The position numbers and the translations under genes were made by a program. A stretch of 64,000 nucleotides of DNA from positions 19,532 through 83,531 of the forward strand of contig CANPXN010000007.1 in NCBI GenBank assembly GCA_947586185.1, written 5' to 3'. The notes under the pieces were generated by a model, which saw nothing but the letters and a program-made list of their open reading frames with translations, was not told the DNA's origin and searched no databases. The DNA is from an uncultured Clostridia bacterium. GTDB lineage: Bacteria > Bacillota > Clostridia > Oscillospirales > Ruminococcaceae. Of this stretch, positions 1 to 64,000 are shown one piece after another. Position 1 is the first letter of the stretch, and every line of letters starts with the position of its first letter.

Positions 1-111
1 AAAAAGTTTGGCGGTATAACAGGAGATCTGGAAGGATATTTTCTTCAGATTTGCGAGCTTGCAGTTATTGCTTCGTGCGTATGTGCATTAAAGATTACAG
101 AGGTGTTTTGA
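1..111 (+). CDS. cobS: Adenosylcobinamide-GDP ribazoletransferase, C-terminal fragment
   Basis: The frame open from base 1 ends at a TGA one base before the cobU start. It encodes the last 36 residues of a protein with a GGITGD motif followed by a hydrophobic helix. This motif is typical of the C-terminal membrane region of CobS, which joins adenosylcobinamide-GDP to alpha-ribazole in the last steps of cobalamin assembly. The assignment is supported by the three cobalamin genes that follow in tight order. Only the tail is visible; the rest lies outside the window. Confidence 0.75.
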   Translation, partial: KKFGGITGDLEGYFLQICELAVIASCVCALKITEVF

Positions 112-112
112 T

Positions 113-505
113 ATGATACTTATAACCGGGGGAGCGTATGAGGGAAAAACGGAGTATGCTGCCGATTTTTTGAAAATTAATCCGGATGAAATTTTGGATG
201 GAGATACGTGCCCTGTACAAAAAGCTTTCAGTGCAGTGTGCATAAAGAACTTCCAAAAGCTCATAAAAAGGCTGATAAATGAAAAAATAGACCCTATTGA
301 TTTTGCCCATAGATTGATTCGAGAAAATAACAAGCTTACAATTATTACAGATGAAATTGGATGTGGTATTATTCCTGCAAATAAATCAGACCGACTTTGG
401 CGTGAAACAGTTGGTAGAGTTTGCAGCATGATCGCCAGTGAATCAGTATGCGTAATAAGACTCAGCTGTGGTATTCCAACTGCAATAAAGGGGAAGCTGT
501 TATGA
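113..505 (+). CDS. cobU: Adenosylcobinamide kinase / adenosylcobinamide-phosphate guanylyltransferase (short form)
   Basis: CobU phosphorylates adenosylcobinamide and then transfers GMP to it. The N-terminus has a P-loop (GGAYEGKT, residues 6-13) and the C-terminal half carries the family signature ITDEIGCGIIPAN followed by the RxxxGRV segment around residues 85-110. At 130 residues it is clearly shorter than the usual 170-180 of CobU; the missing part is the middle, where the family normally has its guanylylation histidine region. It may be a compact variant or have only one of the two activities. The start lies one base after the cobS stop and the stop overlaps the cobC start (ATGA), so the genes are translationally coupled. 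Confidence 0.8.
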   Translation: MILITGGAYEGKTEYAADFLKINPDEILDGDTCPVQKAFSAVCIKNFQKLIKRLINEKIDPIDFAHRLIRENNKLTIITDEIGCGIIPANKSDRLWRETVGRVCSMIASESVCVIRLSCGIPTAIKGKLL

Positions 506-1062
506 AAATCATTTTTATACGTCATGGTAAAACCCCGGGGAATTTAAAAAAACAGTATATTGGAATTACCGATGAGTCCTTGACTGAGCAGGGAGTATGT
601 GAGCTTAAATGCAGAAATTATCCTGATTGTGATATTGTAGTGTCAAGCCCTATGAAAAGATGTATAGAAACTGCAAAAATAATTTATCCATCAAAGAAAA
701 TTATTATCAGTCAGGGATTGAGAGAATGCAGCTTTGGTGATTTTGAGCGCAAAAGCTATGAGGAGCTTAAAGATAACTCAGACTATGTAAAATGGATTGA
801 AAGCGGCGGTGTAATTCCTTTTCCGAACGGAGAAGAAAGAAATGCCTTTTCAAAGCGCTGTACTGAGGCTTTTACATCTGTGGTAAAAGGTCTTAACCAT
901 GATATTACAGCATCATTTATTATTCATGGAGGAACTATAATGGCAATACTTGAAAAATATGCTATGCCTAAGAAAAGCTTTTATGATTTTCAGGTTCAAG
1001 GCGGAGGCGGATTTATCACAGATTATGACGGAAGGTCAATCAGAATTTTGGAGAATTTATGA
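502..1062 (+). CDS. cobC: Histidine phosphatase family protein, probable alpha-ribazole phosphatase
   Basis: The protein starts MKIIFIRHGKT, with the catalytic RHG motif of the phosphoglycerate mutase/histidine phosphatase superfamily at residues 7-9, and has the second catalytic histidine in IHGG near residue 150. In a cobalamin operon this family member usually dephosphorylates alpha-ribazole-5'-phosphate or adenosylcobalamin-5'-phosphate. The ORF-track start at 448 lies inside cobU and lacks support; the ATG at 502 overlaps the cobU stop as ATGA and puts the RHG motif at the normal place. The 3' end overlaps cobD by four bases in the same way. Confidence 0.85.
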   Translation: MKIIFIRHGKTPGNLKKQYIGITDESLTEQGVCELKCRNYPDCDIVVSSPMKRCIETAKIIYPSKKIIISQGLRECSFGDFERKSYEELKDNSDYVKWIESGGVIPFPNGEERNAFSKRCTEAFTSVVKGLNHDITASFIIHGGTIMAILEKYAMPKKSFYDFQVQGGGGFITDYDGRSIRILENL

Positions 1063-2018
1063 GTATTTGTAAATATATATTGCCTTTAATATTGGGATTC
1101 TTTCTCGATCTGCTTTTAGGCGATCCTTACAGTCTGCCTCACCCTGTCCGGCTTATCGGAAAGCTTATTGCTTTTTTGGAAAGGAAAGTAAGGCTGATAT
1201 TTAAGGAACACTTAAAAGTCGGAGGCGTTATTTTGGCGCTTTTTGTTGCAACGTTGTCTTTTTTGATTCCGTATGCAATACTGAAAATATCCTACATGAA
1301 TATTATTATCGGTATTTTAATTGAAGGAATAATGTGCTACTATCTCATTGCAGCTAAATGCCTTAAAACTGAAAGCATGAAAGTCCATGACGCTGTTAAA
1401 AGCGGTGATATTGAAGAGTCCCGCAAAGCAGTTTCAATGATAGTTGGTAGGGATACAAAGCAGCTTAACATAACAGGAATTATTAAAGCAGCTGTTGAGA
1501 CAGTAGCTGAAAACACCTCCGATGGCGTAATTGCTCCACTTTTTTTTATAATGTTAGGGGGAGCGCCTCTTGGATTTCTCTACAAAGCAGTCAACACAAT
1601 GGATTCCATGATAGGATACAAGGATGAAAAGTACAGAGAAATCGGATATTTTTCAGCAAAGCTTGATGATGTATTAAATTATATACCGTCAAGAATATCT
1701 GCTCTTTTGATGATTTCAGCATGCCCTGTTTTTAGATATAACACATCAAACGCATACAGAATATGGCGGCGTGACAGGCGCAAACATGCAAGTCCCAATT
1801 CAGCGCAAACAGAATCCGTATGTGCCGGAGCTCTTGATATACAGCTTGCCGGAGATGCTTTTTATTTTGGAAAGCTCCATAAAAAGCCATATATCGGAGA
1901 TAAAATACGGGAAGTGGAAAATGATGATATCATAAGAGCGAACAAGCTTATGTATGCATCATCAGTATTTATGCTGATCATTGCATTATTATTCAAAGCT
2001 GCTCTATATTTTTTATAA
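1059..2018 (+). CDS. cobD: Adenosylcobinamide-phosphate synthase
   Basis: This integral membrane protein of the CobD/CbiB family attaches aminopropanol (or its phosphate) to adenosylcobyric acid. The N-terminus carries the family signature LDLLLGDPYSLPHPVR, and residues 130-160 carry VGRDTKQL and the AETVAENTSDG motif. Several hydrophobic segments, including ones at residues 5-20, 50-80 and the C-terminus, fit a multi-pass membrane protein; 319 residues is normal for the family. It overlaps cobC by ATGA. No terminator follows directly; a new promoter starts five bases after the stop. Confidence 0.93.
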   Translation: MSICKYILPLILGFFLDLLLGDPYSLPHPVRLIGKLIAFLERKVRLIFKEHLKVGGVILALFVATLSFLIPYAILKISYMNIIIGILIEGIMCYYLIAAKCLKTESMKVHDAVKSGDIEESRKAVSMIVGRDTKQLNITGIIKAAVETVAENTSDGVIAPLFFIMLGGAPLGFLYKAVNTMDSMIGYKDEKYREIGYFSAKLDDVLNYIPSRISALLMISACPVFRYNTSNAYRIWRRDRRKHASPNSAQTESVCAGALDIQLAGDAFYFGKLHKKPYIGDKIREVENDDIIRANKLMYASSVFMLIIALLFKAALYFL

Positions 2019-2022
2019 AAGC

Positions 2023-2051
2023 TTGACAAAATCATTTTAATATGTTAATAT
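2023..2051 (+). promoter_or_regulatory. SigA-type promoter of the trpB2 T-box transcript
   Basis: TTGACA at 2023-2028 and TAATAT at 2046-2051 are separated by exactly 17 bp. This is a near-consensus housekeeping promoter directly in front of the T-box leader. Confidence 0.85.
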
Positions 2052-2061
2052 AAATAAAATT

Positions 2062-2330
2062 AAAAACCTTTGAGCGGAGATAGTAGCTTTCATGCTTCTT
2101 TATCAGAGAGCTGTCGTATGGTGCGAGACAGTAAAGAACGGTAAGTGAATGGGTCTGTGAGGGTGAACTGAGTGCCATTATCGGCATTAGGGGAGACGGG
2201 ATTCGACCGTTATATCGGATACGCATGTTAGTGTGTTATTGAGAGCACCTTTTATATGGTGAATTTAGGTGGTACCGCAGGAAATTATACTCCTGTCCTA
2301 TGTTTAAGTAGGGCAGGAGTTTTTTATTTT
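2062..2330 (+). promoter_or_regulatory. T-box leader, tryptophan-specific, with transcription terminator
   Basis: The leader has the Stem I arm (AGAGAGCTGTCG followed by GGTGCGAGACAG), the conserved T-box bulge AGGTGGTACCGCAG at 2267-2280 that reads the tRNA acceptor end, and a strong terminator (CTCCTGTCCTA pairing with TAGGGCAGGAG, then a T-run) at 2290-2330. The sequence GTGAATGGGTCTGTGAG places a TGG triplet at 2150-2152 where the specifier codon is expected, so uncharged tRNA-Trp is the likely ligand. This fits the downstream tryptophan synthase beta gene. The ORF-track start of that gene runs into this leader and is an artefact. Confidence 0.92.
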
Positions 2331-2351
2331 ATTTTGAAAGGAAAATTAGCT

Positions 2352-3725
2352 ATGGAAAAGAAAATACCTTATAAAACCTATCTTGAAGAAAGTGAAATGC
2401 CGAAGCAGTGGTATAATGTCCGTGCAGATATGAAGAATAAGCCTGCTCCTCTGCTCAATCCGGCAACCCTTAAACCTATGACAGTTAAGGATCTTGAACC
2501 TGTATTTTGTACTGAGCTTGCAAAGCAGGAGCTTGATGATACAAGTGCATACATTGATATCCCGGAGGAAATTCAGGAATTTTATAAAATGTATCGCCCA
2601 TCTCCTCTTGTAAGAGCATATTGCCTTGAAAAGGCTCTCGGAACTCCTGCAAAAATTTATTACAAGTTTGAAGGAAACAACACTTCCGGAAGCCATAAGC
2701 TTAACAGCGCAATAGCACAGGCATATTACGCAAAGCAGCAGGGTCTTAAGGGGGTTACAACTGAAACCGGAGCCGGTCAGTGGGGTACAGCTTTGTCAAT
2801 GGCATGCTCATATTTCGGACTTGATTGCAAAGTATTCATGGTTAAGTGTTCCTATGAACAGAAGCCTTTCCGTCGTGAAGTCATGAGAACATATGGTGCT
2901 AATGTAACGCCATCGCCTTCAACTACAACAGAGGTCGGCAAAAAGATTCTTGCAGAGCATCCGGGAACAACAGGTAGTCTTGGCTGTGCAATCTCAGAGG
3001 CTGTTGAAGTAGCAACTAATACAGAAGGATACAGATATGTTCTTGGTTCTGTTCTTTCCCAGGTATTACTTCATCAGTCAATTATAGGTCTTGAATCCAA
3101 ATCAGCATTTGACAAAATTGGTGAAAAGCCTGATATTATTATAGGCTGTGCAGGAGGAGGTTCAAATCTTGGAGGACTCATTTCACCATTTATGCGTGAA
3201 AAAATTCTTGGTGAGTCGGATTACAGGTTCATTGCTGTTGAGCCGGCATCCTGTCCGAGCTTTACAAGAGGCAGATTCGCATACGATTTCTGCGATACCG
3301 GAAAGGTTTGTCCTCTTTCAAAGATGTATACCCTTGGAAGCGGCTTTATTCCGTCCTCAAATCACGCAGGGGGACTGCGTTATCACGGAATGAGTTCAAC
3401 CCTTTCACAGCTTTATCACGACGGATACATGGAGGCTGTAAGCGTTGAGCAGACCTCAGTATTTGCTGCCGCACAGCAATTTGCAAGAGTTGAGGGAATT
3501 CTTCCGGCTCCTGAAAGCAGTCATGCTATCAAGGTGGCAATTAACGAAGCGCTCAAGTGTAAGGAAACAGGAGAATCCAAAACCATTTTCTTTGGACTTA
3601 CCGGTACAGGATATTTTGATATGTTCGCATATCAGAAGTTTAATGATGGGGAAATGTCAGATTATATTCCAACAGATGAAGATCTTGCAGTGGGTTTTGC
3701 TGGACTTCCGGATATTAATTTATAA
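2352..3725 (+). CDS. trpB2: Tryptophan synthase beta chain-like protein, TrpB2 type
   Basis: This is a pyridoxal-phosphate enzyme that makes L-tryptophan from indole and serine. Its length (457 residues), long N-terminal extension (PKQWYN, PAPLLNPAT) and PLP lysine context (GSHKLNSA) identify the TrpB2 branch rather than the trpA-partnered TrpB1 of about 400 residues. ETGAGQWG and the phosphate-binding glycine loop CAGGGSN follow in the usual order. The ATG at 2352 is preceded by GAAAGGAAA; the 2256 start of the ORF track lies in the T-box and is rejected. No trpA or other trp gene is adjacent, so it may salvage free indole under tryptophan limitation. Confidence 0.92.
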   Translation: MEKKIPYKTYLEESEMPKQWYNVRADMKNKPAPLLNPATLKPMTVKDLEPVFCTELAKQELDDTSAYIDIPEEIQEFYKMYRPSPLVRAYCLEKALGTPAKIYYKFEGNNTSGSHKLNSAIAQAYYAKQQGLKGVTTETGAGQWGTALSMACSYFGLDCKVFMVKCSYEQKPFRREVMRTYGANVTPSPSTTTEVGKKILAEHPGTTGSLGCAISEAVEVATNTEGYRYVLGSVLSQVLLHQSIIGLESKSAFDKIGEKPDIIIGCAGGGSNLGGLISPFMREKILGESDYRFIAVEPASCPSFTRGRFAYDFCDTGKVCPLSKMYTLGSGFIPSSNHAGGLRYHGMSSTLSQLYHDGYMEAVSVEQTSVFAAAQQFARVEGILPAPESSHAIKVAINEALKCKETGESKTIFFGLTGTGYFDMFAYQKFNDGEMSDYIPTDEDLAVGFAGLPDINL

Positions 3726-3762
3726 AAGCTTCACTCAAAATGCTTGATAAGATGGAGATATT

Positions 3763-4368
3763 ATGAAAAACAAGTTTTTAGCAGCGGTTTTATGCTTCTC
3801 TTTTTTGATAGTTCCGTTATGCAGTTGCGGAAAAAACAAAAACATAGAATCTGAACAAAGTATCGTATCATCTGCTGTAATGGAAGAAGGGACTTTTGAT
3901 ATTGAGGCAATCAGGACAAATATAAATATCAAAGGACACAAGTTCACAGTACCACAGAAGCTTTCTGAACTGGAGGAGGGACTTAAATACGAGTTCGTAG
4001 ATGAAGAATTTGATGACGGGCTTTATATGGTTGAAATTTTCGATGAGAATGGTCTCATTTTAAAGTCAATTGCCACTAATGCACATAAAAAAAGCAAAAA
4101 AGCTTTTTTGTATAACGTTTCAGTCGAAGATAGTGATTCAGATGTTGCAGGTATAGTGCCGTTAGTATCAACGAAAGAAGATGTGCTGAAACAATTCGGC
4201 GCGCCTGATGATAAGGTGTCTTATGATGATTCGGGTGAAAAAAAAGAAGCCTATAAATACGGCGTATATGAACCTCGTGAAGACTTCAAATCAAAGGGGC
4301 GATTCATGACAATAGGATTCAACAGTTCAGATGTTGTTGAAGTAATAACTGTAAATTATTCAGAATAA
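3763..4368 (+). CDS. Small secreted lipoprotein of unknown function
   Basis: The N-terminus has a positively charged start, a hydrophobic stretch and a lipobox-like PLCSC ending about residue 22, so it is probably lipid-anchored on the outside of the membrane. The mature part is acidic and charged. Its C-terminal third (TKEDVLKQFGAPDDKV and a following YEP...F..IGF strand pattern) resembles the small beta-domain found in BamE/SmpA-like and related lipoproteins, but I do not recognise a definite family. The ATG is preceded by GGAG at a good distance. It sits 37 bp after trpB2 and may be read through from it; a strong hairpin terminator follows. Confidence 0.75.
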   Translation: MKNKFLAAVLCFSFLIVPLCSCGKNKNIESEQSIVSSAVMEEGTFDIEAIRTNINIKGHKFTVPQKLSELEEGLKYEFVDEEFDDGLYMVEIFDENGLILKSIATNAHKKSKKAFLYNVSVEDSDSDVAGIVPLVSTKEDVLKQFGAPDDKVSYDDSGEKKEAYKYGVYEPREDFKSKGRFMTIGFNSSDVVEVITVNYSE

Positions 4369-4377
4369 GTATAATTA

Positions 4378-4413
4378 AACGCTGTATTGCCTTATAAGCA
4401 ATACAGCGTTTTT
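4378..4413 (+). terminator. Rho-independent terminator
   Basis: A perfect 13-bp stem (AACGCTGTATTGC / GCAATACAGCGTT) with a 7-nt loop is followed by TTT. It ends the trpB2-lipoprotein unit and may also serve the convergent gene on the minus strand. Confidence 0.85.
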
Positions 4414-4443
4414 AAAACCAGTTTTGTAGATGAAGGCAGGCTT

Positions 4444-5610
4444 TTACATATCAATAAGAAATTTTATTCTATTCTGAACGTTAATACTACTTCCACTGGA
4501 ATCATAATCTATACTTACAATTTTTGATTCCGGAAGCATTCTTCTCAGGTATGAATATATTCCTTTACCACATATATGATTTGACATGCAGCCAAATGGT
4601 TGAATGCAAAGAATGCGGTCATATCCTTCATGAACCATATTAATAATTTCAGCGCCAATAAGCCAGCCATCTGCAATTTTACATTCAAAGCTTATAAGGT
4701 CCCGAGAAATTTTCTTGAACTCAAAGAAATCCGAAACGCAGTTAAATCCATTTTTTCGTATTTCGCAAACCATATGCTTTTGTAAAGAGCTTACAATTTT
4801 CATAGCAGTATTAAAAATACGGTTCATAATAAAGCTTTGTTCATTTTTGTGTATATCAATGTAATAAAGTATATACCACGAAAACCCATTTACCATGTAC
4901 TCACAGTTTTCACTTAAAAGAAACTCACCGCAGTTCCAGTTTCCAAGGTGGCAATACTTTACATAAAGCTCGCCGGCAATACCCACCTTTTTAAGCTTTA
5001 GCTTATGTTTTTCAATTTTTCTGAACGATGAAGCTATTTCTGATATGTTTTTTCTTATTGAATGTATAGTTATGTTTTTTGTGCTTTTTAAATCTATAGA
5101 AAGCTTTGAATTCCAGTTGTTCAAGAGTTTATCGGTGCTGCCATTGACTTTTTCATATGGCTTTGTCTGATTGTACAAAATCATAAGAGTATCGCTGTAA
5201 ATTATTGCAGCCATAGCTTTTATTATCATGCCTATATTGAAGGAGAACAAACTATCCTTTTCAAGGCCTTTAAAGTTAAGTGATATGACAGGAATCTGTT
5301 CATAGCCCGCTGCTTTAAGAGCCTTTCTTATCATTTTGATATAATTAGACCCTCTGCATGCGTCTCCTGCCTGAGGTATAAGCAGCATGGTACTGGATAA
5401 GTCATATAAACCGCTTTTAAGCGCTTCGATCATCTGTCCGATTATTAAAATACAAGGATAACACATGTCATTATTTGCATATTTTAATCCCGTATGAGTT
5501 ATATTTTCTTCGTTTTCGAGTATTATGGCTTTAATGTCCGGTGAATTGAATGCAAGTTTTAGTAATGGAAAGTGAAAATCAAGCATTGACGGAATTAGTA
5601 TAGTTTTCAT
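4444..5610 (-). CDS. 2-hydroxyacyl-CoA dehydratase activase-like protein (COG3581-type, stand-alone)
   Basis: The protein resembles the C-terminal half of the large (R)-2-hydroxyglutaryl-CoA dehydratase activator/HgdB-like proteins. The segments ANNDMCYPC near residue 45, GDACRGSNYIKMIRKAL near residue 85, and QPFGCMSNHICGKG plus SIDYDSSGSSxNxQNRIK at the end are typical. The conserved cysteines in these segments could bind an iron-sulphur cluster. In the full-length family this part is fused to an ASKHA ATPase domain, which is absent here and not next to this gene. The start at 5610 has GGAGAG eight bases upstream; the 5637 start of the ORF track has none. Substrate and physiological role are unknown. 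Confidence 0.75.
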   Translation of the reverse strand: MKTILIPSMLDFHFPLLKLAFNSPDIKAIILENEENITHTGLKYANNDMCYPCILIIGQMIEALKSGLYDLSSTMLLIPQAGDACRGSNYIKMIRKALKAAGYEQIPVISLNFKGLEKDSLFSFNIGMIIKAMAAIIYSDTLMILYNQTKPYEKVNGSTDKLLNNWNSKLSIDLKSTKNITIHSIRKNISEIASSFRKIEKHKLKLKKVGIAGELYVKYCHLGNWNCGEFLLSENCEYMVNGFSWYILYYIDIHKNEQSFIMNRIFNTAMKIVSSLQKHMVCEIRKNGFNCVSDFFEFKKISRDLISFECKIADGWLIGAEIINMVHEGYDRILCIQPFGCMSNHICGKGIYSYLRRMLPESKIVSIDYDSSGSSINVQNRIKFLIDM

Positions 5611-5638
5611 TATGATCTCTCCATATATTGATAACATA

Positions 5639-5663
5639 AAGGACCTGAGAAAATCAGGTCCTT
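5639..5663 (-). terminator. Hairpin after the ParA operon
   Basis: A perfect 10-bp stem (AAGGACCTGA / TCAGGTCCTT). Read on the minus strand it is followed by TTTATGTTAT, a moderate U-run, so it probably ends or attenuates the upstream ParA-ComFB operon before the 5610 gene. Confidence 0.6.
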
Positions 5664-5677
5664 AAAAAATGTTCAGC

Positions 5678-6325
5678 TTAGTTTGCCTTGGTATCAGAAG
5701 AATCTGAATTACCATCACTTGTTTTAAATGAATTTTCCCAATCGTCAAAGCGTTTCATGACTTCATTATAAGTCTGCTTTGTAATGTCAGGCATTTCATC
5801 ATCTTTTTTGCCGAGTGCGGAAGCAGCGCCTTTAAATCCTTTAATAACAGCTTCTTTAAGTATTGAGAACTTGGAATCGTCACCGCCGCTAAGGGCTTTT
5901 GCCATATCCATAATTCGGCTGGCAACACTGTCTACTGAGTACTCTCCGCCCTCCTGAATGGATTTTTCAGCAGCAAGGCGATCTTCTTCGGTTACAGTAA
6001 GCTCAACGCCTTTGAAAATGAAATTTGAAACCTGACCCTGCTTGGTTATCATGCTTTTGATAGTTTCTTCAAAAGCCTTAGTACGCTGTTCTTCAGCCTG
6101 TCTAAGCTTTTCGAGCAGGGATTCTCTTGAGTAAATTCCTGTGCTGTCCTTATCAGAATCCTTTGATTTTACAAAAGTATCTGTTTTCGGAGTTTTCTGG
6201 CTTTCAGAAGACTTTTCATCAATTTTATCAATGATTTTGCTTTCTGCGCTCATAACTTTTGCAGCTTCAGCAGCAGTCTGACCCCTTGTAAAGATAGCAG
6301 AATTATCAATTGACGGAATATTCAT
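5678..6325 (-). CDS. Uncharacterised soluble protein of the ParA-ComFB operon
   Basis: A 215-residue protein without signal peptide or membrane segment. Residues 1-80 are low-complexity and rich in S, K, D and E; residues 75-105 form a likely coiled coil (LLEKLRQAEEQRTKAFEE); the C-terminal half is a predicted helical domain containing a SGGDxSK motif and a KGFKGAASALG segment. Similar helical domains occur in uncharacterised proteins of many bacteria, but I cannot name the family with certainty. The start at 6325 has AGGAGGTG five bases upstream; the longer ORF start has none. It is the last gene of a three-gene unit with parA and the ComFB-domain gene. Confidence 0.75.
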   Translation of the reverse strand: MNIPSIDNSAIFTRGQTAAEAAKVMSAESKIIDKIDEKSSESQKTPKTDTFVKSKDSDKDSTGIYSRESLLEKLRQAEEQRTKAFEETIKSMITKQGQVSNFIFKGVELTVTEEDRLAAEKSIQEGGEYSVDSVASRIMDMAKALSGGDDSKFSILKEAVIKGFKGAASALGKKDDEMPDITKQTYNEVMKRFDDWENSFKTSDGNSDSSDTKAN

Positions 6326-6377
6326 ATGAACACCTCCTATGTACATTTTATATATATATCGTAAGTTTTAGGAAAAA

Positions 6378-7022
6378 TTAAACAGGCTTATGCGGAGGAT
6401 TTGCAATAACTTTGAAAACAGACTGGATAATGGCAGATTTTATATTTCCGTTGTTTTCTTTATTTAGAATTTTTTTTAGCTCAGAAGGCTTTGCAGCGAC
6501 ATATTTTGTCGGAAGATTATTCAGTACATCTGCGATAATTGTACATTTACATATATCGCAGTGACAACAGTTGAACTTATGGAATATAGCATCAATCTCA
6601 CCATTTATCATTTCTTCTGTTATGTTATAAACCTCGATCTGCTTTGAATTACTTTCCTTTTTTTGAGCAGACTTTTCGGTTTTTTTAGCTTCACCTTTTT
6701 CCTTTTTCTCCTGCTGAGGCTTATCATTGCTTTCAGATTTTAAGGCTTCTTCGTTCTTGACTTCTTCAGCTTTTTTATCACCGACAGAAACAGTTTCAGG
6801 TGTATTAAGAGGTTTAGCTTCTGACTTCGGTTCAGATTTTTCCTCTTTAGTATTTTTTGTTTCACTGACTTTATTTTCCTTGGTCTGTTCCGCAGCTGAT
6901 TTTTCCGTGTTTTCATCTTCCGGAGAATCAACCTCTGCCTCATTTTCTTCATTCAATGAAGGCATAATTTTTGTGAACATTCTTTCCTTGTCAATATCTC
7001 TTTTGGACTTTTTAAGGGCCAT
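6378..7022 (-). CDS. Late-competence ComFB-domain protein with long charged linker
   Basis: The first 130 residues are a disordered, highly charged K/E/S-rich tail. The C-terminal 80 residues resemble the ComFB family: an ITEEMIN helix, then CCHCDICKCTIIADVLNNLPTKYV, close to the usual C..C..DIIALALNNLPPKYV pattern. ComFB in Bacillus lies in the competence operon, and cyanobacterial homologues bind cyclic dinucleotides. The cysteine pairs suggest a possible metal site. The start at 7022 follows GGAGG; the 7052 start overlaps parA and is rejected. It begins 13 bp after parA and is followed by the uncharacterised third gene, so the three probably act together. Confidence 0.75.
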   Translation of the reverse strand: MALKKSKRDIDKERMFTKIMPSLNEENEAEVDSPEDENTEKSAAEQTKENKVSETKNTKEEKSEPKSEAKPLNTPETVSVGDKKAEEVKNEEALKSESNDKPQQEKKEKGEAKKTEKSAQKKESNSKQIEVYNITEEMINGEIDAIFHKFNCCHCDICKCTIIADVLNNLPTKYVAAKPSELKKILNKENNGNIKSAIIQSVFKVIANPPHKPV

Positions 7023-7035
7023 TAAAATACCTCCA

Positions 7036-7797
7036 TTACTGAGTAGAATCAATTATTTCCTGAGAAAGCTTATAGAAGTCTCTTGCGCCTGAGCATCTTG
7101 GGGCATAGTCATGAATGTTGCACTGCAAGGACTGAGCTTCTGTAATTGACGGACAATTTCTTATAAAATTTTTGAATATTGGTATGCTCAGATTTTCTGA
7201 TACCATCTGTGCAGTGCCAAAGGCTTCACGGTTTAACCGTGACAGCTTATTATATCGGTTTACTACAATGCCTGCGATTTTTATATCAGGATTGCAGGAG
7301 AGCTTAACATGCTCTATTGTTTCATAAACCTGAACAAGTCCCTGAAGACTGAAAATATCAGGAAGCATGGGCAGGATAACAAAATCGCTTGCTGCAAGTG
7401 CATTAACAGTGAGAAAACCAAGTCCTGGAGGAGAATCTATAAATATGTAGTCATAAAGCTCTTTAATAGGCGTTATTGCTTTTTTAAGAAGGTATTCTCT
7501 TTTTCTCCTTGTAAATTCCACTTCAGCGCCGCTTAATACTATGTTTGACGGGATTATATCTGTCATAGATCGCCTTTGAATGCACGACTGTGCCTTATAG
7601 CTGCCCTTGATAGCATCATAAACAGTGGGAAGATGCGTTGAATCGGCGCCAACGCTGAAGGATAAATTACCCTGGGGATCCATGTCTACGCAAAGTACCC
7701 TATAACCTAATTTTGTAAATGATGCTGCTAAGGCGTTGACGGTTGTAGTTTTACCTACACCGCCTTTTTGTGTTATTACCGAAAATACTTTGCTCAT
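7036..7797 (-). CDS. parA: Orphan ParA/Soj-family ATPase
   Basis: The protein opens with the deviant Walker A motif KGGVGKTT (residues 11-18), followed by DMDPQGNLS and the Walker B region YIFIDSPPGLG near residue 115. These are diagnostic of ParA/Soj ATPases, which form ATP-dependent dimers on DNA or membrane to segregate or position cargo. At 253 residues it has the length of chromosomal Soj. No parB or parS-like palindrome lies next to it. It is the first gene of an operon with a ComFB-domain protein and an unknown protein, which suggests positioning of a protein cargo rather than chromosome segregation. Confidence 0.9.
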   Translation of the reverse strand: MSKVFSVITQKGGVGKTTTVNALAASFTKLGYRVLCVDMDPQGNLSFSVGADSTHLPTVYDAIKGSYKAQSCIQRRSMTDIIPSNIVLSGAEVEFTRRKREYLLKKAITPIKELYDYIFIDSPPGLGFLTVNALAASDFVILPMLPDIFSLQGLVQVYETIEHVKLSCNPDIKIAGIVVNRYNKLSRLNREAFGTAQMVSENLSIPIFKNFIRNCPSITEAQSLQCNIHDYAPRCSGARDFYKLSQEIIDSTQ

Positions 7798-7833
7798 ACC
7801 GCAGTTCCTTTCAAATTTGCATTAATTATTATC

Positions 7834-7862
7834 ATTATATCAAAAAATTCATTTTTTTTCAA
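7834..7862 (-). promoter_or_regulatory. SigA-type promoter of the parA operon
   Basis: On the minus strand TTGAAA (7857-7862) and TATAAT (7834-7839) are separated by 17 bp, 37 bp upstream of the parA start. Confidence 0.8.
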
Positions 7863-7939
7863 GGCTTGTAGAAAATATATCTGAAAACATATTTTTGGTT
7901 GATTTATAGTAAGAACATATCGGGTTTTATTAGATATTA

Positions 7940-7968
7940 TTGACTAATGTCGAAACTTGTGATATTAT
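7940..7968 (+). promoter_or_regulatory. SigA-type promoter of the 7997 gene
   Basis: TTGACT at 7940-7945 and TATTAT at 7963-7968 have a 17-bp spacer. A strong AGGAGG follows at 7985-7990, seven bases before the ATG. Confidence 0.75.
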
Positions 7969-7996
7969 TGTATAAACATCTTATAGGAGGCTTAAT

Positions 7997-9436
7997 ATGA
8001 ATATTATACTTGGATTGAAAAAAGCTGCTGCATTGATTATATGTACTGTAATATTTGCAGCTTGCGGTACAGAGGGCATGGCCTATGCAAATGTAAATAA
8101 TTATATTGGAAATAATCAAATTGAAATCGGTACAGATAAGGATGTTAACGGAAATATGACCGCAGTTCCTGATGACTGTATTTCTGTGCCTGTTTATATT
8201 TCAGGTGATCAAATTAAAAGTGTGAAAATTATATTCAGTTTCAGCAATCCTGATTATAAGCTTATAGACATGTATGCCGATAATGGATTAACAGGTATTA
8301 CTTCCGTTGATACAGATACGTTAACCTATACCTGCGAGTGCGGTAGCTCTGTGAAGCCTGATGAAAATACTCCGGCTTTATATTTATATATTTCAGTTCC
8401 CGACAGCAATAAAGCTGAATATGGCTGTGGAATTTCAATTTACAGTTTTGAAGTAGTTAACTGTATAGCTTTGGACGATGAATATAATGAAGTTAAATAT
8501 TACAATAACGTGGATTTTACTGACTTATGGCTTCAGCCATATGGCGGCTGGGATGGGCAGCAGAACGCTGTATTTAAAGGCTACAGCATAACTCTTGACG
8601 GCAATATAGGCTTAAATTATTATTACTCAGTTCCTTATCCAGCAAGCGATTATAAAATATACGCAGTATTTGTAAAGGATTATGAAAGCATAACTGTACC
8701 TTATGAACCGGATAACAGCAAATATGGATATTACAGATTCACATGCAGCGTGAAATCAAATGAGTTAAATAAGATAATATCCGGACACATAGAAGTTTTA
8801 GATAAGGACGGAAAACTCGTTGAAAAAACTCCAGATTGGAGTTATTCAGTTAATGATTATCTTAACAGCGTAGATTCATCAGATACTAAGCTTAAAGATC
8901 TTACAGACAGCATATCGGATTACGGTCGTTACTCACAGCTGTATTTTGGATATGATACCGAGAACATTCCTGATGCAAAATCAGATTTAAGTTCGATTGT
9001 TATTCCGGATGATTATTCTTGTATTACGCAGGAGTTTGACGGAGCCGAGAAAGTTACTTATAAAGGGTTTTCATTGGTGCTGAATTCTGATACCGATCTG
9101 AGATGTTATATAAATGAAACAAAGGATATAGAAAACGTATGCTTTGCTTATACATCAGAAGGAGAAACGCTTTATACTGATTTAAGGTATTCTGGTAAAA
9201 ACAAATTGTATTATGGAGAAATATCAGGCATACCCGCTCATAAGCTGGGGCAGGCATATGAGGTTTATTTCTGTACTAAGGATACACATGAACAAATTAG
9301 CAGCAAGGAAATTTACAGCGTTTTGTCATATTGTAAAAAAGCTTCTGAGTGCGATAATGAAAAGCTTATAAATCTTGTAAAAGCAATATACATGTATAAT
9401 CAGAAAGCGCTGATATATATGGAATCTATCAGCTGA
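7997..9436 (+). CDS. Secreted multi-module protein of the cellulase locus
   Basis: A 479-residue exported protein. The N-terminus is a signal sequence, either a lipoprotein type (FAAC at about residue 23) or a normal one cleaved after AYA near residue 34. Residues 40-175 form a beta-rich domain beginning with a CISVPVYISG strand that is reminiscent of cohesin/carbohydrate-binding beta-sandwiches, but this is only a resemblance. Two related modules follow (about residues 190-313 and 350-475): each starts with a YKG(Y/F)S(I/L)xL strand and ends with an amphipathic helical tail. Such modules recur in surface proteins of gut Firmicutes. There is no dockerin. Position directly before three GH9 genes suggests a role in fibre attachment or degradation. 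Confidence 0.7.
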   Translation: MNIILGLKKAAALIICTVIFAACGTEGMAYANVNNYIGNNQIEIGTDKDVNGNMTAVPDDCISVPVYISGDQIKSVKIIFSFSNPDYKLIDMYADNGLTGITSVDTDTLTYTCECGSSVKPDENTPALYLYISVPDSNKAEYGCGISIYSFEVVNCIALDDEYNEVKYYNNVDFTDLWLQPYGGWDGQQNAVFKGYSITLDGNIGLNYYYSVPYPASDYKIYAVFVKDYESITVPYEPDNSKYGYYRFTCSVKSNELNKIISGHIEVLDKDGKLVEKTPDWSYSVNDYLNSVDSSDTKLKDLTDSISDYGRYSQLYFGYDTENIPDAKSDLSSIVIPDDYSCITQEFDGAEKVTYKGFSLVLNSDTDLRCYINETKDIENVCFAYTSEGETLYTDLRYSGKNKLYYGEISGIPAHKLGQAYEVYFCTKDTHEQISSKEIYSVLSYCKKASECDNEKLINLVKAIYMYNQKALIYMESIS

Positions 9437-9522
9437 TTCATTTATATTCTGCGTTATGCACTAAATTGCATATAAACATTTGTTAATTTTGTAGAAATAT
9501 TATACAACTTATCACAAAACAC

Positions 9523-9558
9523 TTGAACATAAATGTTAACTTATGATACAATGTTAAC
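9523..9558 (+). promoter_or_regulatory. Promoter with direct repeats upstream of the first GH9 gene
   Basis: TTGAAC (9523-9528) and TACAAT (9547-9552) are spaced 18 bp. The 9-mer AATGTTAAC occurs twice, at 9532-9540 and 9550-9558, one copy within the spacer and one overlapping the -10, so it is a candidate operator. Confidence 0.6.
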
Positions 9559-9599
9559 AGAAATTTCATTAATGATTGAGTTTTTGGAGGGATGATAAA

Positions 9600-11831
9600 A
9601 TGAATAAAAAACGCTTTAATTTGAAAAAGATTTTAGCGGCTTCATTGGGAGTTTTAACAGTTGGCGCTTTTGCGAGCAGCAATATAACCAGTACGAAGCT
9701 TGAGGCTTCTGCAAGCGGTGATACAAACTATGCTGAGGCGTTGGAGCTGTCTCTGTACTTTTATGATGCTAACCAATGTGGATGCGAGGTAGACGACAAT
9801 TGTCTGACATGGCGTGGAAACTGTCATACATATGATGCCGAGGCTTCACTTGATTCAGCAGTCAATCTTGATGCGGCTTCTAAGGAATTTGTAAAGAAAG
9901 CAAACGGAGGCTCAAATACAGTTGATGTTTCCGGAGGCTATCATGACGCTGGCGACCATGTTAAATTCAGCCTTACTATGGGCTTTAATGCTACGTCACT
10001 TGGCTGGGCGTATTATGATCATCCGCAGTCTTTCAAGGAAACAGGAACGGAAGCTCATCTTTTCTACATCCTGCGCGAAACCTGCGATTATTTCATGAAG
10101 ACAATTTATCTTAATGATAATGACGATGTTGTTACTTTCTGTTATAATGTAAGTGATGATAGCGATCATTCTTACTGGACTCCGCCTGAGGAACAGACAT
10201 ATCCAAGAAAGACATATTGGGCGACTTCATTAAATAATAATTCTACGGTGTGCTATGAAGTTTCTTCAGCGCTTGCTTCAACAGCTGTTGCTCTCAAGGA
10301 TTCAGATCCTGAGTATTCAAAGGAATGCTTAAAATATGCCGAGGCTATGTATGAGTTTGGAACAAAATACAGCGGCAATGAAACCGCCGGTATGGGAAGT
10401 ATGTACGGTACTGAAAATGCTGTTGATGAAAAGGCATGGGCAGGTCTTTGGCTCTATATTGCCGACAGCAACAGATTCTCAATGCCTACTGATAAGCCTA
10501 CACAGAATGGCTGCTATAATGGCAACGAATATGACTGCTGGGTTTACTGTTGGAATAAGGTTTGGGGCGGTTATGCTTCATTGATGTATAAGCTGACAAA
10601 GGATCAGACTTTTGGCAACGAGGTTAAATTTGAGATGAGCAACCTTGTTAATAACATGAGTCAGGCATATTATCCTATATCCGGCTGGGGAACATCACGT
10701 TATAACTGTGCATGGCAGAAATATGCTATTACATATTCAGAAGTATCCGGCGATAAAACTTATCTTGATTATGCAAAGAAGCAGATGGATTATATTCTTG
10801 GAAACAACCCGACAGGCTACAGCTTCCTTATTGGCTACAGCGATAAATATCCTGTAAGAATCCATCATCGTGCGGCTAATCCGGGTACAGGTGATCCGGC
10901 TGCTAATACCGAATCCAAATATACACTTTACGGCGCTTTGATAGGCGGTCCTACTGACGCAAGCGGTGCCTATGTTGATCATGCTAATCAGTATCAATAC
11001 ACAGAACCGGCTCTTGATTATAACGCATGCTTTACACTTGCTATAGCTGGCCTTTACGCTAATTATGGCGGTGACACATCTGCGGCAAAGGAAGTTATTA
11101 AGAACGCTGCAGAAATCAATGAGAATTTTGACTTTGGCGGAGGCAAAGTTGATCCGCCGCTCCCTACAGATCCTTTTGATGATAATTCAGCAAGCTTTGA
11201 AGTTTACGATGAGAAAACAGGCGAGCTTGTAAGCGGTGCAGAGCTTTACCTTAAAGAGACATTTACTGGTTATCTTGGTGAAAGCACTACCGAAACAGTT
11301 GGTACATGGAATACAAGCGAAGAAAATCCTAAGACATTTGATAAGCTGCTGACATCGGTTGATGACGCCTCGGTAACTTATACTTTCGGATTCAATTCAC
11401 TTCCTGACGGCTATTCAATATCTGATGAAGTTGCTTCAAATAAAGATTTCTGGAGTTTCGCATTCTATATGGATACGGATACAAATCAGATTCCACTCAG
11501 AATACCGCTTGTAAAAGAACAGTCTACAGAGCCATCAACAGAAACAACACCGTCTGAATCAACAAGTTCATCTGAAACATTGCCTTCGGATGATGATATA
11601 GACTGGAGTAAAGTTAAATATGGCGATACAAATCTTAGCGGAAATGTTGATCTTCAGGATCTTGTAGCGCTTGCTAAATATTTTGCAGATGCTACTGCAT
11701 ATGCTTTGTCAGCAACTGCTCTTGAATGCGCTGATGTAGACCATAATGGTGTAGTAGGTAACAGTGATTCAGTTCTTATGCTGAAAGTAATAGGCGGTCA
11801 GTTAACTGAAGAAGCTTTGCAGAAAAAATAA
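9600..11831 (+). CDS. Secreted GH9 endoglucanase with SpaA-like domain and dockerin
   Basis: A 743-residue cellulosomal cellulase that hydrolyses beta-1,4-glucan. Residues 1-38 are a signal peptide. The GH9 catalytic domain (about 42-505) has HDAGDH with the catalytic aspartates near residue 117, the HHRAA substrate-site motif near 420, and the catalytic acid in YTEPALDYNA near 467. A prealbumin/SpaA-like beta-domain (about 525-630, starting SFEVYDEKTGELV) replaces the common CBM3c. A T/S/E/P-rich linker and a type I dockerin follow (YGDTNLSGNVDLQDLV and DVDHNGVVGNSD calcium loops), which anchors the enzyme to a cohesin scaffoldin. The ATG at 9600 has GGAGGG upstream; the track's TTG start overlaps the ribosome site and is rejected. 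A terminator follows. Confidence 0.93.
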   Translation: MNKKRFNLKKILAASLGVLTVGAFASSNITSTKLEASASGDTNYAEALELSLYFYDANQCGCEVDDNCLTWRGNCHTYDAEASLDSAVNLDAASKEFVKKANGGSNTVDVSGGYHDAGDHVKFSLTMGFNATSLGWAYYDHPQSFKETGTEAHLFYILRETCDYFMKTIYLNDNDDVVTFCYNVSDDSDHSYWTPPEEQTYPRKTYWATSLNNNSTVCYEVSSALASTAVALKDSDPEYSKECLKYAEAMYEFGTKYSGNETAGMGSMYGTENAVDEKAWAGLWLYIADSNRFSMPTDKPTQNGCYNGNEYDCWVYCWNKVWGGYASLMYKLTKDQTFGNEVKFEMSNLVNNMSQAYYPISGWGTSRYNCAWQKYAITYSEVSGDKTYLDYAKKQMDYILGNNPTGYSFLIGYSDKYPVRIHHRAANPGTGDPAANTESKYTLYGALIGGPTDASGAYVDHANQYQYTEPALDYNACFTLAIAGLYANYGGDTSAAKEVIKNAAEINENFDFGGGKVDPPLPTDPFDDNSASFEVYDEKTGELVSGAELYLKETFTGYLGESTTETVGTWNTSEENPKTFDKLLTSVDDASVTYTFGFNSLPDGYSISDEVASNKDFWSFAFYMDTDTNQIPLRIPLVKEQSTEPSTETTPSESTSSSETLPSDDDIDWSKVKYGDTNLSGNVDLQDLVALAKYFADATAYALSATALECADVDHNGVVGNSDSVLMLKVIGGQLTEEALQKK

Positions 11832-11844
11832 AATTAACTGAATT

Positions 11845-11880
11845 AAAACGCCATTGTGAGATTCACCATGGCGTTTTGCT
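11845..11880 (+). terminator. Rho-independent terminator after the first GH9 gene
   Basis: AAAACGCCAT pairs with ATGGCGTTTT around a GTGA-GAT-TCAC inner stem, and the A/T arms provide the U-run. Confidence 0.8.
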
Positions 11881-11889
11881 CTTTGGTAG

Positions 11890-11920
11890 TTGACAAATAA
11901 GAAAATATACTGTAAAGTAT
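11890..11920 (+). promoter_or_regulatory. Promoter of the second GH9 gene with overlapping inverted repeat
   Basis: TTGACA (11890-11895) and TAAAGT (11913-11918) are 17 bp apart. The inverted repeat TATACT-GTAA-AGTATA covers the -10, so it may be an operator site. Confidence 0.65.
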
Positions 11921-11953
11921 AAGTTGGAAATATTTTTAAAAGGAGGAATTATA

Positions 11954-14182
11954 GTGAAAAAATTTGCGGCTTTTGCTGTTTCAGCTGTTATGGCTGTAAC
12001 AGGATTGTGCGGATCGGCATCTCCAATTATAAATAATGACGACGCTGTTTATGCTGAATCTAATTATAATTATGGAGAAGCTTTACAGAAGTCCATGTTT
12101 TTCTATGAGGTTCAGCAGGCAGGTGTACTTCCTGACTGGAACGAAGTTACATGGAGGGATGATTCGGTTGAAAATGACGTTGTTGCAGGAGGATGGTTTG
12201 ATGCAGGAGATCATCTCAAGTTTGCACTAACTAACGCATATTCAGCAACCCTTCTTGGCTGGGGTCTTATCGAATACCGTGATGCTGTAAAGAAAGCCGG
12301 TCTTGAAGAACTCTACCTAAACAATCTGAAATGGGGTCTTGACTATGTTGTAGGCTGTGACCTTGGCGATGAAATTGTTTACATGATCGGTGAAGGCGCT
12401 TTTGACCATGTATGGTGGGGAAGCGCAGAGGTTTACATGAGAAAGTATGTCCTTAAAGGCGGCGAGGACCCTCGCCCATACTACACTTGTAAAGACAGCA
12501 GTATAGAGGCACAAATGGCATGCGCTCTTGCAACAGGTTACATTTTATTCAAGGATTCCGATCCGGCGCTTGCTGAAAAATATCTTGACCACGCAAAAGA
12601 TTTATTTGAGCGTGCAGACGCTGAAAAGATCATAGGTGAGGATACTGCGGAACATTCATATTATAAGCCGACAACATTCTATGACGATCTTCTTTTCGCA
12701 GCAAACTGGCTCTATAAGGCAACCGGAGAACAGTCCTATCTTGACAAGGCGGAGTCCTATATTCCGAATCTTGGCAAGGAAGAACAGTCAATTGAAATGA
12801 AGTTTTCATGGGGTCACTGCTGGGATGATACAATGCAGGGCGCTTTGCTCCTATATGCACAGAACACCGGTGAAGCGCAGTGGTCAGAGCAGGTAAAGAA
12901 GCATCTTGAATATTGGACAACCGGCTATGGCGGAAAACGTGTTCAGTATACACCTGACGGTCTTGCTTGGCTTTTCCAGTGGGGTTCATTAAGACATGCA
13001 ACCACTACTGCATTTTTGGCTGAGGTTGCCTCAGATACAATTTTCAAGGATGATGCCGATTTAAGTAAAAAATACAAGGATTGGGCAAAGTCCCAGATGG
13101 ATTACTGCTTCGGGGATAATGACCTTGGTATGAGCTACGTTCTTGGTATGGGCGACAAGAATCCTAAGTCTTTCCACCACAGAACGGCAAGTGGTATTCA
13201 CGATGACCACTGGAACGAACTTGGTACTGACACTGAGAGCAAGCAGTGGCAGACAGAATATGCTCATGTTCTTTACGGAGCTTTAGAGGGCGGACCTAAT
13301 CAGGACGGTTCGTTTACAGATCAGATCGCTTCTTATCAGAACACAGAGGTTGCGATCGACTATAATGCAGGCTTTACAGCAGCCCTTTGCGGAATGATCG
13401 AAGATTACGGCGGAGAGCCTCTTGCGGACTTCCCACCAACTGAAACCCCGAAATGGGCTGAGTTCCTTGTAAAAGCGTCAATCAATCAGGCATCCGGCAG
13501 CTATACAGAAATCAAAGCTTATGCAATGAATCACTCAGCATGGCCGGCAAGAGTAATCAAGGACTTATCTTACAATTACTATTTTGATATTACAGAGCTT
13601 GTTGACGCAGGATATTCAATAGCTGATGTAAAGGTTCAGAAAGGTACTGATCAACATTCCGGAGACGAAGGCGCAGCAACGGTATCCGATCCAATTCATT
13701 ATAAGGGCAATATCTACTATGTAAAAATAAGTCTTGGCGACGGCAGAGTAGTAATGCCGACCGGTCAGTCAGAGCATCGTTCAGAGCTTCAGTTCAGAAT
13801 CGGTATACCGGATACGATTCAGAATGTATGGGATCCTTCAAACGACTATTCATTTAAGGATCTTGTTCAGGGCGGAGAAGATGCAATGATAGAAACACCA
13901 TATATTACAATGTATGATGGTGACAAGCTTATATGGGGTACTGAGCCTGACGGCAAAACACCTGATGATTATACCGAGCCTTCCGGCGATAAAAATATTA
14001 TGGGAGACGTTAATAATGACGGCAGAGTTACAACAGCTGATTACGTTTTACTTTGCAAATATATTGTCAAAGAACCATCAGCTGAAATAACCAAACAGGG
14101 TAGTATCAACGCTGATATGGATGAAAACGGATTGCTGAATATATTTGACGCCATTCTTTTGAAGAGACTCCTTATTAAATAG
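11954..14182 (+). CDS. Secreted GH9-CBM3c processive endoglucanase with dockerin
   Basis: A 742-residue cellulase. A signal peptide ends near residue 33 (VYAE). The GH9 domain (about 36-490) shows NYGEALQKSMFFYE at its start, WFDAGDHLKF with the catalytic aspartates near residue 82, and QNTEVAIDYNAGF with the catalytic glutamate. A CBM3c module (about 499-660) follows directly; in characterised GH9-CBM3c enzymes it extends the active cleft and gives processivity. The dockerin (GDVNNDGRVTTADYV ... ADMDENGLLNIFDAI) differs clearly from those of the two neighbouring GH9 enzymes. The chosen start is GTG at 11954, placed seven bases after AGGAGG; the track's ATG at 11924 precedes the ribosome site. 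Confidence 0.94.
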   Translation: MKKFAAFAVSAVMAVTGLCGSASPIINNDDAVYAESNYNYGEALQKSMFFYEVQQAGVLPDWNEVTWRDDSVENDVVAGGWFDAGDHLKFALTNAYSATLLGWGLIEYRDAVKKAGLEELYLNNLKWGLDYVVGCDLGDEIVYMIGEGAFDHVWWGSAEVYMRKYVLKGGEDPRPYYTCKDSSIEAQMACALATGYILFKDSDPALAEKYLDHAKDLFERADAEKIIGEDTAEHSYYKPTTFYDDLLFAANWLYKATGEQSYLDKAESYIPNLGKEEQSIEMKFSWGHCWDDTMQGALLLYAQNTGEAQWSEQVKKHLEYWTTGYGGKRVQYTPDGLAWLFQWGSLRHATTTAFLAEVASDTIFKDDADLSKKYKDWAKSQMDYCFGDNDLGMSYVLGMGDKNPKSFHHRTASGIHDDHWNELGTDTESKQWQTEYAHVLYGALEGGPNQDGSFTDQIASYQNTEVAIDYNAGFTAALCGMIEDYGGEPLADFPPTETPKWAEFLVKASINQASGSYTEIKAYAMNHSAWPARVIKDLSYNYYFDITELVDAGYSIADVKVQKGTDQHSGDEGAATVSDPIHYKGNIYYVKISLGDGRVVMPTGQSEHRSELQFRIGIPDTIQNVWDPSNDYSFKDLVQGGEDAMIETPYITMYDGDKLIWGTEPDGKTPDDYTEPSGDKNIMGDVNNDGRVTTADYVLLCKYIVKEPSAEITKQGSINADMDENGLLNIFDAILLKRLLIK

Positions 14183-14184
14183 TT

Positions 14185-14224
14185 AAAAGTCCGCTTGTAT
14201 AAATACAGGCGGACTTTTCTTTTA
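14185..14224 (+). terminator. Rho-independent terminator after the second GH9 gene
   Basis: AAAAGTCCGCTTGTA pairs with TACAGGCGGACTTTT (one G-U pair) and is followed by CTTTTAATT. Confidence 0.85.
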
Positions 14225-14293
14225 ATTATTTGTTGAACATATACAAGGGTTAATTATAATAATTATACAAAACGACAAAATTTACAAAAAGGC

Positions 14294-14322
14294 TTTACAA
14301 TATTGTGTAAATATATTATAAT
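14294..14322 (+). promoter_or_regulatory. SigA-type promoter of the third GH9 gene
   Basis: TTTACA (14294-14299) and TATAAT (14317-14322) with a 17-bp spacer. The start of transcription would be about 205 bases before the GH9 start codon, leaving a long leader. Confidence 0.7.
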
Positions 14323-14334
14323 ATAACCGAAAAA

Positions 14335-14537
14335 TAGTTGTGCAAAATGTGATAAAGCATTTTGTGCATGCGTTTTCAATTGAGAAATATATCTGCTGAA
14401 CAATTTACTCTGATTGTTTTTCGCAAAAAAAGCAGTGAGTTTCTCAGGAGGTTAAGCTGATTGTACAAAATCGGTTTAGTTAATATGGCGATATTTCGCC
14501 TTATATGTATTTTTTATATTATTTAGGAGGGTATACA
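14335..14537 (+). promoter_or_regulatory. Long structured 5' leader of the third GH9 gene
   Basis: The roughly 200-nt untranslated stretch holds several inverted repeats: CAAAATG/CATTTTG near 14344-14378, a nested arm in which TGAGAAA, CTGCT and AACAAT pair with ATTGTT, AGCAG and TTTCTCA (about 14380-14446), and GGCGA/TCGCC near 14488. It does not match a riboswitch class I know. It may stabilise the long cellulase mRNA or regulate it. Confidence 0.45.
14461..14526 (+). CDS. Possible 21-residue leader peptide before the third GH9 gene
   Basis: A TTG codon at 14461 lies nine bases after a perfect AGGAGG (14446-14451) and opens a frame of 21 codons ending in TAG at 14524-14526, inside the ribosome-binding site of the GH9 gene. 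The peptide is hydrophobic (LVNMAIFRLICIFYII). The strong, otherwise unused ribosome site is the main argument. Translation is not shown by sequence alone. Confidence 0.25.
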   Translation: MYKIGLVNMAIFRLICIFYII

Positions 14538-17504
<2,967 letters not shown>

Positions 17505-17531
17505 TTTAAAATTAAATATGGTTATATAAAT

Positions 17532-17562
17532 AAAAATCCGGTCTTTATGGCCGGATTTTTTA
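17532..17562. terminator. Bidirectional terminator between GH9 and crp genes
   Basis: AAAATCCGG and CCGGATTTTTT flank a short loop. T-runs occur on both strands, and the genes on either side converge here. Confidence 0.85.
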
Positions 17563-18186
17563 TAGTAATATAATATTTCTTCCTTTTGAAATTATGATTT
17601 TGTTTTCGTTTAACTTTTTTAATTCTCGCATCATAGCGCTTCGGTCTGCTGAGATGTAGTCTGCAAGATCAGTGAGCGAAAGCGGAATCCTGAAATTTTT
17701 CATGCCGGTTAATTTGTTTATATAATAGAAATAGGTCATAATTTTGTTTTTTATGTTTCTTTGACTTAGAATGTCAATGTGCATCTGTGATTTCGCAACT
17801 GTTATAGAAAACATATTCCTAATTAATTTATAGTGTTTGCCACATCCATTTTTGCAGCATGTTATCAGTTTGTTGTAATCAATAAATGAAATTGTACACT
17901 TTGTTTTAGCTATTATATAATATGAATTTCTTTCTGTACTTGTGGTAAACGGTCTACCAAAAATGTCACTATTATTATAATAATCGACAATACTTCTTTG
18001 ACCATCAACATCAGTCATAATCAGGTATGCAAGACCGCTTTCCATAACACCTATATTGTTTATTTCATCTGATAGGTGTAATATTATTTCTCCTTTATTG
18101 TAATGTTTTTTTACAGGATCAAGGCAGCTTAAAATACCTTGCTTGTCGTCTTTGTTCAAGCCGTCTAAAAGCGTAAGATTATCCAT
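17560..18186 (-). CDS. Crp/Fnr-family transcriptional regulator
   Basis: A 208-residue protein with an N-terminal cyclic-nucleotide-binding-like beta-roll (residues 15-120, with KGEIILHLSDEINN and the SIVDYYNNSDIFG turn) and a C-terminal winged helix (residues 140-205; LADYISADRSAMMRELKKL recognition helix). Five cysteines in the centre (AKTKCT, ITCCKNGCGKHY) are unusual and could sense redox or bind metal; the classic N-terminal Fnr cysteine cluster is absent. The gene is divergent from nrdDG, so it may regulate anaerobic deoxynucleotide synthesis, itself, or both. The effector is unknown. Confidence 0.85.
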   Translation of the reverse strand: MDNLTLLDGLNKDDKQGILSCLDPVKKHYNKGEIILHLSDEINNIGVMESGLAYLIMTDVDGQRSIVDYYNNSDIFGRPFTTSTERNSYYIIAKTKCTISFIDYNKLITCCKNGCGKHYKLIRNMFSITVAKSQMHIDILSQRNIKNKIMTYFYYINKLTGMKNFRIPLSLTDLADYISADRSAMMRELKKLNENKIIISKGRNIILL

Positions 18187-18269
18187 ATGAAAAATTTTCT
18201 CCTTTTTTGAATTTTTGATAAACCACTCTATAATGTGGTTTGAGGCATGGACTAATCACTATATATTGT

Positions 18270-18298
18270 ATTATAACACAAAAAAGTTGCATTTGCAA
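18270..18298 (-). promoter_or_regulatory. SigA-type promoter of the Crp/Fnr gene
   Basis: On the minus strand TTGCAA (18293-18298) and TATAAT (18270-18275) are 17 bp apart. The -35 lies inside the inverted repeat 18286-18299. Confidence 0.75.
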
Positions 18299-18299
18299 C
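18286..18299. promoter_or_regulatory. Inverted repeat, possible Crp/Fnr-family operator
   Basis: GTTGCA-TT-TGCAAC is a perfect 6-bp inverted repeat that covers the -35 of the regulator's own promoter, a placement typical of autorepression. Confidence 0.45.
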
Positions 18300-18365
18300 A
18301 GACAATTATTTTCTTTTGATGTACAATATATATCACATTGAAATTTACACTTGGAGGAATTGAAG

Positions 18366-20558
18366 TTGAAAATAATAAAGAGAAATGGTTCTGAAGAGGA
18401 GTTTGATATTTCTAAAATTGTTGCCGCTATTTCCAAGGCAAACAATGATTCTGGAAAATGTGAACTTTCTCAGGAACAGATTCTGGATATAGCTGAATAT
18501 GTTGAATATAAGTGCGGAAAAATGTCTAGAATGGTTTCTGTAGAAGAAATCCAGGATATGGTTGAAGACCAGCTTATGGCTAAGGGAACCTTTGATCTTG
18601 CAAAAAGATATGTTCGTTATCGCTATAAGCGTTCACTTGTTAGAAGAGCAAATACAACGGATAACCGCATACTTACATTGCTTGAATGCAACAATGAGGA
18701 AGTCAAGCAGGAAAACTCTAACAAAAACCCATCTGTAAACAGTGTTCAGCGTGACTATATGGCAGGAGAGGTAAGCAGGGATATATCCAACCGTATTCTT
18801 CTTCCTCCGGATATAGTTGAGGCTCATAAGAATGGTATAATTCATTTTCACGATACTGACTATTTTGCTCAGCACATGCATAACTGCGATCTTGTAAATC
18901 TTGAGGACATGCTGCAAAATGGTACTGTTGTAAGTGAAACTCTTATTGAAAAACCTCATAGCTTTTCTACAGCATGCAATATTTCTACTCAGATTATTGC
19001 TCAGGTTGCAAGTAATCAGTATGGTGGTCAGAGCATCAGTCTTGTTCATCTGGCTCCGTTTGTGCAGATTTCGAGAGCTAAAATCAGAAAAGAATTTCTT
19101 GCTGAGATAGATAAACTCGGAATAGAAATTTCTGATGAGAAAATCAATGATATTGTAGAAGAGCGCCTTAGACGAGAAGTTAGAAGTGGAGTTCAGACAA
19201 TACAGTATCAGGTCGTAACATTGCTTACTACAAATGGACAGGCTCCTTTCGTAACTGTTTACATGTATCTTAATGAAGCAAAAGATGAACAGGAAAAGAA
19301 AGACCTAGCAATGATAATTGAGGAGACTCTTAAACAGCGCTATCAGGGCGTAAAAAACGAGTCTGGCGTCTGGATCACTCCTGCGTTTCCGAAGCTCATA
19401 TATGTGCTGGATGAAGACAACATCAGTGAGGATTCTCCTTATTACTATTTAACAGAGCTTGCAGCAAAGTGTACTGCAAAGCGTATGGTTCCTGATTATA
19501 TTTCAGCAAAGAAAATGAAAGAGCTTAAAGGCGATGTTTATACATGTATGGGTTGCCGTTCATTTTTGACACCTGATCGTTCTTATGTTAAAGGTAATCT
19601 TGCTAATGCCGGAAACTTTAAAGAGGGTGAACGCAAGTATTATGGACGTTTTAATCAGGGCGTTGTTACAGTAAATCTCGTGGATATCGGACTTAGCGCT
19701 GATAAAGACATGAATAAGTTCTGGAAGATATTTGATGACCGTATGGAGCTGTGCCACAGAGCCTTGAGATGCAGGCATGAAAGACTAAAGGGTACAACCT
19801 CCGATGCTGCTCCAATTCTTTGGCAGTATGGTGCTCTTTCACGTTTAAAAAAGGGTGAAAAGATCGACAAGCTGCTTTATGACGGATATTCCACAATATC
19901 TCTCGGTTATGCAGGCCTTTGGGAATGCGTATACAGTCTTATTGGAAAGAAACTGACAGAGCCTGAGGGCAAAAAGCTTGGACTCGAAATTATGCAGAAG
20001 CTTAACGATTATTGTGCAAAGTGGAAAGCTGATGAAAATATTGACTACAGCCTTTATGGTACACCTCTTGAATCCACCACTTATAAATTTGCTAAATCAT
20101 TGCAGAAACGTTTTGGTATCATCAAAGGAGTAACCGATAAGAACTATATTACTAACAGCTATCATGTTCATGTCACAGAGCCTATTGACGCTTTTGCTAA
20201 GCTGAAGCTTGAATCTGAATTTCAGGCGCTTTCACCAGGTGGTGCAATAAGCTATGTTGAAGTGCCGAATATGCTTGATAATATTCCGGCAGTTATGAAT
20301 GTCCTCAAGTTTATATATGATAATATAATGTATGCTGAGCTCAATACAAAGAGCGATTACTGCCAAGTATGCGGATATGACGGTGAAATTCAAATTGTAA
20401 ATGATGAAGACGGTAAACTTGTATGGGAATGTCCTAACTGTCAGAATCGTAATCAGGATAAGATGAATGTAGCCAGAAGAACGTGCGGATATATAGGTAC
20501 GCAATACTGGAATCAGGGAAGAACCCAGGAAATAAAGGAAAGGGTTATGCATCTATAA
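18366..20558 (+). CDS. nrdD: Anaerobic ribonucleoside-triphosphate reductase, class III
   Basis: NrdD reduces ribonucleoside triphosphates to dNTPs without oxygen, using a glycyl radical. Residues 1-95 are an ATP-cone regulatory domain. The C-terminus has two CxxC pairs (CQVCGYDG, CPNCQN) for the structural zinc, followed by the glycyl radical loop RRTCGYIGTQYWN with the radical glycine near residue 707. A TTG at 18366 is chosen as start because GGAGG lies eight bases upstream and the product then begins MKIIKRNGS, as usual for the family; the TTG at 18351 overlaps the ribosome site. The activase gene nrdG follows after one base. Confidence 0.93.
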   Translation: MKIIKRNGSEEEFDISKIVAAISKANNDSGKCELSQEQILDIAEYVEYKCGKMSRMVSVEEIQDMVEDQLMAKGTFDLAKRYVRYRYKRSLVRRANTTDNRILTLLECNNEEVKQENSNKNPSVNSVQRDYMAGEVSRDISNRILLPPDIVEAHKNGIIHFHDTDYFAQHMHNCDLVNLEDMLQNGTVVSETLIEKPHSFSTACNISTQIIAQVASNQYGGQSISLVHLAPFVQISRAKIRKEFLAEIDKLGIEISDEKINDIVEERLRREVRSGVQTIQYQVVTLLTTNGQAPFVTVYMYLNEAKDEQEKKDLAMIIEETLKQRYQGVKNESGVWITPAFPKLIYVLDEDNISEDSPYYYLTELAAKCTAKRMVPDYISAKKMKELKGDVYTCMGCRSFLTPDRSYVKGNLANAGNFKEGERKYYGRFNQGVVTVNLVDIGLSADKDMNKFWKIFDDRMELCHRALRCRHERLKGTTSDAAPILWQYGALSRLKKGEKIDKLLYDGYSTISLGYAGLWECVYSLIGKKLTEPEGKKLGLEIMQKLNDYCAKWKADENIDYSLYGTPLESTTYKFAKSLQKRFGIIKGVTDKNYITNSYHVHVTEPIDAFAKLKLESEFQALSPGGAISYVEVPNMLDNIPAVMNVLKFIYDNIMYAELNTKSDYCQVCGYDGEIQIVNDEDGKLVWECPNCQNRNQDKMNVARRTCGYIGTQYWNQGRTQEIKERVMHL

Positions 20559-20559
20559 T

Positions 20560-21096
20560 ATGAATTATGGTGAAATCAAATACTGTGATATAGCAAACGG
20601 AGAGGGAGTCAGAGTATCCCTGTTCGTCTCAGGATGTACTCATCACTGTAAAGGATGCTTTAATTCTGAAACATGGGATTTCTCATACGGAAAAGAATTT
20701 AATTCTGACGCCGAAGATAAGATCATAGGTATGCTTAATAATGATTTTATCAATGGACTATCGCTTTTAGGCGGAGAACCGTTTGAACCTGAAAATCAAA
20801 AGGCTTTAGTTCCTTTTCTGGAGCGTGTAAAAAATGTATATCCTGATAAGGACATCTGGTGTTATACAGGTTATACTCTTGAAACTGAGCTTTTGGCTGA
20901 AAGCCGTGCAAGATGTGAATACACAGAAAAAATGCTTTCATTTATAGATATTCTTGTAGATGGAGAGTTTGTAGAATCCCTAAAGGATATTAGTCTTTCG
21001 TTTCGTGGGTCTTCAAATCAGCGTATAATTGACCTAAAAAAGACCTTGGCAAGCGGTAAGGTGGTTTTGTATACTCTAAAAAGCGGAAGAAAATGA
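20560..21096 (+). CDS. nrdG: Anaerobic ribonucleotide reductase activating protein (radical SAM)
   Basis: NrdG uses S-adenosylmethionine and a [4Fe-4S] cluster to install the glycyl radical on NrdD. The cluster motif CTHHCKGC (CxxxCxxC) is at residues 26-33, followed by the SAM-binding LLGGEPF at about residue 69. The 178-residue length is normal. It starts one base after the nrdD stop and must be cotranscribed with it. A strong terminator follows at 21134. Confidence 0.94.
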   Translation: MNYGEIKYCDIANGEGVRVSLFVSGCTHHCKGCFNSETWDFSYGKEFNSDAEDKIIGMLNNDFINGLSLLGGEPFEPENQKALVPFLERVKNVYPDKDIWCYTGYTLETELLAESRARCEYTEKMLSFIDILVDGEFVESLKDISLSFRGSSNQRIIDLKKTLASGKVVLYTLKSGRK

Positions 21097-21133
21097 TTAT
21101 ATGGCGACTGTTTATAAGCTGCTAAATATTTAT

Positions 21134-21172
21134 AAAATCCCCCGATTGATCGTGAAAAATCGGGGGATTTTG
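21134..21172 (+). terminator. Rho-independent terminator of nrdDG
   Basis: AAAATCCCCCGATT pairs with AATCGGGGGATTTT, a long GC-rich stem whose A/T ends supply the U-run. Confidence 0.9.
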
Positions 21173-21221
21173 TGCTGATAGTTGAGCAGTACTTTTAACG
21201 TTCATTCAACAAATCAAAATT

Positions 21222-21335
21222 TTAATACTTATCAAAATATTCTTGCGGTTTCTCAATAAATTGTCCTATGTATAAACTCTCCATAAAAGAGTGATACGCT
21301 TGAGCAGAAAGGGTATATAAATCCCGTTCTTCTTT
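21222..21335 (-). pseudogene. Possible gene remnant in the nrdG-nfnA gap
   Basis: On the minus strand a 37-codon frame follows a stop codon and ends in TAA at 21222-21224. Its peptide (for example AYHSFMESLYIGQFIEKPQEYF) has protein-like composition, with alternating aromatic and charged residues, but no good start codon or ribosome site. The neighbouring minus-strand frame just upstream also reads as protein-like (DCGNYFEKKNG), as expected for a frameshifted gene end. The family is not recognised. The rest of the 370-base gap holds the nrdG terminator and the nfn promoter. Confidence 0.3.
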
Positions 21336-21398
21336 TCAAAATAATTACCGCAATCAAATAAAGCTGTACAAACTGACTGAAAAATTATTGCATATTAC

Positions 21399-21427
21399 TT
21401 GCAAAAAGCGCATCTATGTGTTATAAT
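21399..21427 (+). promoter_or_regulatory. SigA-type promoter of the nfnAB-yajC operon
   Basis: TTGCAA (21399-21404) and TATAAT (21422-21427) with a 17-bp spacer, 39 bp before the nfnA start, which has GAGGAGAG upstream. Confidence 0.8.
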
Positions 21428-21466
21428 TAAAAAATACGAATAATATTTCAGAGGAGAGAATATAAA

Positions 21467-22294
21467 ATGTTTAAAATTGTTCATAAGCGTGTGCTTAATA
21501 CATCCGTTGTATTAATGAACATAGAAGCTCCGTTTATCGCTAAAAAAGCTCAAGCGGGACAGTTTATCATTTTCAGGATAGATGAAATGGGCGAAAGAGT
21601 TCCTTTGACTATTGCTGATTATGACAGAGAAAAGGGAACTATAACAATAATTTTTCAGATTGTTGGCAAAACTACCGAGCACCTTGCAACTCTTAACGAA
21701 GGAGATACTATCCTTGATGTTGCCGGTCCTCTTGGAATACCTACTCATGTTGACAGCAATGCAAAAAGAGTATGCGTTATAGGAGGCGGAGTTGGCTGCG
21801 CTATCGCATACCCTCAGGCAAAGGAGCTGTTTGGCAGGGGAGTAGAGGTTGATGTTATAGCAGGATTCAGAAATAAGGATATAGTGATTCTTGAGGATGA
21901 ATTTAAAGCTGTCAGCAATAACTTTATTCTTTGCACCGATGATGGAAGTAAGGGCAAAAAGGGATTTGTAACAGAAGCTCTCAAGGAACAAATTGACGCC
22001 GGAGTAAAGTATGACGCAGTTATAGCGATAGGACCTGTTCCTATGATGAAGTTTGTATGCGCTGTAACAAAGCCTTATGACATTAAAACTATAGTTTCCC
22101 TTAACCCTATTATGATTGACGGTACGGGTATGTGCGGTGGCTGCCGTGTAACTGTCGGCGGCGAAATCAAATATGCATGTGTGGACGGTCCTGATTTTGA
22201 TGGTCACCTTGTTGATTTTGATGAGCTTATGAAAAGAAATTCTACATACAGAGAGCAGGAACACAACTGCCGCATGATGAACAGTATTAAGTAA
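21467..22294 (+). CDS. nfnA: NADH-dependent ferredoxin:NADP+ oxidoreductase, small subunit
   Basis: This subunit resembles ferredoxin-NADP reductases and PyrK. It has an FAD-binding beta-barrel (residues 1-95, with RVPLTIADYD), an NAD-binding part (GGGVGCAIAYP near residue 108) and a C-terminal [2Fe-2S] motif (DGTGMCGGCRV ... YACVDGP). With the flavoprotein subunit encoded next, it forms the electron-bifurcating transhydrogenase Nfn, which couples NADH and reduced ferredoxin to NADP+ reduction. It could also be called a sulphide-dehydrogenase/glutamate-synthase accessory subunit. A 13-bp gap to nfnB and shared promoter support the pairing. Confidence 0.85.
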   Translation: MFKIVHKRVLNTSVVLMNIEAPFIAKKAQAGQFIIFRIDEMGERVPLTIADYDREKGTITIIFQIVGKTTEHLATLNEGDTILDVAGPLGIPTHVDSNAKRVCVIGGGVGCAIAYPQAKELFGRGVEVDVIAGFRNKDIVILEDEFKAVSNNFILCTDDGSKGKKGFVTEALKEQIDAGVKYDAVIAIGPVPMMKFVCAVTKPYDIKTIVSLNPIMIDGTGMCGGCRVTVGGEIKYACVDGPDFDGHLVDFDELMKRNSTYREQEHNCRMMNSIK

Positions 22295-22307
22295 TCGGAG
22301 GTAAATA

Positions 22308-23693
22308 ATGGCTAATATGGCATTAAATAAGGTTCCTATGCCTGAACAGGAGCCTAAGGTTAGAGCAAGAAATTTTAAAGAAGTTACTTTGGGATATACT
22401 AAAGAAATGGCAATGGAGGAAGCTCAGCGCTGCTTGAACTGTAAGAACATGCCTTGTGTATCAGGATGCCCGGTTGGTGTAAGGATCCCGGAGTTTATCG
22501 CTCAGGTTGCAAAGGGTGATTTTGAAAAGGCATATGAAATTATTACTTCAACAAATTCACTTCCTGCTGTATGCGGACGTGTATGTCCTCAGGAAAATCA
22601 GTGTGAGGGTAAGTGCGTCAGAGGTATAAAGGGCGAACCTGTAGGTATAGGAAGACTTGAAAGATTTGTTGCTGATTATATGATGAATAAAGGCGTTTCA
22701 AAAGCTGAAAAGCCTGCTTCAAACGGACATAAGGTTGCAGTTATAGGTGCTGGACCTTCAAGTCTTACATGTGCCGGAGATCTTGCAAAGCTTGGATATG
22801 AAGTGACAATTTTTGAGGCTTTTCATACAGCCGGCGGTGTTTTAATGTATGGTATTCCGGAATTTAGACTTCCTAAGGCAATCGTTCAAAAAGAAATTAC
22901 CGCTTTAAAAGAGCTTGGCGTTGAAATAATGACGGATATGGTTATTGGTAAAGTTCTTTCTGTTGACGAAATTATGGAAATGGGATATGAAGCAGTATTT
23001 ATTGGTTCAGGTGCAGGACTTCCAAGATTCATGGGAATTGAGGGAGAATCATTGATCGGCGTATGCTCTGCCAATGAATATCTTACAAGAATCAATCTTA
23101 TGAAGGGTTATCTCGAAGAATACGATACTCCTGTAATCAAGTCAAAGGCTGTTGCAGTTGTCGGAGGCGGAAATGTTGCAATGGACGCTGCAAGAAGTGC
23201 ACTGAGAATGGGTGCTGATAAGGTTTACATAGTTTACAGACGCTCTGAAGCAGAAATGCCTGCCCGTAAGGAAGAGGTTCATCATGCCAAGGAGGAGGGA
23301 GTAGAATTCTTAAACCTCAATAATCCTGTTAAGATTATCGGAGATGAAAATGGTCGTGTTAAGGCAATGGAATGTATCCGAATGGAGCTTGGCGAGCCTG
23401 ATGAAAGCGGAAGAAGACGTCCTGAACCTGTTGAAGGTTCAAACTATGAGCTGCCTGTTGATACAGTTGTTATGTCCATAGGTACATCGCCTAATCCGCT
23501 TATCAGATCAACAACAGAGGGCCTTGAGGCTAATAAGCGTGGATGTCTTATTGTAAATGAGGACATGCTTACAACTAAGGAAGGCGTTTACGCTGGCGGT
23601 GACGCTGTAACTGGTGCGGCAACAGTCATTCTTGCTATGGGCGCTGGCAAGACTGCTGCAAAATCAATAGATGAATATATCAAGGCTAAATAA
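22308..23693 (+). CDS. nfnB: NADH-dependent ferredoxin:NADP+ oxidoreductase, large subunit (GltD-like)
   Basis: The protein belongs to the glutamate-synthase small-subunit family. The N-terminal cysteine-rich region (EEAQRCLNCKNMPCVSGCPV and CGRVCPQENQCEGKCVRG) binds two [4Fe-4S] clusters. Two Rossmann folds follow: AVIGAGPSSLTCAG for FAD near residue 145 and VAVVGGGNVAMDAARSA for NAD(P)H near residue 285. No gltB large subunit is adjacent, while nfnA is, so the bifurcating transhydrogenase role is much more likely than glutamate synthesis. Length (461) is typical. Confidence 0.87.
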   Translation: MANMALNKVPMPEQEPKVRARNFKEVTLGYTKEMAMEEAQRCLNCKNMPCVSGCPVGVRIPEFIAQVAKGDFEKAYEIITSTNSLPAVCGRVCPQENQCEGKCVRGIKGEPVGIGRLERFVADYMMNKGVSKAEKPASNGHKVAVIGAGPSSLTCAGDLAKLGYEVTIFEAFHTAGGVLMYGIPEFRLPKAIVQKEITALKELGVEIMTDMVIGKVLSVDEIMEMGYEAVFIGSGAGLPRFMGIEGESLIGVCSANEYLTRINLMKGYLEEYDTPVIKSKAVAVVGGGNVAMDAARSALRMGADKVYIVYRRSEAEMPARKEEVHHAKEEGVEFLNLNNPVKIIGDENGRVKAMECIRMELGEPDESGRRRPEPVEGSNYELPVDTVVMSIGTSPNPLIRSTTEGLEANKRGCLIVNEDMLTTKEGVYAGGDAVTGAATVILAMGAGKTAAKSIDEYIKAK

Positions 23694-23708
23694 TCAGGAG
23701 GATCATTA

Positions 23709-24155
23709 ATGACAAATATTTTTAATGTGTTTATTCCGAAAATTTTAATGGTGGCAAGTGGCAATGGTAATGGTAACGGCAATGGCAATGCCAACAGCAC
23801 ATCAGGATTATTATTTTCTATTCTTCCATTTGTAATCATTATTGTATTTTTCTACTTTATTCTTATTAGACCTCAGAGAAAAAAGGATAAGGAATCACAG
23901 CAGATGCGTTCAAACATCCAGATAGGCGATGAGATAATGACTATCGGCGGTATTGTTGGCTTTGTTGTAAGAAAGAATGAAGATACTGTTGTAATTGAAA
24001 CAGGCGGTGACAAAAGTAAGCTTCGTATCAAAATGTGGGCTGTACAGGAAAATCTCACTGTTCATGAAAATGAAGCAAAGGCAAAGGAAGCCATGGCTTC
24101 TGCAAAGAAAAATAAAAACAGTAAAAAAGACGAGGATGAATCAGCCTCAAATTGA
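23709..24155 (+). CDS. yajC: Preprotein translocase accessory subunit YajC
   Basis: One hydrophobic segment (about residues 32-54) ends with YFILIRPQRKKDKE, the family hallmark, followed by the cytoplasmic domain with GDEIMTIGGIVGFV and VVIETGGDKSKLRIKMWAV. YajC associates with SecDF and the Sec translocon. Before the membrane segment lies an unusual SGNGNGNGNGNANS run encoded by a degenerate GGNAAY hexamer repeat. AGGAGG precedes the ATG. It lies 15 bp after nfnB and ends at a strong terminator. Confidence 0.92.
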   Translation: MTNIFNVFIPKILMVASGNGNGNGNGNANSTSGLLFSILPFVIIIVFFYFILIRPQRKKDKESQQMRSNIQIGDEIMTIGGIVGFVVRKNEDTVVIETGGDKSKLRIKMWAVQENLTVHENEAKAKEAMASAKKNKNSKKDEDESASN

Positions 24156-24167
24156 TAAGAATATAAA

Positions 24168-24204
24168 TAAGACCACTTGGATATCCAAGTGGTCTTATTT
24201 TTTG
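24168..24204 (+). terminator. Rho-independent terminator after yajC
   Basis: AAGACCACTTGGATATCCAAGTGGTCTT is a perfect palindrome followed by ATTTTTTG. Confidence 0.92.
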
Positions 24205-24207
24205 TTA

Positions 24208-24238
24208 TAAAAAATCCGGCAGCTAAAACTACCGGATA
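24208..24238 (-). terminator. Rho-independent terminator of the tRNA-Ser transcript
   Basis: On the minus strand ATCCGGTAG pairs with CTGCCGGAT (one G-U) around TTTTAG and is followed by a run of six T. Confidence 0.8.
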
Positions 24239-24241
24239 AAT

Positions 24242-24330
<89 letters not shown>

Positions 24331-24350
24331 ATAAATCATATAGCTTAAAT

Positions 24351-24379
24351 ATTATATCACAATGCTCGAAAAATGTCAA
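24351..24379 (-). promoter_or_regulatory. Consensus promoter of tRNA-Ser
   Basis: On the minus strand TTGACA (24374-24379) and TATAAT (24351-24356) with a 17-bp spacer, an exact sigA consensus. Confidence 0.9.
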
Positions 24380-24409
24380 GTGTAAATTTTACATTTTTCA
24401 CTTTCAGCA

Positions 24410-24443
24410 ATCGACATAAAAATTTATTACTATATTCTATAAT
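24410..24443 (+). promoter_or_regulatory. Candidate Spo0A-dependent spoIIG-type promoter
   Basis: TCGACA (24411-24416, near the TTGACA -35) is separated by 21 bp from TATAAT (24438-24443). ATCGACA (24410-24416) matches the complement of the 0A box TGTCGAA at six of seven positions and overlaps this -35. An over-long spacer with a 0A box on the -35 is the known hallmark of the Bacillus spoIIG promoter. Confidence 0.55.
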
Positions 24444-24472
24444 AATAAAGGACAAAGTAAAACGGTGGTGAT

Positions 24473-25306
24473 ATGATGTGCATTTACCTTGATGTTCTTA
24501 TAGTGCTGAATATTTATGTAAATTATTTTCTCATTAAAGCGACTGCAAAGTTCACTCATAAGCCAGTTTCTTCATTGAGATGCGCTTTGTCAGCATTGGT
24601 CGGAAGTCTTTTTTCTCTTACGATATTGATAAGAAATATGCCAATTGCCGTTAGCATGTTGCTAAAGCTTATTGCGGCATTAACGATTGTGGCATTTTCG
24701 TTCGGAGTAAAAGATATGTTCGGATTTTTTAAGCAGACATTTTACTTTTATCTGATAAATTTTATGTTCGGCGGTATTGTTATGCTAATGTATATGACTT
24801 TCAAGCCGTCCTTTATGCTGTTTAACAATTCTTATTTTTACATAGATTTTTCACTTGTAAGCCTTGTAATATTTACACTAATAGCTTATGCAGCTATATC
24901 TGTATTTCGATTTTTCCTCGATAAATCCTCCGGAAGGAAAGGAAGCTACAAAGTAATTATAAGGAAAAACAATTCTGTAGCCGCCGTTGAAGCAATAGCT
25001 GACACTGGCAATGTACTTGTTGATGTGTTTACCGGAAAGCCTGTGATCATATGCGGAAAAAACGAGCTGAAATGTCTTGACGAAAGGTATGGAATGGATT
25101 TTAACCTAACTGATTATGTTTCCTGTGAGGGATGCCGTATTATTCCATATTCAACAATAGATAACTGTGGACTTATACAGGTTTTTGCCCCGGACGAAAT
25201 AATAATAAAAAACATTGAAAGCAACAGATCTGTTAAGGTCGATGCATTAATAGGGATTAATCCTAAGGATACACCGGCTATATTCAATCCTGGTTTGCTT
25301 GTATAA
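24473..25306 (+). CDS. spoIIGA: Sigma-E processing peptidase SpoIIGA
   Basis: SpoIIGA is the membrane aspartic protease that removes the pro-sequence of sigma E in the mother cell during sporulation. The N-terminal half has five hydrophobic segments (within residues 4-150) beginning with YLDVLIVLNIYVNYFL, as usual. The C-terminal half contains the catalytic motif ADTGN near residue 176 and the ALIGI segment near the end. It is 277 residues, slightly shorter than the Bacillus protein. ATG codons at 24473 and 24476 both follow GGTGGTG, and the second is equally possible. sigE follows after 156 bp. Confidence 0.92.
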   Translation: MMCIYLDVLIVLNIYVNYFLIKATAKFTHKPVSSLRCALSALVGSLFSLTILIRNMPIAVSMLLKLIAALTIVAFSFGVKDMFGFFKQTFYFYLINFMFGGIVMLMYMTFKPSFMLFNNSYFYIDFSLVSLVIFTLIAYAAISVFRFFLDKSSGRKGSYKVIIRKNNSVAAVEAIADTGNVLVDVFTGKPVIICGKNELKCLDERYGMDFNLTDYVSCEGCRIIPYSTIDNCGLIQVFAPDEIIIKNIESNRSVKVDALIGINPKDTPAIFNPGLLV

Positions 25307-25462
25307 CCTTGCGGACATTTAATCCTTTCAGTAATGGATTTTACCTCACTGAGAGGCTGAGGAACAATACTCATTAAAGCGCAGATTGCAATCGTTGTAG
25401 TCTGATGCGAAATTATCATGACTTTAGTTTTATTTAATAATTTTATGGAGAGGTATGATATT

Positions 25463-26182
25463 ATGAAACATGTAAAGAACGCACTTATAAGGGTATATTA
25501 TATACTTATACAACGAACAAAATTCAAAAGCGATGATTATGTACATTACATAAACGGTTCGGATACTCTTCCGCCTCCCTTAACCAAGGCAGAAGAGGAG
25601 AAAACCTTTGAAGAATTGAAGAGTGACAGTCATGCTGCACGTGAAAAGCTTATTGTACATAACCTAAGGCTTGTAGTGTATATCGCCAAAAAGTTTGAAT
25701 CCACAGGAATAGGTATGGAAGACCTTGTTTCAATAGGGACTATAGGTCTTATAAAAGCGGTAAATACCTTTCGGCCTGATAAAAATATAAAGCTTGCAAC
25801 TTACGCTTCAAGATGTATTGAAAATGAAATACTCATGTTTTTAAGAAAATCTTCTCAATACAGAAATGAGATTTCAATAGATGAACCTCTTAATATAGAC
25901 TGGGACGGAAATGAACTCCTGCTGTCAGATATTTTAGGAACAGACGACGATATTGTTAATAAAGGAATTGAATCCGAAGCGGAAAAGTTTATGCTCAGGG
26001 AGGCAGTGGACGGTCTTAATGGAAGGGAAAAGGAGATAATGCAGATGCGGTTCGGGCTTGTTGATGGAAAGGAGAAAACTCAGAAGGAAGTTGCGGAAAT
26101 CATTGGAATTTCACAGTCGTATATATCAAGACTTGAAAAAAAGATAATAAAAAAGCTTCGTGTTGAAATGGAAAAGATTTAG
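25463..26182 (+). CDS. sigE: RNA polymerase sporulation sigma factor SigE (pro-form)
   Basis: Sigma E directs early mother-cell gene expression. The chosen ATG at 25463 follows GGAGAGG and gives 239 residues, the length of Bacillus pro-sigma E, with an amphipathic N-terminal pro-sequence ([17 protein letters not shown]) that SpoIIGA would cleave. The family segments [51 protein letters not shown] (region 2) and [18 protein letters not shown] (region 4 helix-turn-helix) are intact. The track's start at 25418 adds residues ahead of the ribosome site. Order spoIIGA-sigE-sigG is the classic clostridial/bacillar arrangement. Confidence 0.96.
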
Positions 26183-26195
26183 GCAAAAATTTCAT

Positions 26196-26226
26196 GTATT
26201 ACAACTGCCATAAAAGCCAATAATTA
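26196..26226 (+). promoter_or_regulatory. Candidate forespore (sigma F/G-type) promoter of sigG
   Basis: TGTATTA at 26195-26201 and CCAATAATTA near 26217-26226 are about 15 bp apart, resembling sigma F/G promoters (GTATA-type -35 and an A/T-rich CAtAnTA-type -10). The match is loose. Confidence 0.3.
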
Positions 26227-26256
26227 CTATATCAACAATTGTGAGGTAATTTGTGT

Positions 26257-27030
26257 ATGGCTTATAATAAAGTTGTAATTTCAGGAATCAACACATCAAA
26301 GCTTACAGTACTGAAAGAAAGCGAAAAGATATCTCTTTTGAAGGAGTATCAGGCTACGGGAAGCAAGGAGGCAAAAGACAAGCTTATAAATGGAAATCTA
26401 AGACTTGTCCTTAGTGTAATACAAAAGTTTACTAACAGGGGAGAAGATATAGACGATTTATTTCAGATAGGCGTAGTAGGCTTAATCAAAGCTATAAATA
26501 ACTTTGACCTTTCTAAAGAAGTAAGGTTTTCAACTTATTGCGTACCAATGATTTCGGGAGAGGTGCGCAGATATCTGAGAGACTACAATCACATAAAAGT
26601 AAGCCGCTCAATGCGTGATCTTGCATATCGTGCCATGCAGGTTAAAGAGCAACTGACAACCAAGAATCAGAAAGAGCCTACGATTGATCAGATTGCCAAG
26701 GAGCTTGAAGCAGACAGAGCTGATGTGGTTATAGCTCTTGAGAGCGTGAGCGATCCTATTTCTCTTTATGAGCCGGTTTATTCAGATTCCGGAGATACCC
26801 TCTATGTGCTTGATCAGATAGGCGACAAAAATGATGTTGATAGCTGGTTGGATGAAATTTCACTTAGAGAAGCCATAAAGGCACTTCAGCCAAGAGAAAA
26901 GAATATTCTCTATCTTCGTTTTTTTCAAGGAAAAACACAGGTTGAAGTTGCAAATGAAATCGGTATTTCTCAGGCTCAGGTTTCGCGTCTTGAAAAAGGT
27001 GCTCTTGTAAAGGTTAAAGGTCAGATATGA
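26257..27030 (+). CDS. sigG: RNA polymerase sporulation sigma factor SigG
   Basis: Sigma G controls late forespore genes. The 257-residue product begins MAYNKVVISGINTSKLTVL, parallel to Bacillus SigG, and contains NGNLRLVLSVIQKFTNRGEDIDDLFQIG (region 2), the YCVPMISGEVRRYLRDYN segment and ISQAQVSRLEKGAL (region 4.2). The ATG at 26257 is nine bases after GAGGT; the TTG at 26251 in the ORF track is too close. It ends at a strong bidirectional terminator. Confidence 0.95.
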   Translation: MAYNKVVISGINTSKLTVLKESEKISLLKEYQATGSKEAKDKLINGNLRLVLSVIQKFTNRGEDIDDLFQIGVVGLIKAINNFDLSKEVRFSTYCVPMISGEVRRYLRDYNHIKVSRSMRDLAYRAMQVKEQLTTKNQKEPTIDQIAKELEADRADVVIALESVSDPISLYEPVYSDSGDTLYVLDQIGDKNDVDSWLDEISLREAIKALQPREKNILYLRFFQGKTQVEVANEIGISQAQVSRLEKGALVKVKGQI

Positions 27031-27062
27031 AAGCAGCCGGGTGTGTAATCCGGCTGCTTTGG
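27030..27062. terminator. Bidirectional terminator between sigG and the epimerase gene
   Basis: A perfect 11-bp stem, AAAGCAGCCGG / CCGGCTGCTTT, with a nine-base loop lies between two convergent genes and overlaps the sigG stop codon. Confidence 0.8.
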
Positions 27063-27075
27063 TTCAATATTGAAA

Positions 27076-27936
27076 TTAGCCTATGTAAAAGTCCAGAACA
27101 TCAAAAATCCATTCTTTAATATCTGAAAAAACGAACCCCATTTCAGCTGCTTTATCAGTGTTAATGCTGTAATCAGGCATTCCATTATAAGGCGCTTTAT
27201 CACCGGATATATCTAAAATGGCTTTCTTATGAATTTTACTTTCAGCATAATCAAGTATTTCTCTTATTGAAATTGTACCATTAGATGCACCGTTAACAGG
27301 ACCTTTAAAAAAGTCTGATTCGGTTATATAAGCCATAAACTTTCCTGCTTCATACGAATTAATAAAGCTCATTTTACAGTTTAAATTATCAATATTCATA
27401 GGCTGACTATTCCTTATATGGTCTATATAGAATTTAAGCCTGCCCGTGTAATCATCTTTACCCATTACAACGGGATACCTGACTGATACCACATTTTTAT
27501 CATTATAACATTGATTAATAGCGCACTCTGCCTGCTTTTTTACTTCATTGTAAGAATAATCTGCTCTGCTGCACCACATAAGCTTTTTCTTTGTAGGATC
27601 AAATTCTTCTTCCTTTGTATCAATGTGCAGTGGGTCGTATACAGCAGTACTGGACATATAAATGTACTTTCCAAACTCTGCTGATTCAAGAGTATTTTTA
27701 ATATCATTGGAGCAGTAAGCTGTTTTATCTATAATAGCATCGTAATATTTTCCTTTAAGGATACTGGTTATGCTTTCTTTATCATTTCGGTCATATATAA
27801 CACGATTTACATTATTTCCGAATGAGTCCGGTGTAATCCCTCTTGTAGCAATTGTTACAACATGTCCCTTTTTTATAAGCTCATATACCGTATGCACTCC
27901 AAAAAATCTTGTTCCGCCAAGAACTAAAATATTCAT
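27076..27936 (-). CDS. NAD-dependent epimerase/dehydratase (extended SDR family)
   Basis: The N-terminus has the Rossmann motif VLGGTRFFGVHTVYEL (GGTxFxG variant) typical of atypical extended SDR proteins that act on nucleotide sugars or are RNA-binding relatives. A YMSSTAVY strand near residue 92 supplies serine, while the usual YxxxK is YNEVKKQ near residue 125. The ATG at 27936 is preceded by GGAG six bases upstream. Substrate cannot be read from sequence. It lies in a stand-alone minus-strand position before an acetyltransferase gene. Confidence 0.8.
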   Translation of the reverse strand: MNILVLGGTRFFGVHTVYELIKKGHVVTIATRGITPDSFGNNVNRVIYDRNDKESITSILKGKYYDAIIDKTAYCSNDIKNTLESAEFGKYIYMSSTAVYDPLHIDTKEEEFDPTKKKLMWCSRADYSYNEVKKQAECAINQCYNDKNVVSVRYPVVMGKDDYTGRLKFYIDHIRNSQPMNIDNLNCKMSFINSYEAGKFMAYITESDFFKGPVNGASNGTISIREILDYAESKIHKKAILDISGDKAPYNGMPDYSINTDKAAEMGFVFSDIKEWIFDVLDFYIG

Positions 27937-28000
27937 TTTCTGCTCCATTTCAATAAACATTAACGATTTTACTTAAAAAGCGATAGTTAGTAATCACTTT

Positions 28001-28474
28001 TTATTGTAGCTTGCAAATCATTATGTATTCTTCTTCATTTTCATCAACCACCTCAAATCCAACTTTTCGATACATATTAACTGCATAATTGGCTTTCTGT
28101 ACGGATAATGATGCCTGCTTATACCCTTTGTCTTTAAGAAGCTTGATCATGGCTCTCATAAGCGCTGTGCCTATTCCTAAATGCCTGTACTCCTCATAAA
28201 GAGATATAGCGAATGAAGGTGTTTCATCATCAACATGTCCGTAGTCGTTCATAATGCGCACCCATACTGCACCTATTATTTTCTCCTTTGTTTCAGCAAC
28301 TAAGCACCAATCGTCTGCCTTTCCAAAATCAGCAACATATATTTGTAGCTCAGGCTGTTCAATAATAGATTTTGGCGGCTTATCCATTCCTTTCGGAATA
28401 AAAATCGCTTCATATAAAAAATCAGATAATATTGGATATTCACTTTCTTTTATTTCTCTAATTTGATAGTCCAT
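28001..28474 (-). CDS. GNAT-family N-acetyltransferase
   Basis: A 157-residue protein with the GNAT acetyl-CoA-binding motif YRHLGIGTALMRAMIK (Q/RxxGxG/A type) near residue 98 and the C-terminal ANYAVNMYRKVGFEVVDE segment. It would transfer an acetyl group to an amine, but the acceptor is unknown. It is 64 bp downstream of the epimerase start on the same strand, so the two may or may not be cotranscribed. Confidence 0.88.
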   Translation of the reverse strand: MDYQIREIKESEYPILSDFLYEAIFIPKGMDKPPKSIIEQPELQIYVADFGKADDWCLVAETKEKIIGAVWVRIMNDYGHVDDETPSFAISLYEEYRHLGIGTALMRAMIKLLKDKGYKQASLSVQKANYAVNMYRKVGFEVVDENEEEYIMICKLQ

Positions 28475-28529
28475 CTTATCAGCTCCATGTATAAATTAAA
28501 TTATAAAATTGACTACTCCACAAAAAACT

Positions 28530-31358
28530 CTATGCTAATTTCTGCTTTTTTCTGTGAAACATAACAATTGCAATAAAAGTAATCACACCCACAGCAGAGC
28601 TAAGCACACCGGCTAAAATACCAGGAGTTCTATATTTAAGCTCAATAAAATGATCGCCCTTTGTAATTTCAGCAGCCATATACATCCCGTTTGCCTTTAT
28701 AAGCTTCGATTTTTTGCCGTCAACAAAAACCTCCCAGCCCTCGCTGTAAGGCACAGAAAAGCACATTAATTCATTTTGTCCAGCAGAAACTGTACCTTTT
28801 ATATTATTGAAATTGACCTCAACATTTTCAAGGCAGTCTGCTTTAAGGCTATTAATACGCTGTTCATAATTATCCATAGGCTGGCATATAATATCCAAGG
28901 AATCAAACTTATATGTTCCGGGGCTATCGAATGTAAGCTCAATCTGAGTTTTTCCGTTTTGGCTGTAGCCCATATTAACCATATAATTGCTTTTATTGAA
29001 ATACCATATATATGATGGGGTTAAATATCTTATTTTCTTGCTTATGCCGGTGTTATCCTTAACCTTTATATATAAATTCCCTTTTTGATAATGCTTTAAT
29101 TCAGTTTTGCCAAGATATAGTCCCTCTCTGCTTTCATGACGGAATTCAGTACCGTTAAACCTCAAATTATTAAACAAAAGATAAGTTTCACTATTATCAA
29201 TGCCGTCAAAGCTCAGAGTAACCTTTGAATTTGAATTTTTTACTATAATGTACTTTGAAGTAATAGTAACATCATCTGAAGACGAAGTGTATTTAATGTT
29301 TTGCTGGGAAAATTCAGGAGTTCCCTTGCTAATTATCTCAGAATCATTTTCTAACACAGCATTCTGTAAAAGAACCTCCTGCTTTTCGGCAGCATTAAGC
29401 TTGTTATATTCGTCTTCTGTCATATATGAAGTATATGAGTATCCAATCGGCAGGGCATACATATTTTGATATATTTTTAACTTATCGTCTTCATCTATTT
29501 TTTTAAATCCATATGGAACAATCGCTTCACTGTATTTGTTTTCGCTTACATAATACTTTGTACATGCAAGTGCTTCAAGATAAGTACGATTGTCCACTCC
29601 CACATATTTGCTTGCAACCTTAATATCATTAACTCCTGAATCTGTAAGGAAGTTTACGATATTTCCATTTGATAAGCTATAGTATAGGCAAAGACCGTTC
29701 TGACCATAGGCAAGTGAAGAATTAAGCAGATATTTTTTCTTTGGTTTTTTCTGATCATATCTGAAAAAGCTATCATCATCAATCTGCGAAATACTCTTAG
29801 CAGCGGTCTGCTGCAAATATTTATAACCACTGCCCAATTGCATAAATTCATTTGTATAGTCATATCCACGGTAATTATACTGGAAAAAGCTATTTGATAT
29901 TATTCCGGCAGCAGCCAGTACATATAAAACGCCATAGAATCTGCGTTTGCCGTTATAACTATTTTCTATAAGTTTACATTTGCTAAACAGAAGTATAATG
30001 AGAACTGTTATAAGAAGAATAGTAATGGAGATATAGGTATCATATCTGTTTTGGTGAAAACCACACATTAAAACGCATAACACAAGATAAACAGCAGAAA
30101 TTATACCAAATCTTTTCTTTTCTTTTTTGTTAAGGTCTGACAGCTCCGGCAGCATAGCAGTAACTATATATGAAACAGCAAAGCAGTATCCATAAGACCA
30201 ACGGTTGGTTGCATAAGAAAATCCGTTGAAAACATGTCCAGCATATGGAACAAGAAGTAAAACTAACAAAATTATATATATAAGCTTTGTTGTGAAGTGC
30301 TTTTTCTTTTTACAGAATAATGCTATTACAGATGTAAATCCAGCCGCAGAAATGCCTATTGTAGTCCATGTGCTGGGCTTTGTGCTTGAAATCAAGCCTA
30401 CAGCAAAATTTCTGTAATATTTAAGACCATATAATATAGGTATATCTATATGAACCTTACTTCTTATATCAGTAGCAAACAGATATATAACAGGAATGAA
30501 AATTACTCCTGCCATAAGGACTCCTGTAAGATAATATCCTGATGTTTTTAAAACTGTGAAAATAAGGACTTTAAATAAGTGATTGTTTTTCTTAAAATTT
30601 AAAGAAAAAAATCTTATCACGGCATATATTATTGTAAGCAGCGTCAGTGAAAAAAGAAAATAAAAGTTACTTATCGTCGATACAAAGATCATGATAATAA
30701 ATAAGTAAGGCTTTTTTCCTAAAAGTATATTATCTATTCCTATAAAAATAAGGGGCAAGTAGATCATTGGATTTGCGAAAAAAGGATGCCTTACCGCAGC
30801 AAACAAAGCGAAACCGCTGAATGCATATATAAATGCCCCTGGCAGAACATATACTGCTTTTTTATTGTGATAAAAGCAGTAAGCTGAAAATGAAAGTCCT
30901 GCAAGATAAAGCCTAAGCAATACAAGGAAATTGTATAAATATTCAGTGTATGCCGGCTTAAAAAATACAGCAAGCAGATTCAACGGATCACCTGCAACAT
31001 AATAATGCAATGTAGTAATGATATCTGCGCCATACCCAAGGCTAAAATCCCACATTGGTACATTAAGGCTATGATCAATAAAAATTGTTTTAAGAATATT
31101 ACAAAGATATTGCCCATAATAAACAAGTGAGTTATAATGTTGTACAAATCCATCAGCAGGCGCTGACATAGCATTTGCGGCAGAATTTGCTCCTATCCAT
31201 ATAAAAGATTTGCCTGCACTTATATACGAAATAAATACACCTACCGCTAATAGTAAGAAAACTATAGTATATATAAGAATATACTTAGATTTTCTGTATT
31301 TTGTCTTTTTAAGATTTGACCATTCAGTATATATCTTTTTTTCTGAACAGTAATTCAT
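28530..31358 (-). CDS. YfhO-family membrane protein, probable glycosyltransferase-related
   Basis: A 942-residue protein with about 12-13 hydrophobic segments (residues 25-500 and one at about 910-930) and a large extracellular region between residues 520 and 900. Segments such as AAPADGFVQHYNSLVYYGQYL near the N-terminus, and a C-terminal domain ending in EGWEVFVDGKKSK and GDHFIELKYRTPG are characteristic of the bacterial YfhO family, linked to teichoic-acid or surface-glycan glycosylation. The GT-C fold is likely but the donor is unknown. The ATG at 31358 has GGAGG eight bases upstream; the ORF-track start lies before it. Confidence 0.85.
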   Translation of the reverse strand: MNYCSEKKIYTEWSNLKKTKYRKSKYILIYTIVFLLLAVGVFISYISAGKSFIWIGANSAANAMSAPADGFVQHYNSLVYYGQYLCNILKTIFIDHSLNVPMWDFSLGYGADIITTLHYYVAGDPLNLLAVFFKPAYTEYLYNFLVLLRLYLAGLSFSAYCFYHNKKAVYVLPGAFIYAFSGFALFAAVRHPFFANPMIYLPLIFIGIDNILLGKKPYLFIIMIFVSTISNFYFLFSLTLLTIIYAVIRFFSLNFKKNNHLFKVLIFTVLKTSGYYLTGVLMAGVIFIPVIYLFATDIRSKVHIDIPILYGLKYYRNFAVGLISSTKPSTWTTIGISAAGFTSVIALFCKKKKHFTTKLIYIILLVLLLVPYAGHVFNGFSYATNRWSYGYCFAVSYIVTAMLPELSDLNKKEKKRFGIISAVYLVLCVLMCGFHQNRYDTYISITILLITVLIILLFSKCKLIENSYNGKRRFYGVLYVLAAAGIISNSFFQYNYRGYDYTNEFMQLGSGYKYLQQTAAKSISQIDDDSFFRYDQKKPKKKYLLNSSLAYGQNGLCLYYSLSNGNIVNFLTDSGVNDIKVASKYVGVDNRTYLEALACTKYYVSENKYSEAIVPYGFKKIDEDDKLKIYQNMYALPIGYSYTSYMTEDEYNKLNAAEKQEVLLQNAVLENDSEIISKGTPEFSQQNIKYTSSSDDVTITSKYIIVKNSNSKVTLSFDGIDNSETYLLFNNLRFNGTEFRHESREGLYLGKTELKHYQKGNLYIKVKDNTGISKKIRYLTPSYIWYFNKSNYMVNMGYSQNGKTQIELTFDSPGTYKFDSLDIICQPMDNYEQRINSLKADCLENVEVNFNNIKGTVSAGQNELMCFSVPYSEGWEVFVDGKKSKLIKANGMYMAAEITKGDHFIELKYRTPGILAGVLSSAVGVITFIAIVMFHRKKQKLA

Positions 31359-31402
31359 AGTTGTCTCCTCCATATTCAATTGTCAAACTTCTACACAAGT
31401 AC

Positions 31403-31431
31403 ATTATACTACTAATTTGTATTATTTGCAA
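31403..31431 (-). promoter_or_regulatory. SigA-type promoter of the yfhO-like gene
   Basis: On the minus strand TTGCAA (31426-31431) and TATAAT (31403-31408) with a 17-bp spacer. Confidence 0.8.
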
Positions 31432-31450
31432 TGTTTTTACTCTTAAATTC

Positions 31451-31479
31451 TTGACAAAATGGAAATATTCATGTAATAT
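31451..31479 (+). promoter_or_regulatory. SigA-type promoter of hflX
   Basis: TTGACA (31451-31456) and TAATAT (31474-31479), 17-bp spacer, 43 bp before the hflX ATG. Confidence 0.85.
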
Positions 31480-31522
31480 TTTAACTAAAAATGGAAGTAC
31501 TTATTTGCATTAAGGAGAGTTT

Positions 31523-32770
31523 ATGAATACAACCAATAATGAAGTAAAAAGACCGAAAGCAGTGCTTGTATGCGTTGATACAGGTGAGTTTGACGCTGAG
31601 CGCTCAATTGAGGAGCTTGAAGAGCTTGCAGATACAGCAGGGGTAGAAACAATCGCCCATGTTATACAAAAAAGACCGTCCTATGACAGCGCTACATGTA
31701 TAGGAGCAGGACGGCTCGAGGAACTTGCGGAATATATCAGTAGACATGATATTGAAATAGCGATATTTGATCATGAGCTTACAGCAAATCAAACTAAAAA
31801 TATCGAAAGCATTATTGAAATAAGGGTGATCGACAGAACAACACTTATCCTCGATATATTTGCACAAAGAGCTCTTACTAAAGAAGGAAGAATACAAGTT
31901 GAGCTTGCGCAGAATAAATATCGGCTTGCGCACCTTGCTGGAAAGGGAATAGAGCTTTCAAGGCTTGGGGGAGGAATTGGCACAAGAGGACCTGGAGAAT
32001 CAAAGCTTGAAACTGATAAGCGGCATATTCGTAAACGTATTGAAACCCTACGAAGCGAGCTAAAAGAACTTGAAAAGCGTCGTAATTTTCACCGTGCCCG
32101 CAGAAAAAAGGATAATGTTCTTGTTGGTGCTATAGTGGGATATACAAATGTCGGAAAGTCAACTTTGCTTAATGCTCTTACAGATGCTGGGGTGCTTGCA
32201 GAGGATAAACTCTTTGCTACTTTAGATATAACCTCAAGAGCACTGGAGCTTCCTGACGGCAGAACTATCATGCTTATAGATACTGTAGGACTTATTAGAC
32301 GCTTGCCTCATAATCTTGTTGAAGCCTTTAAAAGTACTCTTGAAGAAGCGGCTAACGCAGATATCATAATTAACCTTATTGATATAAGCGCTGATGATGG
32401 ATATGAACAAGCAAAGGTTACTTATGATTTGCTGAGTGAGCTTGGATGCGATGACATTCCTAAAATAAATGTGCTTAATAAAATTGATAAGCTTGACGAG
32501 GATATAGTTATCCCAAAAGACAATACAACAGTTGCAATATCCGCAAAAAATCATACAGGTTTTGACGAACTTCTTGAGTGCATATCAAGAAATCTTCCAG
32601 AAACCGCTAAAAGAGGCAGATATCTGATACCCTATGACAAGACCGCGTTAATAAACAGGGTCAGAGAGGACGGCAAGATATTTTCAGAAGAATTTACTGA
32701 AAATGGAACAGTAATAGATGCATTAGTAGATTTAAAAATTTATTCATCAGTCAAGGAATACAGTATATAA
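31523..32770 (+). CDS. hflX: Ribosome-associated GTPase HflX
   Basis: HflX splits stalled or stressed 70S ribosomes. The N-terminal domain (residues 1-175) includes ATCIGAGRLEEL and the GIGTRGPGESKLETDKR glycine-rich loop. The G domain starts with GYTNVGKSTLLNAL (P-loop, near residue 210), then DTVGLIRRLP (G3) and NKID (G4, near 318). The length of 415 is normal. AAGGAG precedes the ATG and a hairpin terminator follows. Confidence 0.95.
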   Translation: MNTTNNEVKRPKAVLVCVDTGEFDAERSIEELEELADTAGVETIAHVIQKRPSYDSATCIGAGRLEELAEYISRHDIEIAIFDHELTANQTKNIESIIEIRVIDRTTLILDIFAQRALTKEGRIQVELAQNKYRLAHLAGKGIELSRLGGGIGTRGPGESKLETDKRHIRKRIETLRSELKELEKRRNFHRARRKKDNVLVGAIVGYTNVGKSTLLNALTDAGVLAEDKLFATLDITSRALELPDGRTIMLIDTVGLIRRLPHNLVEAFKSTLEEAANADIIINLIDISADDGYEQAKVTYDLLSELGCDDIPKINVLNKIDKLDEDIVIPKDNTTVAISAKNHTGFDELLECISRNLPETAKRGRYLIPYDKTALINRVREDGKIFSEEFTENGTVIDALVDLKIYSSVKEYSI

Positions 32771-32771
32771 A

Positions 32772-32806
32772 AATAAATGTCTCCCTTATCAGGAGACATT
32801 TATTAT
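32772..32806. terminator. Bidirectional terminator between hflX and the esterase
   Basis: AATAAATGTCTCC pairs with GGAGACATTTATT around a seven-base loop, with A/T-rich arms on both sides and convergent genes. Confidence 0.85.
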
Positions 32807-33630
32807 TAGTTAAATTCACGTCTTATCCAGTCTATACAAAGTCCGAACCACTTGTCACACACTTTGTTTATATGAGAATCACGTCCTGCTGTTGCTTCAT
32901 CTGCAAGAGAAAGACCATGTCCTCCGTTTGGATATATATGGCTTTCATAAGTTATATTATTACAGCTTAAAGCACGCATATAGTCCAATGAATTCTGCAC
33001 AGGCACATTTTTATCATCGGCACAATGCCATATAAAAGTTTTTGGGGTATCTTTGCTTACATGCTTTTCAAGGGACAGCATATCAAGAATTTCTGCATTT
33101 GAATTTTCCCTGGTAATATTAGTAATTGAACCTTCATGTCTGAATTCTCCGCTTGTGATAACTGGATAACAAAGTATAGTACCGTTTGGTTTATGTTCTT
33201 CAGCATATCCAAAAGGCTCTTTAATCAAAGAATTATTCCAGTGTACAGCAATACTTGCAGCAAGATGACCGCCTGCTGAAAATCCGCATACAAGAATCTT
33301 GTCTGGATCTATGTCATATTCTTTTGCATTAGAACGGACATGTGCAATTGATGCAGCCAGCTCAAGAGCATTTGCAGGGAATTGAGCCTTTAAGCTGTAT
33401 CTCAAAATAAATGCGTTTATTCCAAACGATGCAAATCTCATGGCAACAGGTTCGGCTTCTCTGTCAGAAAGCATTTCATATCCGCCGCCTGGGCATATAA
33501 TTACTGCCGGTCGTCTTCGCAGTCCGGTTTCAGGCGACACTTTCAGAGTTACAGCAGTAAGTTCTGCACAATATTTCCCTCCTTTAAGTCCGGCTTTTTC
33601 GTATGGTATATTAAGTTTAATAGTTTTCAT
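32806..33630 (-). CDS. Alpha/beta-hydrolase, probable acetylesterase
   Basis: A 274-residue cytoplasmic esterase. The oxyanion-hole motif PGGGYEML (HGGG variant) is near residue 48, the nucleophile elbow GFSAGGHLAAS near residue 118, an aspartate in CADDKNVP near 210 and the catalytic histidine in GGHGLSL near 242. The pattern fits BD-FAE/axeA-like esterases that deacetylate xylo-oligosaccharides, which agrees with a fibre-degrading host, but other acyl substrates are possible. No signal peptide, so its substrate is intracellular. GAAAGGA precedes the ATG. Confidence 0.82.
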   Translation of the reverse strand: MKTIKLNIPYEKAGLKGGKYCAELTAVTLKVSPETGLRRRPAVIICPGGGYEMLSDREAEPVAMRFASFGINAFILRYSLKAQFPANALELAASIAHVRSNAKEYDIDPDKILVCGFSAGGHLAASIAVHWNNSLIKEPFGYAEEHKPNGTILCYPVITSGEFRHEGSITNITRENSNAEILDMLSLEKHVSKDTPKTFIWHCADDKNVPVQNSLDYMRALSCNNITYESHIYPNGGHGLSLADEATAGRDSHINKVCDKWFGLCIDWIRREFN

Positions 33631-33661
33631 TTCACTTCAATTCCTTTCAGTTTATTATTTC

Positions 33662-33689
33662 ATTATAGCATTAAAAAAATATATGTCAA
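33662..33689 (-). promoter_or_regulatory. SigA-type promoter of the esterase gene
   Basis: On the minus strand TTGACA (33684-33689) and TATAAT (33662-33667), 16-bp spacer. Confidence 0.8.
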
Positions 33690-33715
33690 TATACAGAAAA
33701 AATTTTTTAAATATA

Positions 33716-33744
33716 ATGATATTTTTTAAAGTTTATGTTATAAT
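33716..33744 (+). promoter_or_regulatory. Probable promoter of the structured RNA and trmB
   Basis: ATGATA (33716-33721) and TATAAT (33739-33744) are 17 bp apart. Transcription would begin around 33751, just before the structured element. Confidence 0.55.
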
Positions 33745-33764
33745 TACATTAATGGTATAACTTA

Positions 33765-33899
33765 GGGCAAGATCTACCACGCTTCTAAAGTGGGGTATCA
33801 TTTTCGTATTCAGCGAGTGATATAATCCTTTGCTGAATACTTCGTGCAGTTAAAACCGCACCTTGCCCAGGTTTAATGATAGGGAAAGCCCTTTATTGA
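33765..33899 (+). ncRNA. Structured RNA element upstream of trmB (repeat copy A)
   Basis: GGGCAAG at 33765-33771 pairs with CTTGCCC at 33862-33868, closing a junction that holds three hairpins: CCAC/GTGG, a 9-bp GTATTCAGC/GCTGAATAC (33806-33840) and GTGC/GCAC (33844-33860). CTTGCCC can also pair with the downstream GGGAAAG, so two exclusive folds are possible. The 3' part (GCACCTTGC ... GTTTAATGA ... AAGCCCTT.ATTGA) recurs at 46733. It matches no riboswitch or housekeeping RNA that I can name. Confidence 0.5.
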
Positions 33900-33920
33900 A
33901 AAAGAATGAGAGTGATAAAA

Positions 33921-34574
33921 ATGAGGATCAGATGTAAACCGTGGGCAAAGCCGGAGCTTGAAGCATGCAGTTTCTGCATAAATGCTCCGGAAAAATTAAA
34001 AGGAAAATGGAATCAGGAATTTGGAAATGGAAAGCCTGTGTATCTTGAACTGGGATGTGGCAAAGGTGGTTTTGTTTCTCAGGCAGTATTAAGATATCCG
34101 GATGTGAATTACATAGCGGTTGATATAAAAAACGAAATGCTTGTTCTTGCCAAGCGAAAGATAGAAGCAGCTCTTAATAGTAATGACATGTCAGCTGATC
34201 AGGTAAGAATATTCATAAAAAATATAGAAAATATCGGTGATGTCTTTGCACCGGAGGATAATATTTCAAGAATAAATATTAATTTCTGTAATCCATGGCC
34301 GAAAACCAAGCATAAAAAAAGAAGACTTACTCATTACAGACAGCTTGTAAAATACAAAGAATTTTTGAATGGTGAATTGTGGTTTAAAACCGATGATGAC
34401 GATTTGTTTAATGAATCCTTTGATTATTTTGAACAAGCTGGATTTGATATAAAATATAAAACATATGATCTTCATAACAGTGGATTTGAAGAAAATATTA
34501 TTACTGAGCATGAAGAAATGTTTACTAAGGAAGGAAAGAATATTAAATTTCTAATAGCGGTACCTCGTAAATAA
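33921..34574 (+). CDS. trmB: tRNA (guanine-N7)-methyltransferase
   Basis: TrmB makes m7G46 in tRNA. The SAM site YLELGCGKGGFVSQA is near residue 40, VDIKNEM follows, and the family signature INFCNPWPKTKHKKRRLTH is at about residue 120. The ATG at 33921 gives the typical start MRIRCKPWAKPELEA; the ATG at 33906 lacks a ribosome site ahead of it, while GAGAG lies before 33921. It is 14 bp from the GH59-like gene downstream, so the two are likely cotranscribed. Confidence 0.94.
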   Translation: MRIRCKPWAKPELEACSFCINAPEKLKGKWNQEFGNGKPVYLELGCGKGGFVSQAVLRYPDVNYIAVDIKNEMLVLAKRKIEAALNSNDMSADQVRIFIKNIENIGDVFAPEDNISRININFCNPWPKTKHKKRRLTHYRQLVKYKEFLNGELWFKTDDDDLFNESFDYFEQAGFDIKYKTYDLHNSGFEENIITEHEEMFTKEGKNIKFLIAVPRK

Positions 34575-34588
34575 TTAGGAGTGAAAAC

Positions 34589-37054
34589 ATGAGTTATAAG
34601 GAGATTTTAATAGACGGATCAAAAGTCGTCAGTCATACATATAGAGGATTTGGCGCAATAATTGACAATAATTTATCAAAGCTTCTTGTGGATTATAAAT
34701 TAAAGAATCCAGATTCATACAACGAAATAGTTGACTTGCTTTTTAAGAATAGTTACGGAGCATCTCTTTCCCATATAAAAATTAAGCTGAACATGGATTC
34801 CTGTTTTTCTTATGATAATGAGGTAAATGTAAAAGGTATACCTGTATTTATACTTGCAGCAGATGCAAGAAAGGTTAACTCTGGTATCACAGTGGATCTT
34901 ATGCTTTGTGAAAGTACTACTTTACCAAAAGGTGACAGCAGCTATAAAATAATGGCTAAGTGCTATACTTCATTTATAGATATAATTGATGCTATTTATG
35001 ATATATATGGTATAAAGATCAACTATATTAGTATTGGTATAAAATCAATAAAGGATATAGGATATGACTGGATCATATATTTATCTGAAAGGCTTAAACG
35101 TGAGCCTGTGCTCAGATATGATTACTCAGCAATCAAGATGGTTTTATATTCTGATAAAGAGATGTCAGAAGCTTCTGAAAAAATGCTTAATAGCATACAA
35201 TTAAGAAATTCAATTGACATATTGGATATTAATATGATATGTATAAATGAGGATATAAAAACTCTTAATGAAAAATTTGATAAAGAAATTTGGTATCATG
35301 AATGCAGCGGAAAGGATACAGGTTATGATTCATGCGAGTATGAAACGGATTGCCTTTCATCTTCTATAAATGAAATAGCAAAAAGCTGCCGTATCGGTAA
35401 TGCTTCTATGTATGAATTTAAAAATGCAATTGTGGCAAACTATGACTGTAAAGCTTATCAGAGAAAGTGCTTTATTAACGCAGAAAAACCATGGTCTGGA
35501 TATTATACTATTGAATCGTGCCTTTTCAGTACAGCACATCTTTCTCATTTTATAAAATCCGATTGGAAATATGTAAACACTGCCTGTGATAAAGTCGCAG
35601 CTTTTATATCAGAAGAGGGGGATTATACTTTAATCTTTACAAATAAAAGCAATGAACATGAAAAATACCGTATATATGTAAAAAATACAGAAAAGTCTGA
35701 TAATTATGTTTACTGTGTGGAAACAAGAGGTCCTGAACACGGAGAAGCATACAATTCAAAGTGGTTTGATGTTATTAATAAAATAATTCCTGCTAAGGAT
35801 GAAGACAGGAATTTCTATGATATAACAATAAAGGCTCATTCTATACTGACATGCACCACTCTTGATGTTACACATGTAAATGGAATTAATGCTGTATCTG
35901 AGTGTAAAAAATCTGATACATTTCTGGAGCTTCCTTATTATGAAAAGCTGGCTTATTCAGAGGAGACCTTCAAAAAGCATAGAAATTTACCGTTATATAT
36001 GTTGTCAGTGAATGATGCTTTTGAAGCTGTAAAGGAAAATGAAAAATATATTTTGCAACAAAAGCTCATTTCATGTAAATCAAATGAAATTTATTCATCA
36101 TTGATCTTTGGTGACGATTCATGGTCTGATTATTGCGTATGCGCTGATATAAAATTTTCCGAATATTCCGATGATAATTATGCTGGAATCGGATTACGAT
36201 GCAATACAATTACAGCATCTGAAAATTCTTTAATATATGGCTTTAAGCTTATGCTGAGCTCGTTGGGTAAATGGCAATTTATCTATATGAACGATATTAT
36301 CAATGAGGGCAATTCCGATATTTTAGAATGGAATAAGGTTCAACTGTACGCAAAGGGTAATAAAATATTATCTAAAGTAAATAATATAGATGTTTATGAA
36401 TATGAAGTGGATATTCCGATGCATGTTTCAGGACGTGTAGCGCTCTTTAGTTCTATGCATAAAAATTGCTTTTGCAACATCGATGCTATGCCTTTGTCCG
36501 GCAAGTCATCCTATGTAAAAAGAGTATGTTGTCTTGCTGATTCATTTGTATACACAGGGAGCTGGATAAAAAATGAAGCCAGGGGAGTTGTGCTTCATGA
36601 TAATGTAAATAAATCTTCTGAAACTTCATTTTCTTTTTCTTTTTTTGGTACAGGATTTGCATTTACTGGTGAAGCTTACGACTTGAAAATAAAGTTGGAA
36701 GTTGACGGTAAAATTGAAGCAGCAGGTATGTCTATTGATCACTGTGGTTTTGATCAGGCATTTTATTATCAATATGACCTTGAAAATACAGAACATATTG
36801 TTAACGTTACTATACAGTCCGGCTCACTTACGCTTCACAGTGCTGAGGTTATTTCTGAGTCTAATGATTTAAAAACAGTGGCTAAATACAAAGACGATCA
36901 AAAATCGAATGGCAAATTAATATCTGACAGCGGAAAAAGCAAGAAAGTTAAAAAAAGTACATTGTTTATTGGAGCCGGACTTGCTGCTGCGGGCGCTGGC
37001 CTTGTGATAGCATCAAAAATAATGAGAAAATTTTCGAAAAAGCTGGACAAATAG
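34589..37054 (+). CDS. GH59 (galactocerebrosidase)-like protein, intracellular, tail-anchored, probably lacking the acid/base residue
   Basis: An 821-residue protein whose N-terminal part follows the galactocerebrosidase family: a GFGAI...LLVDY...FKNSYGASLSHIKIKL block at residues 20-72 and EKPWSGYYTIESCLFSTAHLSHF near residue 298, which parallels the QEPWSGHYVVxSPIWVxAHTTQF block of GALC. A LamG-like region (about 500-640) matches the GALC C-terminal lectin domain. Where GALC has the acid/base motif WNE, this protein reads GIKS; the nucleophile region reads IWYHECSG, keeping a glutamate. There is no signal peptide; a hydrophobic segment at about 789-808 is followed by a basic tail. Function unknown. 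Confidence 0.7.
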   Translation: MSYKEILIDGSKVVSHTYRGFGAIIDNNLSKLLVDYKLKNPDSYNEIVDLLFKNSYGASLSHIKIKLNMDSCFSYDNEVNVKGIPVFILAADARKVNSGITVDLMLCESTTLPKGDSSYKIMAKCYTSFIDIIDAIYDIYGIKINYISIGIKSIKDIGYDWIIYLSERLKREPVLRYDYSAIKMVLYSDKEMSEASEKMLNSIQLRNSIDILDINMICINEDIKTLNEKFDKEIWYHECSGKDTGYDSCEYETDCLSSSINEIAKSCRIGNASMYEFKNAIVANYDCKAYQRKCFINAEKPWSGYYTIESCLFSTAHLSHFIKSDWKYVNTACDKVAAFISEEGDYTLIFTNKSNEHEKYRIYVKNTEKSDNYVYCVETRGPEHGEAYNSKWFDVINKIIPAKDEDRNFYDITIKAHSILTCTTLDVTHVNGINAVSECKKSDTFLELPYYEKLAYSEETFKKHRNLPLYMLSVNDAFEAVKENEKYILQQKLISCKSNEIYSSLIFGDDSWSDYCVCADIKFSEYSDDNYAGIGLRCNTITASENSLIYGFKLMLSSLGKWQFIYMNDIINEGNSDILEWNKVQLYAKGNKILSKVNNIDVYEYEVDIPMHVSGRVALFSSMHKNCFCNIDAMPLSGKSSYVKRVCCLADSFVYTGSWIKNEARGVVLHDNVNKSSETSFSFSFFGTGFAFTGEAYDLKIKLEVDGKIEAAGMSIDHCGFDQAFYYQYDLENTEHIVNVTIQSGSLTLHSAEVISESNDLKTVAKYKDDQKSNGKLISDSGKSKKVKKSTLFIGAGLAAAGAGLVIASKIMRKFSKKLDK

Positions 37055-37072
37055 CAAATAGTGTGATATAAT
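37044..37072 (+). promoter_or_regulatory. SigA-type promoter of the pyr operon
   Basis: TGGACA (37044-37049, inside the end of the upstream gene) and TATAAT (37067-37072), 17-bp spacer. Confidence 0.75.
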
Positions 37073-37084
37073 AATTAACAATAT

Positions 37085-37186
37085 AACCTTTAAGTTGATC
37101 CCGTGAGATTGACAAGGTATGCTTCATGGATAGCTATAGCTATAATCATATCGCTTATCTGTCAATTGACAGGTAAGCGTTTTTTG
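37085..37186 (+). promoter_or_regulatory. PyrR-binding attenuator
   Basis: CCTTTAAGTTGATCCCGTGAGATTGACAAGG (37087-37117) has the conserved PyrR-binding hairpin pattern (ATCCnGnGAG loop). A terminator CGCTTATCTGTC / GACAGGTAAGCG plus a T6 run lies at 37152-37186, and the central sequence can form the alternative antiterminator. UMP-bound PyrR would favour termination before pyrR. Confidence 0.88.
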
Positions 37187-37201
37187 TTATGAGGTGATTT
37201 T

Positions 37202-37729
37202 TTGGAGCAAAAAACAATAATTATGGATGAAAGCGCTATGAAACGTGCCATAGCAAGAATTACTTATGAAATACTTGAGAGAAACAAAGGTGCGGAAAAT
37301 CTTTGTATTGTTGGCGTGTATTCAAGAGGTGTAGCTCTTTCAAATAGGATCTCTGAAAAGATACTTGAACTTGAAAATATTAAGGTTAGTTGCGGAGCTC
37401 TGGATATTACTCCTTATAGAGATGATATGAAACCCGTTTCAGGTGAAAACAGAACTACTATTGACTTTGATATTAAAGACAAGAATGTTGTAATAGTTGA
37501 TGACGTTATATATACCGGTCGAAGCACAAGAGCTGCAATAGATGCTCTTATTGAGAGGGGACGTCCTAAATCAATTCAGCTTGCGGTGCTTATTGACAGA
37601 GGACATCGAGAACTTCCGATACGTCCGGATTATATAGGGAAGAATCTTCCCACGTCAAGAAATGAAAAGGTCAAGGTTTCAGTAAGTGAAATTGACGGAG
37701 CCGATTTTGTTGCAATTTTCAGTGATTAA
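37202..37729 (+). CDS. pyrR: Bifunctional pyr operon regulator / uracil phosphoribosyltransferase
   Basis: PyrR binds the leader RNA in response to UMP and has weak UPRTase activity. The PRPP loop VVIVDDVIYTGRSTRAAIDAL is near residue 97, and SIQLAVLIDRGHRELPIRPDYIGKN is close to the Bacillus protein. The TTG start at 37202 is supported by GAGGTGA five bases upstream and by full N-terminal agreement with known PyrR (EQKTIIMDESAMKRA). The gene is autoregulated through the attenuator just upstream. Confidence 0.96.
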   Translation: MEQKTIIMDESAMKRAIARITYEILERNKGAENLCIVGVYSRGVALSNRISEKILELENIKVSCGALDITPYRDDMKPVSGENRTTIDFDIKDKNVVIVDDVIYTGRSTRAAIDALIERGRPKSIQLAVLIDRGHRELPIRPDYIGKNLPTSRNEKVKVSVSEIDGADFVAIFSD

Positions 37730-37741
37730 CAGGAGGAATTT

Positions 37742-39010
37742 ATGAGTTCGCTTCTTTTGAAAAATGTCAGAGCTGTTGACATTGGTATGGATACTGTTTG
37801 TGATATTATGATCGAAAACAGTCATATTAAAAAAATTGATACAAATGTAGAATGTGAGGCAGGGAAAGTAATTGACTGTACCGGACTCACTGCTGTGCCT
37901 GCATTGTTTGATATGCATGTCCATTTAAGGGATCCGGGATATACTTACAAGGAAGATATAATTACCGGAACAAGAGCTGCTCTTGCCGGAGGCTTTACGG
38001 CAGTTGCCTGTATGCCTAATACAAATCCGCCTGTGGATAATGTGGAAACTGTCAACTATATCTGCACTAAATCTAAAAATACAGGTGTAAAGGTTTATCC
38101 TGTAGGATGTATCACTGTTGGTATGGAAGGTCAGAAGCTTTGCGATTATAGCCTTTTGAAAAAGGCTGGCATTGCTGCTGTTTCCGACGACGGAAGACCT
38201 GTTGAAAACAGCGAGCTTATGGAGCAGGCAATGATCAATGCGTTTAATAAAGGGCTGCCTGTTATTTCTCATTGTGAAGACCTTGCTATAATAAACGGCG
38301 GTAAAATAAATAAGGGCAAAATTTCACAAATGCTTGACGTGCCAGGTATGGACAGAGCATCAGAAGACAGCATAACTCAAAGAGAGATTTTGCTTGCAGA
38401 AAAAACAAATACAAGAATCCACATTGCTCACGTAAGCACCGAGGGAAGCGTAGACTTAATCAGGAACGCTAAGGCTCGAGGCGTAAATGTAACCTGTGAA
38501 ACAGCTCCTCATTACTTTATGATGACTGATGAAAAGCTTATTACCCGTGATGCAGATTATCGCATGAATCCTCCTTTGCGTGAGGAATCAGACAGATTGG
38601 CAATAATTGACGGCATATGTGATGGAACAATAGACTGTATAGTTACCGATCATGCGCCACATTCTCCAGAAGAAAAGGAAGACTTTTTAAGCGCTCCAAA
38701 TGGAATTGTAGGTTTGGAAACATCTCTTGCAGCAACTCTTACAGGTCTGTATCATACCGGAAAATTACAGCTTGAAGGTATTGTAAGACTTATGTCTGTA
38801 AAGCCACGTGAAATCCTTGGATTAAAGCCTGAAAAGCTAAAGGAGGGCGCAAGAGCAAATATTACTGTTGTTGATACGGAATACGAATGGGTCGTTGTAC
38901 CTGAAAAGTTCAGGTCAAAAGCTAAAAATACCGCTTTTAAAGGAATGGCTTTAAAAGGAAAGCCGGTTATAACAATATCTAATGGTGAAATAAAATTTAA
39001 GGAAATATAA
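37742..39010 (+). CDS. pyrC: Dihydroorotase
   Basis: PyrC cyclises carbamoyl-aspartate to dihydroorotate. The zinc motif DMHVHLRDPG is near residue 58; further metal histidines are seen in ISHCED, IAHVST and the DHAPHSPEEK motif near residue 300. Length 422 fits the class I (type) clostridial enzyme. AGGAGG precedes the ATG; it is 12 bp after pyrR. Confidence 0.95.
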   Translation: MSSLLLKNVRAVDIGMDTVCDIMIENSHIKKIDTNVECEAGKVIDCTGLTAVPALFDMHVHLRDPGYTYKEDIITGTRAALAGGFTAVACMPNTNPPVDNVETVNYICTKSKNTGVKVYPVGCITVGMEGQKLCDYSLLKKAGIAAVSDDGRPVENSELMEQAMINAFNKGLPVISHCEDLAIINGGKINKGKISQMLDVPGMDRASEDSITQREILLAEKTNTRIHIAHVSTEGSVDLIRNAKARGVNVTCETAPHYFMMTDEKLITRDADYRMNPPLREESDRLAIIDGICDGTIDCIVTDHAPHSPEEKEDFLSAPNGIVGLETSLAATLTGLYHTGKLQLEGIVRLMSVKPREILGLKPEKLKEGARANITVVDTEYEWVVVPEKFRSKAKNTAFKGMALKGKPVITISNGEIKFKEI

Positions 39011-39027
39011 CGAAAGGAAGAAGAAAA

Positions 39028-39945
39028 ATGTCATTTGACAGACTTATTACTAAAATTAAGGAATTAAATAATCCTACTGTTGTAGGTCTTGATCCGAGAT
39101 TTGAATATGTTCCTAAGTTTATTCAGGATAAATTCCTGCTTGAAGATGGCGAAAGCATGAAAGCAGCAGCAAAGGCAATATTCAAGTTCAATCAGTCGAT
39201 TATTGATGAAATATGCGACATAGTGCCAGCCATAAAGCCTCAGGCTGCATACTATGAGATGTACGGTCATTTCGGAATAAAAACTCTCGAAAAAACAATT
39301 CGCTATGCAAAGCTCAAAGGCATGTTTGTCATAACTGACGGAAAAAGAAATGACATAGGCGCAACCATGGACGCATATGCTTCAGCTCACCTTGGAAGTG
39401 TAAGTATCGGTGAAAATAACTGTGAACCTTTCGGAGCTGATGCTCTTACTGTAAACGGTTATCTTGGAACTGACGGAATTAATCCTCTTCTCAAAATATG
39501 TAAGGAGAGTGACAAAGGCATTTTTGTACTGGTAAAGACCTCAAATAAATCAAGCGGAGAACTACAGGACAAGCTTATAGGCGATACACCTGTTTACGCC
39601 TTAATGGGTGATATGTGTGAAGAATGGGGTAAGGATCAGATTGGTCAGTATGGTTATTCTTCTGTCGGCGCTGTTGTTGGAGCTACATATCCTGAGCAGC
39701 TTGCCGAGCTTAGAAAAAGACTTCCGCATACAATGTTCCTTGTGCCGGGATACGGCGCTCAGGGAGGGGGCGCTCAGGGCGTCGCTGCTGCATTTGACAA
39801 AAACGGTCTTGGAGCAATAGTTAATTCGTCAAGAGCTATAATGTGTGCGTATAAAAATGAGGGATGCCCTGAAACTGATTTTGCAAAGGCAGCTCGCCGT
39901 GAAGCAATCAGAATGAGGGATGATATCACCTCATATATAAAATAA
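39028..39945 (+). CDS. pyrF: Orotidine 5'-phosphate decarboxylase (long subfamily)
   Basis: PyrF decarboxylates OMP to UMP. GLDPRFEYVPKF near residue 19 and VITDGKRNDIGATMDAYA near residue 100, with the catalytic D-K-D, identify the about 300-residue subfamily 2 found in clostridia and mycobacteria. LVPGYGAQGGG near the C-terminus binds the phosphate. GAAAGGAAG precedes the ATG, 17 bp after pyrC. Confidence 0.95.
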   Translation: MSFDRLITKIKELNNPTVVGLDPRFEYVPKFIQDKFLLEDGESMKAAAKAIFKFNQSIIDEICDIVPAIKPQAAYYEMYGHFGIKTLEKTIRYAKLKGMFVITDGKRNDIGATMDAYASAHLGSVSIGENNCEPFGADALTVNGYLGTDGINPLLKICKESDKGIFVLVKTSNKSSGELQDKLIGDTPVYALMGDMCEEWGKDQIGQYGYSSVGAVVGATYPEQLAELRKRLPHTMFLVPGYGAQGGGAQGVAAAFDKNGLGAIVNSSRAIMCAYKNEGCPETDFAKAARREAIRMRDDITSYIK

Positions 39946-39978
39946 ATATCCATGTTTTTCTGTGAAAGGAATGGTAAA

Positions 39979-41085
39979 ATGTCACTATTTAATCAAAGTG
40001 AAAAAGCATATCTGCTTTTAGCTGATGGTACTGTCCTTGAAGGCCGCAGCTTTGGTCAAAAGGGTACTGTAATTGGTGAAGTTGTATTTACAACCGGTCT
40101 TACCGGCTATCAGGAAACTCTGACCGATCCGAGTTATTATGGTCAGATCGTTACCCAAACATTTCCTCTTATAGGAAATTATGGCGTTAATAATGAAGAT
40201 TTTGAATCAGATAAGTCCTATGTAAGCGGCTATATTGTAAGAGAGTGGTGCAATACTCCTTCAAATTTCCGCTCTCAGGGTAATATTAATGATTTTCTTG
40301 TAAGTCAGAATATAATCGGTATTCATTCTATTGACACCAGAAGTCTTACAAGAAAAATCCGTGAATACGGTGTTATGAACGGAGCTATTACGACTGAGGA
40401 TGTCTTTGATAAAAAAGATGAGCTTTTAAATCAGATAAAAGCTTATACAATAAAAAACGCTGTAAAATCAGTTACCGGCACAGAAAATCGTGTTTATGGA
40501 AGCGAAGGTTCAAAATACAAGGTCGTATTATTTGACTTCGGATATAAAAGAAACATTAGAAACGAGCTTGTTAATCGAGGATGCGAGGTAACTGTTGTTC
40601 CGGCAGATACTACTGCTGAGCAGGTAAAAGCAATGGCTCCTAATGGAATCATGTTTTCAAACGGTCCTGGAGATCCAACTGAAAATACAGATGTGATTGG
40701 TAACATCAAGGAAATTGCAAAGCTTGGAATACCTATATTCGGCATATGCCTCGGACATCAGCTTATGGCGCTTGCTCACGGCGGAAGAACGGAAAAGCTG
40801 AAATACGGACACCGTGGAGCTAACCAGCCTGTCATTGACCTTGCTACTGATAAGACTTATGTAACAAGTCAGAATCATGGCTATGCAGTAGTTGGCGACA
40901 GTATTGACAGCAGCATTGGTACAGTTTCACATATAAATGCAAATGATAAGACATGCGAGGGTATAAGGTATAAGAATATTAATGCATTTACAGTTCAGTT
41001 CCATCCGGAAGCTCACGGCGGACCGCAGGATACTGATTACTTATTCGATGAATTTATAAAGAACATGGAAAAGGAGATGCAGTAA
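39979..41085 (+). CDS. carA: Carbamoyl-phosphate synthase, glutamine amidotransferase subunit
   Basis: CarA hydrolyses glutamine and passes ammonia to CarB. The N-terminal domain has TGLTGYQETLTDPSYYGQIV, and the class I amidotransferase domain has the catalytic cysteine in GICLGHQLMALA near residue 260 and the histidine-glutamate pair in QFHPEAHGGP. The ATG at 39979 follows GAAAGGA; the track start at 39952 adds residues before the ribosome site. carB begins two bases after the stop. Confidence 0.96.
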   Translation: MSLFNQSEKAYLLLADGTVLEGRSFGQKGTVIGEVVFTTGLTGYQETLTDPSYYGQIVTQTFPLIGNYGVNNEDFESDKSYVSGYIVREWCNTPSNFRSQGNINDFLVSQNIIGIHSIDTRSLTRKIREYGVMNGAITTEDVFDKKDELLNQIKAYTIKNAVKSVTGTENRVYGSEGSKYKVVLFDFGYKRNIRNELVNRGCEVTVVPADTTAEQVKAMAPNGIMFSNGPGDPTENTDVIGNIKEIAKLGIPIFGICLGHQLMALAHGGRTEKLKYGHRGANQPVIDLATDKTYVTSQNHGYAVVGDSIDSSIGTVSHINANDKTCEGIRYKNINAFTVQFHPEAHGGPQDTDYLFDEFIKNMEKEMQ

Positions 41086-41086
41086 C

Positions 41087-44000
41087 ATGCCACTAAGACA
41101 GGATATAAAAAAGGTGCTTGTAATAGGCTCTGGTCCTATAATAATCGGTCAGGCAGCTGAATTTGACTATGCTGGAACTCAGGCATGCCGTGCTTTGAAG
41201 CAGGAGGGTCTTGAGGTTGTTCTTATAAATTCAAATCCTGCTACAATTATGACTGATAAGGCCATGGCTGATAAAATTTATATTGAGCCTCTTACCCTTG
41301 ATGTTGTTAAGCGAATTATAAAAATCGAAAAACCTGACAGTCTTTTGTCAACTCTTGGAGGACAGACAGGTCTTACCCTTTCAATGCAGCTTGCTGAGGA
41401 AGGATTTCTTGAAGAAAATAACGTGAAGCTGCTTGGAGCAAATCCTGAAACAATTCATAAGGCAGAAGATAGACAGGCATTTAAGGATACAATGGAAAGT
41501 ATAGGCGAACCATGCATACCGTCAAAGGTTGTTGAAACTATTGACGATGCTGTAGACTTTGCAGGAGTTATTGATTATCCTGTTATTGTAAGGCCTGCAT
41601 TTACCCTCGGAGGCACAGGAGGCGGTATTGCAAATAATGAAGCCGAGCTTCGTGATATTGCTAAAAATGGTCTGAGGCTTTCTCCTATTACACAGGTACT
41701 TATCGAGAAGTGTATAAGCGGCTGGAAAGAAATTGAGTTTGAAGTTATCCGTGACAGAAAAGACAATGTTATTACAGTTTGTTCAATGGAAAACTTTGAC
41801 CCTGTTGGTATTCATACCGGTGATAGTATTGTTATAGCTCCGGCTGTAACTCTTACTGACCGTGAATATCAGATGCTGAGAACGGCATCACTGAATATTA
41901 TTTCCGAGCTCAAGGTTGAGGGTGGATGTAACTGTCAGTTTGCACTGCACCCAACAAGTATGGAATACGCTGTAATCGAGGTAAATCCACGTGTATCACG
42001 TTCTTCGGCGCTTGCTTCAAAGGCAACAGGTTATCCTATAGCAAAGGTTGCTACAAAAATTGCAATTGGATATACTCTTGATGAAATTATAAATCAGGTA
42101 ACCGGAAAAACATTTGCATGCTTTGAACCGGCTCTTGATTACTGCGTTGTAAAATTTCCTAAATGGGCTTTTGATAAGTTTGTTTATGCAAAACGTACAT
42201 TGGGTACACAAATGAAAGCAACCGGTGAAGTAATGGCGATCGGTACAAGCTTCGAGCAGGCAATCATGAAAGCTGTTCGTTCTACAGAGCTTGGTGTTGA
42301 CTCAATGAATATGAAGAAAATGGATAGCATTCCTACAGAAGAACTGCTTCAGAAAATTACAAAGGCAGATGACGAAAGAGCATTTCAGGTATATGAGCTT
42401 TTAAAGAGAGATATAACTCCTGAAAAAATTCATGAGCTTACAATGATCGATATATGGTTCCTTGAAAAGCTTAATAATCTTGTAAAGCTTGAGAAATGGC
42501 TTGCAGAAGGCGAATTGACCGAGGATAAGTATCTAACAGCGAAACAATACGGCTATCTTGACAGTACCATTGAGCGTATTTCCAGTCAAAAGTGTCCTAT
42601 GCGTAAAAGAGCTGTTTATAAAATGGTTGATACATGCGCAGGTGAGTTCAAAGCTGAAACTCCGTATTTTTATTCTACATTTGATGAAGAAAACGAAGCT
42701 AAACAGTTTATAGAAAGAACAGATAAGGGAAAAAAGAAAGTAATAGTTTTTGGTTCCGGTCCGATAAGAATTGGCCAGGGTATAGAATTTGACTATTGCT
42801 CTGTTCATTGTGTATGGACTCTTAAAGAAGAGGGTTATGAAGCTGTAATATGCAATAATAATCCTGAAACAGTTTCAACAGACTTTGACACAGGTGACCG
42901 ACTTTATTTTGACCCTCTGACTAAAGAAGATGTTGAATCAATTATTGAAACTGAACAGCCATACGGTGTTGTTGTACAGTTCGGCGGTCAGACTGCTATT
43001 AAACTTACACGTCATTTGGCAGACATGGGAGTAAACATACTTGGTACATCAGCAGACAGTATTGATGCTGCTGAGGATAGAGAACGTTTTGATGAGCTTC
43101 TTGAAAAATGCAATATACCACGCCCTGAGGGCTTTACTGTTATGACAACTGAGGAAGCAGTGGAGGTAGCTGACAAGCTCGGATATCCTGTATTGCTTCG
43201 TCCATCCTATGTTCTTGGTGGTCAGAATATGATTATTGCACATTCTGAAAAGGACGTAGTAGAATATATGGGCATCATTACTCGTACTATGATTGAAAAT
43301 CCTGTTCTTATTGATAAATATATGATGGGAACAGAAGTAGAAGTTGACGCAATATGCGATGGAAATGACTTCCTTATCCCTGGCATAATGGAGCATATTG
43401 AACGTGCAGGTGTTCACTCAGGAGATTCAATTTCTGTTTATCCGGCTCAGACTCTTTCCCAGCGCATAGTTGATACTATAATTGATTATACTAAAAAACT
43501 TGCATTTGAGCTTAAAGTGGTAGGACTTGTGAATATCCAATATGTTGTTTATAATAATGAAGTTTATGTAATTGAAGTTAACCCTCGTTCATCAAGAACA
43601 GTACCATATATTAGTAAAGTAACAGGTATACCAATGGTTGATCTTGCAACTAAAATCATGCTTGGTTCAACATTAAAAGAGCTTGGATATGAAAGTGGAC
43701 TATATAAAAAGAGTAATTATGTAGCAGTAAAGGTACCTGTATTCAGCTTTGAAAAGCTCCAGGATGTTGACACGATGCTTGGTCCTGAAATGAAATCAAC
43801 AGGTGAATGCCTTGGTATTGCTCATAACTTTGAGGATGCACTGCTGAAAGGACTTATTGCTGCCGGCTATGACCTGAAAAAAGAAGGCGGAGTACTTATT
43901 TCTGTAAGGGATACCGATAAGCAGGAAATAATTTCGATTGCAGATAAATTTGCACAAATGGGATTTGAGCTTTACGGAACAAGCGGTACAGCAAGTGTCC

Positions 44001-44278
44001 TCAATAGAAATATGATTGCAACAAATCTTGTAAGAAAAATTTCTGATGACGAACCTAATGTATTAACTTTACTTGAAAGCGGTAAAATACATTATGTAAT
44101 ATCCACATCAGCAAAGGGCAGACTTCCTGCTCGCGACAGTGTAAAAATGAGACGTAAATCAGTTGAACGTTCAATATGCAGTCTTACAGCTATTGATACT
44201 GCAAGGGCATTGGCAAATGTGCTTATGTCAAACCGTTCAATTGATGATGTTGAAATGGTTGATATTACAAAGATCTAA
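41087..44278 (+). CDS. carB: Carbamoyl-phosphate synthase, large subunit
   Basis: CarB makes carbamoyl phosphate from ammonia, bicarbonate and two ATP. The 1063-residue protein shows the internal duplication of two ATP-grasp halves, each starting with a GSGPIxIGQ(A/G)xEFDY motif (residues 11 and about 565), and the C-terminal MGS-like allosteric domain (ADKFAQMGFELYGTSGTA near 945). It continues directly from carA. Confidence 0.97.
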   Translation: MPLRQDIKKVLVIGSGPIIIGQAAEFDYAGTQACRALKQEGLEVVLINSNPATIMTDKAMADKIYIEPLTLDVVKRIIKIEKPDSLLSTLGGQTGLTLSMQLAEEGFLEENNVKLLGANPETIHKAEDRQAFKDTMESIGEPCIPSKVVETIDDAVDFAGVIDYPVIVRPAFTLGGTGGGIANNEAELRDIAKNGLRLSPITQVLIEKCISGWKEIEFEVIRDRKDNVITVCSMENFDPVGIHTGDSIVIAPAVTLTDREYQMLRTASLNIISELKVEGGCNCQFALHPTSMEYAVIEVNPRVSRSSALASKATGYPIAKVATKIAIGYTLDEIINQVTGKTFACFEPALDYCVVKFPKWAFDKFVYAKRTLGTQMKATGEVMAIGTSFEQAIMKAVRSTELGVDSMNMKKMDSIPTEELLQKITKADDERAFQVYELLKRDITPEKIHELTMIDIWFLEKLNNLVKLEKWLAEGELTEDKYLTAKQYGYLDSTIERISSQKCPMRKRAVYKMVDTCAGEFKAETPYFYSTFDEENEAKQFIERTDKGKKKVIVFGSGPIRIGQGIEFDYCSVHCVWTLKEEGYEAVICNNNPETVSTDFDTGDRLYFDPLTKEDVESIIETEQPYGVVVQFGGQTAIKLTRHLADMGVNILGTSADSIDAAEDRERFDELLEKCNIPRPEGFTVMTTEEAVEVADKLGYPVLLRPSYVLGGQNMIIAHSEKDVVEYMGIITRTMIENPVLIDKYMMGTEVEVDAICDGNDFLIPGIMEHIERAGVHSGDSISVYPAQTLSQRIVDTIIDYTKKLAFELKVVGLVNIQYVVYNNEVYVIEVNPRSSRTVPYISKVTGIPMVDLATKIMLGSTLKELGYESGLYKKSNYVAVKVPVFSFEKLQDVDTMLGPEMKSTGECLGIAHNFEDALLKGLIAAGYDLKKEGGVLISVRDTDKQEIISIADKFAQMGFELYGTSGTASVLNRNMIATNLVRKISDDEPNVLTLLESGKIHYVISTSAKGRLPARDSVKMRRKSVERSICSLTAIDTARALANVLMSNRSIDDVEMVDITKI

Positions 44279-44282
44279 TATT

Positions 44283-44312
44283 TATGGGCGGATCAGTTTC
44301 CGCCCATGTTTC
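44283..44312 (+). other. Hairpin between carB and pyrK
   Basis: ATGGGCGGA pairs with TCCGCCCAT (with small loop CAGTT) but only a weak T-rich stretch follows. It may be a processing or partial attenuation site rather than a full terminator, since pyrK and pyrD clearly belong to the same operon. Confidence 0.45.
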
Positions 44313-44335
44313 TATAAAATATGAAAGGAATTACA

Positions 44336-45109
44336 ATGAAATATAAACAGGGGAAATATCAGATAATCAGTAAAACAGCAATTGCACGTGATATGTTCAG
44401 CATGGAAATTCTTTGTCCTGAAATTACAGAAATAGCAGCTCCAGGTCAGTTTGTTCATATACTTCCAGCTGGAAAAACATTAAGGCGTCCTATTTCCATA
44501 TGCGATATTGATAAAGTCAAGGGAACTCTCCGAATTGTATTTGCAGTTAAAGGCGACGGAACTGAAATTATAGCTCAGCTTAACAGGGGAGAGCTTATAG
44601 ATATGCTCGCACCGCTTGGAAGGGGATTCAAAACTCCTGAGGATGTTAAAAACGTCGTTCTTATAGGCGGAGGTATTGGAACACCTCCTATGCTTCCTCT
44701 TGCAAAGCTGTATGGCAGCAAGGCTGTTGCAATATCAGGCTTCAGAAGCACAGATATGGTTATTTTACAGAGTGATTTTGAGGCAGCCGGAGCTGAAACC
44801 ATTCTTTGTACGGACGATGGTTCAGCAGGCATAAAAGGCTTTGTAACCGATGTCCTTAAAAATATCATGGCGGAAAGAGGCAATCCGGATATGATCTGTG
44901 CCTGCGGTCCAACTCCTATGCTTAAAGCAGTTTCTGAAATTGCAAATTCAAATAACATCTTTTGTCAGGTATCCCTTGAAGAGAGAATGGGATGCGGCAT
45001 AGGAGCATGTCTTGTATGTGCATGTAAAATAAACAGAAACGATCAGGAACACTTTGCACATGTTTGCCAGGACGGTCCTGTATTCAATTCAAAGGAGGTT
45101 ATCTGGTAA
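44336..45109 (+). CDS. pyrK: Dihydroorotate dehydrogenase B, electron-transfer subunit
   Basis: PyrK carries FAD and a [2Fe-2S] cluster and passes electrons from PyrD to NAD+. It has RRPISICDID (FAD), GGGIGTPPMLPLA (NAD) and the cluster motif GCGIGACLVCAC plus HVCQDGPVF at the C-terminus. The ATG at 44336 follows AAAGGA; the track start at 44321 overlaps this site. The stop overlaps the pyrD ATG by one base (TAATG). Confidence 0.94.
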   Translation: MKYKQGKYQIISKTAIARDMFSMEILCPEITEIAAPGQFVHILPAGKTLRRPISICDIDKVKGTLRIVFAVKGDGTEIIAQLNRGELIDMLAPLGRGFKTPEDVKNVVLIGGGIGTPPMLPLAKLYGSKAVAISGFRSTDMVILQSDFEAAGAETILCTDDGSAGIKGFVTDVLKNIMAERGNPDMICACGPTPMLKAVSEIANSNNIFCQVSLEERMGCGIGACLVCACKINRNDQEHFAHVCQDGPVFNSKEVIW

Positions 45110-46020
45110 TGGCTGATTTGTCTGTAAACATTGCCGGAGTTGAGTTTAAAAATCCGGTTATCCCAGCATCCGGCGTATTCGGATATGGCAGAGAGTATGA
45201 GCAGCTTTTTCCTCTTTCAAAGCTTGGAGGAATTGCTACAAAAGGTACAACTATAACAAAGCGAAATGGAAATCTTCCTCCGAGAATAGCTGAGACTCCA
45301 TCAGGCATGCTTAATTCAGTAGGATTGCAAAACCCTGGAATTGATAAGTTTTTAAGCTATGAACTGCCTAATCTTTTGAAAAAGGACACTGTTATAATAG
45401 CAAATATAGCCGGCTCCACTGCTGGTGAATGCGTTGAAATTGCCCAGAAGCTTGATAAAACAGATGTTCATATGATCGAACTTAATATCTCCTGCCCTAA
45501 TGTTAAGGAGGGCGGTTTAGCATTTGGTGCTACATGCGAGGGAGCAGCAGGGATAACCGCACAAGTCAGAAAGGCTACAAAAAAGCCCCTTATAGTCAAG
45601 CTTTCTCCGAATGTTACAAGTATAACTGAAATTGCAAAATCAGTTGAAGCAGAAGGTGCAGACGCAGTATCGCTGATAAATACCCTTTTAGGAATGAGAA
45701 TTGATATAAATACACGCCGCCCAATTCTTCACAATAATATGGGTGGTCTGTCAGGTCCGGCAGTTTTCCCTGTTGCAGTAAGAATGGTGTGGCAGACAGC
45801 AAATGCTGTAAAGATCCCTGTGATAGGAATGGGAGGAATAAGCACCGGAAAGGATGCCATAGAAATGATGATGGCAGGTGCAAGCGCTGTTCAGGTTGGA
45901 GCCGCAATGTTTACAAATCCATATGCGGCAATTGATATAATCAACGAAATAAACGAATTTCTCGACGACAATAATATTTCATCTGTTAAGGAAATAATCG
46001 GCAGCGTAAAGCCTTGGTAA
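45109..46020 (+). CDS. pyrD: Dihydroorotate dehydrogenase B, catalytic subunit
   Basis: This is the class 1B, NAD-dependent enzyme that oxidises dihydroorotate to orotate and works with PyrK. NPVIPASGVFGYG is near the N-terminus, NISCPNVKEGGLAFG with the catalytic cysteine of 1B enzymes near residue 130, and IGMGGISTGKDAIEM near the FMN phosphate site. The ATG at 45109 has AAAGGAGG upstream; the track's TTG start at 45064 lies inside pyrK. It is the last pyrimidine gene here; pyrB and pyrE are absent. Confidence 0.95.
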   Translation: MADLSVNIAGVEFKNPVIPASGVFGYGREYEQLFPLSKLGGIATKGTTITKRNGNLPPRIAETPSGMLNSVGLQNPGIDKFLSYELPNLLKKDTVIIANIAGSTAGECVEIAQKLDKTDVHMIELNISCPNVKEGGLAFGATCEGAAGITAQVRKATKKPLIVKLSPNVTSITEIAKSVEAEGADAVSLINTLLGMRIDINTRRPILHNNMGGLSGPAVFPVAVRMVWQTANAVKIPVIGMGGISTGKDAIEMMMAGASAVQVGAAMFTNPYAAIDIINEINEFLDDNNISSVKEIIGSVKPW

Positions 46021-46038
46021 AAGGGGAGGGCAACCGTT

Positions 46039-46470
46039 ATGAAAATTATTTCTGTTGATTTTGGAGATGCAAGAACAGGACTTGCTGTTTGCGATAAATC
46101 TGAAATGCTTGCATCTCCAGCAGGCGTTATACATGAAAAAGATTTTGATAAATGTATTCAAAAGACTGCTGATGCCGTCAAAGAGCATAGTGCAGAGCTA
46201 ATAGTTGTTGGATATCCGAAAAATATGAATGGAACACTTGGAGAACGTGCTGAAAAATGTAAACTATTTGCTGATAGACTTAATGAACTGACCGGAATTC
46301 AGGTAGAACTATGGGATGAAAGATGTACTACAGTTTCGGCGCATAATTATTTGAATCAGACAAATACACGTGGGAAAAAGCGTAAAAACATTGTTGATGC
46401 AGTAGCGGCAGTCATAATCCTTGAAAGCTATATGACATACCGCAAAAACAAAAGCGTGAGCAATAATTAA
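46039..46470 (+). CDS. ruvX: Putative pre-16S rRNA nuclease / Holliday junction resolvase (YqgF)
   Basis: The 143-residue RNase H-fold protein starts MKIISVDFGDARTGLAV, with the first catalytic aspartate, and has VVGYPKNMNGTLGERAEKC and LWDERCTTVSAHN with the further acidic residues, and ends with KNIVDAVAAVIILESYM. It acts in 16S rRNA 5'-end maturation. GGGGAGG lies before the ATG. The terminator stem overlaps its stop codon. Confidence 0.93.
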   Translation: MKIISVDFGDARTGLAVCDKSEMLASPAGVIHEKDFDKCIQKTADAVKEHSAELIVVGYPKNMNGTLGERAEKCKLFADRLNELTGIQVELWDERCTTVSAHNYLNQTNTRGKKRKNIVDAVAAVIILESYMTYRKNKSVSNN

Positions 46471-46484
46471 CGCTCACGCTTTTG
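46451..46484. terminator. Bidirectional terminator overlapping the ruvX stop
   Basis: AAAAGCGTGAGC pairs with GCTCACGCTTTT around AATAATTAA. It separates convergent ruvX and the small minus-strand gene. Confidence 0.88.
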
Positions 46485-46486
46485 CC

Positions 46487-46660
46487 TTAGCCCATCATAT
46501 CTGAAAAGCCTTCAACTACGCTTCCAAAAGCCTTAATAGCTTTTCCTGTATTCCTCTTCAAAGACTTTTTCTGTCTTTCAGAGGATTTGGATATAACATA
46601 ACAAACTGTGCCGACAGCTGCTCCGGCAGCCGCACCTTTCATTAACGGTTTAATTTCCAT
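46487..46660 (-). CDS. Small single-pass membrane protein
   Basis: A 57-residue product with one glycine/alanine-rich hydrophobic segment (MKGAAAGAAVGTVCYVI, residues 7-23) followed by a basic SERQKKSLKRN stretch and a short amphipathic helix (AIKAFGSVVEGFSDMM). The ATG at 46660 has GAAAGGA eight bases upstream, which supports real translation; the ATG at 46669 overlaps that site. Similar tiny proteins occur in clostridial genomes, but the function is unknown. Confidence 0.65.
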   Translation of the reverse strand: MEIKPLMKGAAAGAAVGTVCYVISKSSERQKKSLKRNTGKAIKAFGSVVEGFSDMMG

Positions 46661-46732
46661 TTCAATCATCCTTTCAGTTTGACAATAACTTAAACAAAAT
46701 TTACCGTCTTTAAGACGATAAGTTCAATTTTA

Positions 46733-46794
46733 GGTATCAGTGCATCTAATGCTGCACCTTGCTGCGTTTAATGACGAAGCAAGCCCTTATTGAA
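46733..46794 (+). repeat. Repeat copy B (short form of the trmB-leader motif)
   Basis: GGTATCAGTGCATCTAATGCTGCACCTTGCTGCG... ends in TTTAATGACGAAGCAAGCCCTTATTGA. Hairpins GTGCA/TGCAC and CTTGCT/AGCAAG are intact. Compared with copy A it lacks the middle GTATTCAGC hairpin but shares the order GGTATCA, GTGC-hairpin, CACCTTGC, GTTTAATGA, AAGCCCTT, ATTGA. It lies in the 240-base gap before trmL, upstream of the trmL promoter. Confidence 0.65.
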
Positions 46795-46855
46795 TATTAT
46801 CTGTAACATGATCAAAAAAATGCAGTTAAATATATGGCATTTTTCACTGAGGATG

Positions 46856-46884
46856 TTGAATTAAAATCAAATTTTTGTTATAAT
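46856..46884 (+). promoter_or_regulatory. SigA-type promoter of trmL
   Basis: TTGAAT (46856-46861) and TATAAT (46879-46884) with a 17-bp spacer, just before AAAAAGG and the trmL ATG. The transcript would be nearly leaderless apart from the ribosome site. Confidence 0.8.
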
Positions 46885-46900
46885 ATAAAAAGGTGATAAA

Positions 46901-47398
46901 ATGAGCAATTTGAATATTGTACTTGTTGAACCTCAGATTCCGCAAAATACGGGAAATATTGCGCGTACATGCGCAGTAACCGGAGCTAAGCTGCATCTGA
47001 TTAAACCTTTTGGCTTTGAAATTACCGATAAAAAGCTTAAAAGAGCAGGCCTTGATTATTGGAATAAACTGGATATATACTATTACGACAATATTGAAGC
47101 ATTTTTTCAGAAAAATATTGGCAGATGTTTTTTCTTTACAACAAAGGGTAAAAATGTTTACAGTGAAGTTTCTTATCCGGATAATGCCTGTATTGTTTTT
47201 GGGAGAGAGGATAAGGGGCTCGATGAGTCACTACTTTATAACAATAAGGAAAAATGTGTTAGAATACCGATGCGCAACGATTTAAGAAGTCTGAATTTAT
47301 CAAATTCTGTTGCAGTAGCGGTTTATGAAGTCCTTAGACAATGGGATTTTCCTGATTTGTCAAGGGAAGGAAAACTCACAAAATATACTTGGGATTAA
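46901..47398 (+). CDS. trmL: tRNA (cytidine/uridine-34 2'-O)-methyltransferase
   Basis: TrmL is the small SPOUT methyltransferase that modifies the wobble base of tRNA-Leu species. NIVLVEPQIPQNTGNIARTCAVTGAKLHLI (residues 4-33) and the knot region CIVFGREDKGLDE and RIPMRNDLRSLNLSNSVAVAVYE are characteristic. The length (165) is normal. degV follows on the same strand after 14 bases. Confidence 0.94.
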   Translation: MSNLNIVLVEPQIPQNTGNIARTCAVTGAKLHLIKPFGFEITDKKLKRAGLDYWNKLDIYYYDNIEAFFQKNIGRCFFFTTKGKNVYSEVSYPDNACIVFGREDKGLDESLLYNNKEKCVRIPMRNDLRSLNLSNSVAVAVYEVLRQWDFPDLSREGKLTKYTWD

Positions 47399-47412
47399 GG
47401 AGTTTTAGAATT

Positions 47413-48279
47413 ATGATGCAGAAAATAAAAATACTTACGGATTCTACCTGTGATATTTCAGCCGAGGATGAGAAGAAGCTTGGGATAAGAATAATGTGTT
47501 TTCCTGTAACTGTTGACGGCATTGGTTACAGGGAACGAATTGATTTTACAAACGAAGAATTTTATCAGATGATGGATAATGCAAAAGAAATGCCAACCAC
47601 TTCTCAGCTCACAGCTATGGAAATTCTGGATATTTATAAAGAACTTTTTGAAGAAGGCTGGACGGATGTTATATATGTTACTATTAGCTCTACAGGTTCC
47701 GGCACCTATCACAATGCTGTTCGTGCAAAGGAAGAATTCGTAAAAAAGCATGGTGAAAAAATGCGCATCCATGTTGTTGATTCCAAAAATTATACCGGCG
47801 TATATGGATATCCGGTTATGCAGGCGGCTTTAAAGGCTCAAAAATGCACAAATATTGATGATATACTTGATTACCTTAATGAATGGTTTAATTGTGCAGA
47901 GGTTCATTTTGTTCCGCTTACACTCAAGTATTGCAAGCGCTCCGGAAGACTTTCCTCCGCTGCTGCATTTGCCGGCGAGTTGCTCGGGCTGCGTCCGATC
48001 ATAAAGATCGCTGGGGGAGTTTCAGAAGTTACGGGAAAGATCAGAGGCGAAAAGAATATCATTTCTAAGATGCTTTCAGAAGTGGAAAAATCTATGACTC
48101 CTCAAACACCGTATGTCATAATAAAAGGAAGCAGTGATGTTCTTCCGAAAGCTCTCGAAAAGGAAATGACTAAAAAGTTCGGTTATCCTCCTGAATGTAC
48201 AATTCAGATAGGTGCAGCCGTTGCTTGTAATGCTGGTCACAATGTGGTCGGCGTTGTTATCAGAGGACCACAAAGGTAA
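47413..48279 (+). CDS. DegV family fatty-acid-binding protein
   Basis: DegV (FakB-type) proteins bind a fatty acid and present it to the kinase FakA. ILTDSTCDIS at the N-terminus, MPTTSQLT near residue 60, the STGSGTYHNA loop near 100 and RSGRLSSAAAFAGELLGLRPII near 180 are family motifs. ATG at 47413 and 47416 are both possible; AAGGAG lies about 10 bases upstream. The track start at 47389 overlaps trmL. Confidence 0.92.
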   Translation: MMQKIKILTDSTCDISAEDEKKLGIRIMCFPVTVDGIGYRERIDFTNEEFYQMMDNAKEMPTTSQLTAMEILDIYKELFEEGWTDVIYVTISSTGSGTYHNAVRAKEEFVKKHGEKMRIHVVDSKNYTGVYGYPVMQAALKAQKCTNIDDILDYLNEWFNCAEVHFVPLTLKYCKRSGRLSSAAAFAGELLGLRPIIKIAGGVSEVTGKIRGEKNIISKMLSEVEKSMTPQTPYVIIKGSSDVLPKALEKEMTKKFGYPPECTIQIGAAVACNAGHNVVGVVIRGPQR

Positions 48280-48305
48280 AATTTTTATATACTGTAAAAA
48301 AATAC

Positions 48306-48334
48306 TTGCAAAATGCACTAAAATAGTGTAAAAT
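48306..48334 (+). promoter_or_regulatory. SigA-type promoter of the glycolytic operon
   Basis: TTGCAA (48306-48311) and TAAAAT (48329-48334), 17-bp spacer, 66 bp before pgk. Confidence 0.8.
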
Positions 48335-48399
48335 ATAGAGGATGGTTGTTAAAATAATAACAGCCTTGATCATGTATTAAATGAAAGGATGTTTATTAA

Positions 48400-49620
48400 A
48401 TGGCAGGATTAAACAAGGTTTCAGTTGATGACATTAATGTTAAGGGTAAAAAGGTTCTCGTAAGAGTTGACTTTAATGTTCCGCTTAAAGACGGAGTTAT
48501 CACAAATGATAACAGAATTCAGGCAGCTCTTCCAACTATCAAGAAACTCGTTGCCGATGGCGGTAAGGTTGTGCTTTGCTCACATTTAGGAAAGCCTAAG
48601 AATGGCCCAGAGGATAAGTTTTCACTTGCTCCAGCCGCTGAAAGACTTGCACAGCTCGTTGACACAAATGTAAAATTTGCTAAGGACGATGTAGTTGTAG
48701 GCGAAAATGCCAAGAAGGCAGTTGCTGAAATGAAGGACGGCGAAATCGTAGTTCTTGAAAATACAAGATTCAGAGGCGCTGAAGAAACAAAGAACGGTGA
48801 AGCTTTTGCTAAGGAGCTTGCTGATCTGGTTGATAATGAAGTATTTGTTATGGATGCTTTCGGTTCAGCACACAGAGCTCATGCTTCAACAGCTGGTGTA
48901 ACAAAGTTTGTTAAGGAAACAGCAGTTGGCTATCTCATGCAGAAGGAAATTCAGTATCTTGGAAATGCTGTAGAGGTTCCTGTCAGACCATTTGTTGCTA
49001 TTCTTGGCGGCGCTAAGGTTGCAGATAAGCTCAATGTTATTTCAAACCTTCTTGAAAAGTGTGATACACTCATTATCGGCGGCGGTATGGCATACACATT
49101 CTTAAAGGCTCAGGGTGGCGAAATCGGTACTTCCCTTGTAGACCTTGAAAAGCTTGACTACTGCAAAGAAATGCTTGCAAAGGCTGAAAAGCTCGGCAAG
49201 AAGATTCTTCTTCCAGTTGACGCTTCAGTTGCAGCTTCATTCCCTGATCCAATTGACGCTGAAATTTCTATCGAAAACTGTGACGCTGATAAGATTCCTG
49301 CTGATAAAATGGGTCTTGACATAGGTACAAAAACACAGGAAATCTTTGCTGATGCTGTTAAATCTGCAAAGACAGTTGTATGGAATGGTCCTATGGGCGT
49401 ATTTGAAAATCCTGTTCTTGCTAAGGGAACAATTGCAGTTGCAAAGGCACTTGCAGAAACAGATGCTACAACAATTATCGGCGGCGGAGATTCAGCAGCA
49501 GCTGTTATGCAGCTTGGATTTGCAGATAAAATGAGTCATATTTCAACAGGCGGCGGTGCTTCTCTTGAATATCTCGAGGGTAAGGTGCTTCCAGGCGTTG
49601 ATGTAATTGCAGAAAAGTAA
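48400..49620 (+). CDS. pgk: Phosphoglycerate kinase
   Basis: Pgk makes ATP and 3-phosphoglycerate from 1,3-bisphosphoglycerate. [16 protein letters not shown] (residues 17-32), the hinge region, the [14 protein letters not shown] segment near 200 and the nucleotide loop [11 protein letters not shown] near residue 365 are present. The length of 406 is normal. GAAAGGA precedes the ATG. A hairpin follows and tpiA is next. Confidence 0.97.
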
Positions 49621-49625
49621 TTTTT

Positions 49626-49655
49626 AACAGAGAACAGGGGAAACCTTGTTCTCTT
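49626..49655 (+). other. Hairpin between pgk and tpiA
   Basis: AGAGAACA pairs with TGTTCTCT around GGGGAAACCT, with no long T-run after it. It may stabilise the pgk mRNA or reduce read-through into tpiA. Confidence 0.5.
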
Positions 49656-49692
49656 AGCTTAATTAAAGTAAATTTTTAAAGGAGTATATGTA

Positions 49693-50469
49693 ATGAATAA
49701 ATCAGTAAGAAAGGCAATAATTGCCGGTAACTGGAAAATGAATAAAGCACGTCCTGAAGCTAAGGAGCTTCTTGAAGCAATCAAGCCTCTTGTTGCAAAT
49801 GCAGAAGGCAAAGTCGAAGTAATCGCATGCGTACCTTTCACTAACCTTGAAACTGCGATCAGCGTAACTGATGGATCAAACGTAAAGATCGGTGCAGAAA
49901 ACGTACATTTTGAAAAGAGCGGAGCATTTACAGGTGAAATTTCAGCTGATATGCTCGTTGAGCTTGGCGTTGAGTATGTAGTTATCGGACATTCTGAAAG
50001 AAGACAGTATTTCGGTGAAACAGATGAAACTGTAAATAAGAGAACTAAGGCTGCTCTTGCTGCCGGATTAAAGCCTATCGTATGCGTAGGTGAGCTTCTT
50101 TGGGAACGTGAATGCAATATTACTGAAGAAGTAATTGCACGTCAGATAAAGCTTGACCTCTTTGATGTATCAAAGGAAGATGTTAAGAAAACTGTCATTG
50201 CATACGAGCCTGTATGGGCTATCGGCACCGGAAAAACAGCTACAGCTGATCAGGCCGAAGAGGTATGCGGATTTATCCGTTCAACACTTGCTAAGATTTA
50301 TGACCAGGCTACAGCCGACGCTGTTACAATTCAGTATGGCGGTTCAATGAATGCCGGAAATGCAGCTGAGCTTCTTTCAAAGCCAAATGTAGATGGCGGA
50401 CTTATAGGCGGCGCATCACTCAAGGCTGCTGATTTCAATACAATTGTACAGGCTGCTGTTGAAGGCTGA
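49693..50469 (+). CDS. tpiA: Triose-phosphate isomerase
   Basis: TpiA interconverts dihydroxyacetone phosphate and glyceraldehyde 3-phosphate. It has AGNWKMNK near the N-terminus, the catalytic histidine in VVIGHSERRQYFGE near residue 98, the catalytic glutamate in AYEPVWAIGTGKTA near 172 and GGSMNAGNAAELL near 218. Length 258 is slightly above the usual 250. It lies in the pgk-tpiA-gpmI order common in Firmicutes. Confidence 0.97.
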   Translation: MNKSVRKAIIAGNWKMNKARPEAKELLEAIKPLVANAEGKVEVIACVPFTNLETAISVTDGSNVKIGAENVHFEKSGAFTGEISADMLVELGVEYVVIGHSERRQYFGETDETVNKRTKAALAAGLKPIVCVGELLWERECNITEEVIARQIKLDLFDVSKEDVKKTVIAYEPVWAIGTGKTATADQAEEVCGFIRSTLAKIYDQATADAVTIQYGGSMNAGNAAELLSKPNVDGGLIGGASLKAADFNTIVQAAVEG

Positions 50470-50500
50470 TTAAAATAATTCTTATTGAAAGGTTAATCAT

Positions 50501-52012
50501 ATGAGTAAAAAACCAGTTGCACTTATAATAATGGATGGTTTCGGATATAATCCAAGCGATTACGGCAATGCAATTACTGCCGCAAATACGCCTAACCTGA
50601 CAAGATATTTGAAAGAATGCCCTAATACTAAAATTGGGGCAAGCGGTATGGATGTAGGTCTTCCTGACGGACAGATGGGAAATTCTGAGGTAGGTCATAC
50701 AAATATTGGTGCCGGAAGAATTGTTTATCAGGAGCTTACAAGGATAACTAAGTCCATCAACGAAGGTAAGATTCTTGAAAATGAGGCAATTATTGATGCT
50801 GTAAATAATTGTAAAGAAAATAATTCGTCACTGCATTTTATGGGCCTTCTTTCAAGTGGTGGTGTTCATAGCCACAATACACATCTTTATGGACTGCTTG
50901 ATATGGCTAAGAAAATGGGACTTGAAAATGTTTATGTCCACTGTTTTATGGATGGACGTGATGTTCCGCCTTCAAGCGGCAAAGAATTTATTGAAGAGCT
51001 TGAAGCTAAAATGAAAGAAATTGGCATAGGAAAAATTGCAACAATTAGCGGACGTTATTATGCTATGGACAGAGATAACCGCTGGGATAGAGTCGAAAAG
51101 GCATATAACGCAATGGCTAAGGGCATTGGTGAATATGTTTCAAATCCTGTCACTGCAATGGAAAAATCCTATGCAGCTGACGTTACTGATGAGTTTGTTG
51201 TTCCTGTTGTATGCGACAAGAACGGTATGATTAAGTCAGGCGACAGTATTGTGTTCTTCAATTTCCGTCCTGACCGTGCAAGAGAAATTACAAGAACTTT
51301 TGTTGATGACGCATTTACAGGCTTTGACCGTGAAAAGCTGAATGTAAAATTTGTCTGCATGACTCAATACGATGCTACTATGCCTAATGTTGATGTAGCA
51401 TTTAAGCCTCAGTCACTTATCAATACTTTTGGTGAATATATAAGTAAAAAAGGACTTTCACAGCTCAGAATTGCTGAAACTGAAAAGTATGCACATGTTA
51501 CATTCTTCTTTAACGGAGGCGTTGAAGCACCATATGAGAATGAGGACAGAGCGCTTATTAAATCACCAGCCGTAGCAACCTATGATTTGCAGCCGGAAAT
51601 GAGCGCACCTGAGGTTTGCAGCGAAGTTGTAAAGAGAATCGAATCAGATAAATATGACGTTGTAATTCTCAATTATGCTAACTGTGATATGGTTGGACAT
51701 ACAGGAGTTTTTGACGCTGCTAAAGCAGCTGTTGAAGCTGTAGATGAGTGTGTAGGTAAAACCGTTGATGCAATACTTGCAAAGGGCGGTGTGGCGCTTA
51801 TTACAGCTGACCATGGAAATGCAGATAAGATGTATGAAGAGGACGGTTCTCCGTTTACAGCTCATACAACAAATCCTGTTCCATTTATTGTAGTAGGTAA
51901 AGATTGTGAGCTTCGTGAAGAAGGCGTTCTTGCAGATATTGCACCAACTATGCTTAAACTTTTAGGACTTGAACAGCCAGTTGAGATGACCGGTTCTTCT
52001 ATAATAAAATAA
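50501..52012 (+). CDS. gpmI: 2,3-bisphosphoglycerate-independent phosphoglycerate mutase
   Basis: GpmI converts 3- to 2-phosphoglycerate with two manganese ions. The metal/serine motif DGFGYNPSDYGNAI lies at the N-terminus, the catalytic serine in MGNSEVGHTNIGAGR near residue 64, SRWDR-like DNRWDRVEKAY near 190, and ALITADHGNADKM near 445. At 503 residues it has the normal length. AAAGG precedes the ATG. Confidence 0.96.
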   Translation: MSKKPVALIIMDGFGYNPSDYGNAITAANTPNLTRYLKECPNTKIGASGMDVGLPDGQMGNSEVGHTNIGAGRIVYQELTRITKSINEGKILENEAIIDAVNNCKENNSSLHFMGLLSSGGVHSHNTHLYGLLDMAKKMGLENVYVHCFMDGRDVPPSSGKEFIEELEAKMKEIGIGKIATISGRYYAMDRDNRWDRVEKAYNAMAKGIGEYVSNPVTAMEKSYAADVTDEFVVPVVCDKNGMIKSGDSIVFFNFRPDRAREITRTFVDDAFTGFDREKLNVKFVCMTQYDATMPNVDVAFKPQSLINTFGEYISKKGLSQLRIAETEKYAHVTFFFNGGVEAPYENEDRALIKSPAVATYDLQPEMSAPEVCSEVVKRIESDKYDVVILNYANCDMVGHTGVFDAAKAAVEAVDECVGKTVDAILAKGGVALITADHGNADKMYEEDGSPFTAHTTNPVPFIVVGKDCELREEGVLADIAPTMLKLLGLEQPVEMTGSSIIK

Positions 52013-52024
52013 TTAAGTATGTAA

Positions 52025-52080
52025 CCGACGCACGCTGATTAAGCCAGCTTATCAGCGCTTGCTCCGATTTTAATGATAAT
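52025..52080 (+). repeat. Repeat copy C (degenerate)
   Basis: A hairpin (CGCTGATTAAG / CTTATCAGCG) is followed by CTTGC, a short spacer and TTTTAATGA, in the same order as copies A and B, but the final AAGCCCTTATTGA is missing. It lies immediately after gpmI and before its terminator. Confidence 0.4.
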
Positions 52081-52081
52081 T

Positions 52082-52116
52082 AGCCTCCTATGGCATTGTA
52101 GCCATAGGAGGCTTTA
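52082..52116. terminator. Rho-independent terminator after gpmI
   Basis: AGCCTCCTATGGC pairs with GCCATAGGAGGCT around ATTGTA, followed by TT. It separates convergent gpmI and the S1-domain gene. Confidence 0.85.
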
Positions 52117-52127
52117 AACATATTTCT

Positions 52128-53048
52128 TTAGAAAAAGGAATCAATTATTTTATTTGATGAATCAGGTGTATATCTCCAGTATGAGATGTGATTATCATTA
52201 ACAAAATACTTTATTGGATTATGTTTATATTCTGCATTAAATACATCTACAATTATAAGCTTGACTTTCATTTTATCCGGTATAATTGACTTTATGTAAA
52301 CACTTGCATGCTGACCTATGTGTGTATCCTTTCTTGGTTCAGCAAGTCCTGCAAGATTGGGCGACAGCTCTATAAAAATGCCATAATCTTCAATAGATCT
52401 TACTACTCCGGAAACTGTTTCTCCAACGTTAAACATCTCCGCATTTTCTTCCCATGTGCCTAAAAGCTCTTTGTGCGAAAGTAATATTTTATCATTTTCT
52501 ATACCTTTAACAATAACTTTAATGTCCTGACCTGTATAAAACCTGTCTGATGGGTGAGAAATTCTTGAAACTGATATAGTATCAATTGGAATGAGAGACG
52601 GTATTCCGCAGCCAATATCTACAAAGCATCCGAATTGTTCAAGATGTGTTACTTTGGCTGGAATAATATCTCCAGGCTTAAAATTTATAATGTAATTATT
52701 ATAACATTCTTCCTGTACAGCTCTTCTGGATAAAATTGCTTCATTATTACCGTATTTATCTTTTCTTATTGAAAGTACTTTAAAACATACCGGCTTATTA
52801 ACCTTTGATATAAGAGCTATATCTCTTGTTGCTCCGCTGTCAATACCGACAGCACCTTCAACTCTTGGTATTATTCCTTTCATACATGGAAGATCTACAA
52901 TCAAATTGTGTTCATTATCACATACAGAAACACGAGCCTCAAGAATTGCTCCGCTGCTCAAAGCCTCCTGCATTGCATATTCAGAGCTGATAGCTTTTTC
53001 ATTTTCAGGTGAATTCATAATACAGCCCTCAGGTAGATACTTTTTCAT
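52128..53048 (-). CDS. S1 RNA-binding domain protein
   Basis: A 306-residue cytoplasmic protein with at least two S1 domains: GDIIPAKVTHLEQFGCFVDIG (about residues 118-190) and GETVSGVVRSIEDYGIFIEL (about 205-270), preceded by a divergent S1-like region at residues 30-100. It resembles the ribosomal protein S1-like proteins found in clostridia and may modulate mRNA binding to ribosomes. It is shorter than full-length S1. AAGGA lies just before the ATG. The neighbouring minus-strand hypothetical is separated by 130 bases of hairpin-rich sequence. Confidence 0.85.
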   Translation of the reverse strand: MKKYLPEGCIMNSPENEKAISSEYAMQEALSSGAILEARVSVCDNEHNLIVDLPCMKGIIPRVEGAVGIDSGATRDIALISKVNKPVCFKVLSIRKDKYGNNEAILSRRAVQEECYNNYIINFKPGDIIPAKVTHLEQFGCFVDIGCGIPSLIPIDTISVSRISHPSDRFYTGQDIKVIVKGIENDKILLSHKELLGTWEENAEMFNVGETVSGVVRSIEDYGIFIELSPNLAGLAEPRKDTHIGQHASVYIKSIIPDKMKVKLIIVDVFNAEYKHNPIKYFVNDNHISYWRYTPDSSNKIIDSFF

Positions 53049-53178
53049 AAATTCCTTGCCTTTCCGATTCGTCTGAATCTGTTTTGTAACTTATACCGGC
53101 TCCATATAGATCGGTATTGCTCAGCAGTAATGCCTCTGTAAATACTATGAGGGCATGAGTTTATTTATGCAAGGCCGC

Positions 53179-53544
53179 TTACGGTTCGATTTTTATTTCA
53201 TATCCTCCATATGAAGATATAATCTGGGATATATTGTGAATGTTTTTGCTTTCGCATGATATGCGCAAATGAACTGATTTTGTTAAAAGAGGTTCTTTGA
53301 TCTGTGACTCTACTATTTCTCGCGTCATAAGTCCTGTATAATAATTTGCAGAATTTATTGCGGCTGGAAGAAGCACAAACATTTTACCCGGTTCTGTGTA
53401 TTCTTCATCTGCTGATATCTTAAATTTATTTTTATTTAAAGAAATCGTGACTTTTTTTAATCCGGATACTGTTTCACGAATTCTTTTTGCTGCCATTTCT
53501 GCAAACTCAACTTCCGGAAACTCAGCTGAAATTTTTGTTATCAT
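53179..53544 (-). CDS. Conserved hypothetical protein, 121 residues
   Basis: A small soluble alpha/beta protein with no signal peptide or clear motif. AEFPEVEFAEMAAKRIRETV forms an N-terminal helix, and the C-terminus ends in a predicted beta strand (YGGYEIKIEP). A ribosome site (AAGGAG) precedes the ATG and codon use is like that of its neighbours, so it is probably real. I do not recognise the family. It may be cotranscribed with the S1-domain gene downstream. Confidence 0.6.
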   Translation of the reverse strand: MITKISAEFPEVEFAEMAAKRIRETVSGLKKVTISLNKNKFKISADEEYTEPGKMFVLLPAAINSANYYTGLMTREIVESQIKEPLLTKSVHLRISCESKNIHNISQIISSYGGYEIKIEP

Positions 53545-53618
53545 ACCTTGTATTCTCCTTTTTTATGGTTTTGCTTTAATATTTTTTATAAAAAATCAAA
53601 AAATATTTAAAGAAAATA

Positions 53619-53647
53619 TTGCCTATATTAAAAAAATAGGGTATAAT
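53619..53647 (+). promoter_or_regulatory. SigA-type promoter of the DUF951-prfA operon
   Basis: TTGCCT (53619-53624) and TATAAT (53642-53647), 17-bp spacer, 50 bp upstream of the ATG. Confidence 0.75.
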
Positions 53648-53697
53648 AAAATGTAAAAGGCTTATATTTTAATTTTTATTTTTACAGGAGCATAATT

Positions 53698-53898
53698 ATG
53701 GATGTACAGCCAAAGGATATACTAATCATGAAAAAAGCTCATCCATGCGGCGGAAACAAAATGTATGTGATTCGTTCGGGTATGGATTTTAAGCTTAGGT
53801 GTGTGACCTGTTCAAGAGAATTTATGGTACCGAGAAATAAAATCGAAAAGAATATCCGACAGGTCATACGGAACGAAGCTGATAAACAGGAAATATAA
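53698..53898 (+). CDS. DUF951 family protein
   Basis: A 66-residue protein with KAHPCGGNKMYVIRSGMDFKLRCVTCSREFMVPR, the DUF951 (YyzM-like) pattern with three cysteines that may bind zinc. Its role is not known; in Firmicutes it often lies near DNA replication or translation genes. CAGGAG precedes the ATG by six bases. prfA follows after 22 bp. Confidence 0.85.
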   Translation: MDVQPKDILIMKKAHPCGGNKMYVIRSGMDFKLRCVTCSREFMVPRNKIEKNIRQVIRNEADKQEI

Positions 53899-53920
53899 CA
53901 GACAGGATGGATTATAGCGT

Positions 53921-54994
53921 ATGTTGGAAAAGTTAAAATTAATGGAGCTTAGGTATAATGAAATAAGCAATAAGCTTTCAGAACCGGATGTGGTAAATGA
54001 TAACAAGCTGTATGCCGACTTAATGAAAGAGTATAAAAATCTCACTCCTATTATTGAAAAATATAATGAATATTCATCAGCAGAAAATAACTTTTCAGAA
54101 GCAAAGGAAATGCTTGAAGACGGCGGACTTGACAAGGACTTTAAGGAGATGGTTCAAAGTCAATTTGAGGAATCGAAAGAAATCATGTCTTCATGCCTTG
54201 ATGAACTTAAAATTATGCTGTTGCCAAAGGATCCTAATGATGAAAAAAATGTTATTATTGAAATCCGAGGCGGTGCAGGCGGCGAAGAAGCAGCATTATT
54301 TGCCAACTCGCTTTACAGAATGTATACTATGTATGCTGAGTCAAAGGGTTGGAAACAGGAGGTTCTTAACTCTAACGGAACAGAACTTGGAGGATATAAG
54401 GAAATCAGCTTTTTAATTGAGGGTGAAGGTGCATATTCCCGTTTTAAATATGAAAGCGGAGTTCACAGAGTTCAGCGTGTTCCTGAAACTGAATCACAGG
54501 GAAGAATCCACACCTCAACAGTTACCGTTGCAGTTCTTGTTGAAGCTGACGATGTAGAACTTGACATTAACCCTACTGATCTTAAAATAGATGTTTTCAG
54601 AGCAAGCGGTGCAGGAGGACAGCATATTAATAAAACAGAATCCGCAGTTAGAATTACTCATTTGCCTACCGGAGTAGTTGTTGAATGTCAGGATGAAAGA
54701 AGTCAGTATAAAAATAAGGATAAAGCTATGAAAATTCTTAAATCAAGACTGTACGAGTCGCTTCAGCAAGAGCATGATGATAAAATTGCATCAGAAAGAA
54801 GAATGCAGGTTGGAACTGGCGATAGGTCTGAGCGTATTAGAACATATAATTATCCTCAGGGCAGAATTACTGATCACAGAATCGGTCTGACTTTATATCG
54901 ACTTGAGGATGTGCTTAACGGAAATCTGGAAGAAATAATTGATGCGCTTGCAACAGCTGACCAGGCAGCAAAGCTTGCAATGCAGCAGAGGTAA
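53921..54994 (+). CDS. prfA: Peptide chain release factor 1
   Basis: RF1 terminates translation at UAA and UAG. The peptidyl-tRNA hydrolysis motif GGQ is seen in [23 protein letters not shown] near residue 230, and the N-terminal coiled region and [20 protein letters not shown] (PxT tripeptide region, here PETESQ) are as expected. The length of 357 is typical. The sua5 gene begins seven bases after its stop. Confidence 0.96.
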
Positions 54995-55000
54995 AGGTCT

Positions 55001-56020
55001 ATGGAAACAGTTTTACTTTCCAGCTCAGATGCTGATCTTATTAAAGCGGCAGAGCTTATCAGAAGCGGCGAGATCGTTGGAATCCCTACTGAAACAGTAT
55101 ATGGGTTAGCAGCAGATGCAAGAAATCCCGATGCTGTTATGAAAATTTTTAAAGCAAAGGGCAGACCGGCTGATAATCCGCTTATTGTTCACATAGCAGA
55201 CATAATTGAGCTCGAACAGATCGCTCACAATATTCCTGATCTGGCATATAAGATTGCAGAAAAGTTCTGGCCAGGACCTCTTACAATTGTTCTGGATAAA
55301 AATGATGTTATACCGGATGTTACATCGGGGGGGCTTAATACAGTTGGTGTGAGAATGCCTTCAAATGTAATTGCAAATAAGCTTATTAAGCTTTCAGGAT
55401 GCCAGATCGCTGCACCGTCGGCAAACAAATCAGGATACCCGAGCCCTACTTCGGCTGAGCATGTTATAAATGATATGAATGGAATAATTCCTGCTGTTGT
55501 AAACGGTGGTGATAGCCTTTATGGTGTTGAATCAACTGTTATTTCTTTCGATGATGACAAAACTATCAGAATCCTAAGACCTGGTTTTATAACACGTAGT
55601 GATTTACTTGAAGTTACTGAAAATGTCATTATAGATGACGCAATACTGCATGATATTTCTCCGGACAGAGAAGCTCCGTCTCCGGGAATGAAATACAAAC
55701 ATTATTCTCCAAAAGCAAATGTGGTTCTCGTTGAAGGAACACTTGAAGAGTATTGCCGCTATGTGAATAAACATGCAGGAAATAACACTTATGCGCTAAT
55801 ATATGACTGCGATGTGGATAATATGGATATCACATGCCAATATGAAACCTATGGAAGCAGCAGCAGGGAACAGGCGCATAATATTTTTTCAAAACTTCGT
55901 TCATTGGATGAAAAGGGAGCGGATAATATAATCGTAAGATCACCTTCAAAGGAGGGCGTTGGTCTTGCTGTATATAACAGATTGCTGAGGTCAGCAGGAT
56001 TTGAGGTGATAAGCTTATGA
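55001..56020 (+). CDS. sua5: L-threonylcarbamoyladenylate synthase, Sua5 type
   Basis: This enzyme makes threonylcarbamoyl-AMP, the precursor of t6A37 in tRNA. The YrdC domain has GEIVGIPTETVYGLAADARNP near residue 27, GRPADNPLIVHI near 50, and SANKSGYPSPTSAEHV near 140. The linker KYKHYSPKANVVLVEG near residue 230 leads into the C-terminal Sua5 domain, so this is the long form. It overlaps coaE by four bases (TTATGA). Confidence 0.93.
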   Translation: METVLLSSSDADLIKAAELIRSGEIVGIPTETVYGLAADARNPDAVMKIFKAKGRPADNPLIVHIADIIELEQIAHNIPDLAYKIAEKFWPGPLTIVLDKNDVIPDVTSGGLNTVGVRMPSNVIANKLIKLSGCQIAAPSANKSGYPSPTSAEHVINDMNGIIPAVVNGGDSLYGVESTVISFDDDKTIRILRPGFITRSDLLEVTENVIIDDAILHDISPDREAPSPGMKYKHYSPKANVVLVEGTLEEYCRYVNKHAGNNTYALIYDCDVDNMDITCQYETYGSSSREQAHNIFSKLRSLDEKGADNIIVRSPSKEGVGLAVYNRLLRSAGFEVISL

Positions 56021-56652
56021 ACAGTCTTGAAGGGGTTATGGTTGTGGGACTTACCGGACAGACAGGTGCCGGTAAAACAACTGTCTGTAAGGTTTTTGAA
56101 GAAAACGGATTTTCAATTATAAATGCTGATATTATCGCAAGAAAAGTTATGGAAAAAGGGATGCCTTGTCTTTGTGAAATATGTGAATTTTTCGGAAAAG
56201 ACATACTGCTTGACGATGGGTCGCTTAACAGACAAAAACTTTCCAAGCTTGTTTTTACAGACAAGAAAAAGCTTGAACTTCTTAACAGCGTTACATATCC
56301 ATATATTACTTCTGAGATACTGAAAACCATAAGGCATTATTCAAAAAAAGGCAGTAAGCTAATTTTGCTGGACGCTCCTACGCTGTTTGAAAGCAGAGCA
56401 GACGATTTTTGCGAGCTAATTATATCAGTAATTGCAAAGGAAGCTATACGTCTAAGCCGCATAATTAACAGGGATAAGCTTACTGAAGATGCAGCTTTAA
56501 ACAGAATGTCTTCTCAGTATCAAGAGGATTTTTTTAGACAAAATTCTGACTTTATAATAAAGAATAATGGCGATATGAAAAATCTTTTTGATGTCGCTAA
56601 AGAAGTTTCGGATAAAATTAAAGATTATTATTATAATAAATATAAAAGCTAA
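56017..56652 (+). CDS. coaE: Dephospho-CoA kinase
   Basis: CoaE phosphorylates the ribose 3'-hydroxyl of dephospho-CoA. The P-loop GLTGQTGAGKTTVCK is at residues 10-24, IINADIIARKVMEKG follows, and the ILLDAPTLFESRADDFC segment and RDKLTEDAALNRMSSQ lid are present. The ATG at 56017 has GAGGTGAT upstream and overlaps the sua5 stop as ATGA. Confidence 0.93.
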   Translation: MNSLEGVMVVGLTGQTGAGKTTVCKVFEENGFSIINADIIARKVMEKGMPCLCEICEFFGKDILLDDGSLNRQKLSKLVFTDKKKLELLNSVTYPYITSEILKTIRHYSKKGSKLILLDAPTLFESRADDFCELIISVIAKEAIRLSRIINRDKLTEDAALNRMSSQYQEDFFRQNSDFIIKNNGDMKNLFDVAKEVSDKIKDYYYNKYKS

Positions 56653-56666
56653 CGGAGGTTGTTAAA

Positions 56667-58067
56667 ATGAGCAAAGATAAAAGCGAAGGCAAAGAACTAA
56701 AGAAAGAGCTGCTTTCAAAGAAAAATAATGCAGTACTTTCTATGAAATCAGAAGAAATTAAGAAGTGTGATAAATTCTGCGAGGGTTATAAAAAGTTTCT
56801 TGATAATGCTAAAACAGAGCGTGAAGCCGTTGAAGAAACTATTAAGATGATTGAGGCTCAGGGCTTTGTTGAATATAAAATTGGAATGAAGCTTGAAGCA
56901 GGTGATAAGATATACCGCAATAACCGTGGAAAAGCTATTATAATGGCTGTTATCGGTTCTGAAGATATTTCAAAGGGAGTTAGGCTCTGTGCAGCACACA
57001 TTGATTCACCAAGGCTTGATTTAAAACAAAATCCGCTGTATGAGAGTAATGAACTTGCACTTTTTAAAACACATTACTACGGCGGAATAAAAAAGTATCA
57101 GTGGACTACTATTCCGCTTGCGCTGCATGGAGTTATAATTAAGGCTGACGGCAGTAAAATCAGCATAAAGATCGGTGAGGATGAAGATGATCCTGTGTTC
57201 TGCGTAAATGACCTTCTTCCTCATCTTGCAACAGAGCAAATGAAAAGGACTCTGGCTCAAGGCGTAAAAGGGGAGGAGCTTAATATTCTCATAGGATCAA
57301 GACCTTTCAAGGAAGACGATCTCAGCGAAGCTGTCAAGCTTAATATAATGAGCATACTTAATGAAAAATACGGTATAATTGAGGATGATTTCATTTCAGC
57401 AGAGCTTGAAGCTGTTCCGGCATTCAAAGCAAGAGATATAGGATTTGACAGAAGTATGGTTGGCTCTTATGGCCATGATGACAGGGTATGTGCTTATACA
57501 GCGTTAATGGCAACAATAAAATGCAAGAACCCTAAGCATACAGCTGTTACCATTCTTACAGATAAGGAAGAAACCGGAAGTGATGGCAATACAGGTCTGC
57601 AATCAGCATATCTTAAATATTTTATTGCAGACATTGCTGCTGAGTTCGGATGTGAAGGACGCACTGTGCTTTCCAATTCAGAATGTATGTCAGCAGATGT
57701 TAACGCTGCATTCGACCCAACATTTCCTGATGTTATGGAGAAAAATAACTGTGCTTATATCAATCATGGCGTTGTTGTAACAAAATACACAGGAGCAAGA
57801 GGAAAATCCGGAACCTCGGATGCTTCTGCTGAATATGTTGGAAAAATCAGAAAGCTGCTTGATAAGCATGACGTTATTTGGCAGACAGGTGAGCTTGGAA
57901 AAGTCGATTTTGGCGGCGGCGGAACTGTTGCAGCATATATTGCCAATTTGAATGTGGATACAATTGACGTGGGCGTTCCGGTACTTTCTATGCATGCTCC
58001 ATTTGAAACAGTTTCAAAAATTGACGTATATATGACTTATAAAGCTTTTTTGTCATTTGTATCATAA
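56667..58067 (+). CDS. apeA: M18 family aminopeptidase
   Basis: A 466-residue M18 zinc aminopeptidase. Metal and catalytic residues are visible in CAAHIDSPRLDLKQNPL (residues 110-126), DDRVCAYTAL near 270, TDKEETGSDGNTG near 298 and the terminal SMHAPFE histidine. The enzyme trims N-terminal residues of peptides inside the cell. A typical CGGAGG lies before the ATG. It is 14 bp downstream of coaE and ends before the rplU promoter. Confidence 0.93.
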   Translation: MSKDKSEGKELKKELLSKKNNAVLSMKSEEIKKCDKFCEGYKKFLDNAKTEREAVEETIKMIEAQGFVEYKIGMKLEAGDKIYRNNRGKAIIMAVIGSEDISKGVRLCAAHIDSPRLDLKQNPLYESNELALFKTHYYGGIKKYQWTTIPLALHGVIIKADGSKISIKIGEDEDDPVFCVNDLLPHLATEQMKRTLAQGVKGEELNILIGSRPFKEDDLSEAVKLNIMSILNEKYGIIEDDFISAELEAVPAFKARDIGFDRSMVGSYGHDDRVCAYTALMATIKCKNPKHTAVTILTDKEETGSDGNTGLQSAYLKYFIADIAAEFGCEGRTVLSNSECMSADVNAAFDPTFPDVMEKNNCAYINHGVVVTKYTGARGKSGTSDASAEYVGKIRKLLDKHDVIWQTGELGKVDFGGGGTVAAYIANLNVDTIDVGVPVLSMHAPFETVSKIDVYMTYKAFLSFVS

Positions 58068-58081
58068 GGTTCAAAAAAAGC

Positions 58082-58110
58082 TTGACAAAATGGCAGTAAT
58101 ATGGTAAAAT
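58082..58110 (+). promoter_or_regulatory. SigA-type promoter of rplU-prp-rpmA
   Basis: TTGACA (58082-58087) and TAAAAT (58105-58110), 17-bp spacer, 85 bp before the rplU start. Confidence 0.85.
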
Positions 58111-58114
58111 AATT

Positions 58115-58187
58115 AAGCCGCATATTGTACGGTTTTAAAGCTTTATATAAAAGCACCGTACGTAGCGAGTTTATGGAAAAGGCAGGT
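58115..58187 (+). promoter_or_regulatory. Probable L21 ribosomal-protein leader
   Basis: The leader contains GTACGGT (58127-58133) pairing with ACCGTAC (58155-58161) and a downstream GGCAGGTGCC hairpin next to the ribosome site. Its position before rplU agrees with the known L21 leader RNA family, but I identify it by context and hairpin only. Confidence 0.55.
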
Positions 58188-58194
58188 GCCGAAA

Positions 58195-58503
58195 ATGTAC
58201 GCAGTTATTGAAACAGGCGGTAAGCAGTATCAGGTAAAGGAAGGGGATACCCTTTTTGTAGAAAAGCTTAATGCCGAAGCTGATCAGACTGTAAACTTCA
58301 AGGTTGTAGCAGTAAGCGGTGACAATGGTATTACTGTTGGTGCGCCATATGTTGATAATGCAACTGTTGAAGCTAAAGTTCTGAAGAATGGCAAGGCAAA
58401 GAAGATCACTGTTTTCACTTATAAGCCTAAGAAGGGTGAAAAGAAAAAGCAGGGTCACAGACAGCCTTACACTCAGGTAAAAATCGAAGCAATCAAGGCT
58501 TAA
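58195..58503 (+). CDS. rplU: 50S ribosomal protein L21
   Basis: The product starts [18 protein letters not shown] and contains [15 protein letters not shown] and [21 protein letters not shown], standard L21 motifs. The ATG at 58195 gives 102 residues, the usual length; the GTG at 58186 of the ORF track lies in the ribosome-binding site. It is followed by prp and rpmA in the conserved Firmicute order. Confidence 0.97.
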
Positions 58504-58506
58504 TCT

Positions 58507-58824
58507 ATGATTGTTGCTGAGTTCTTTCAAAAGAACGACATGATATGCGGCTTTAAGGTCTATGGACATGCAGGTTATGCTGATTTAGGAAGCGATATAG
58601 TTTGCGCAAGTATTTCTTCCGCTGTTCAGCTTACTGCAAACACAATAAGTGAGATATTCAGATTTAATGCTGAAATAACTGAAGGTGATAATGTTATAAC
58701 CTTCAAAGCTGTTGATTACTGTGATAGTGTTTTTCAGGGTATTTTGAAAGGTTTTAAGCTTCATGTTAAACTGTTATCACAGCAATTTAGTAAAAATGTT
58801 AAGATTAAAATTACGGAGGTGTAA
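58507..58824 (+). CDS. prp: Ribosomal-processing cysteine protease Prp
   Basis: Prp cleaves the N-terminal extension of L27 during ribosome assembly. Catalytic histidine and cysteine appear in [25 protein letters not shown] (His about residue 22, Cys about 34). It lies between rplU and rpmA, and the adjacent L27 has the cognate cleavage sequence, which makes the assignment secure. The length of 105 is typical. Confidence 0.95.
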
Positions 58825-58826
58825 GT

Positions 58827-59108
58827 ATGCTTAAAATTAGTATGCAGTTCTTTGCTCATAAAAAAGGTGTTGGTTCAACTAAGAACGGACGTGACTCAGA
58901 AGCTAAGAGACTTGGCGTTAAGAGAGCTGACGGTCAGTATGTAACAGCTGGTAATATTATTGTACGTCAGAGAGGTACACATATTCATCCAGGTACAGGT
59001 GTAGGCATTGGTTCAGACGATACTCTTTTTGCACTTGTAAACGGTAAAGTTAAATTTGAACGTGTAGGCCGTGATCGCAAAAAGGTTTGTGTATACGCAG
59101 AGCAGTAA
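58827..59108 (+). CDS. rpmA: 50S ribosomal protein L27 with cleavable N-terminal extension
   Basis: L27 lines the peptidyl-transferase centre with its N-terminus. The first nine residues, MLKISMQFF, form the Firmicute extension, and Prp cleaves after the FF before [15 protein letters not shown]. The rest ([30 protein letters not shown]) is canonical. The gene starts two bases after prp, with GGAGGTG in the prp end as ribosome site. A terminator follows. Confidence 0.97.
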
Positions 59109-59126
59109 TCAGATTCTGATTTTTTA

Positions 59127-59162
59127 TAAAATCCCGGGCTTTTGCTTGGGATTTTGTTTTTA
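59127..59162 (+). terminator. Rho-independent terminator after rpmA
   Basis: AAAATCCC pairs with GGGATTTT with an inner GGGCTTTTGCTT loop, followed by GTTTTT. Confidence 0.85.
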
Positions 59163-59185
59163 AAGCTAAAATTATGAGGTAGATT

Positions 59186-60463
59186 ATGTTTGTAGATAAG
59201 GCAAAAATAAAAATTAAAGCCGGAAACGGCGGAGATGGTGCAATATCCTTTCACAGAGAAAAATATGTGGCAGCCGGCGGTCCTGACGGAGGAGACGGAG
59301 GAAACGGAGGCAATGTTATTTTTATTGCTGATGATAATTATTCCTCGCTTATTGACTTTAGATATAAGCGTAAATATTCAGCAGAAAACGGACAGAATGG
59401 CGGTGCAAAGAGATGTACCGGAAAGAGCGCTCCAGATTTAATTATAAAGGTTCCAAGAGGTACTATAATCCGTAACTCTGAAACAGGACGTATTATTGCT
59501 GATGTTTCGTCAGATGAGCCTAAAATAATCGCTAAAGGCGGCAGAGGCGGCAAGGGTAATATGAACTTTGCTACGTCTACAAGGCAGATTCCTCGCTTTG
59601 CTAAGCCAGGATATCCAGGGGAAGAGCTTGAAGTAACTCTTGAGCTTAAACTTATAGCTGATGTTGGATTAGTGGGATTTCCTAACGTAGGAAAATCTAC
59701 ATTAATTTCAGTTGTCAGTGCAGCAAAGCCTAAAATCGCAAACTATCATTTTACTACCCTTACTCCTGTTCTTGGAGTTGTAAAAATTGATGCTGAACAT
59801 TCTTTTGTTATGGCAGATATACCGGGTCTTATCGAAGGTGCAAGTGATGGAATTGGACTGGGACATGAATTTTTAAGACATGTTGAGAGATGCAGACTGA
59901 TAGTACATGTGCTTGATGTATCCGGTATTGAAGGAAGAAATCCTATAGAGGATTTTAATATCATAAACGAAGAACTACAAAATTTCAGTGAAGATTTAGC
60001 AAAATGTCCTCAGATCGTTGCGGCAAATAAATCTGATATGGCAACTGATGAACAGATTTCCGATTTAAAAAATTTCATTGAAAATAAGGGTTATAAGTTT
60101 TTTTGCATTTCCGCTGCTACAACAGCAGGGACAAAAGAACTTATGCAGGCTGTATCATTAGAATTGGAGAAGCTTCCTCCTGTTAAAGAATATGAAGCAG
60201 AACCTATTACGAGGGAAGAACTTGAAAAAAGTATCTCAGATAACAATAAATTTGAAATTGAAGTTATTGATGGTATCTATTATATAGATGCGCCATGGCT
60301 TGATCCAATAATGAGAACTATCAGTATGGATGATTACTCATCATTGCAATACTTTCAGCAGGTTCTACGAAAAAGCGGTATAATAGATAAGCTGGAAGAA
60401 ATGGGTATCAATGAGGGCGATACTGTTGATATATTTGGATTTGAATTTGATTATATAAGGTAA
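59186..60463 (+). CDS. obgE: GTPase ObgE/CgtA
   Basis: Obg is an essential GTPase involved in 50S assembly and stress responses. The glycine-rich OBG domain (residues 1-158; GNGGDGAISFHREKYVAAGGPDGGDGG) is followed by the G domain with GFPNVGKSTLISVV near residue 167, the ADIPGLIEGA G3 region near 212 and NKSDM near 285, and a C-terminal OCT domain (about 345-425). The length is normal. GAGGTAGATT precedes the ATG. Confidence 0.96.
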   Translation: MFVDKAKIKIKAGNGGDGAISFHREKYVAAGGPDGGDGGNGGNVIFIADDNYSSLIDFRYKRKYSAENGQNGGAKRCTGKSAPDLIIKVPRGTIIRNSETGRIIADVSSDEPKIIAKGGRGGKGNMNFATSTRQIPRFAKPGYPGEELEVTLELKLIADVGLVGFPNVGKSTLISVVSAAKPKIANYHFTTLTPVLGVVKIDAEHSFVMADIPGLIEGASDGIGLGHEFLRHVERCRLIVHVLDVSGIEGRNPIEDFNIINEELQNFSEDLAKCPQIVAANKSDMATDEQISDLKNFIENKGYKFFCISAATTAGTKELMQAVSLELEKLPPVKEYEAEPITREELEKSISDNNKFEIEVIDGIYYIDAPWLDPIMRTISMDDYSSLQYFQQVLRKSGIIDKLEEMGINEGDTVDIFGFEFDYIR

Positions 60464-60467
60464 GACT

Positions 60468-60857
60468 ATGAATAAAATAAATCAATACAGCCCTTTAGCT
60501 CTTGCATTTTTAGGCGATAGCGTTTACGAGGTTTTAGTTCGTGAACACATTTTGCAAATAGCAAATATGCCTGTTGCAAAGCTTCATAAAATAAAAGTTA
60601 ATCGTGTTTGTGCCGAATATCAGTCAAGAGCATTGGAAAAAGTTATGCCTATGCTTAATGAAGAAGAAATTTCTTTTGTAAAGCGGGGAAGAAATGCAAC
60701 AGGAAATTCTGTTCCAAAGCATTCAAATACTGCTGATTACAGGAGAGCTACTGCTCTGGAATGTTTATTCGGTTATCTCCATCTTTCAGGTCAAACAGAA
60801 AGAATATCTCAGCTTTTTGAAATTATCTGGAATATGGAAGAAGTAATAATTCCTTGA
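60468..60857 (+). CDS. mrnC: Mini-ribonuclease III
   Basis: MrnC processes 23S rRNA ends in Firmicutes. It is a RNase III catalytic domain without the dsRNA-binding domain: LALAFLGDSVYEVLVREHIL near residue 9 holds the catalytic acidic residues, and ADYRRATALECLFGYLHL near residue 90 the second set. It starts four bases after the obgE stop. Length 129 fits. Confidence 0.93.
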   Translation: MNKINQYSPLALAFLGDSVYEVLVREHILQIANMPVAKLHKIKVNRVCAEYQSRALEKVMPMLNEEEISFVKRGRNATGNSVPKHSNTADYRRATALECLFGYLHLSGQTERISQLFEIIWNMEEVIIP

Positions 60858-60871
60858 GAGGTGTAAATTTT

Positions 60872-61606
60872 ATGTCAGGACATTCAAAATGGAACAATAT
60901 TAAAAGAAAAAAAGAGGCTACTGACGCCGTAAAGGGTAAAATTTTTACAAAGATCGGCCGCGAAATTACTGTTTGTGTCAAAGAAGGCGGCCCTGATCCA
61001 AACAACAATGCAAAGCTTCGTGATCTTATTGCAAAAGCTAAAGCCAATAATGTACCTAACGATAATATTGACAGGGTCATTAAAAAAGCGGCAGGCGGCG
61101 GAGACAAAAACAATTACGAAACAATGGTTTATGAGGGATATGGTCCAAACGGTGTTGCAGTTATCGTTGAATGCCTTACAGATAATAAAAATCGTACAGC
61201 AGGAGATATCCGTCATTACTTCGATAAATTCGGCGGTAACCTTGGAACCTCAGGCTGTGTATCATTTATGTTCAGCAAAAAAGGCATAGTTATTGTTGAA
61301 AACAATAATGTTGATGAAGATGTAATTATGGAAGATGCATTTGAATTTGATGCGCTTGACCTTTCTGTAGATGAAGATGCAATCGAAATAGAATGTGAGC
61401 CTGAATCTGTATCAAAGCTTCGTGAAGGCCTTACTCAAAAAGGATACAATGTTTTGTCGGCTGAATCTGAACAGATTCCAGCTACATATACAGCACTTAC
61501 TGATGAAGATCACATTAAAAAGATGAACTTACTTCTTGAACATTTGGAAGATAACGATGATGTCCAAAATGTTTATCATAACTGGGAAATGAATCAAGAA
61601 GGCTAA
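60872..61606 (+). CDS. yebC: YebC/PmpR family protein
   Basis: The product starts MSGHSKWNNIKRKKEATDAVKGKIFTKIGREI, the YebC signature, followed by the NVPNDNIDRVIKKAAGG segment. Members regulate transcription or relieve ribosome stalling at proline runs. The ATG at 60872 has GAGAGGTG upstream; the track's TTG start at 60854 overlaps the mrnC stop. The terminator lies 14 bp after the stop. Confidence 0.95.
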   Translation: MSGHSKWNNIKRKKEATDAVKGKIFTKIGREITVCVKEGGPDPNNNAKLRDLIAKAKANNVPNDNIDRVIKKAAGGGDKNNYETMVYEGYGPNGVAVIVECLTDNKNRTAGDIRHYFDKFGGNLGTSGCVSFMFSKKGIVIVENNNVDEDVIMEDAFEFDALDLSVDEDAIEIECEPESVSKLREGLTQKGYNVLSAESEQIPATYTALTDEDHIKKMNLLLEHLEDNDDVQNVYHNWEMNQEG

Positions 61607-61618
61607 AATATATAAAAC

Positions 61619-61662
61619 TTTCTCTCTGTCTTATAATATTCTATAAGGCAGAGAGATTTTAT
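61619..61662 (+). terminator. Rho-independent terminator after yebC
   Basis: CTCTCTG-CTTATA pairs with TATAAG-CAGAGAG (with a small bulge) around ATATTC, followed by ATTTTA. Confidence 0.85.
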
Positions 61663-62007
61663 GGTTAAGGGGAAATAGCCAAGCAACTACGCAGGTCAGA
61701 GCGTGAAGAAAAGAAAAAAAGCGAAAAAAAGTAAAATAACGAATTGCACCAAATGTAAGAGATGTGCAGTTTGTATAGGGTTAAGAGGTTCGGAGAAAAG
61801 ACAGAATGTATTGTCTCCGAATATCCCCCCTTTCTTCCTTCCTCGGGGTTTGGGGCAGAGCCCCATTTTAAATCATGCCGAAGGCATACATTTCTTATTT
61901 TCCTATAAAATTTATATAAAGTGCTTAATTTAAAGTATCGCTGCATCTCACCTTATTTTTATAAAATGTATAACACTTCTTAAATTCTATATGTCAATAA
62001 ATAAACT
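61663..62007. other. Gene-poor spacer with repeat-like sequence
   Basis: No supported gene is seen. ORFs at 61665-61946 (minus) and 61703-61933 (plus) have biased, repetitive composition and no ribosome site. TTCGGAGA ... TCTCCGAA forms an 8-bp stem (about 61789-61822), followed by a CCCC-rich tract and GGGGTTTGGGGCAGAGCCCC (61845-61864), an interspersed palindrome type common in gut Firmicutes. GTATCGCTGCATCTCACCTT at 61935-61954 is a deleted copy (D) of the trmB-leader repeat. Confidence 0.55.
61842..61870. repeat. REP-like palindrome
   Basis: GGGGTTTGGGGCAGAGCCCC contains a GGGGC/GCCCC stem and resembles the short GC-rich interspersed palindromes seen many times in gut Firmicute genomes. 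Confidence 0.5.
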
Positions 62008-62044
62008 GAAACGCCAGAGAGTTATCTCTCAGGCGTTTTTATAT
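62008..62044 (+). terminator. Rho-independent terminator with no clear upstream gene
   Basis: AAACGCC-A-GAGAG pairs with CTCTC-A-GGCGTTT around TTAT, followed by TTATATA. No coding gene ends nearby, so it may close a small RNA or a read-through transcript. Confidence 0.7.
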
Positions 62045-62091
62045 AATATCAATAATATAATATAGTTAAAAAGCTAAAGTTACGTGCCTCC

Positions 62092-62175
62092 CATTTTCAA
62101 CTGTTGTAAGCTGTTGGATTTGTTGTAAATGTTTTCATTTTCAATAAATTCAATATCTTTCAATGGTTGAAAATG
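62092..62175. repeat. Inverted and direct CATTTTCAA repeats at the element boundary
   Basis: CATTTTCAAC at 62092-62101 and its complement GTTGAAAATG at 62166-62175 form a perfect 10-bp inverted repeat; CATTTTCAA recurs directly at 62136-62144, and TGTTGTAA occurs at 62102 and 62121. Such arrays are typical of recombinase attachment regions, but no integrase is visible. Confidence 0.4.
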
Positions 62176-62260
62176 TGCCTGTGCGCAGCACACGATTTCG
62201 TTATCAAACCTTAACCAGTTGGAAGTACGAATTATTTATATTGTAAACATGAATACGCTG

Positions 62261-62293
62261 AAAAAAGAGGCATGCCCATGGGCATACCTCTTA
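62261..62293 (-). terminator. Rho-independent terminator of the minus-strand element genes
   Basis: On the minus strand GAGGTATGCCC pairs with GGGCATGCCTC and is followed by six T. Confidence 0.88.
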
Positions 62294-62317
62294 ATTGCTA
62301 TATAGCGGAAGTTTGAG

Positions 62318-62965
62318 TTAATTTACAGTATTTTTTAAATTATTCATAGTATTATAAAGCAATGTATTAATTTGGTTAACATCACCGTAAGTTCTTATTA
62401 ATTTATATCCAGTTTCTAATAAAAGTTGATTAACGAAATTATCTCTTTCTATTCTGTTTTTGTAAGAGTGAGTATAATCATCAAGTTCTATTAAATATAT
62501 AACTTCCATATTTATATTAACCAACGCAAAATCAATGTGTTTTGCTTTAATTTTAGCAAAATATTTATAATATTCGTTTGTTTTTGTAGTATCAACATCT
62601 ACCAAGTCTGCTATTCTTATTTTGGTAAGAATATTAAGATTATATTTTTCCGCTATTGGTCTTAACCTTTTATAAAAATAGAATTCATTTTTCGTAAGTA
62701 AATATTTTCTTTTATATGGATAGTCATTTCTATAGTATACTGGGGTATCTTGTTGATATATATTATTATAATTTTTGCTTTCATTATATGTATTATTATA
62801 ATCAGTATTATAATAAATATTTTGATTATCTTGTTCAAATTTATAATCTTTTAAATTGTATGTATCTTTGTTATTTTTTCTATCTTTTATAAATTCAAAA
62901 AGTTTCCATATTGATATTATTGCAATTATCATTATAACTGTATAAATAATAATTTCTACTTCCAT
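62318..62965 (-). CDS. Membrane-anchored DUF2726-domain protein
   Basis: A 215-residue protein with an N-terminal membrane segment (residues 5-24) followed by a disordered N/Y/D-rich linker and a C-terminal DUF2726-like nuclease-fold domain (about residues 90-210): LTKNEFYFYKRLRPIAEKYN, HIDFALVNINMEVIYLIELDDYTHS and NFVNQLLLETGYKLIRT. The D..E.D pattern fits a restriction-endonuclease-like fold. Base composition is more A/T-rich than neighbouring chromosomal genes, consistent with transfer. It is downstream of the XRE repressor on the same strand. Confidence 0.75.
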   Translation of the reverse strand: MEVEIIIYTVIMIIAIISIWKLFEFIKDRKNNKDTYNLKDYKFEQDNQNIYYNTDYNNTYNESKNYNNIYQQDTPVYYRNDYPYKRKYLLTKNEFYFYKRLRPIAEKYNLNILTKIRIADLVDVDTTKTNEYYKYFAKIKAKHIDFALVNINMEVIYLIELDDYTHSYKNRIERDNFVNQLLLETGYKLIRTYGDVNQINTLLYNTMNNLKNTVN

Positions 62966-62991
62966 TTTTAATATCTCCTATTTAGATTTTA

Positions 62992-63327
62992 TTATATTAT
63001 TTCTTTTAGTTCAGATTGACTTTCAATTAACTGCTCTATTAATAGCTCAACTTTTCCTTTGTTTCTTTCTGAAAGAATGTACCAACTACTAATTAGATTT
63101 TTTATATCATCTGTTATAACATTTTCTTCTTGTTTTCTCCCTATTAAATAATCTATTGATACATTATAGGTATCTGCAATTTTAATTAAATGCCTAACCG
63201 GAATTTCCTGCTTGCCATTTTCATATTTGCTTATTTGTTGCTGTGTTGTTTGCAACAATTCTGCTAATTTATTCTGTGAAATTCCATTTTTTTTTCTAAA
63301 CTCAGTTAAGTTTTGTATATAATTCAT
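62992..63327 (-). CDS. XRE-family transcriptional repressor
   Basis: A 111-residue helix-turn-helix protein of the Cro/C1 type. The DNA-binding domain occupies residues 5-60 (FRKKNGISQNKLAELLQTTQQQISKYENGKQEIP), followed by VSIDYLIGRK and a short C-terminal helical tail. It is divergent from the gene at 63495, across a region full of inverted half-sites, as in phage and ICE repressor switches. It most likely represses the element's own promoters. Confidence 0.9.
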   Translation of the reverse strand: MNYIQNLTEFRKKNGISQNKLAELLQTTQQQISKYENGKQEIPVRHLIKIADTYNVSIDYLIGRKQEENVITDDIKNLISSWYILSERNKGKVELLIEQLIESQSELKEII

Positions 63328-63365
63328 AATTTCCCTTTTCTCGTCTGTAAATATTTTACAAATTA

Positions 63366-63394
63366 ATTATACATCTTAAAAGACATCTTGACAA
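63366..63394 (-). promoter_or_regulatory. Promoter of the XRE repressor
   Basis: On the minus strand TTGTCA (63389-63394) and TATAAT (63366-63371), 17-bp spacer. The -35 overlaps that of the divergent promoter. Confidence 0.75.
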
Positions 63395-63450
63395 ACTCCT
63401 AAAAAGATGTATAATATAATATATAACATCTTATAAGATGTTATAAGATA
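63371..63450. promoter_or_regulatory. Operator array of ACATCTT half-sites
   Basis: ACATCTT occurs at 63371-63377, 63383-63389 and 63426-63432; its complement AAGATGT at 63404-63410 and 63435-63441. The pair at 63426-63441, ACATCTTATAAGATGT, is a perfect 16-bp palindrome next to the rightward start site; AAGATA follows at 63445. Confidence 0.75.
63388..63415 (+). promoter_or_regulatory. Rightward promoter of the element
   Basis: TTGACA (63388-63393) and TATAAT (63410-63415), 16-bp spacer, flanked by the operator half-sites. Confidence 0.75.
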
Positions 63451-63494
63451 GCTTACAATGAAAAAATAAATAAGTGAAAGGAAGTCTAAAGAAA

Positions 63495-63812
63495 ATGACA
63501 AAATTTATAGGTTACAAACGAAAACATGGAAAGTTCACAGATAAGGACACAGGCGAGTCTATTAACTATGATAACTATGATTTATATTTCATAACCGGCG
63601 GCGTACCTGATATTTTCGGCTATTATCCATCATCATACAGACTAAAAAGAGATACTATACGTCAGGTTCTCGGCGCTGACTATAATGCTGATGATGATTA
63701 CATTTTAGATACTCTACAGGATATTATCAACAAAGAAGTTATGATTTCAGTTTTAAATATAGATGATAAACCTGTTTTAACTGGTTTAATGCTTGTTGGC
63801 AACAACAAGTAA
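63495..63812 (+). CDS. Small soluble protein of the integrated element
   Basis: A 105-residue protein, MTKFIGYKRKHGKFTDKDTGE, with alternating beta-like stretches (YDLYFITG, VMISVLNIDDKPVLTGLMLV). The ATG at 63495 is preceded by GAAAGGA; the GTG at 63474 of the ORF track lies on that site. I do not recognise the family. Being first in the rightward operon and directly before a coat-like gene, it could be a small DNA-binding protein, such as the single-stranded DNA-binding proteins of filamentous phages, but this is inference. Confidence 0.6.
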   Translation: MTKFIGYKRKHGKFTDKDTGESINYDNYDLYFITGGVPDIFGYYPSSYRLKRDTIRQVLGADYNADDDYILDTLQDIINKEVMISVLNIDDKPVLTGLMLVGNNK

Positions 63813-63837
63813 ATTTAGATGAAAGGTGGTAGTTAAC

Positions 63838-64000
63838 ATGCCTGTTTTGTTTGCAGCTGAGGGCGGTGTGACATTAGCTGGTGTTCTTAGTGGTGTTGGT
63901 ACTGTGTTATCATCTGTAGTTAGCACTTGTTCTGAGAATCCTGTTACTGCGGTTATTATCGGCATGTCTGTTATTGGTGTTGGTGTCGGCTTGTTCCGCA
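63838..64000 (+). CDS. Small hydrophobic protein, coat-protein-like (partial)
   Basis: The frame from ATG 63838 (AAAGGTGG upstream) runs to the window edge, at least 54 codons. The peptide starts MPVLFAAEGGVTLAGVL, is rich in G, V, A and S, and has a second hydrophobic stretch PVTAVIIGMSVIGVGVGLFR. This layout (short N-terminal part, amphipathic helix, one transmembrane helix ending in basic residues) resembles major coat proteins of filamentous phages (inoviruses). A holin or another small membrane protein cannot be excluded. It is too short for the ORF track. Confidence 0.5.
   Translation, partial: MPVLFAAEGGVTLAGVLSGVGTVLSSVVSTCSENPVTAVIIGMSVIGVGVGLFR

Follow-up and report, generated by a model that had tools for sequence, protein, structure and literature searches.

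Why should a gut bacterium of the Ruminococcaceae encode, directly behind a tRNA methyltransferase gene, a relative of the lysosomal hydrolase galactocerebrosidase (GALC), the enzyme defective in human Krabbe disease, and what might such a protein do if its active site is incomplete? The question arises from an open reading frame in a 64,000-nt stretch of DNA (the window), which an earlier note had described as a GH59-like protein lacking the acid/base glutamate and a signal peptide, with its fold held on the cytoplasmic face by a C-terminal membrane helix. A sugar-binding or moonlighting role, possibly linked to trmB, was suggested there, and a profile search against GH59 and a genome survey of the trmB linkage were proposed. 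The frame is present at 34589-37054 (+) and encodes 821 amino acids; its features and those of trmB are collected in Table 1.

Fold and active site of the window protein

The assignment to GH59 was borne out by several approaches. In a Pfam profile search the protein matched PF02057 over the entire profile (E=3.9e-40; 138.4 bits, against a cut-off of 27 bits), and phmmer aligned it with mouse GALC (4ccc) at E=1.3e-10. An AF2 model built with 39 homologues (mean pLDDT 81.5, pTM 0.84) shows eight barrel strands, a beta-sandwich, a lectin-like domain, one further beta domain and a terminal helix, and its top PDB matches by Foldseek are the GALC entries 4ccc, 5nxb and 3zr5 (E about 1e-37; TM-score 0.83 by target length). 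The C-terminal LamG domain of the earlier note is retained with a qualification: a lectin-like domain is seen in the model and PF21708 is clear in relatives (1.2e-7 in L025, 3.2e-9 in L026), but the match in the window protein itself is below cut-off. The protein shares with GALC (PDB 3zr5/4ccc) the order and fold of TIM barrel, beta-sandwich and lectin domain as well as the nucleophile position, whereas it has no signal peptide, carries a C-terminal membrane helix and an extra beta domain, and has lost acid/base and contact residues. It is a GH59/galactocerebrosidase homologue and, by the missing acid/base glutamate and neighboring asparagine, not a working member of the family.

Table 1. Coordinates in the window of trmB and of the GH59-like gene with its domains and key codons
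Feature	Position	Strand	Evidence
trmB, tRNA (guanine-N7)-methyltransferase, first gene of the conserved pair	33906..34574	+	PF02390 E=1.1e-27; 14 nt upstream of GH59 gene
GH59-like pseudoenzyme (by alignment), 821 aa, without signal peptide, predicted C-terminal membrane helix	34589..37054	+	profile, phmmer, model, Foldseek
GH59 TIM barrel, residues 18-319	34640..35545	+	PF02057 match; eight strands in model
Ser153 codon at acid/base position (GALC E182), Lys152 before (GALC N181)	35045..35047	+	alignment to intact relatives and GALC
Glu238 codon, retained nucleophile position (GALC E258)	35300..35302	+	alignment
Beta-sandwich domain, residues ~331-430	35579..35878	+	model; well conserved within genus
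Lectin-like domain, residues 505-620, degenerate Glyco_hydro_59_C	36101..36448	+	PF21708 E=0.0087 here
Additional beta domain, residues ~655-757, after lectin domain	36551..36859	+	model strands 653-756; conserved in relatives
Predicted C-terminal membrane helix, residues ~790-812, basic flanks	36956..37024	+	hydropathy 1.99; motif KKSTLxxGAGLAAAGxG conserved in genus

In GALC, E182 is the acid/base and E258 the nucleophile, and the galactose contacts listed include W135 and T93 (PMC4445328). Catalytic positions were set by aligning an intact relative, L025, to GALC, and the losses were read by comparing the window protein with 29 intact relatives and with GALC; E171 and E257 of L025 match the GALC glutamates in 'WNER' (E182) and 'WSSED' (E258). 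By this alignment, on which the acid/base assignment rests, the glutamate is replaced by S153 (codon TCA at 35045) as the earlier note had claimed, the preceding asparagine (GALC N181) by K152, the equivalent of W135 by C107, and the His-Tyr closing strand six by Asn-Met; the Ser/Thr contact loop carrying the T93 equivalent is deleted, and E238 is kept at the nucleophile position. Most of the active site thus appears lost, and because several pocket residues are missing together, we infer that ordinary hydrolysis by the window protein is unlikely. An enzyme of altered chemistry, in which Glu238 would work with another residue or with water for proton transfer, is improbable. The glutamate aligned with E258 does persist both here and in L103, a member in which the active site was lost independently, but the other pocket residues named above are gone from the window protein, no glutamate adjoins the acid/base position in its sequence, and in the closely related L026 the nucleophile is missing as well. 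The suggestion of a GALC-like fold with a sugar-binding or moonlighting role can accordingly be kept in modified form: the protein still carries the nucleophile but is likely to lack catalysis and to serve for binding or as a scaffold.

Whether the pocket has changed ahead of the rest of the protein was evaluated against 29 intact relatives. The window protein keeps 28 of the 52 barrel positions invariant among them and 23 of 31 outside the barrel, and its losses show no significant concentration in the pocket (P=0.13). In L103, on the other hand, four of five catalytic or contact sites are lost, against 11 of the 52 invariant barrel sites (hypergeometric P=0.005), and therefore in that protein the pocket was altered earlier than the scaffold.

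The trmB-GH59 pair

The genome survey showed a linkage to trmB that is wider than had been guessed. GH59 matches occur in 92 of 398 genomes of the family, and of 82 GH59 frames read at their loci, 21 lie directly downstream of trmB, none with a signal peptide. A scan of named genomes added 36 trmB-linked loci, again all without signal peptide, whereas none of 20 signal-peptide-bearing GH59 members was linked to trmB. Combined, these give 57 pairs in several genera, with 44 distinct trmB genes after removal of duplicates. A contig scan with the window protein alone as query returned no loci, and one with an alignment of intact trmB-linked proteins returned 70. Among the 44 pairs the flanking genes differ between groups and the order of trmB and GH59 is constant, the two reading frames often overlapping or nearly so; a chance neighborhood is ruled out, as the pair recurs at so many distinct trmB genes in varying surroundings. 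Phylogenetic trees unite the linked proteins in a single clade (100% support), which also takes in two members on contigs that stop short of where trmB would lie; Ruminococcus callidus ATCC 27760 (L136) belongs to it. Across 394 genomes of the order, no trmB-linked GH59 turned up beyond the family. The pairing is a conserved, operon-like unit, real and old. A dCMP deaminase-like gene, identified from a sequence motif only, stands just upstream of trmB in 23 of the 44 loci.

Several members of the window's genus have pyr genes downstream. In the window a near-consensus promoter-like site for these genes (TGGACA-17-TATAAT, 37044-37072) overlaps the end of the GH59 frame and is followed, before pyrR, by a terminator-like hairpin at 37152-37179. 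Such an arrangement would be expected of a pyr attenuator and probably marks the end of the trmB-GH59 unit. No known structured RNA from Rfam was found near the GH59 gene.

The possible functional link to trmB is not supported, as nothing ties the protein functionally to TrmB. We give the least credence to a protein that works with TrmB, for example as a membrane tether for this methyltransferase or for tRNA. Such a partnership would suit the order kept at 44 distinct trmB genes despite changing flanks and the close spacing of the frames, but one genome of the window's genus, G009, has trmB without the GH59 gene, no trmB-GH59 fusion was seen, and shared transcription with trmB, a housekeeping gene, suffices to explain the pairing. 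The GH59 gene is probably co-expressed with trmB and probably shares no pathway with it.

The predicted membrane tail and its orientation

Upstream of the ATG the frame stays open for just 6 codons (827 aa in all), and trmB stops 14 nt before that ATG, so there is no room for a signal peptide; an upstream start that would supply one is ruled out, and the claim that the protein lacks such a signal stands. Hydropathy of the N-terminus is 0.48. The C-terminal helix and basic tail also withstood examination, as a prediction: the segment at about residues 790-812 reaches a mean hydropathy of 1.99 across 18 residues and is bordered on either side by lysines, and a terminal helix is present in the AF2 model at low confidence. 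Identity to the window protein is about 50% in the tail of relatives against 24-35% in the lectin domain, and between the dead L026 and the half-barrel protein L035 the tail is identical at 21 of 26 positions compared with 42 of 167 in the lectin domain. By these identities few parts of the degenerate copies are as well conserved as the tail. No such tail module was found in other proteins of the window's genome.

The window protein is thus predicted to be tail-anchored. Its placement on the cytoplasmic face is only partly sustained: the lack of a signal peptide agrees with it, but since the helix is flanked by basic residues on both sides, orientation is presumed solely from the missing export signal. 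A protein exported by an unusual route, facing outward with its basic tail inside, is very improbable. The basic tail behind the helix would by itself favor a tail-inside arrangement, and bacterial proteins with such anchors may take either orientation (PMC3087755); however, no trmB-linked member has a signal peptide, many unlinked GH59 relatives have one, and basic residues lie before the helix as well as behind it.

In the R. callidus group (L029, L121, L124, L137, L180; L076, L127, L128, L177, L191, L194) an acidic, disordered C-terminal tail replaces the membrane tail. These tails end in conserved short motifs, such as MDMSxDExxxLL or FRPDFNIDIDI, which suggest docking to a partner.

An intracellular, tail-anchored state is not peculiar to the dead protein, as both properties are also found in intact GH59 enzymes encoded at this position. 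Intact trmB-linked members (L025; R. callidus ATCC 27760 L136) belong to the same clade, occupy the same site behind trmB, lack a signal peptide and in many cases have the same kind of tail helix; unlike the window protein, they have a complete active site (Trp, Asn-Glu, Ser-Glu), and in the R. callidus group the tail differs as described. No characterized intact trmB-linked member was found. We know of no bacterial tail-anchored protein with a glycosidase fold, and neither a tail-anchored bacterial glycosidase nor a trmB-GH59 pair was found in the open-licence papers searched. Bacterial tail-anchored proteins are already known as such, and those of Streptomyces share with the window protein the lack of an N-terminal signal and a single C-terminal hydrophobic helix, insertion here being predicted (PMC3087755).

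Repeated active-site loss and the proposed role of the protein

Most members of the linked clade keep both catalytic glutamates, still lack a signal peptide and in many cases have the tail helix, which argues that intracellular placement and the predicted anchor came first and that catalysis was lost later. Losses in the clade represent at least three events: at least one in the window's genus (window, L026, L030, L035, L036), one in L103 and one in L106. At the single locus in the window's genus, the protein is intact in L025 and L027, dead and full-length in the window and L026, and reduced to a half-barrel in L030, L035 and L036, and in G009 the gene is cleanly absent between its trmB and pyrR neighbors. 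The half-barrel proteins lack about 150-160 barrel residues and keep their place behind trmB and their tail; a model of L035 (pLDDT 81.4) matches GALC and, over part of its length, the carbohydrate-binding module CBM66. These deletions begin at nearly the same point, after strand three begins. Within the genus one or two losses are indicated, as the five degenerate copies fall together in the gene tree (support 99 and 88 in two trees) whereas a tree of neighboring housekeeping genes places L030 with intact L025/L027 (100/100); should L030 be the sister of these two, half-barrel deletions would have arisen twice in similar form.

Two further observations concern GH59 proteins with signal sequences or secretion. 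L104, L105 and L109 form a separate secreted group in which catalytic residues are also lost, and the window's own genome encodes a second GH59-like protein (L024:6-2408 (-), contig C49) with a signal peptide, a C-terminal membrane helix and both catalytic glutamates lost. A search of that genome found no intact GH59.

The main rival explanation is a decaying gene, for which catalysis became useless in the genus, constraint was lost, and a still-open frame persists without function in the trmB transcript. The succession of intact, dead, half-barrel and absent states at one locus is what decay would leave, and evolution is fast relative to neighboring genes: the window protein has a branch of 1.04 in the gene tree against a median of 0.18, and is 38% identical to L025 where the two trmB products are 80% identical. 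The long branch, the low identity and the absence in G009 all fit relaxed constraint. However, the frames of all degenerate copies remain open over 648-821 codons, start directly behind trmB and end in the same tail, and the window and half-barrel models are still confidently folded. L035 and L036, both without half of the barrel, differ at 0.403/0.320/0.615 of codon positions 1/2/3, an excess at third positions, and the independently dead L103 compared with intact L135 has a dN/dS of 0.16 (0.10 for intact L133 against L135), a between-lineage constraint that partly predates active-site loss. As read from these codon comparisons, coding constraint persists in the degenerate copies, and decay is considered rather unlikely.

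The reading that is modestly favored instead is that the window protein is tethered to the membrane and serves, without catalysis, as a GH59 scaffold or binding protein. Its ancestor would have been an intracellular, membrane-tethered GH59 enzyme, of the kind that many Ruminococcaceae encode directly behind trmB. The window's lineage lost its active-site residues (Ser now stands for the acid/base Glu, Lys for Asn and Cys for Trp, and the Ser/Thr contact loop is gone) and retained the GALC-like scaffold, beta-sandwich, lectin domain, extra beta domain and predicted tail anchor. The C-terminal helix would hold the protein at the membrane, presumably at its inner face, where the beta domains may bind a glycan, a glycolipid or a partner protein in a putative non-catalytic role. 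Galactosyl-diacylglycerol is not favored as a substrate, as PF06925 (the MGDG synthase family) has no match in the window genome; other enzymes could make such lipids. Chitinase-like lectins offer a parallel in sharing a glycosidase fold, a lost catalytic acid and a proposed binding role, but such pseudo-glycosidases, where known, are secreted, whereas the window protein is intracellular and membrane-tethered by prediction.

An intracellular, membrane-tethered GH59 protein at a fixed site behind a tRNA-methylation gene was not found in the literature searched. A tentative and somewhat doubtful extension is that the whole trmB-linked clade is a family of intracellular membrane-tethered scaffolds or glycan receptors in Ruminococcaceae, in which catalysis is dispensable and selection repeatedly discards the catalytic barrel and keeps the beta domains and tail. 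The passage from intact to dead to half-barrel to no gene at one locus in one genus, together with independent losses in related genera, provides a natural experiment on an enzyme becoming a binding protein or vanishing. Annotation at the level of the family would label all of these copies galactosidases and so overstate the galactoside metabolism of gut bacteria.
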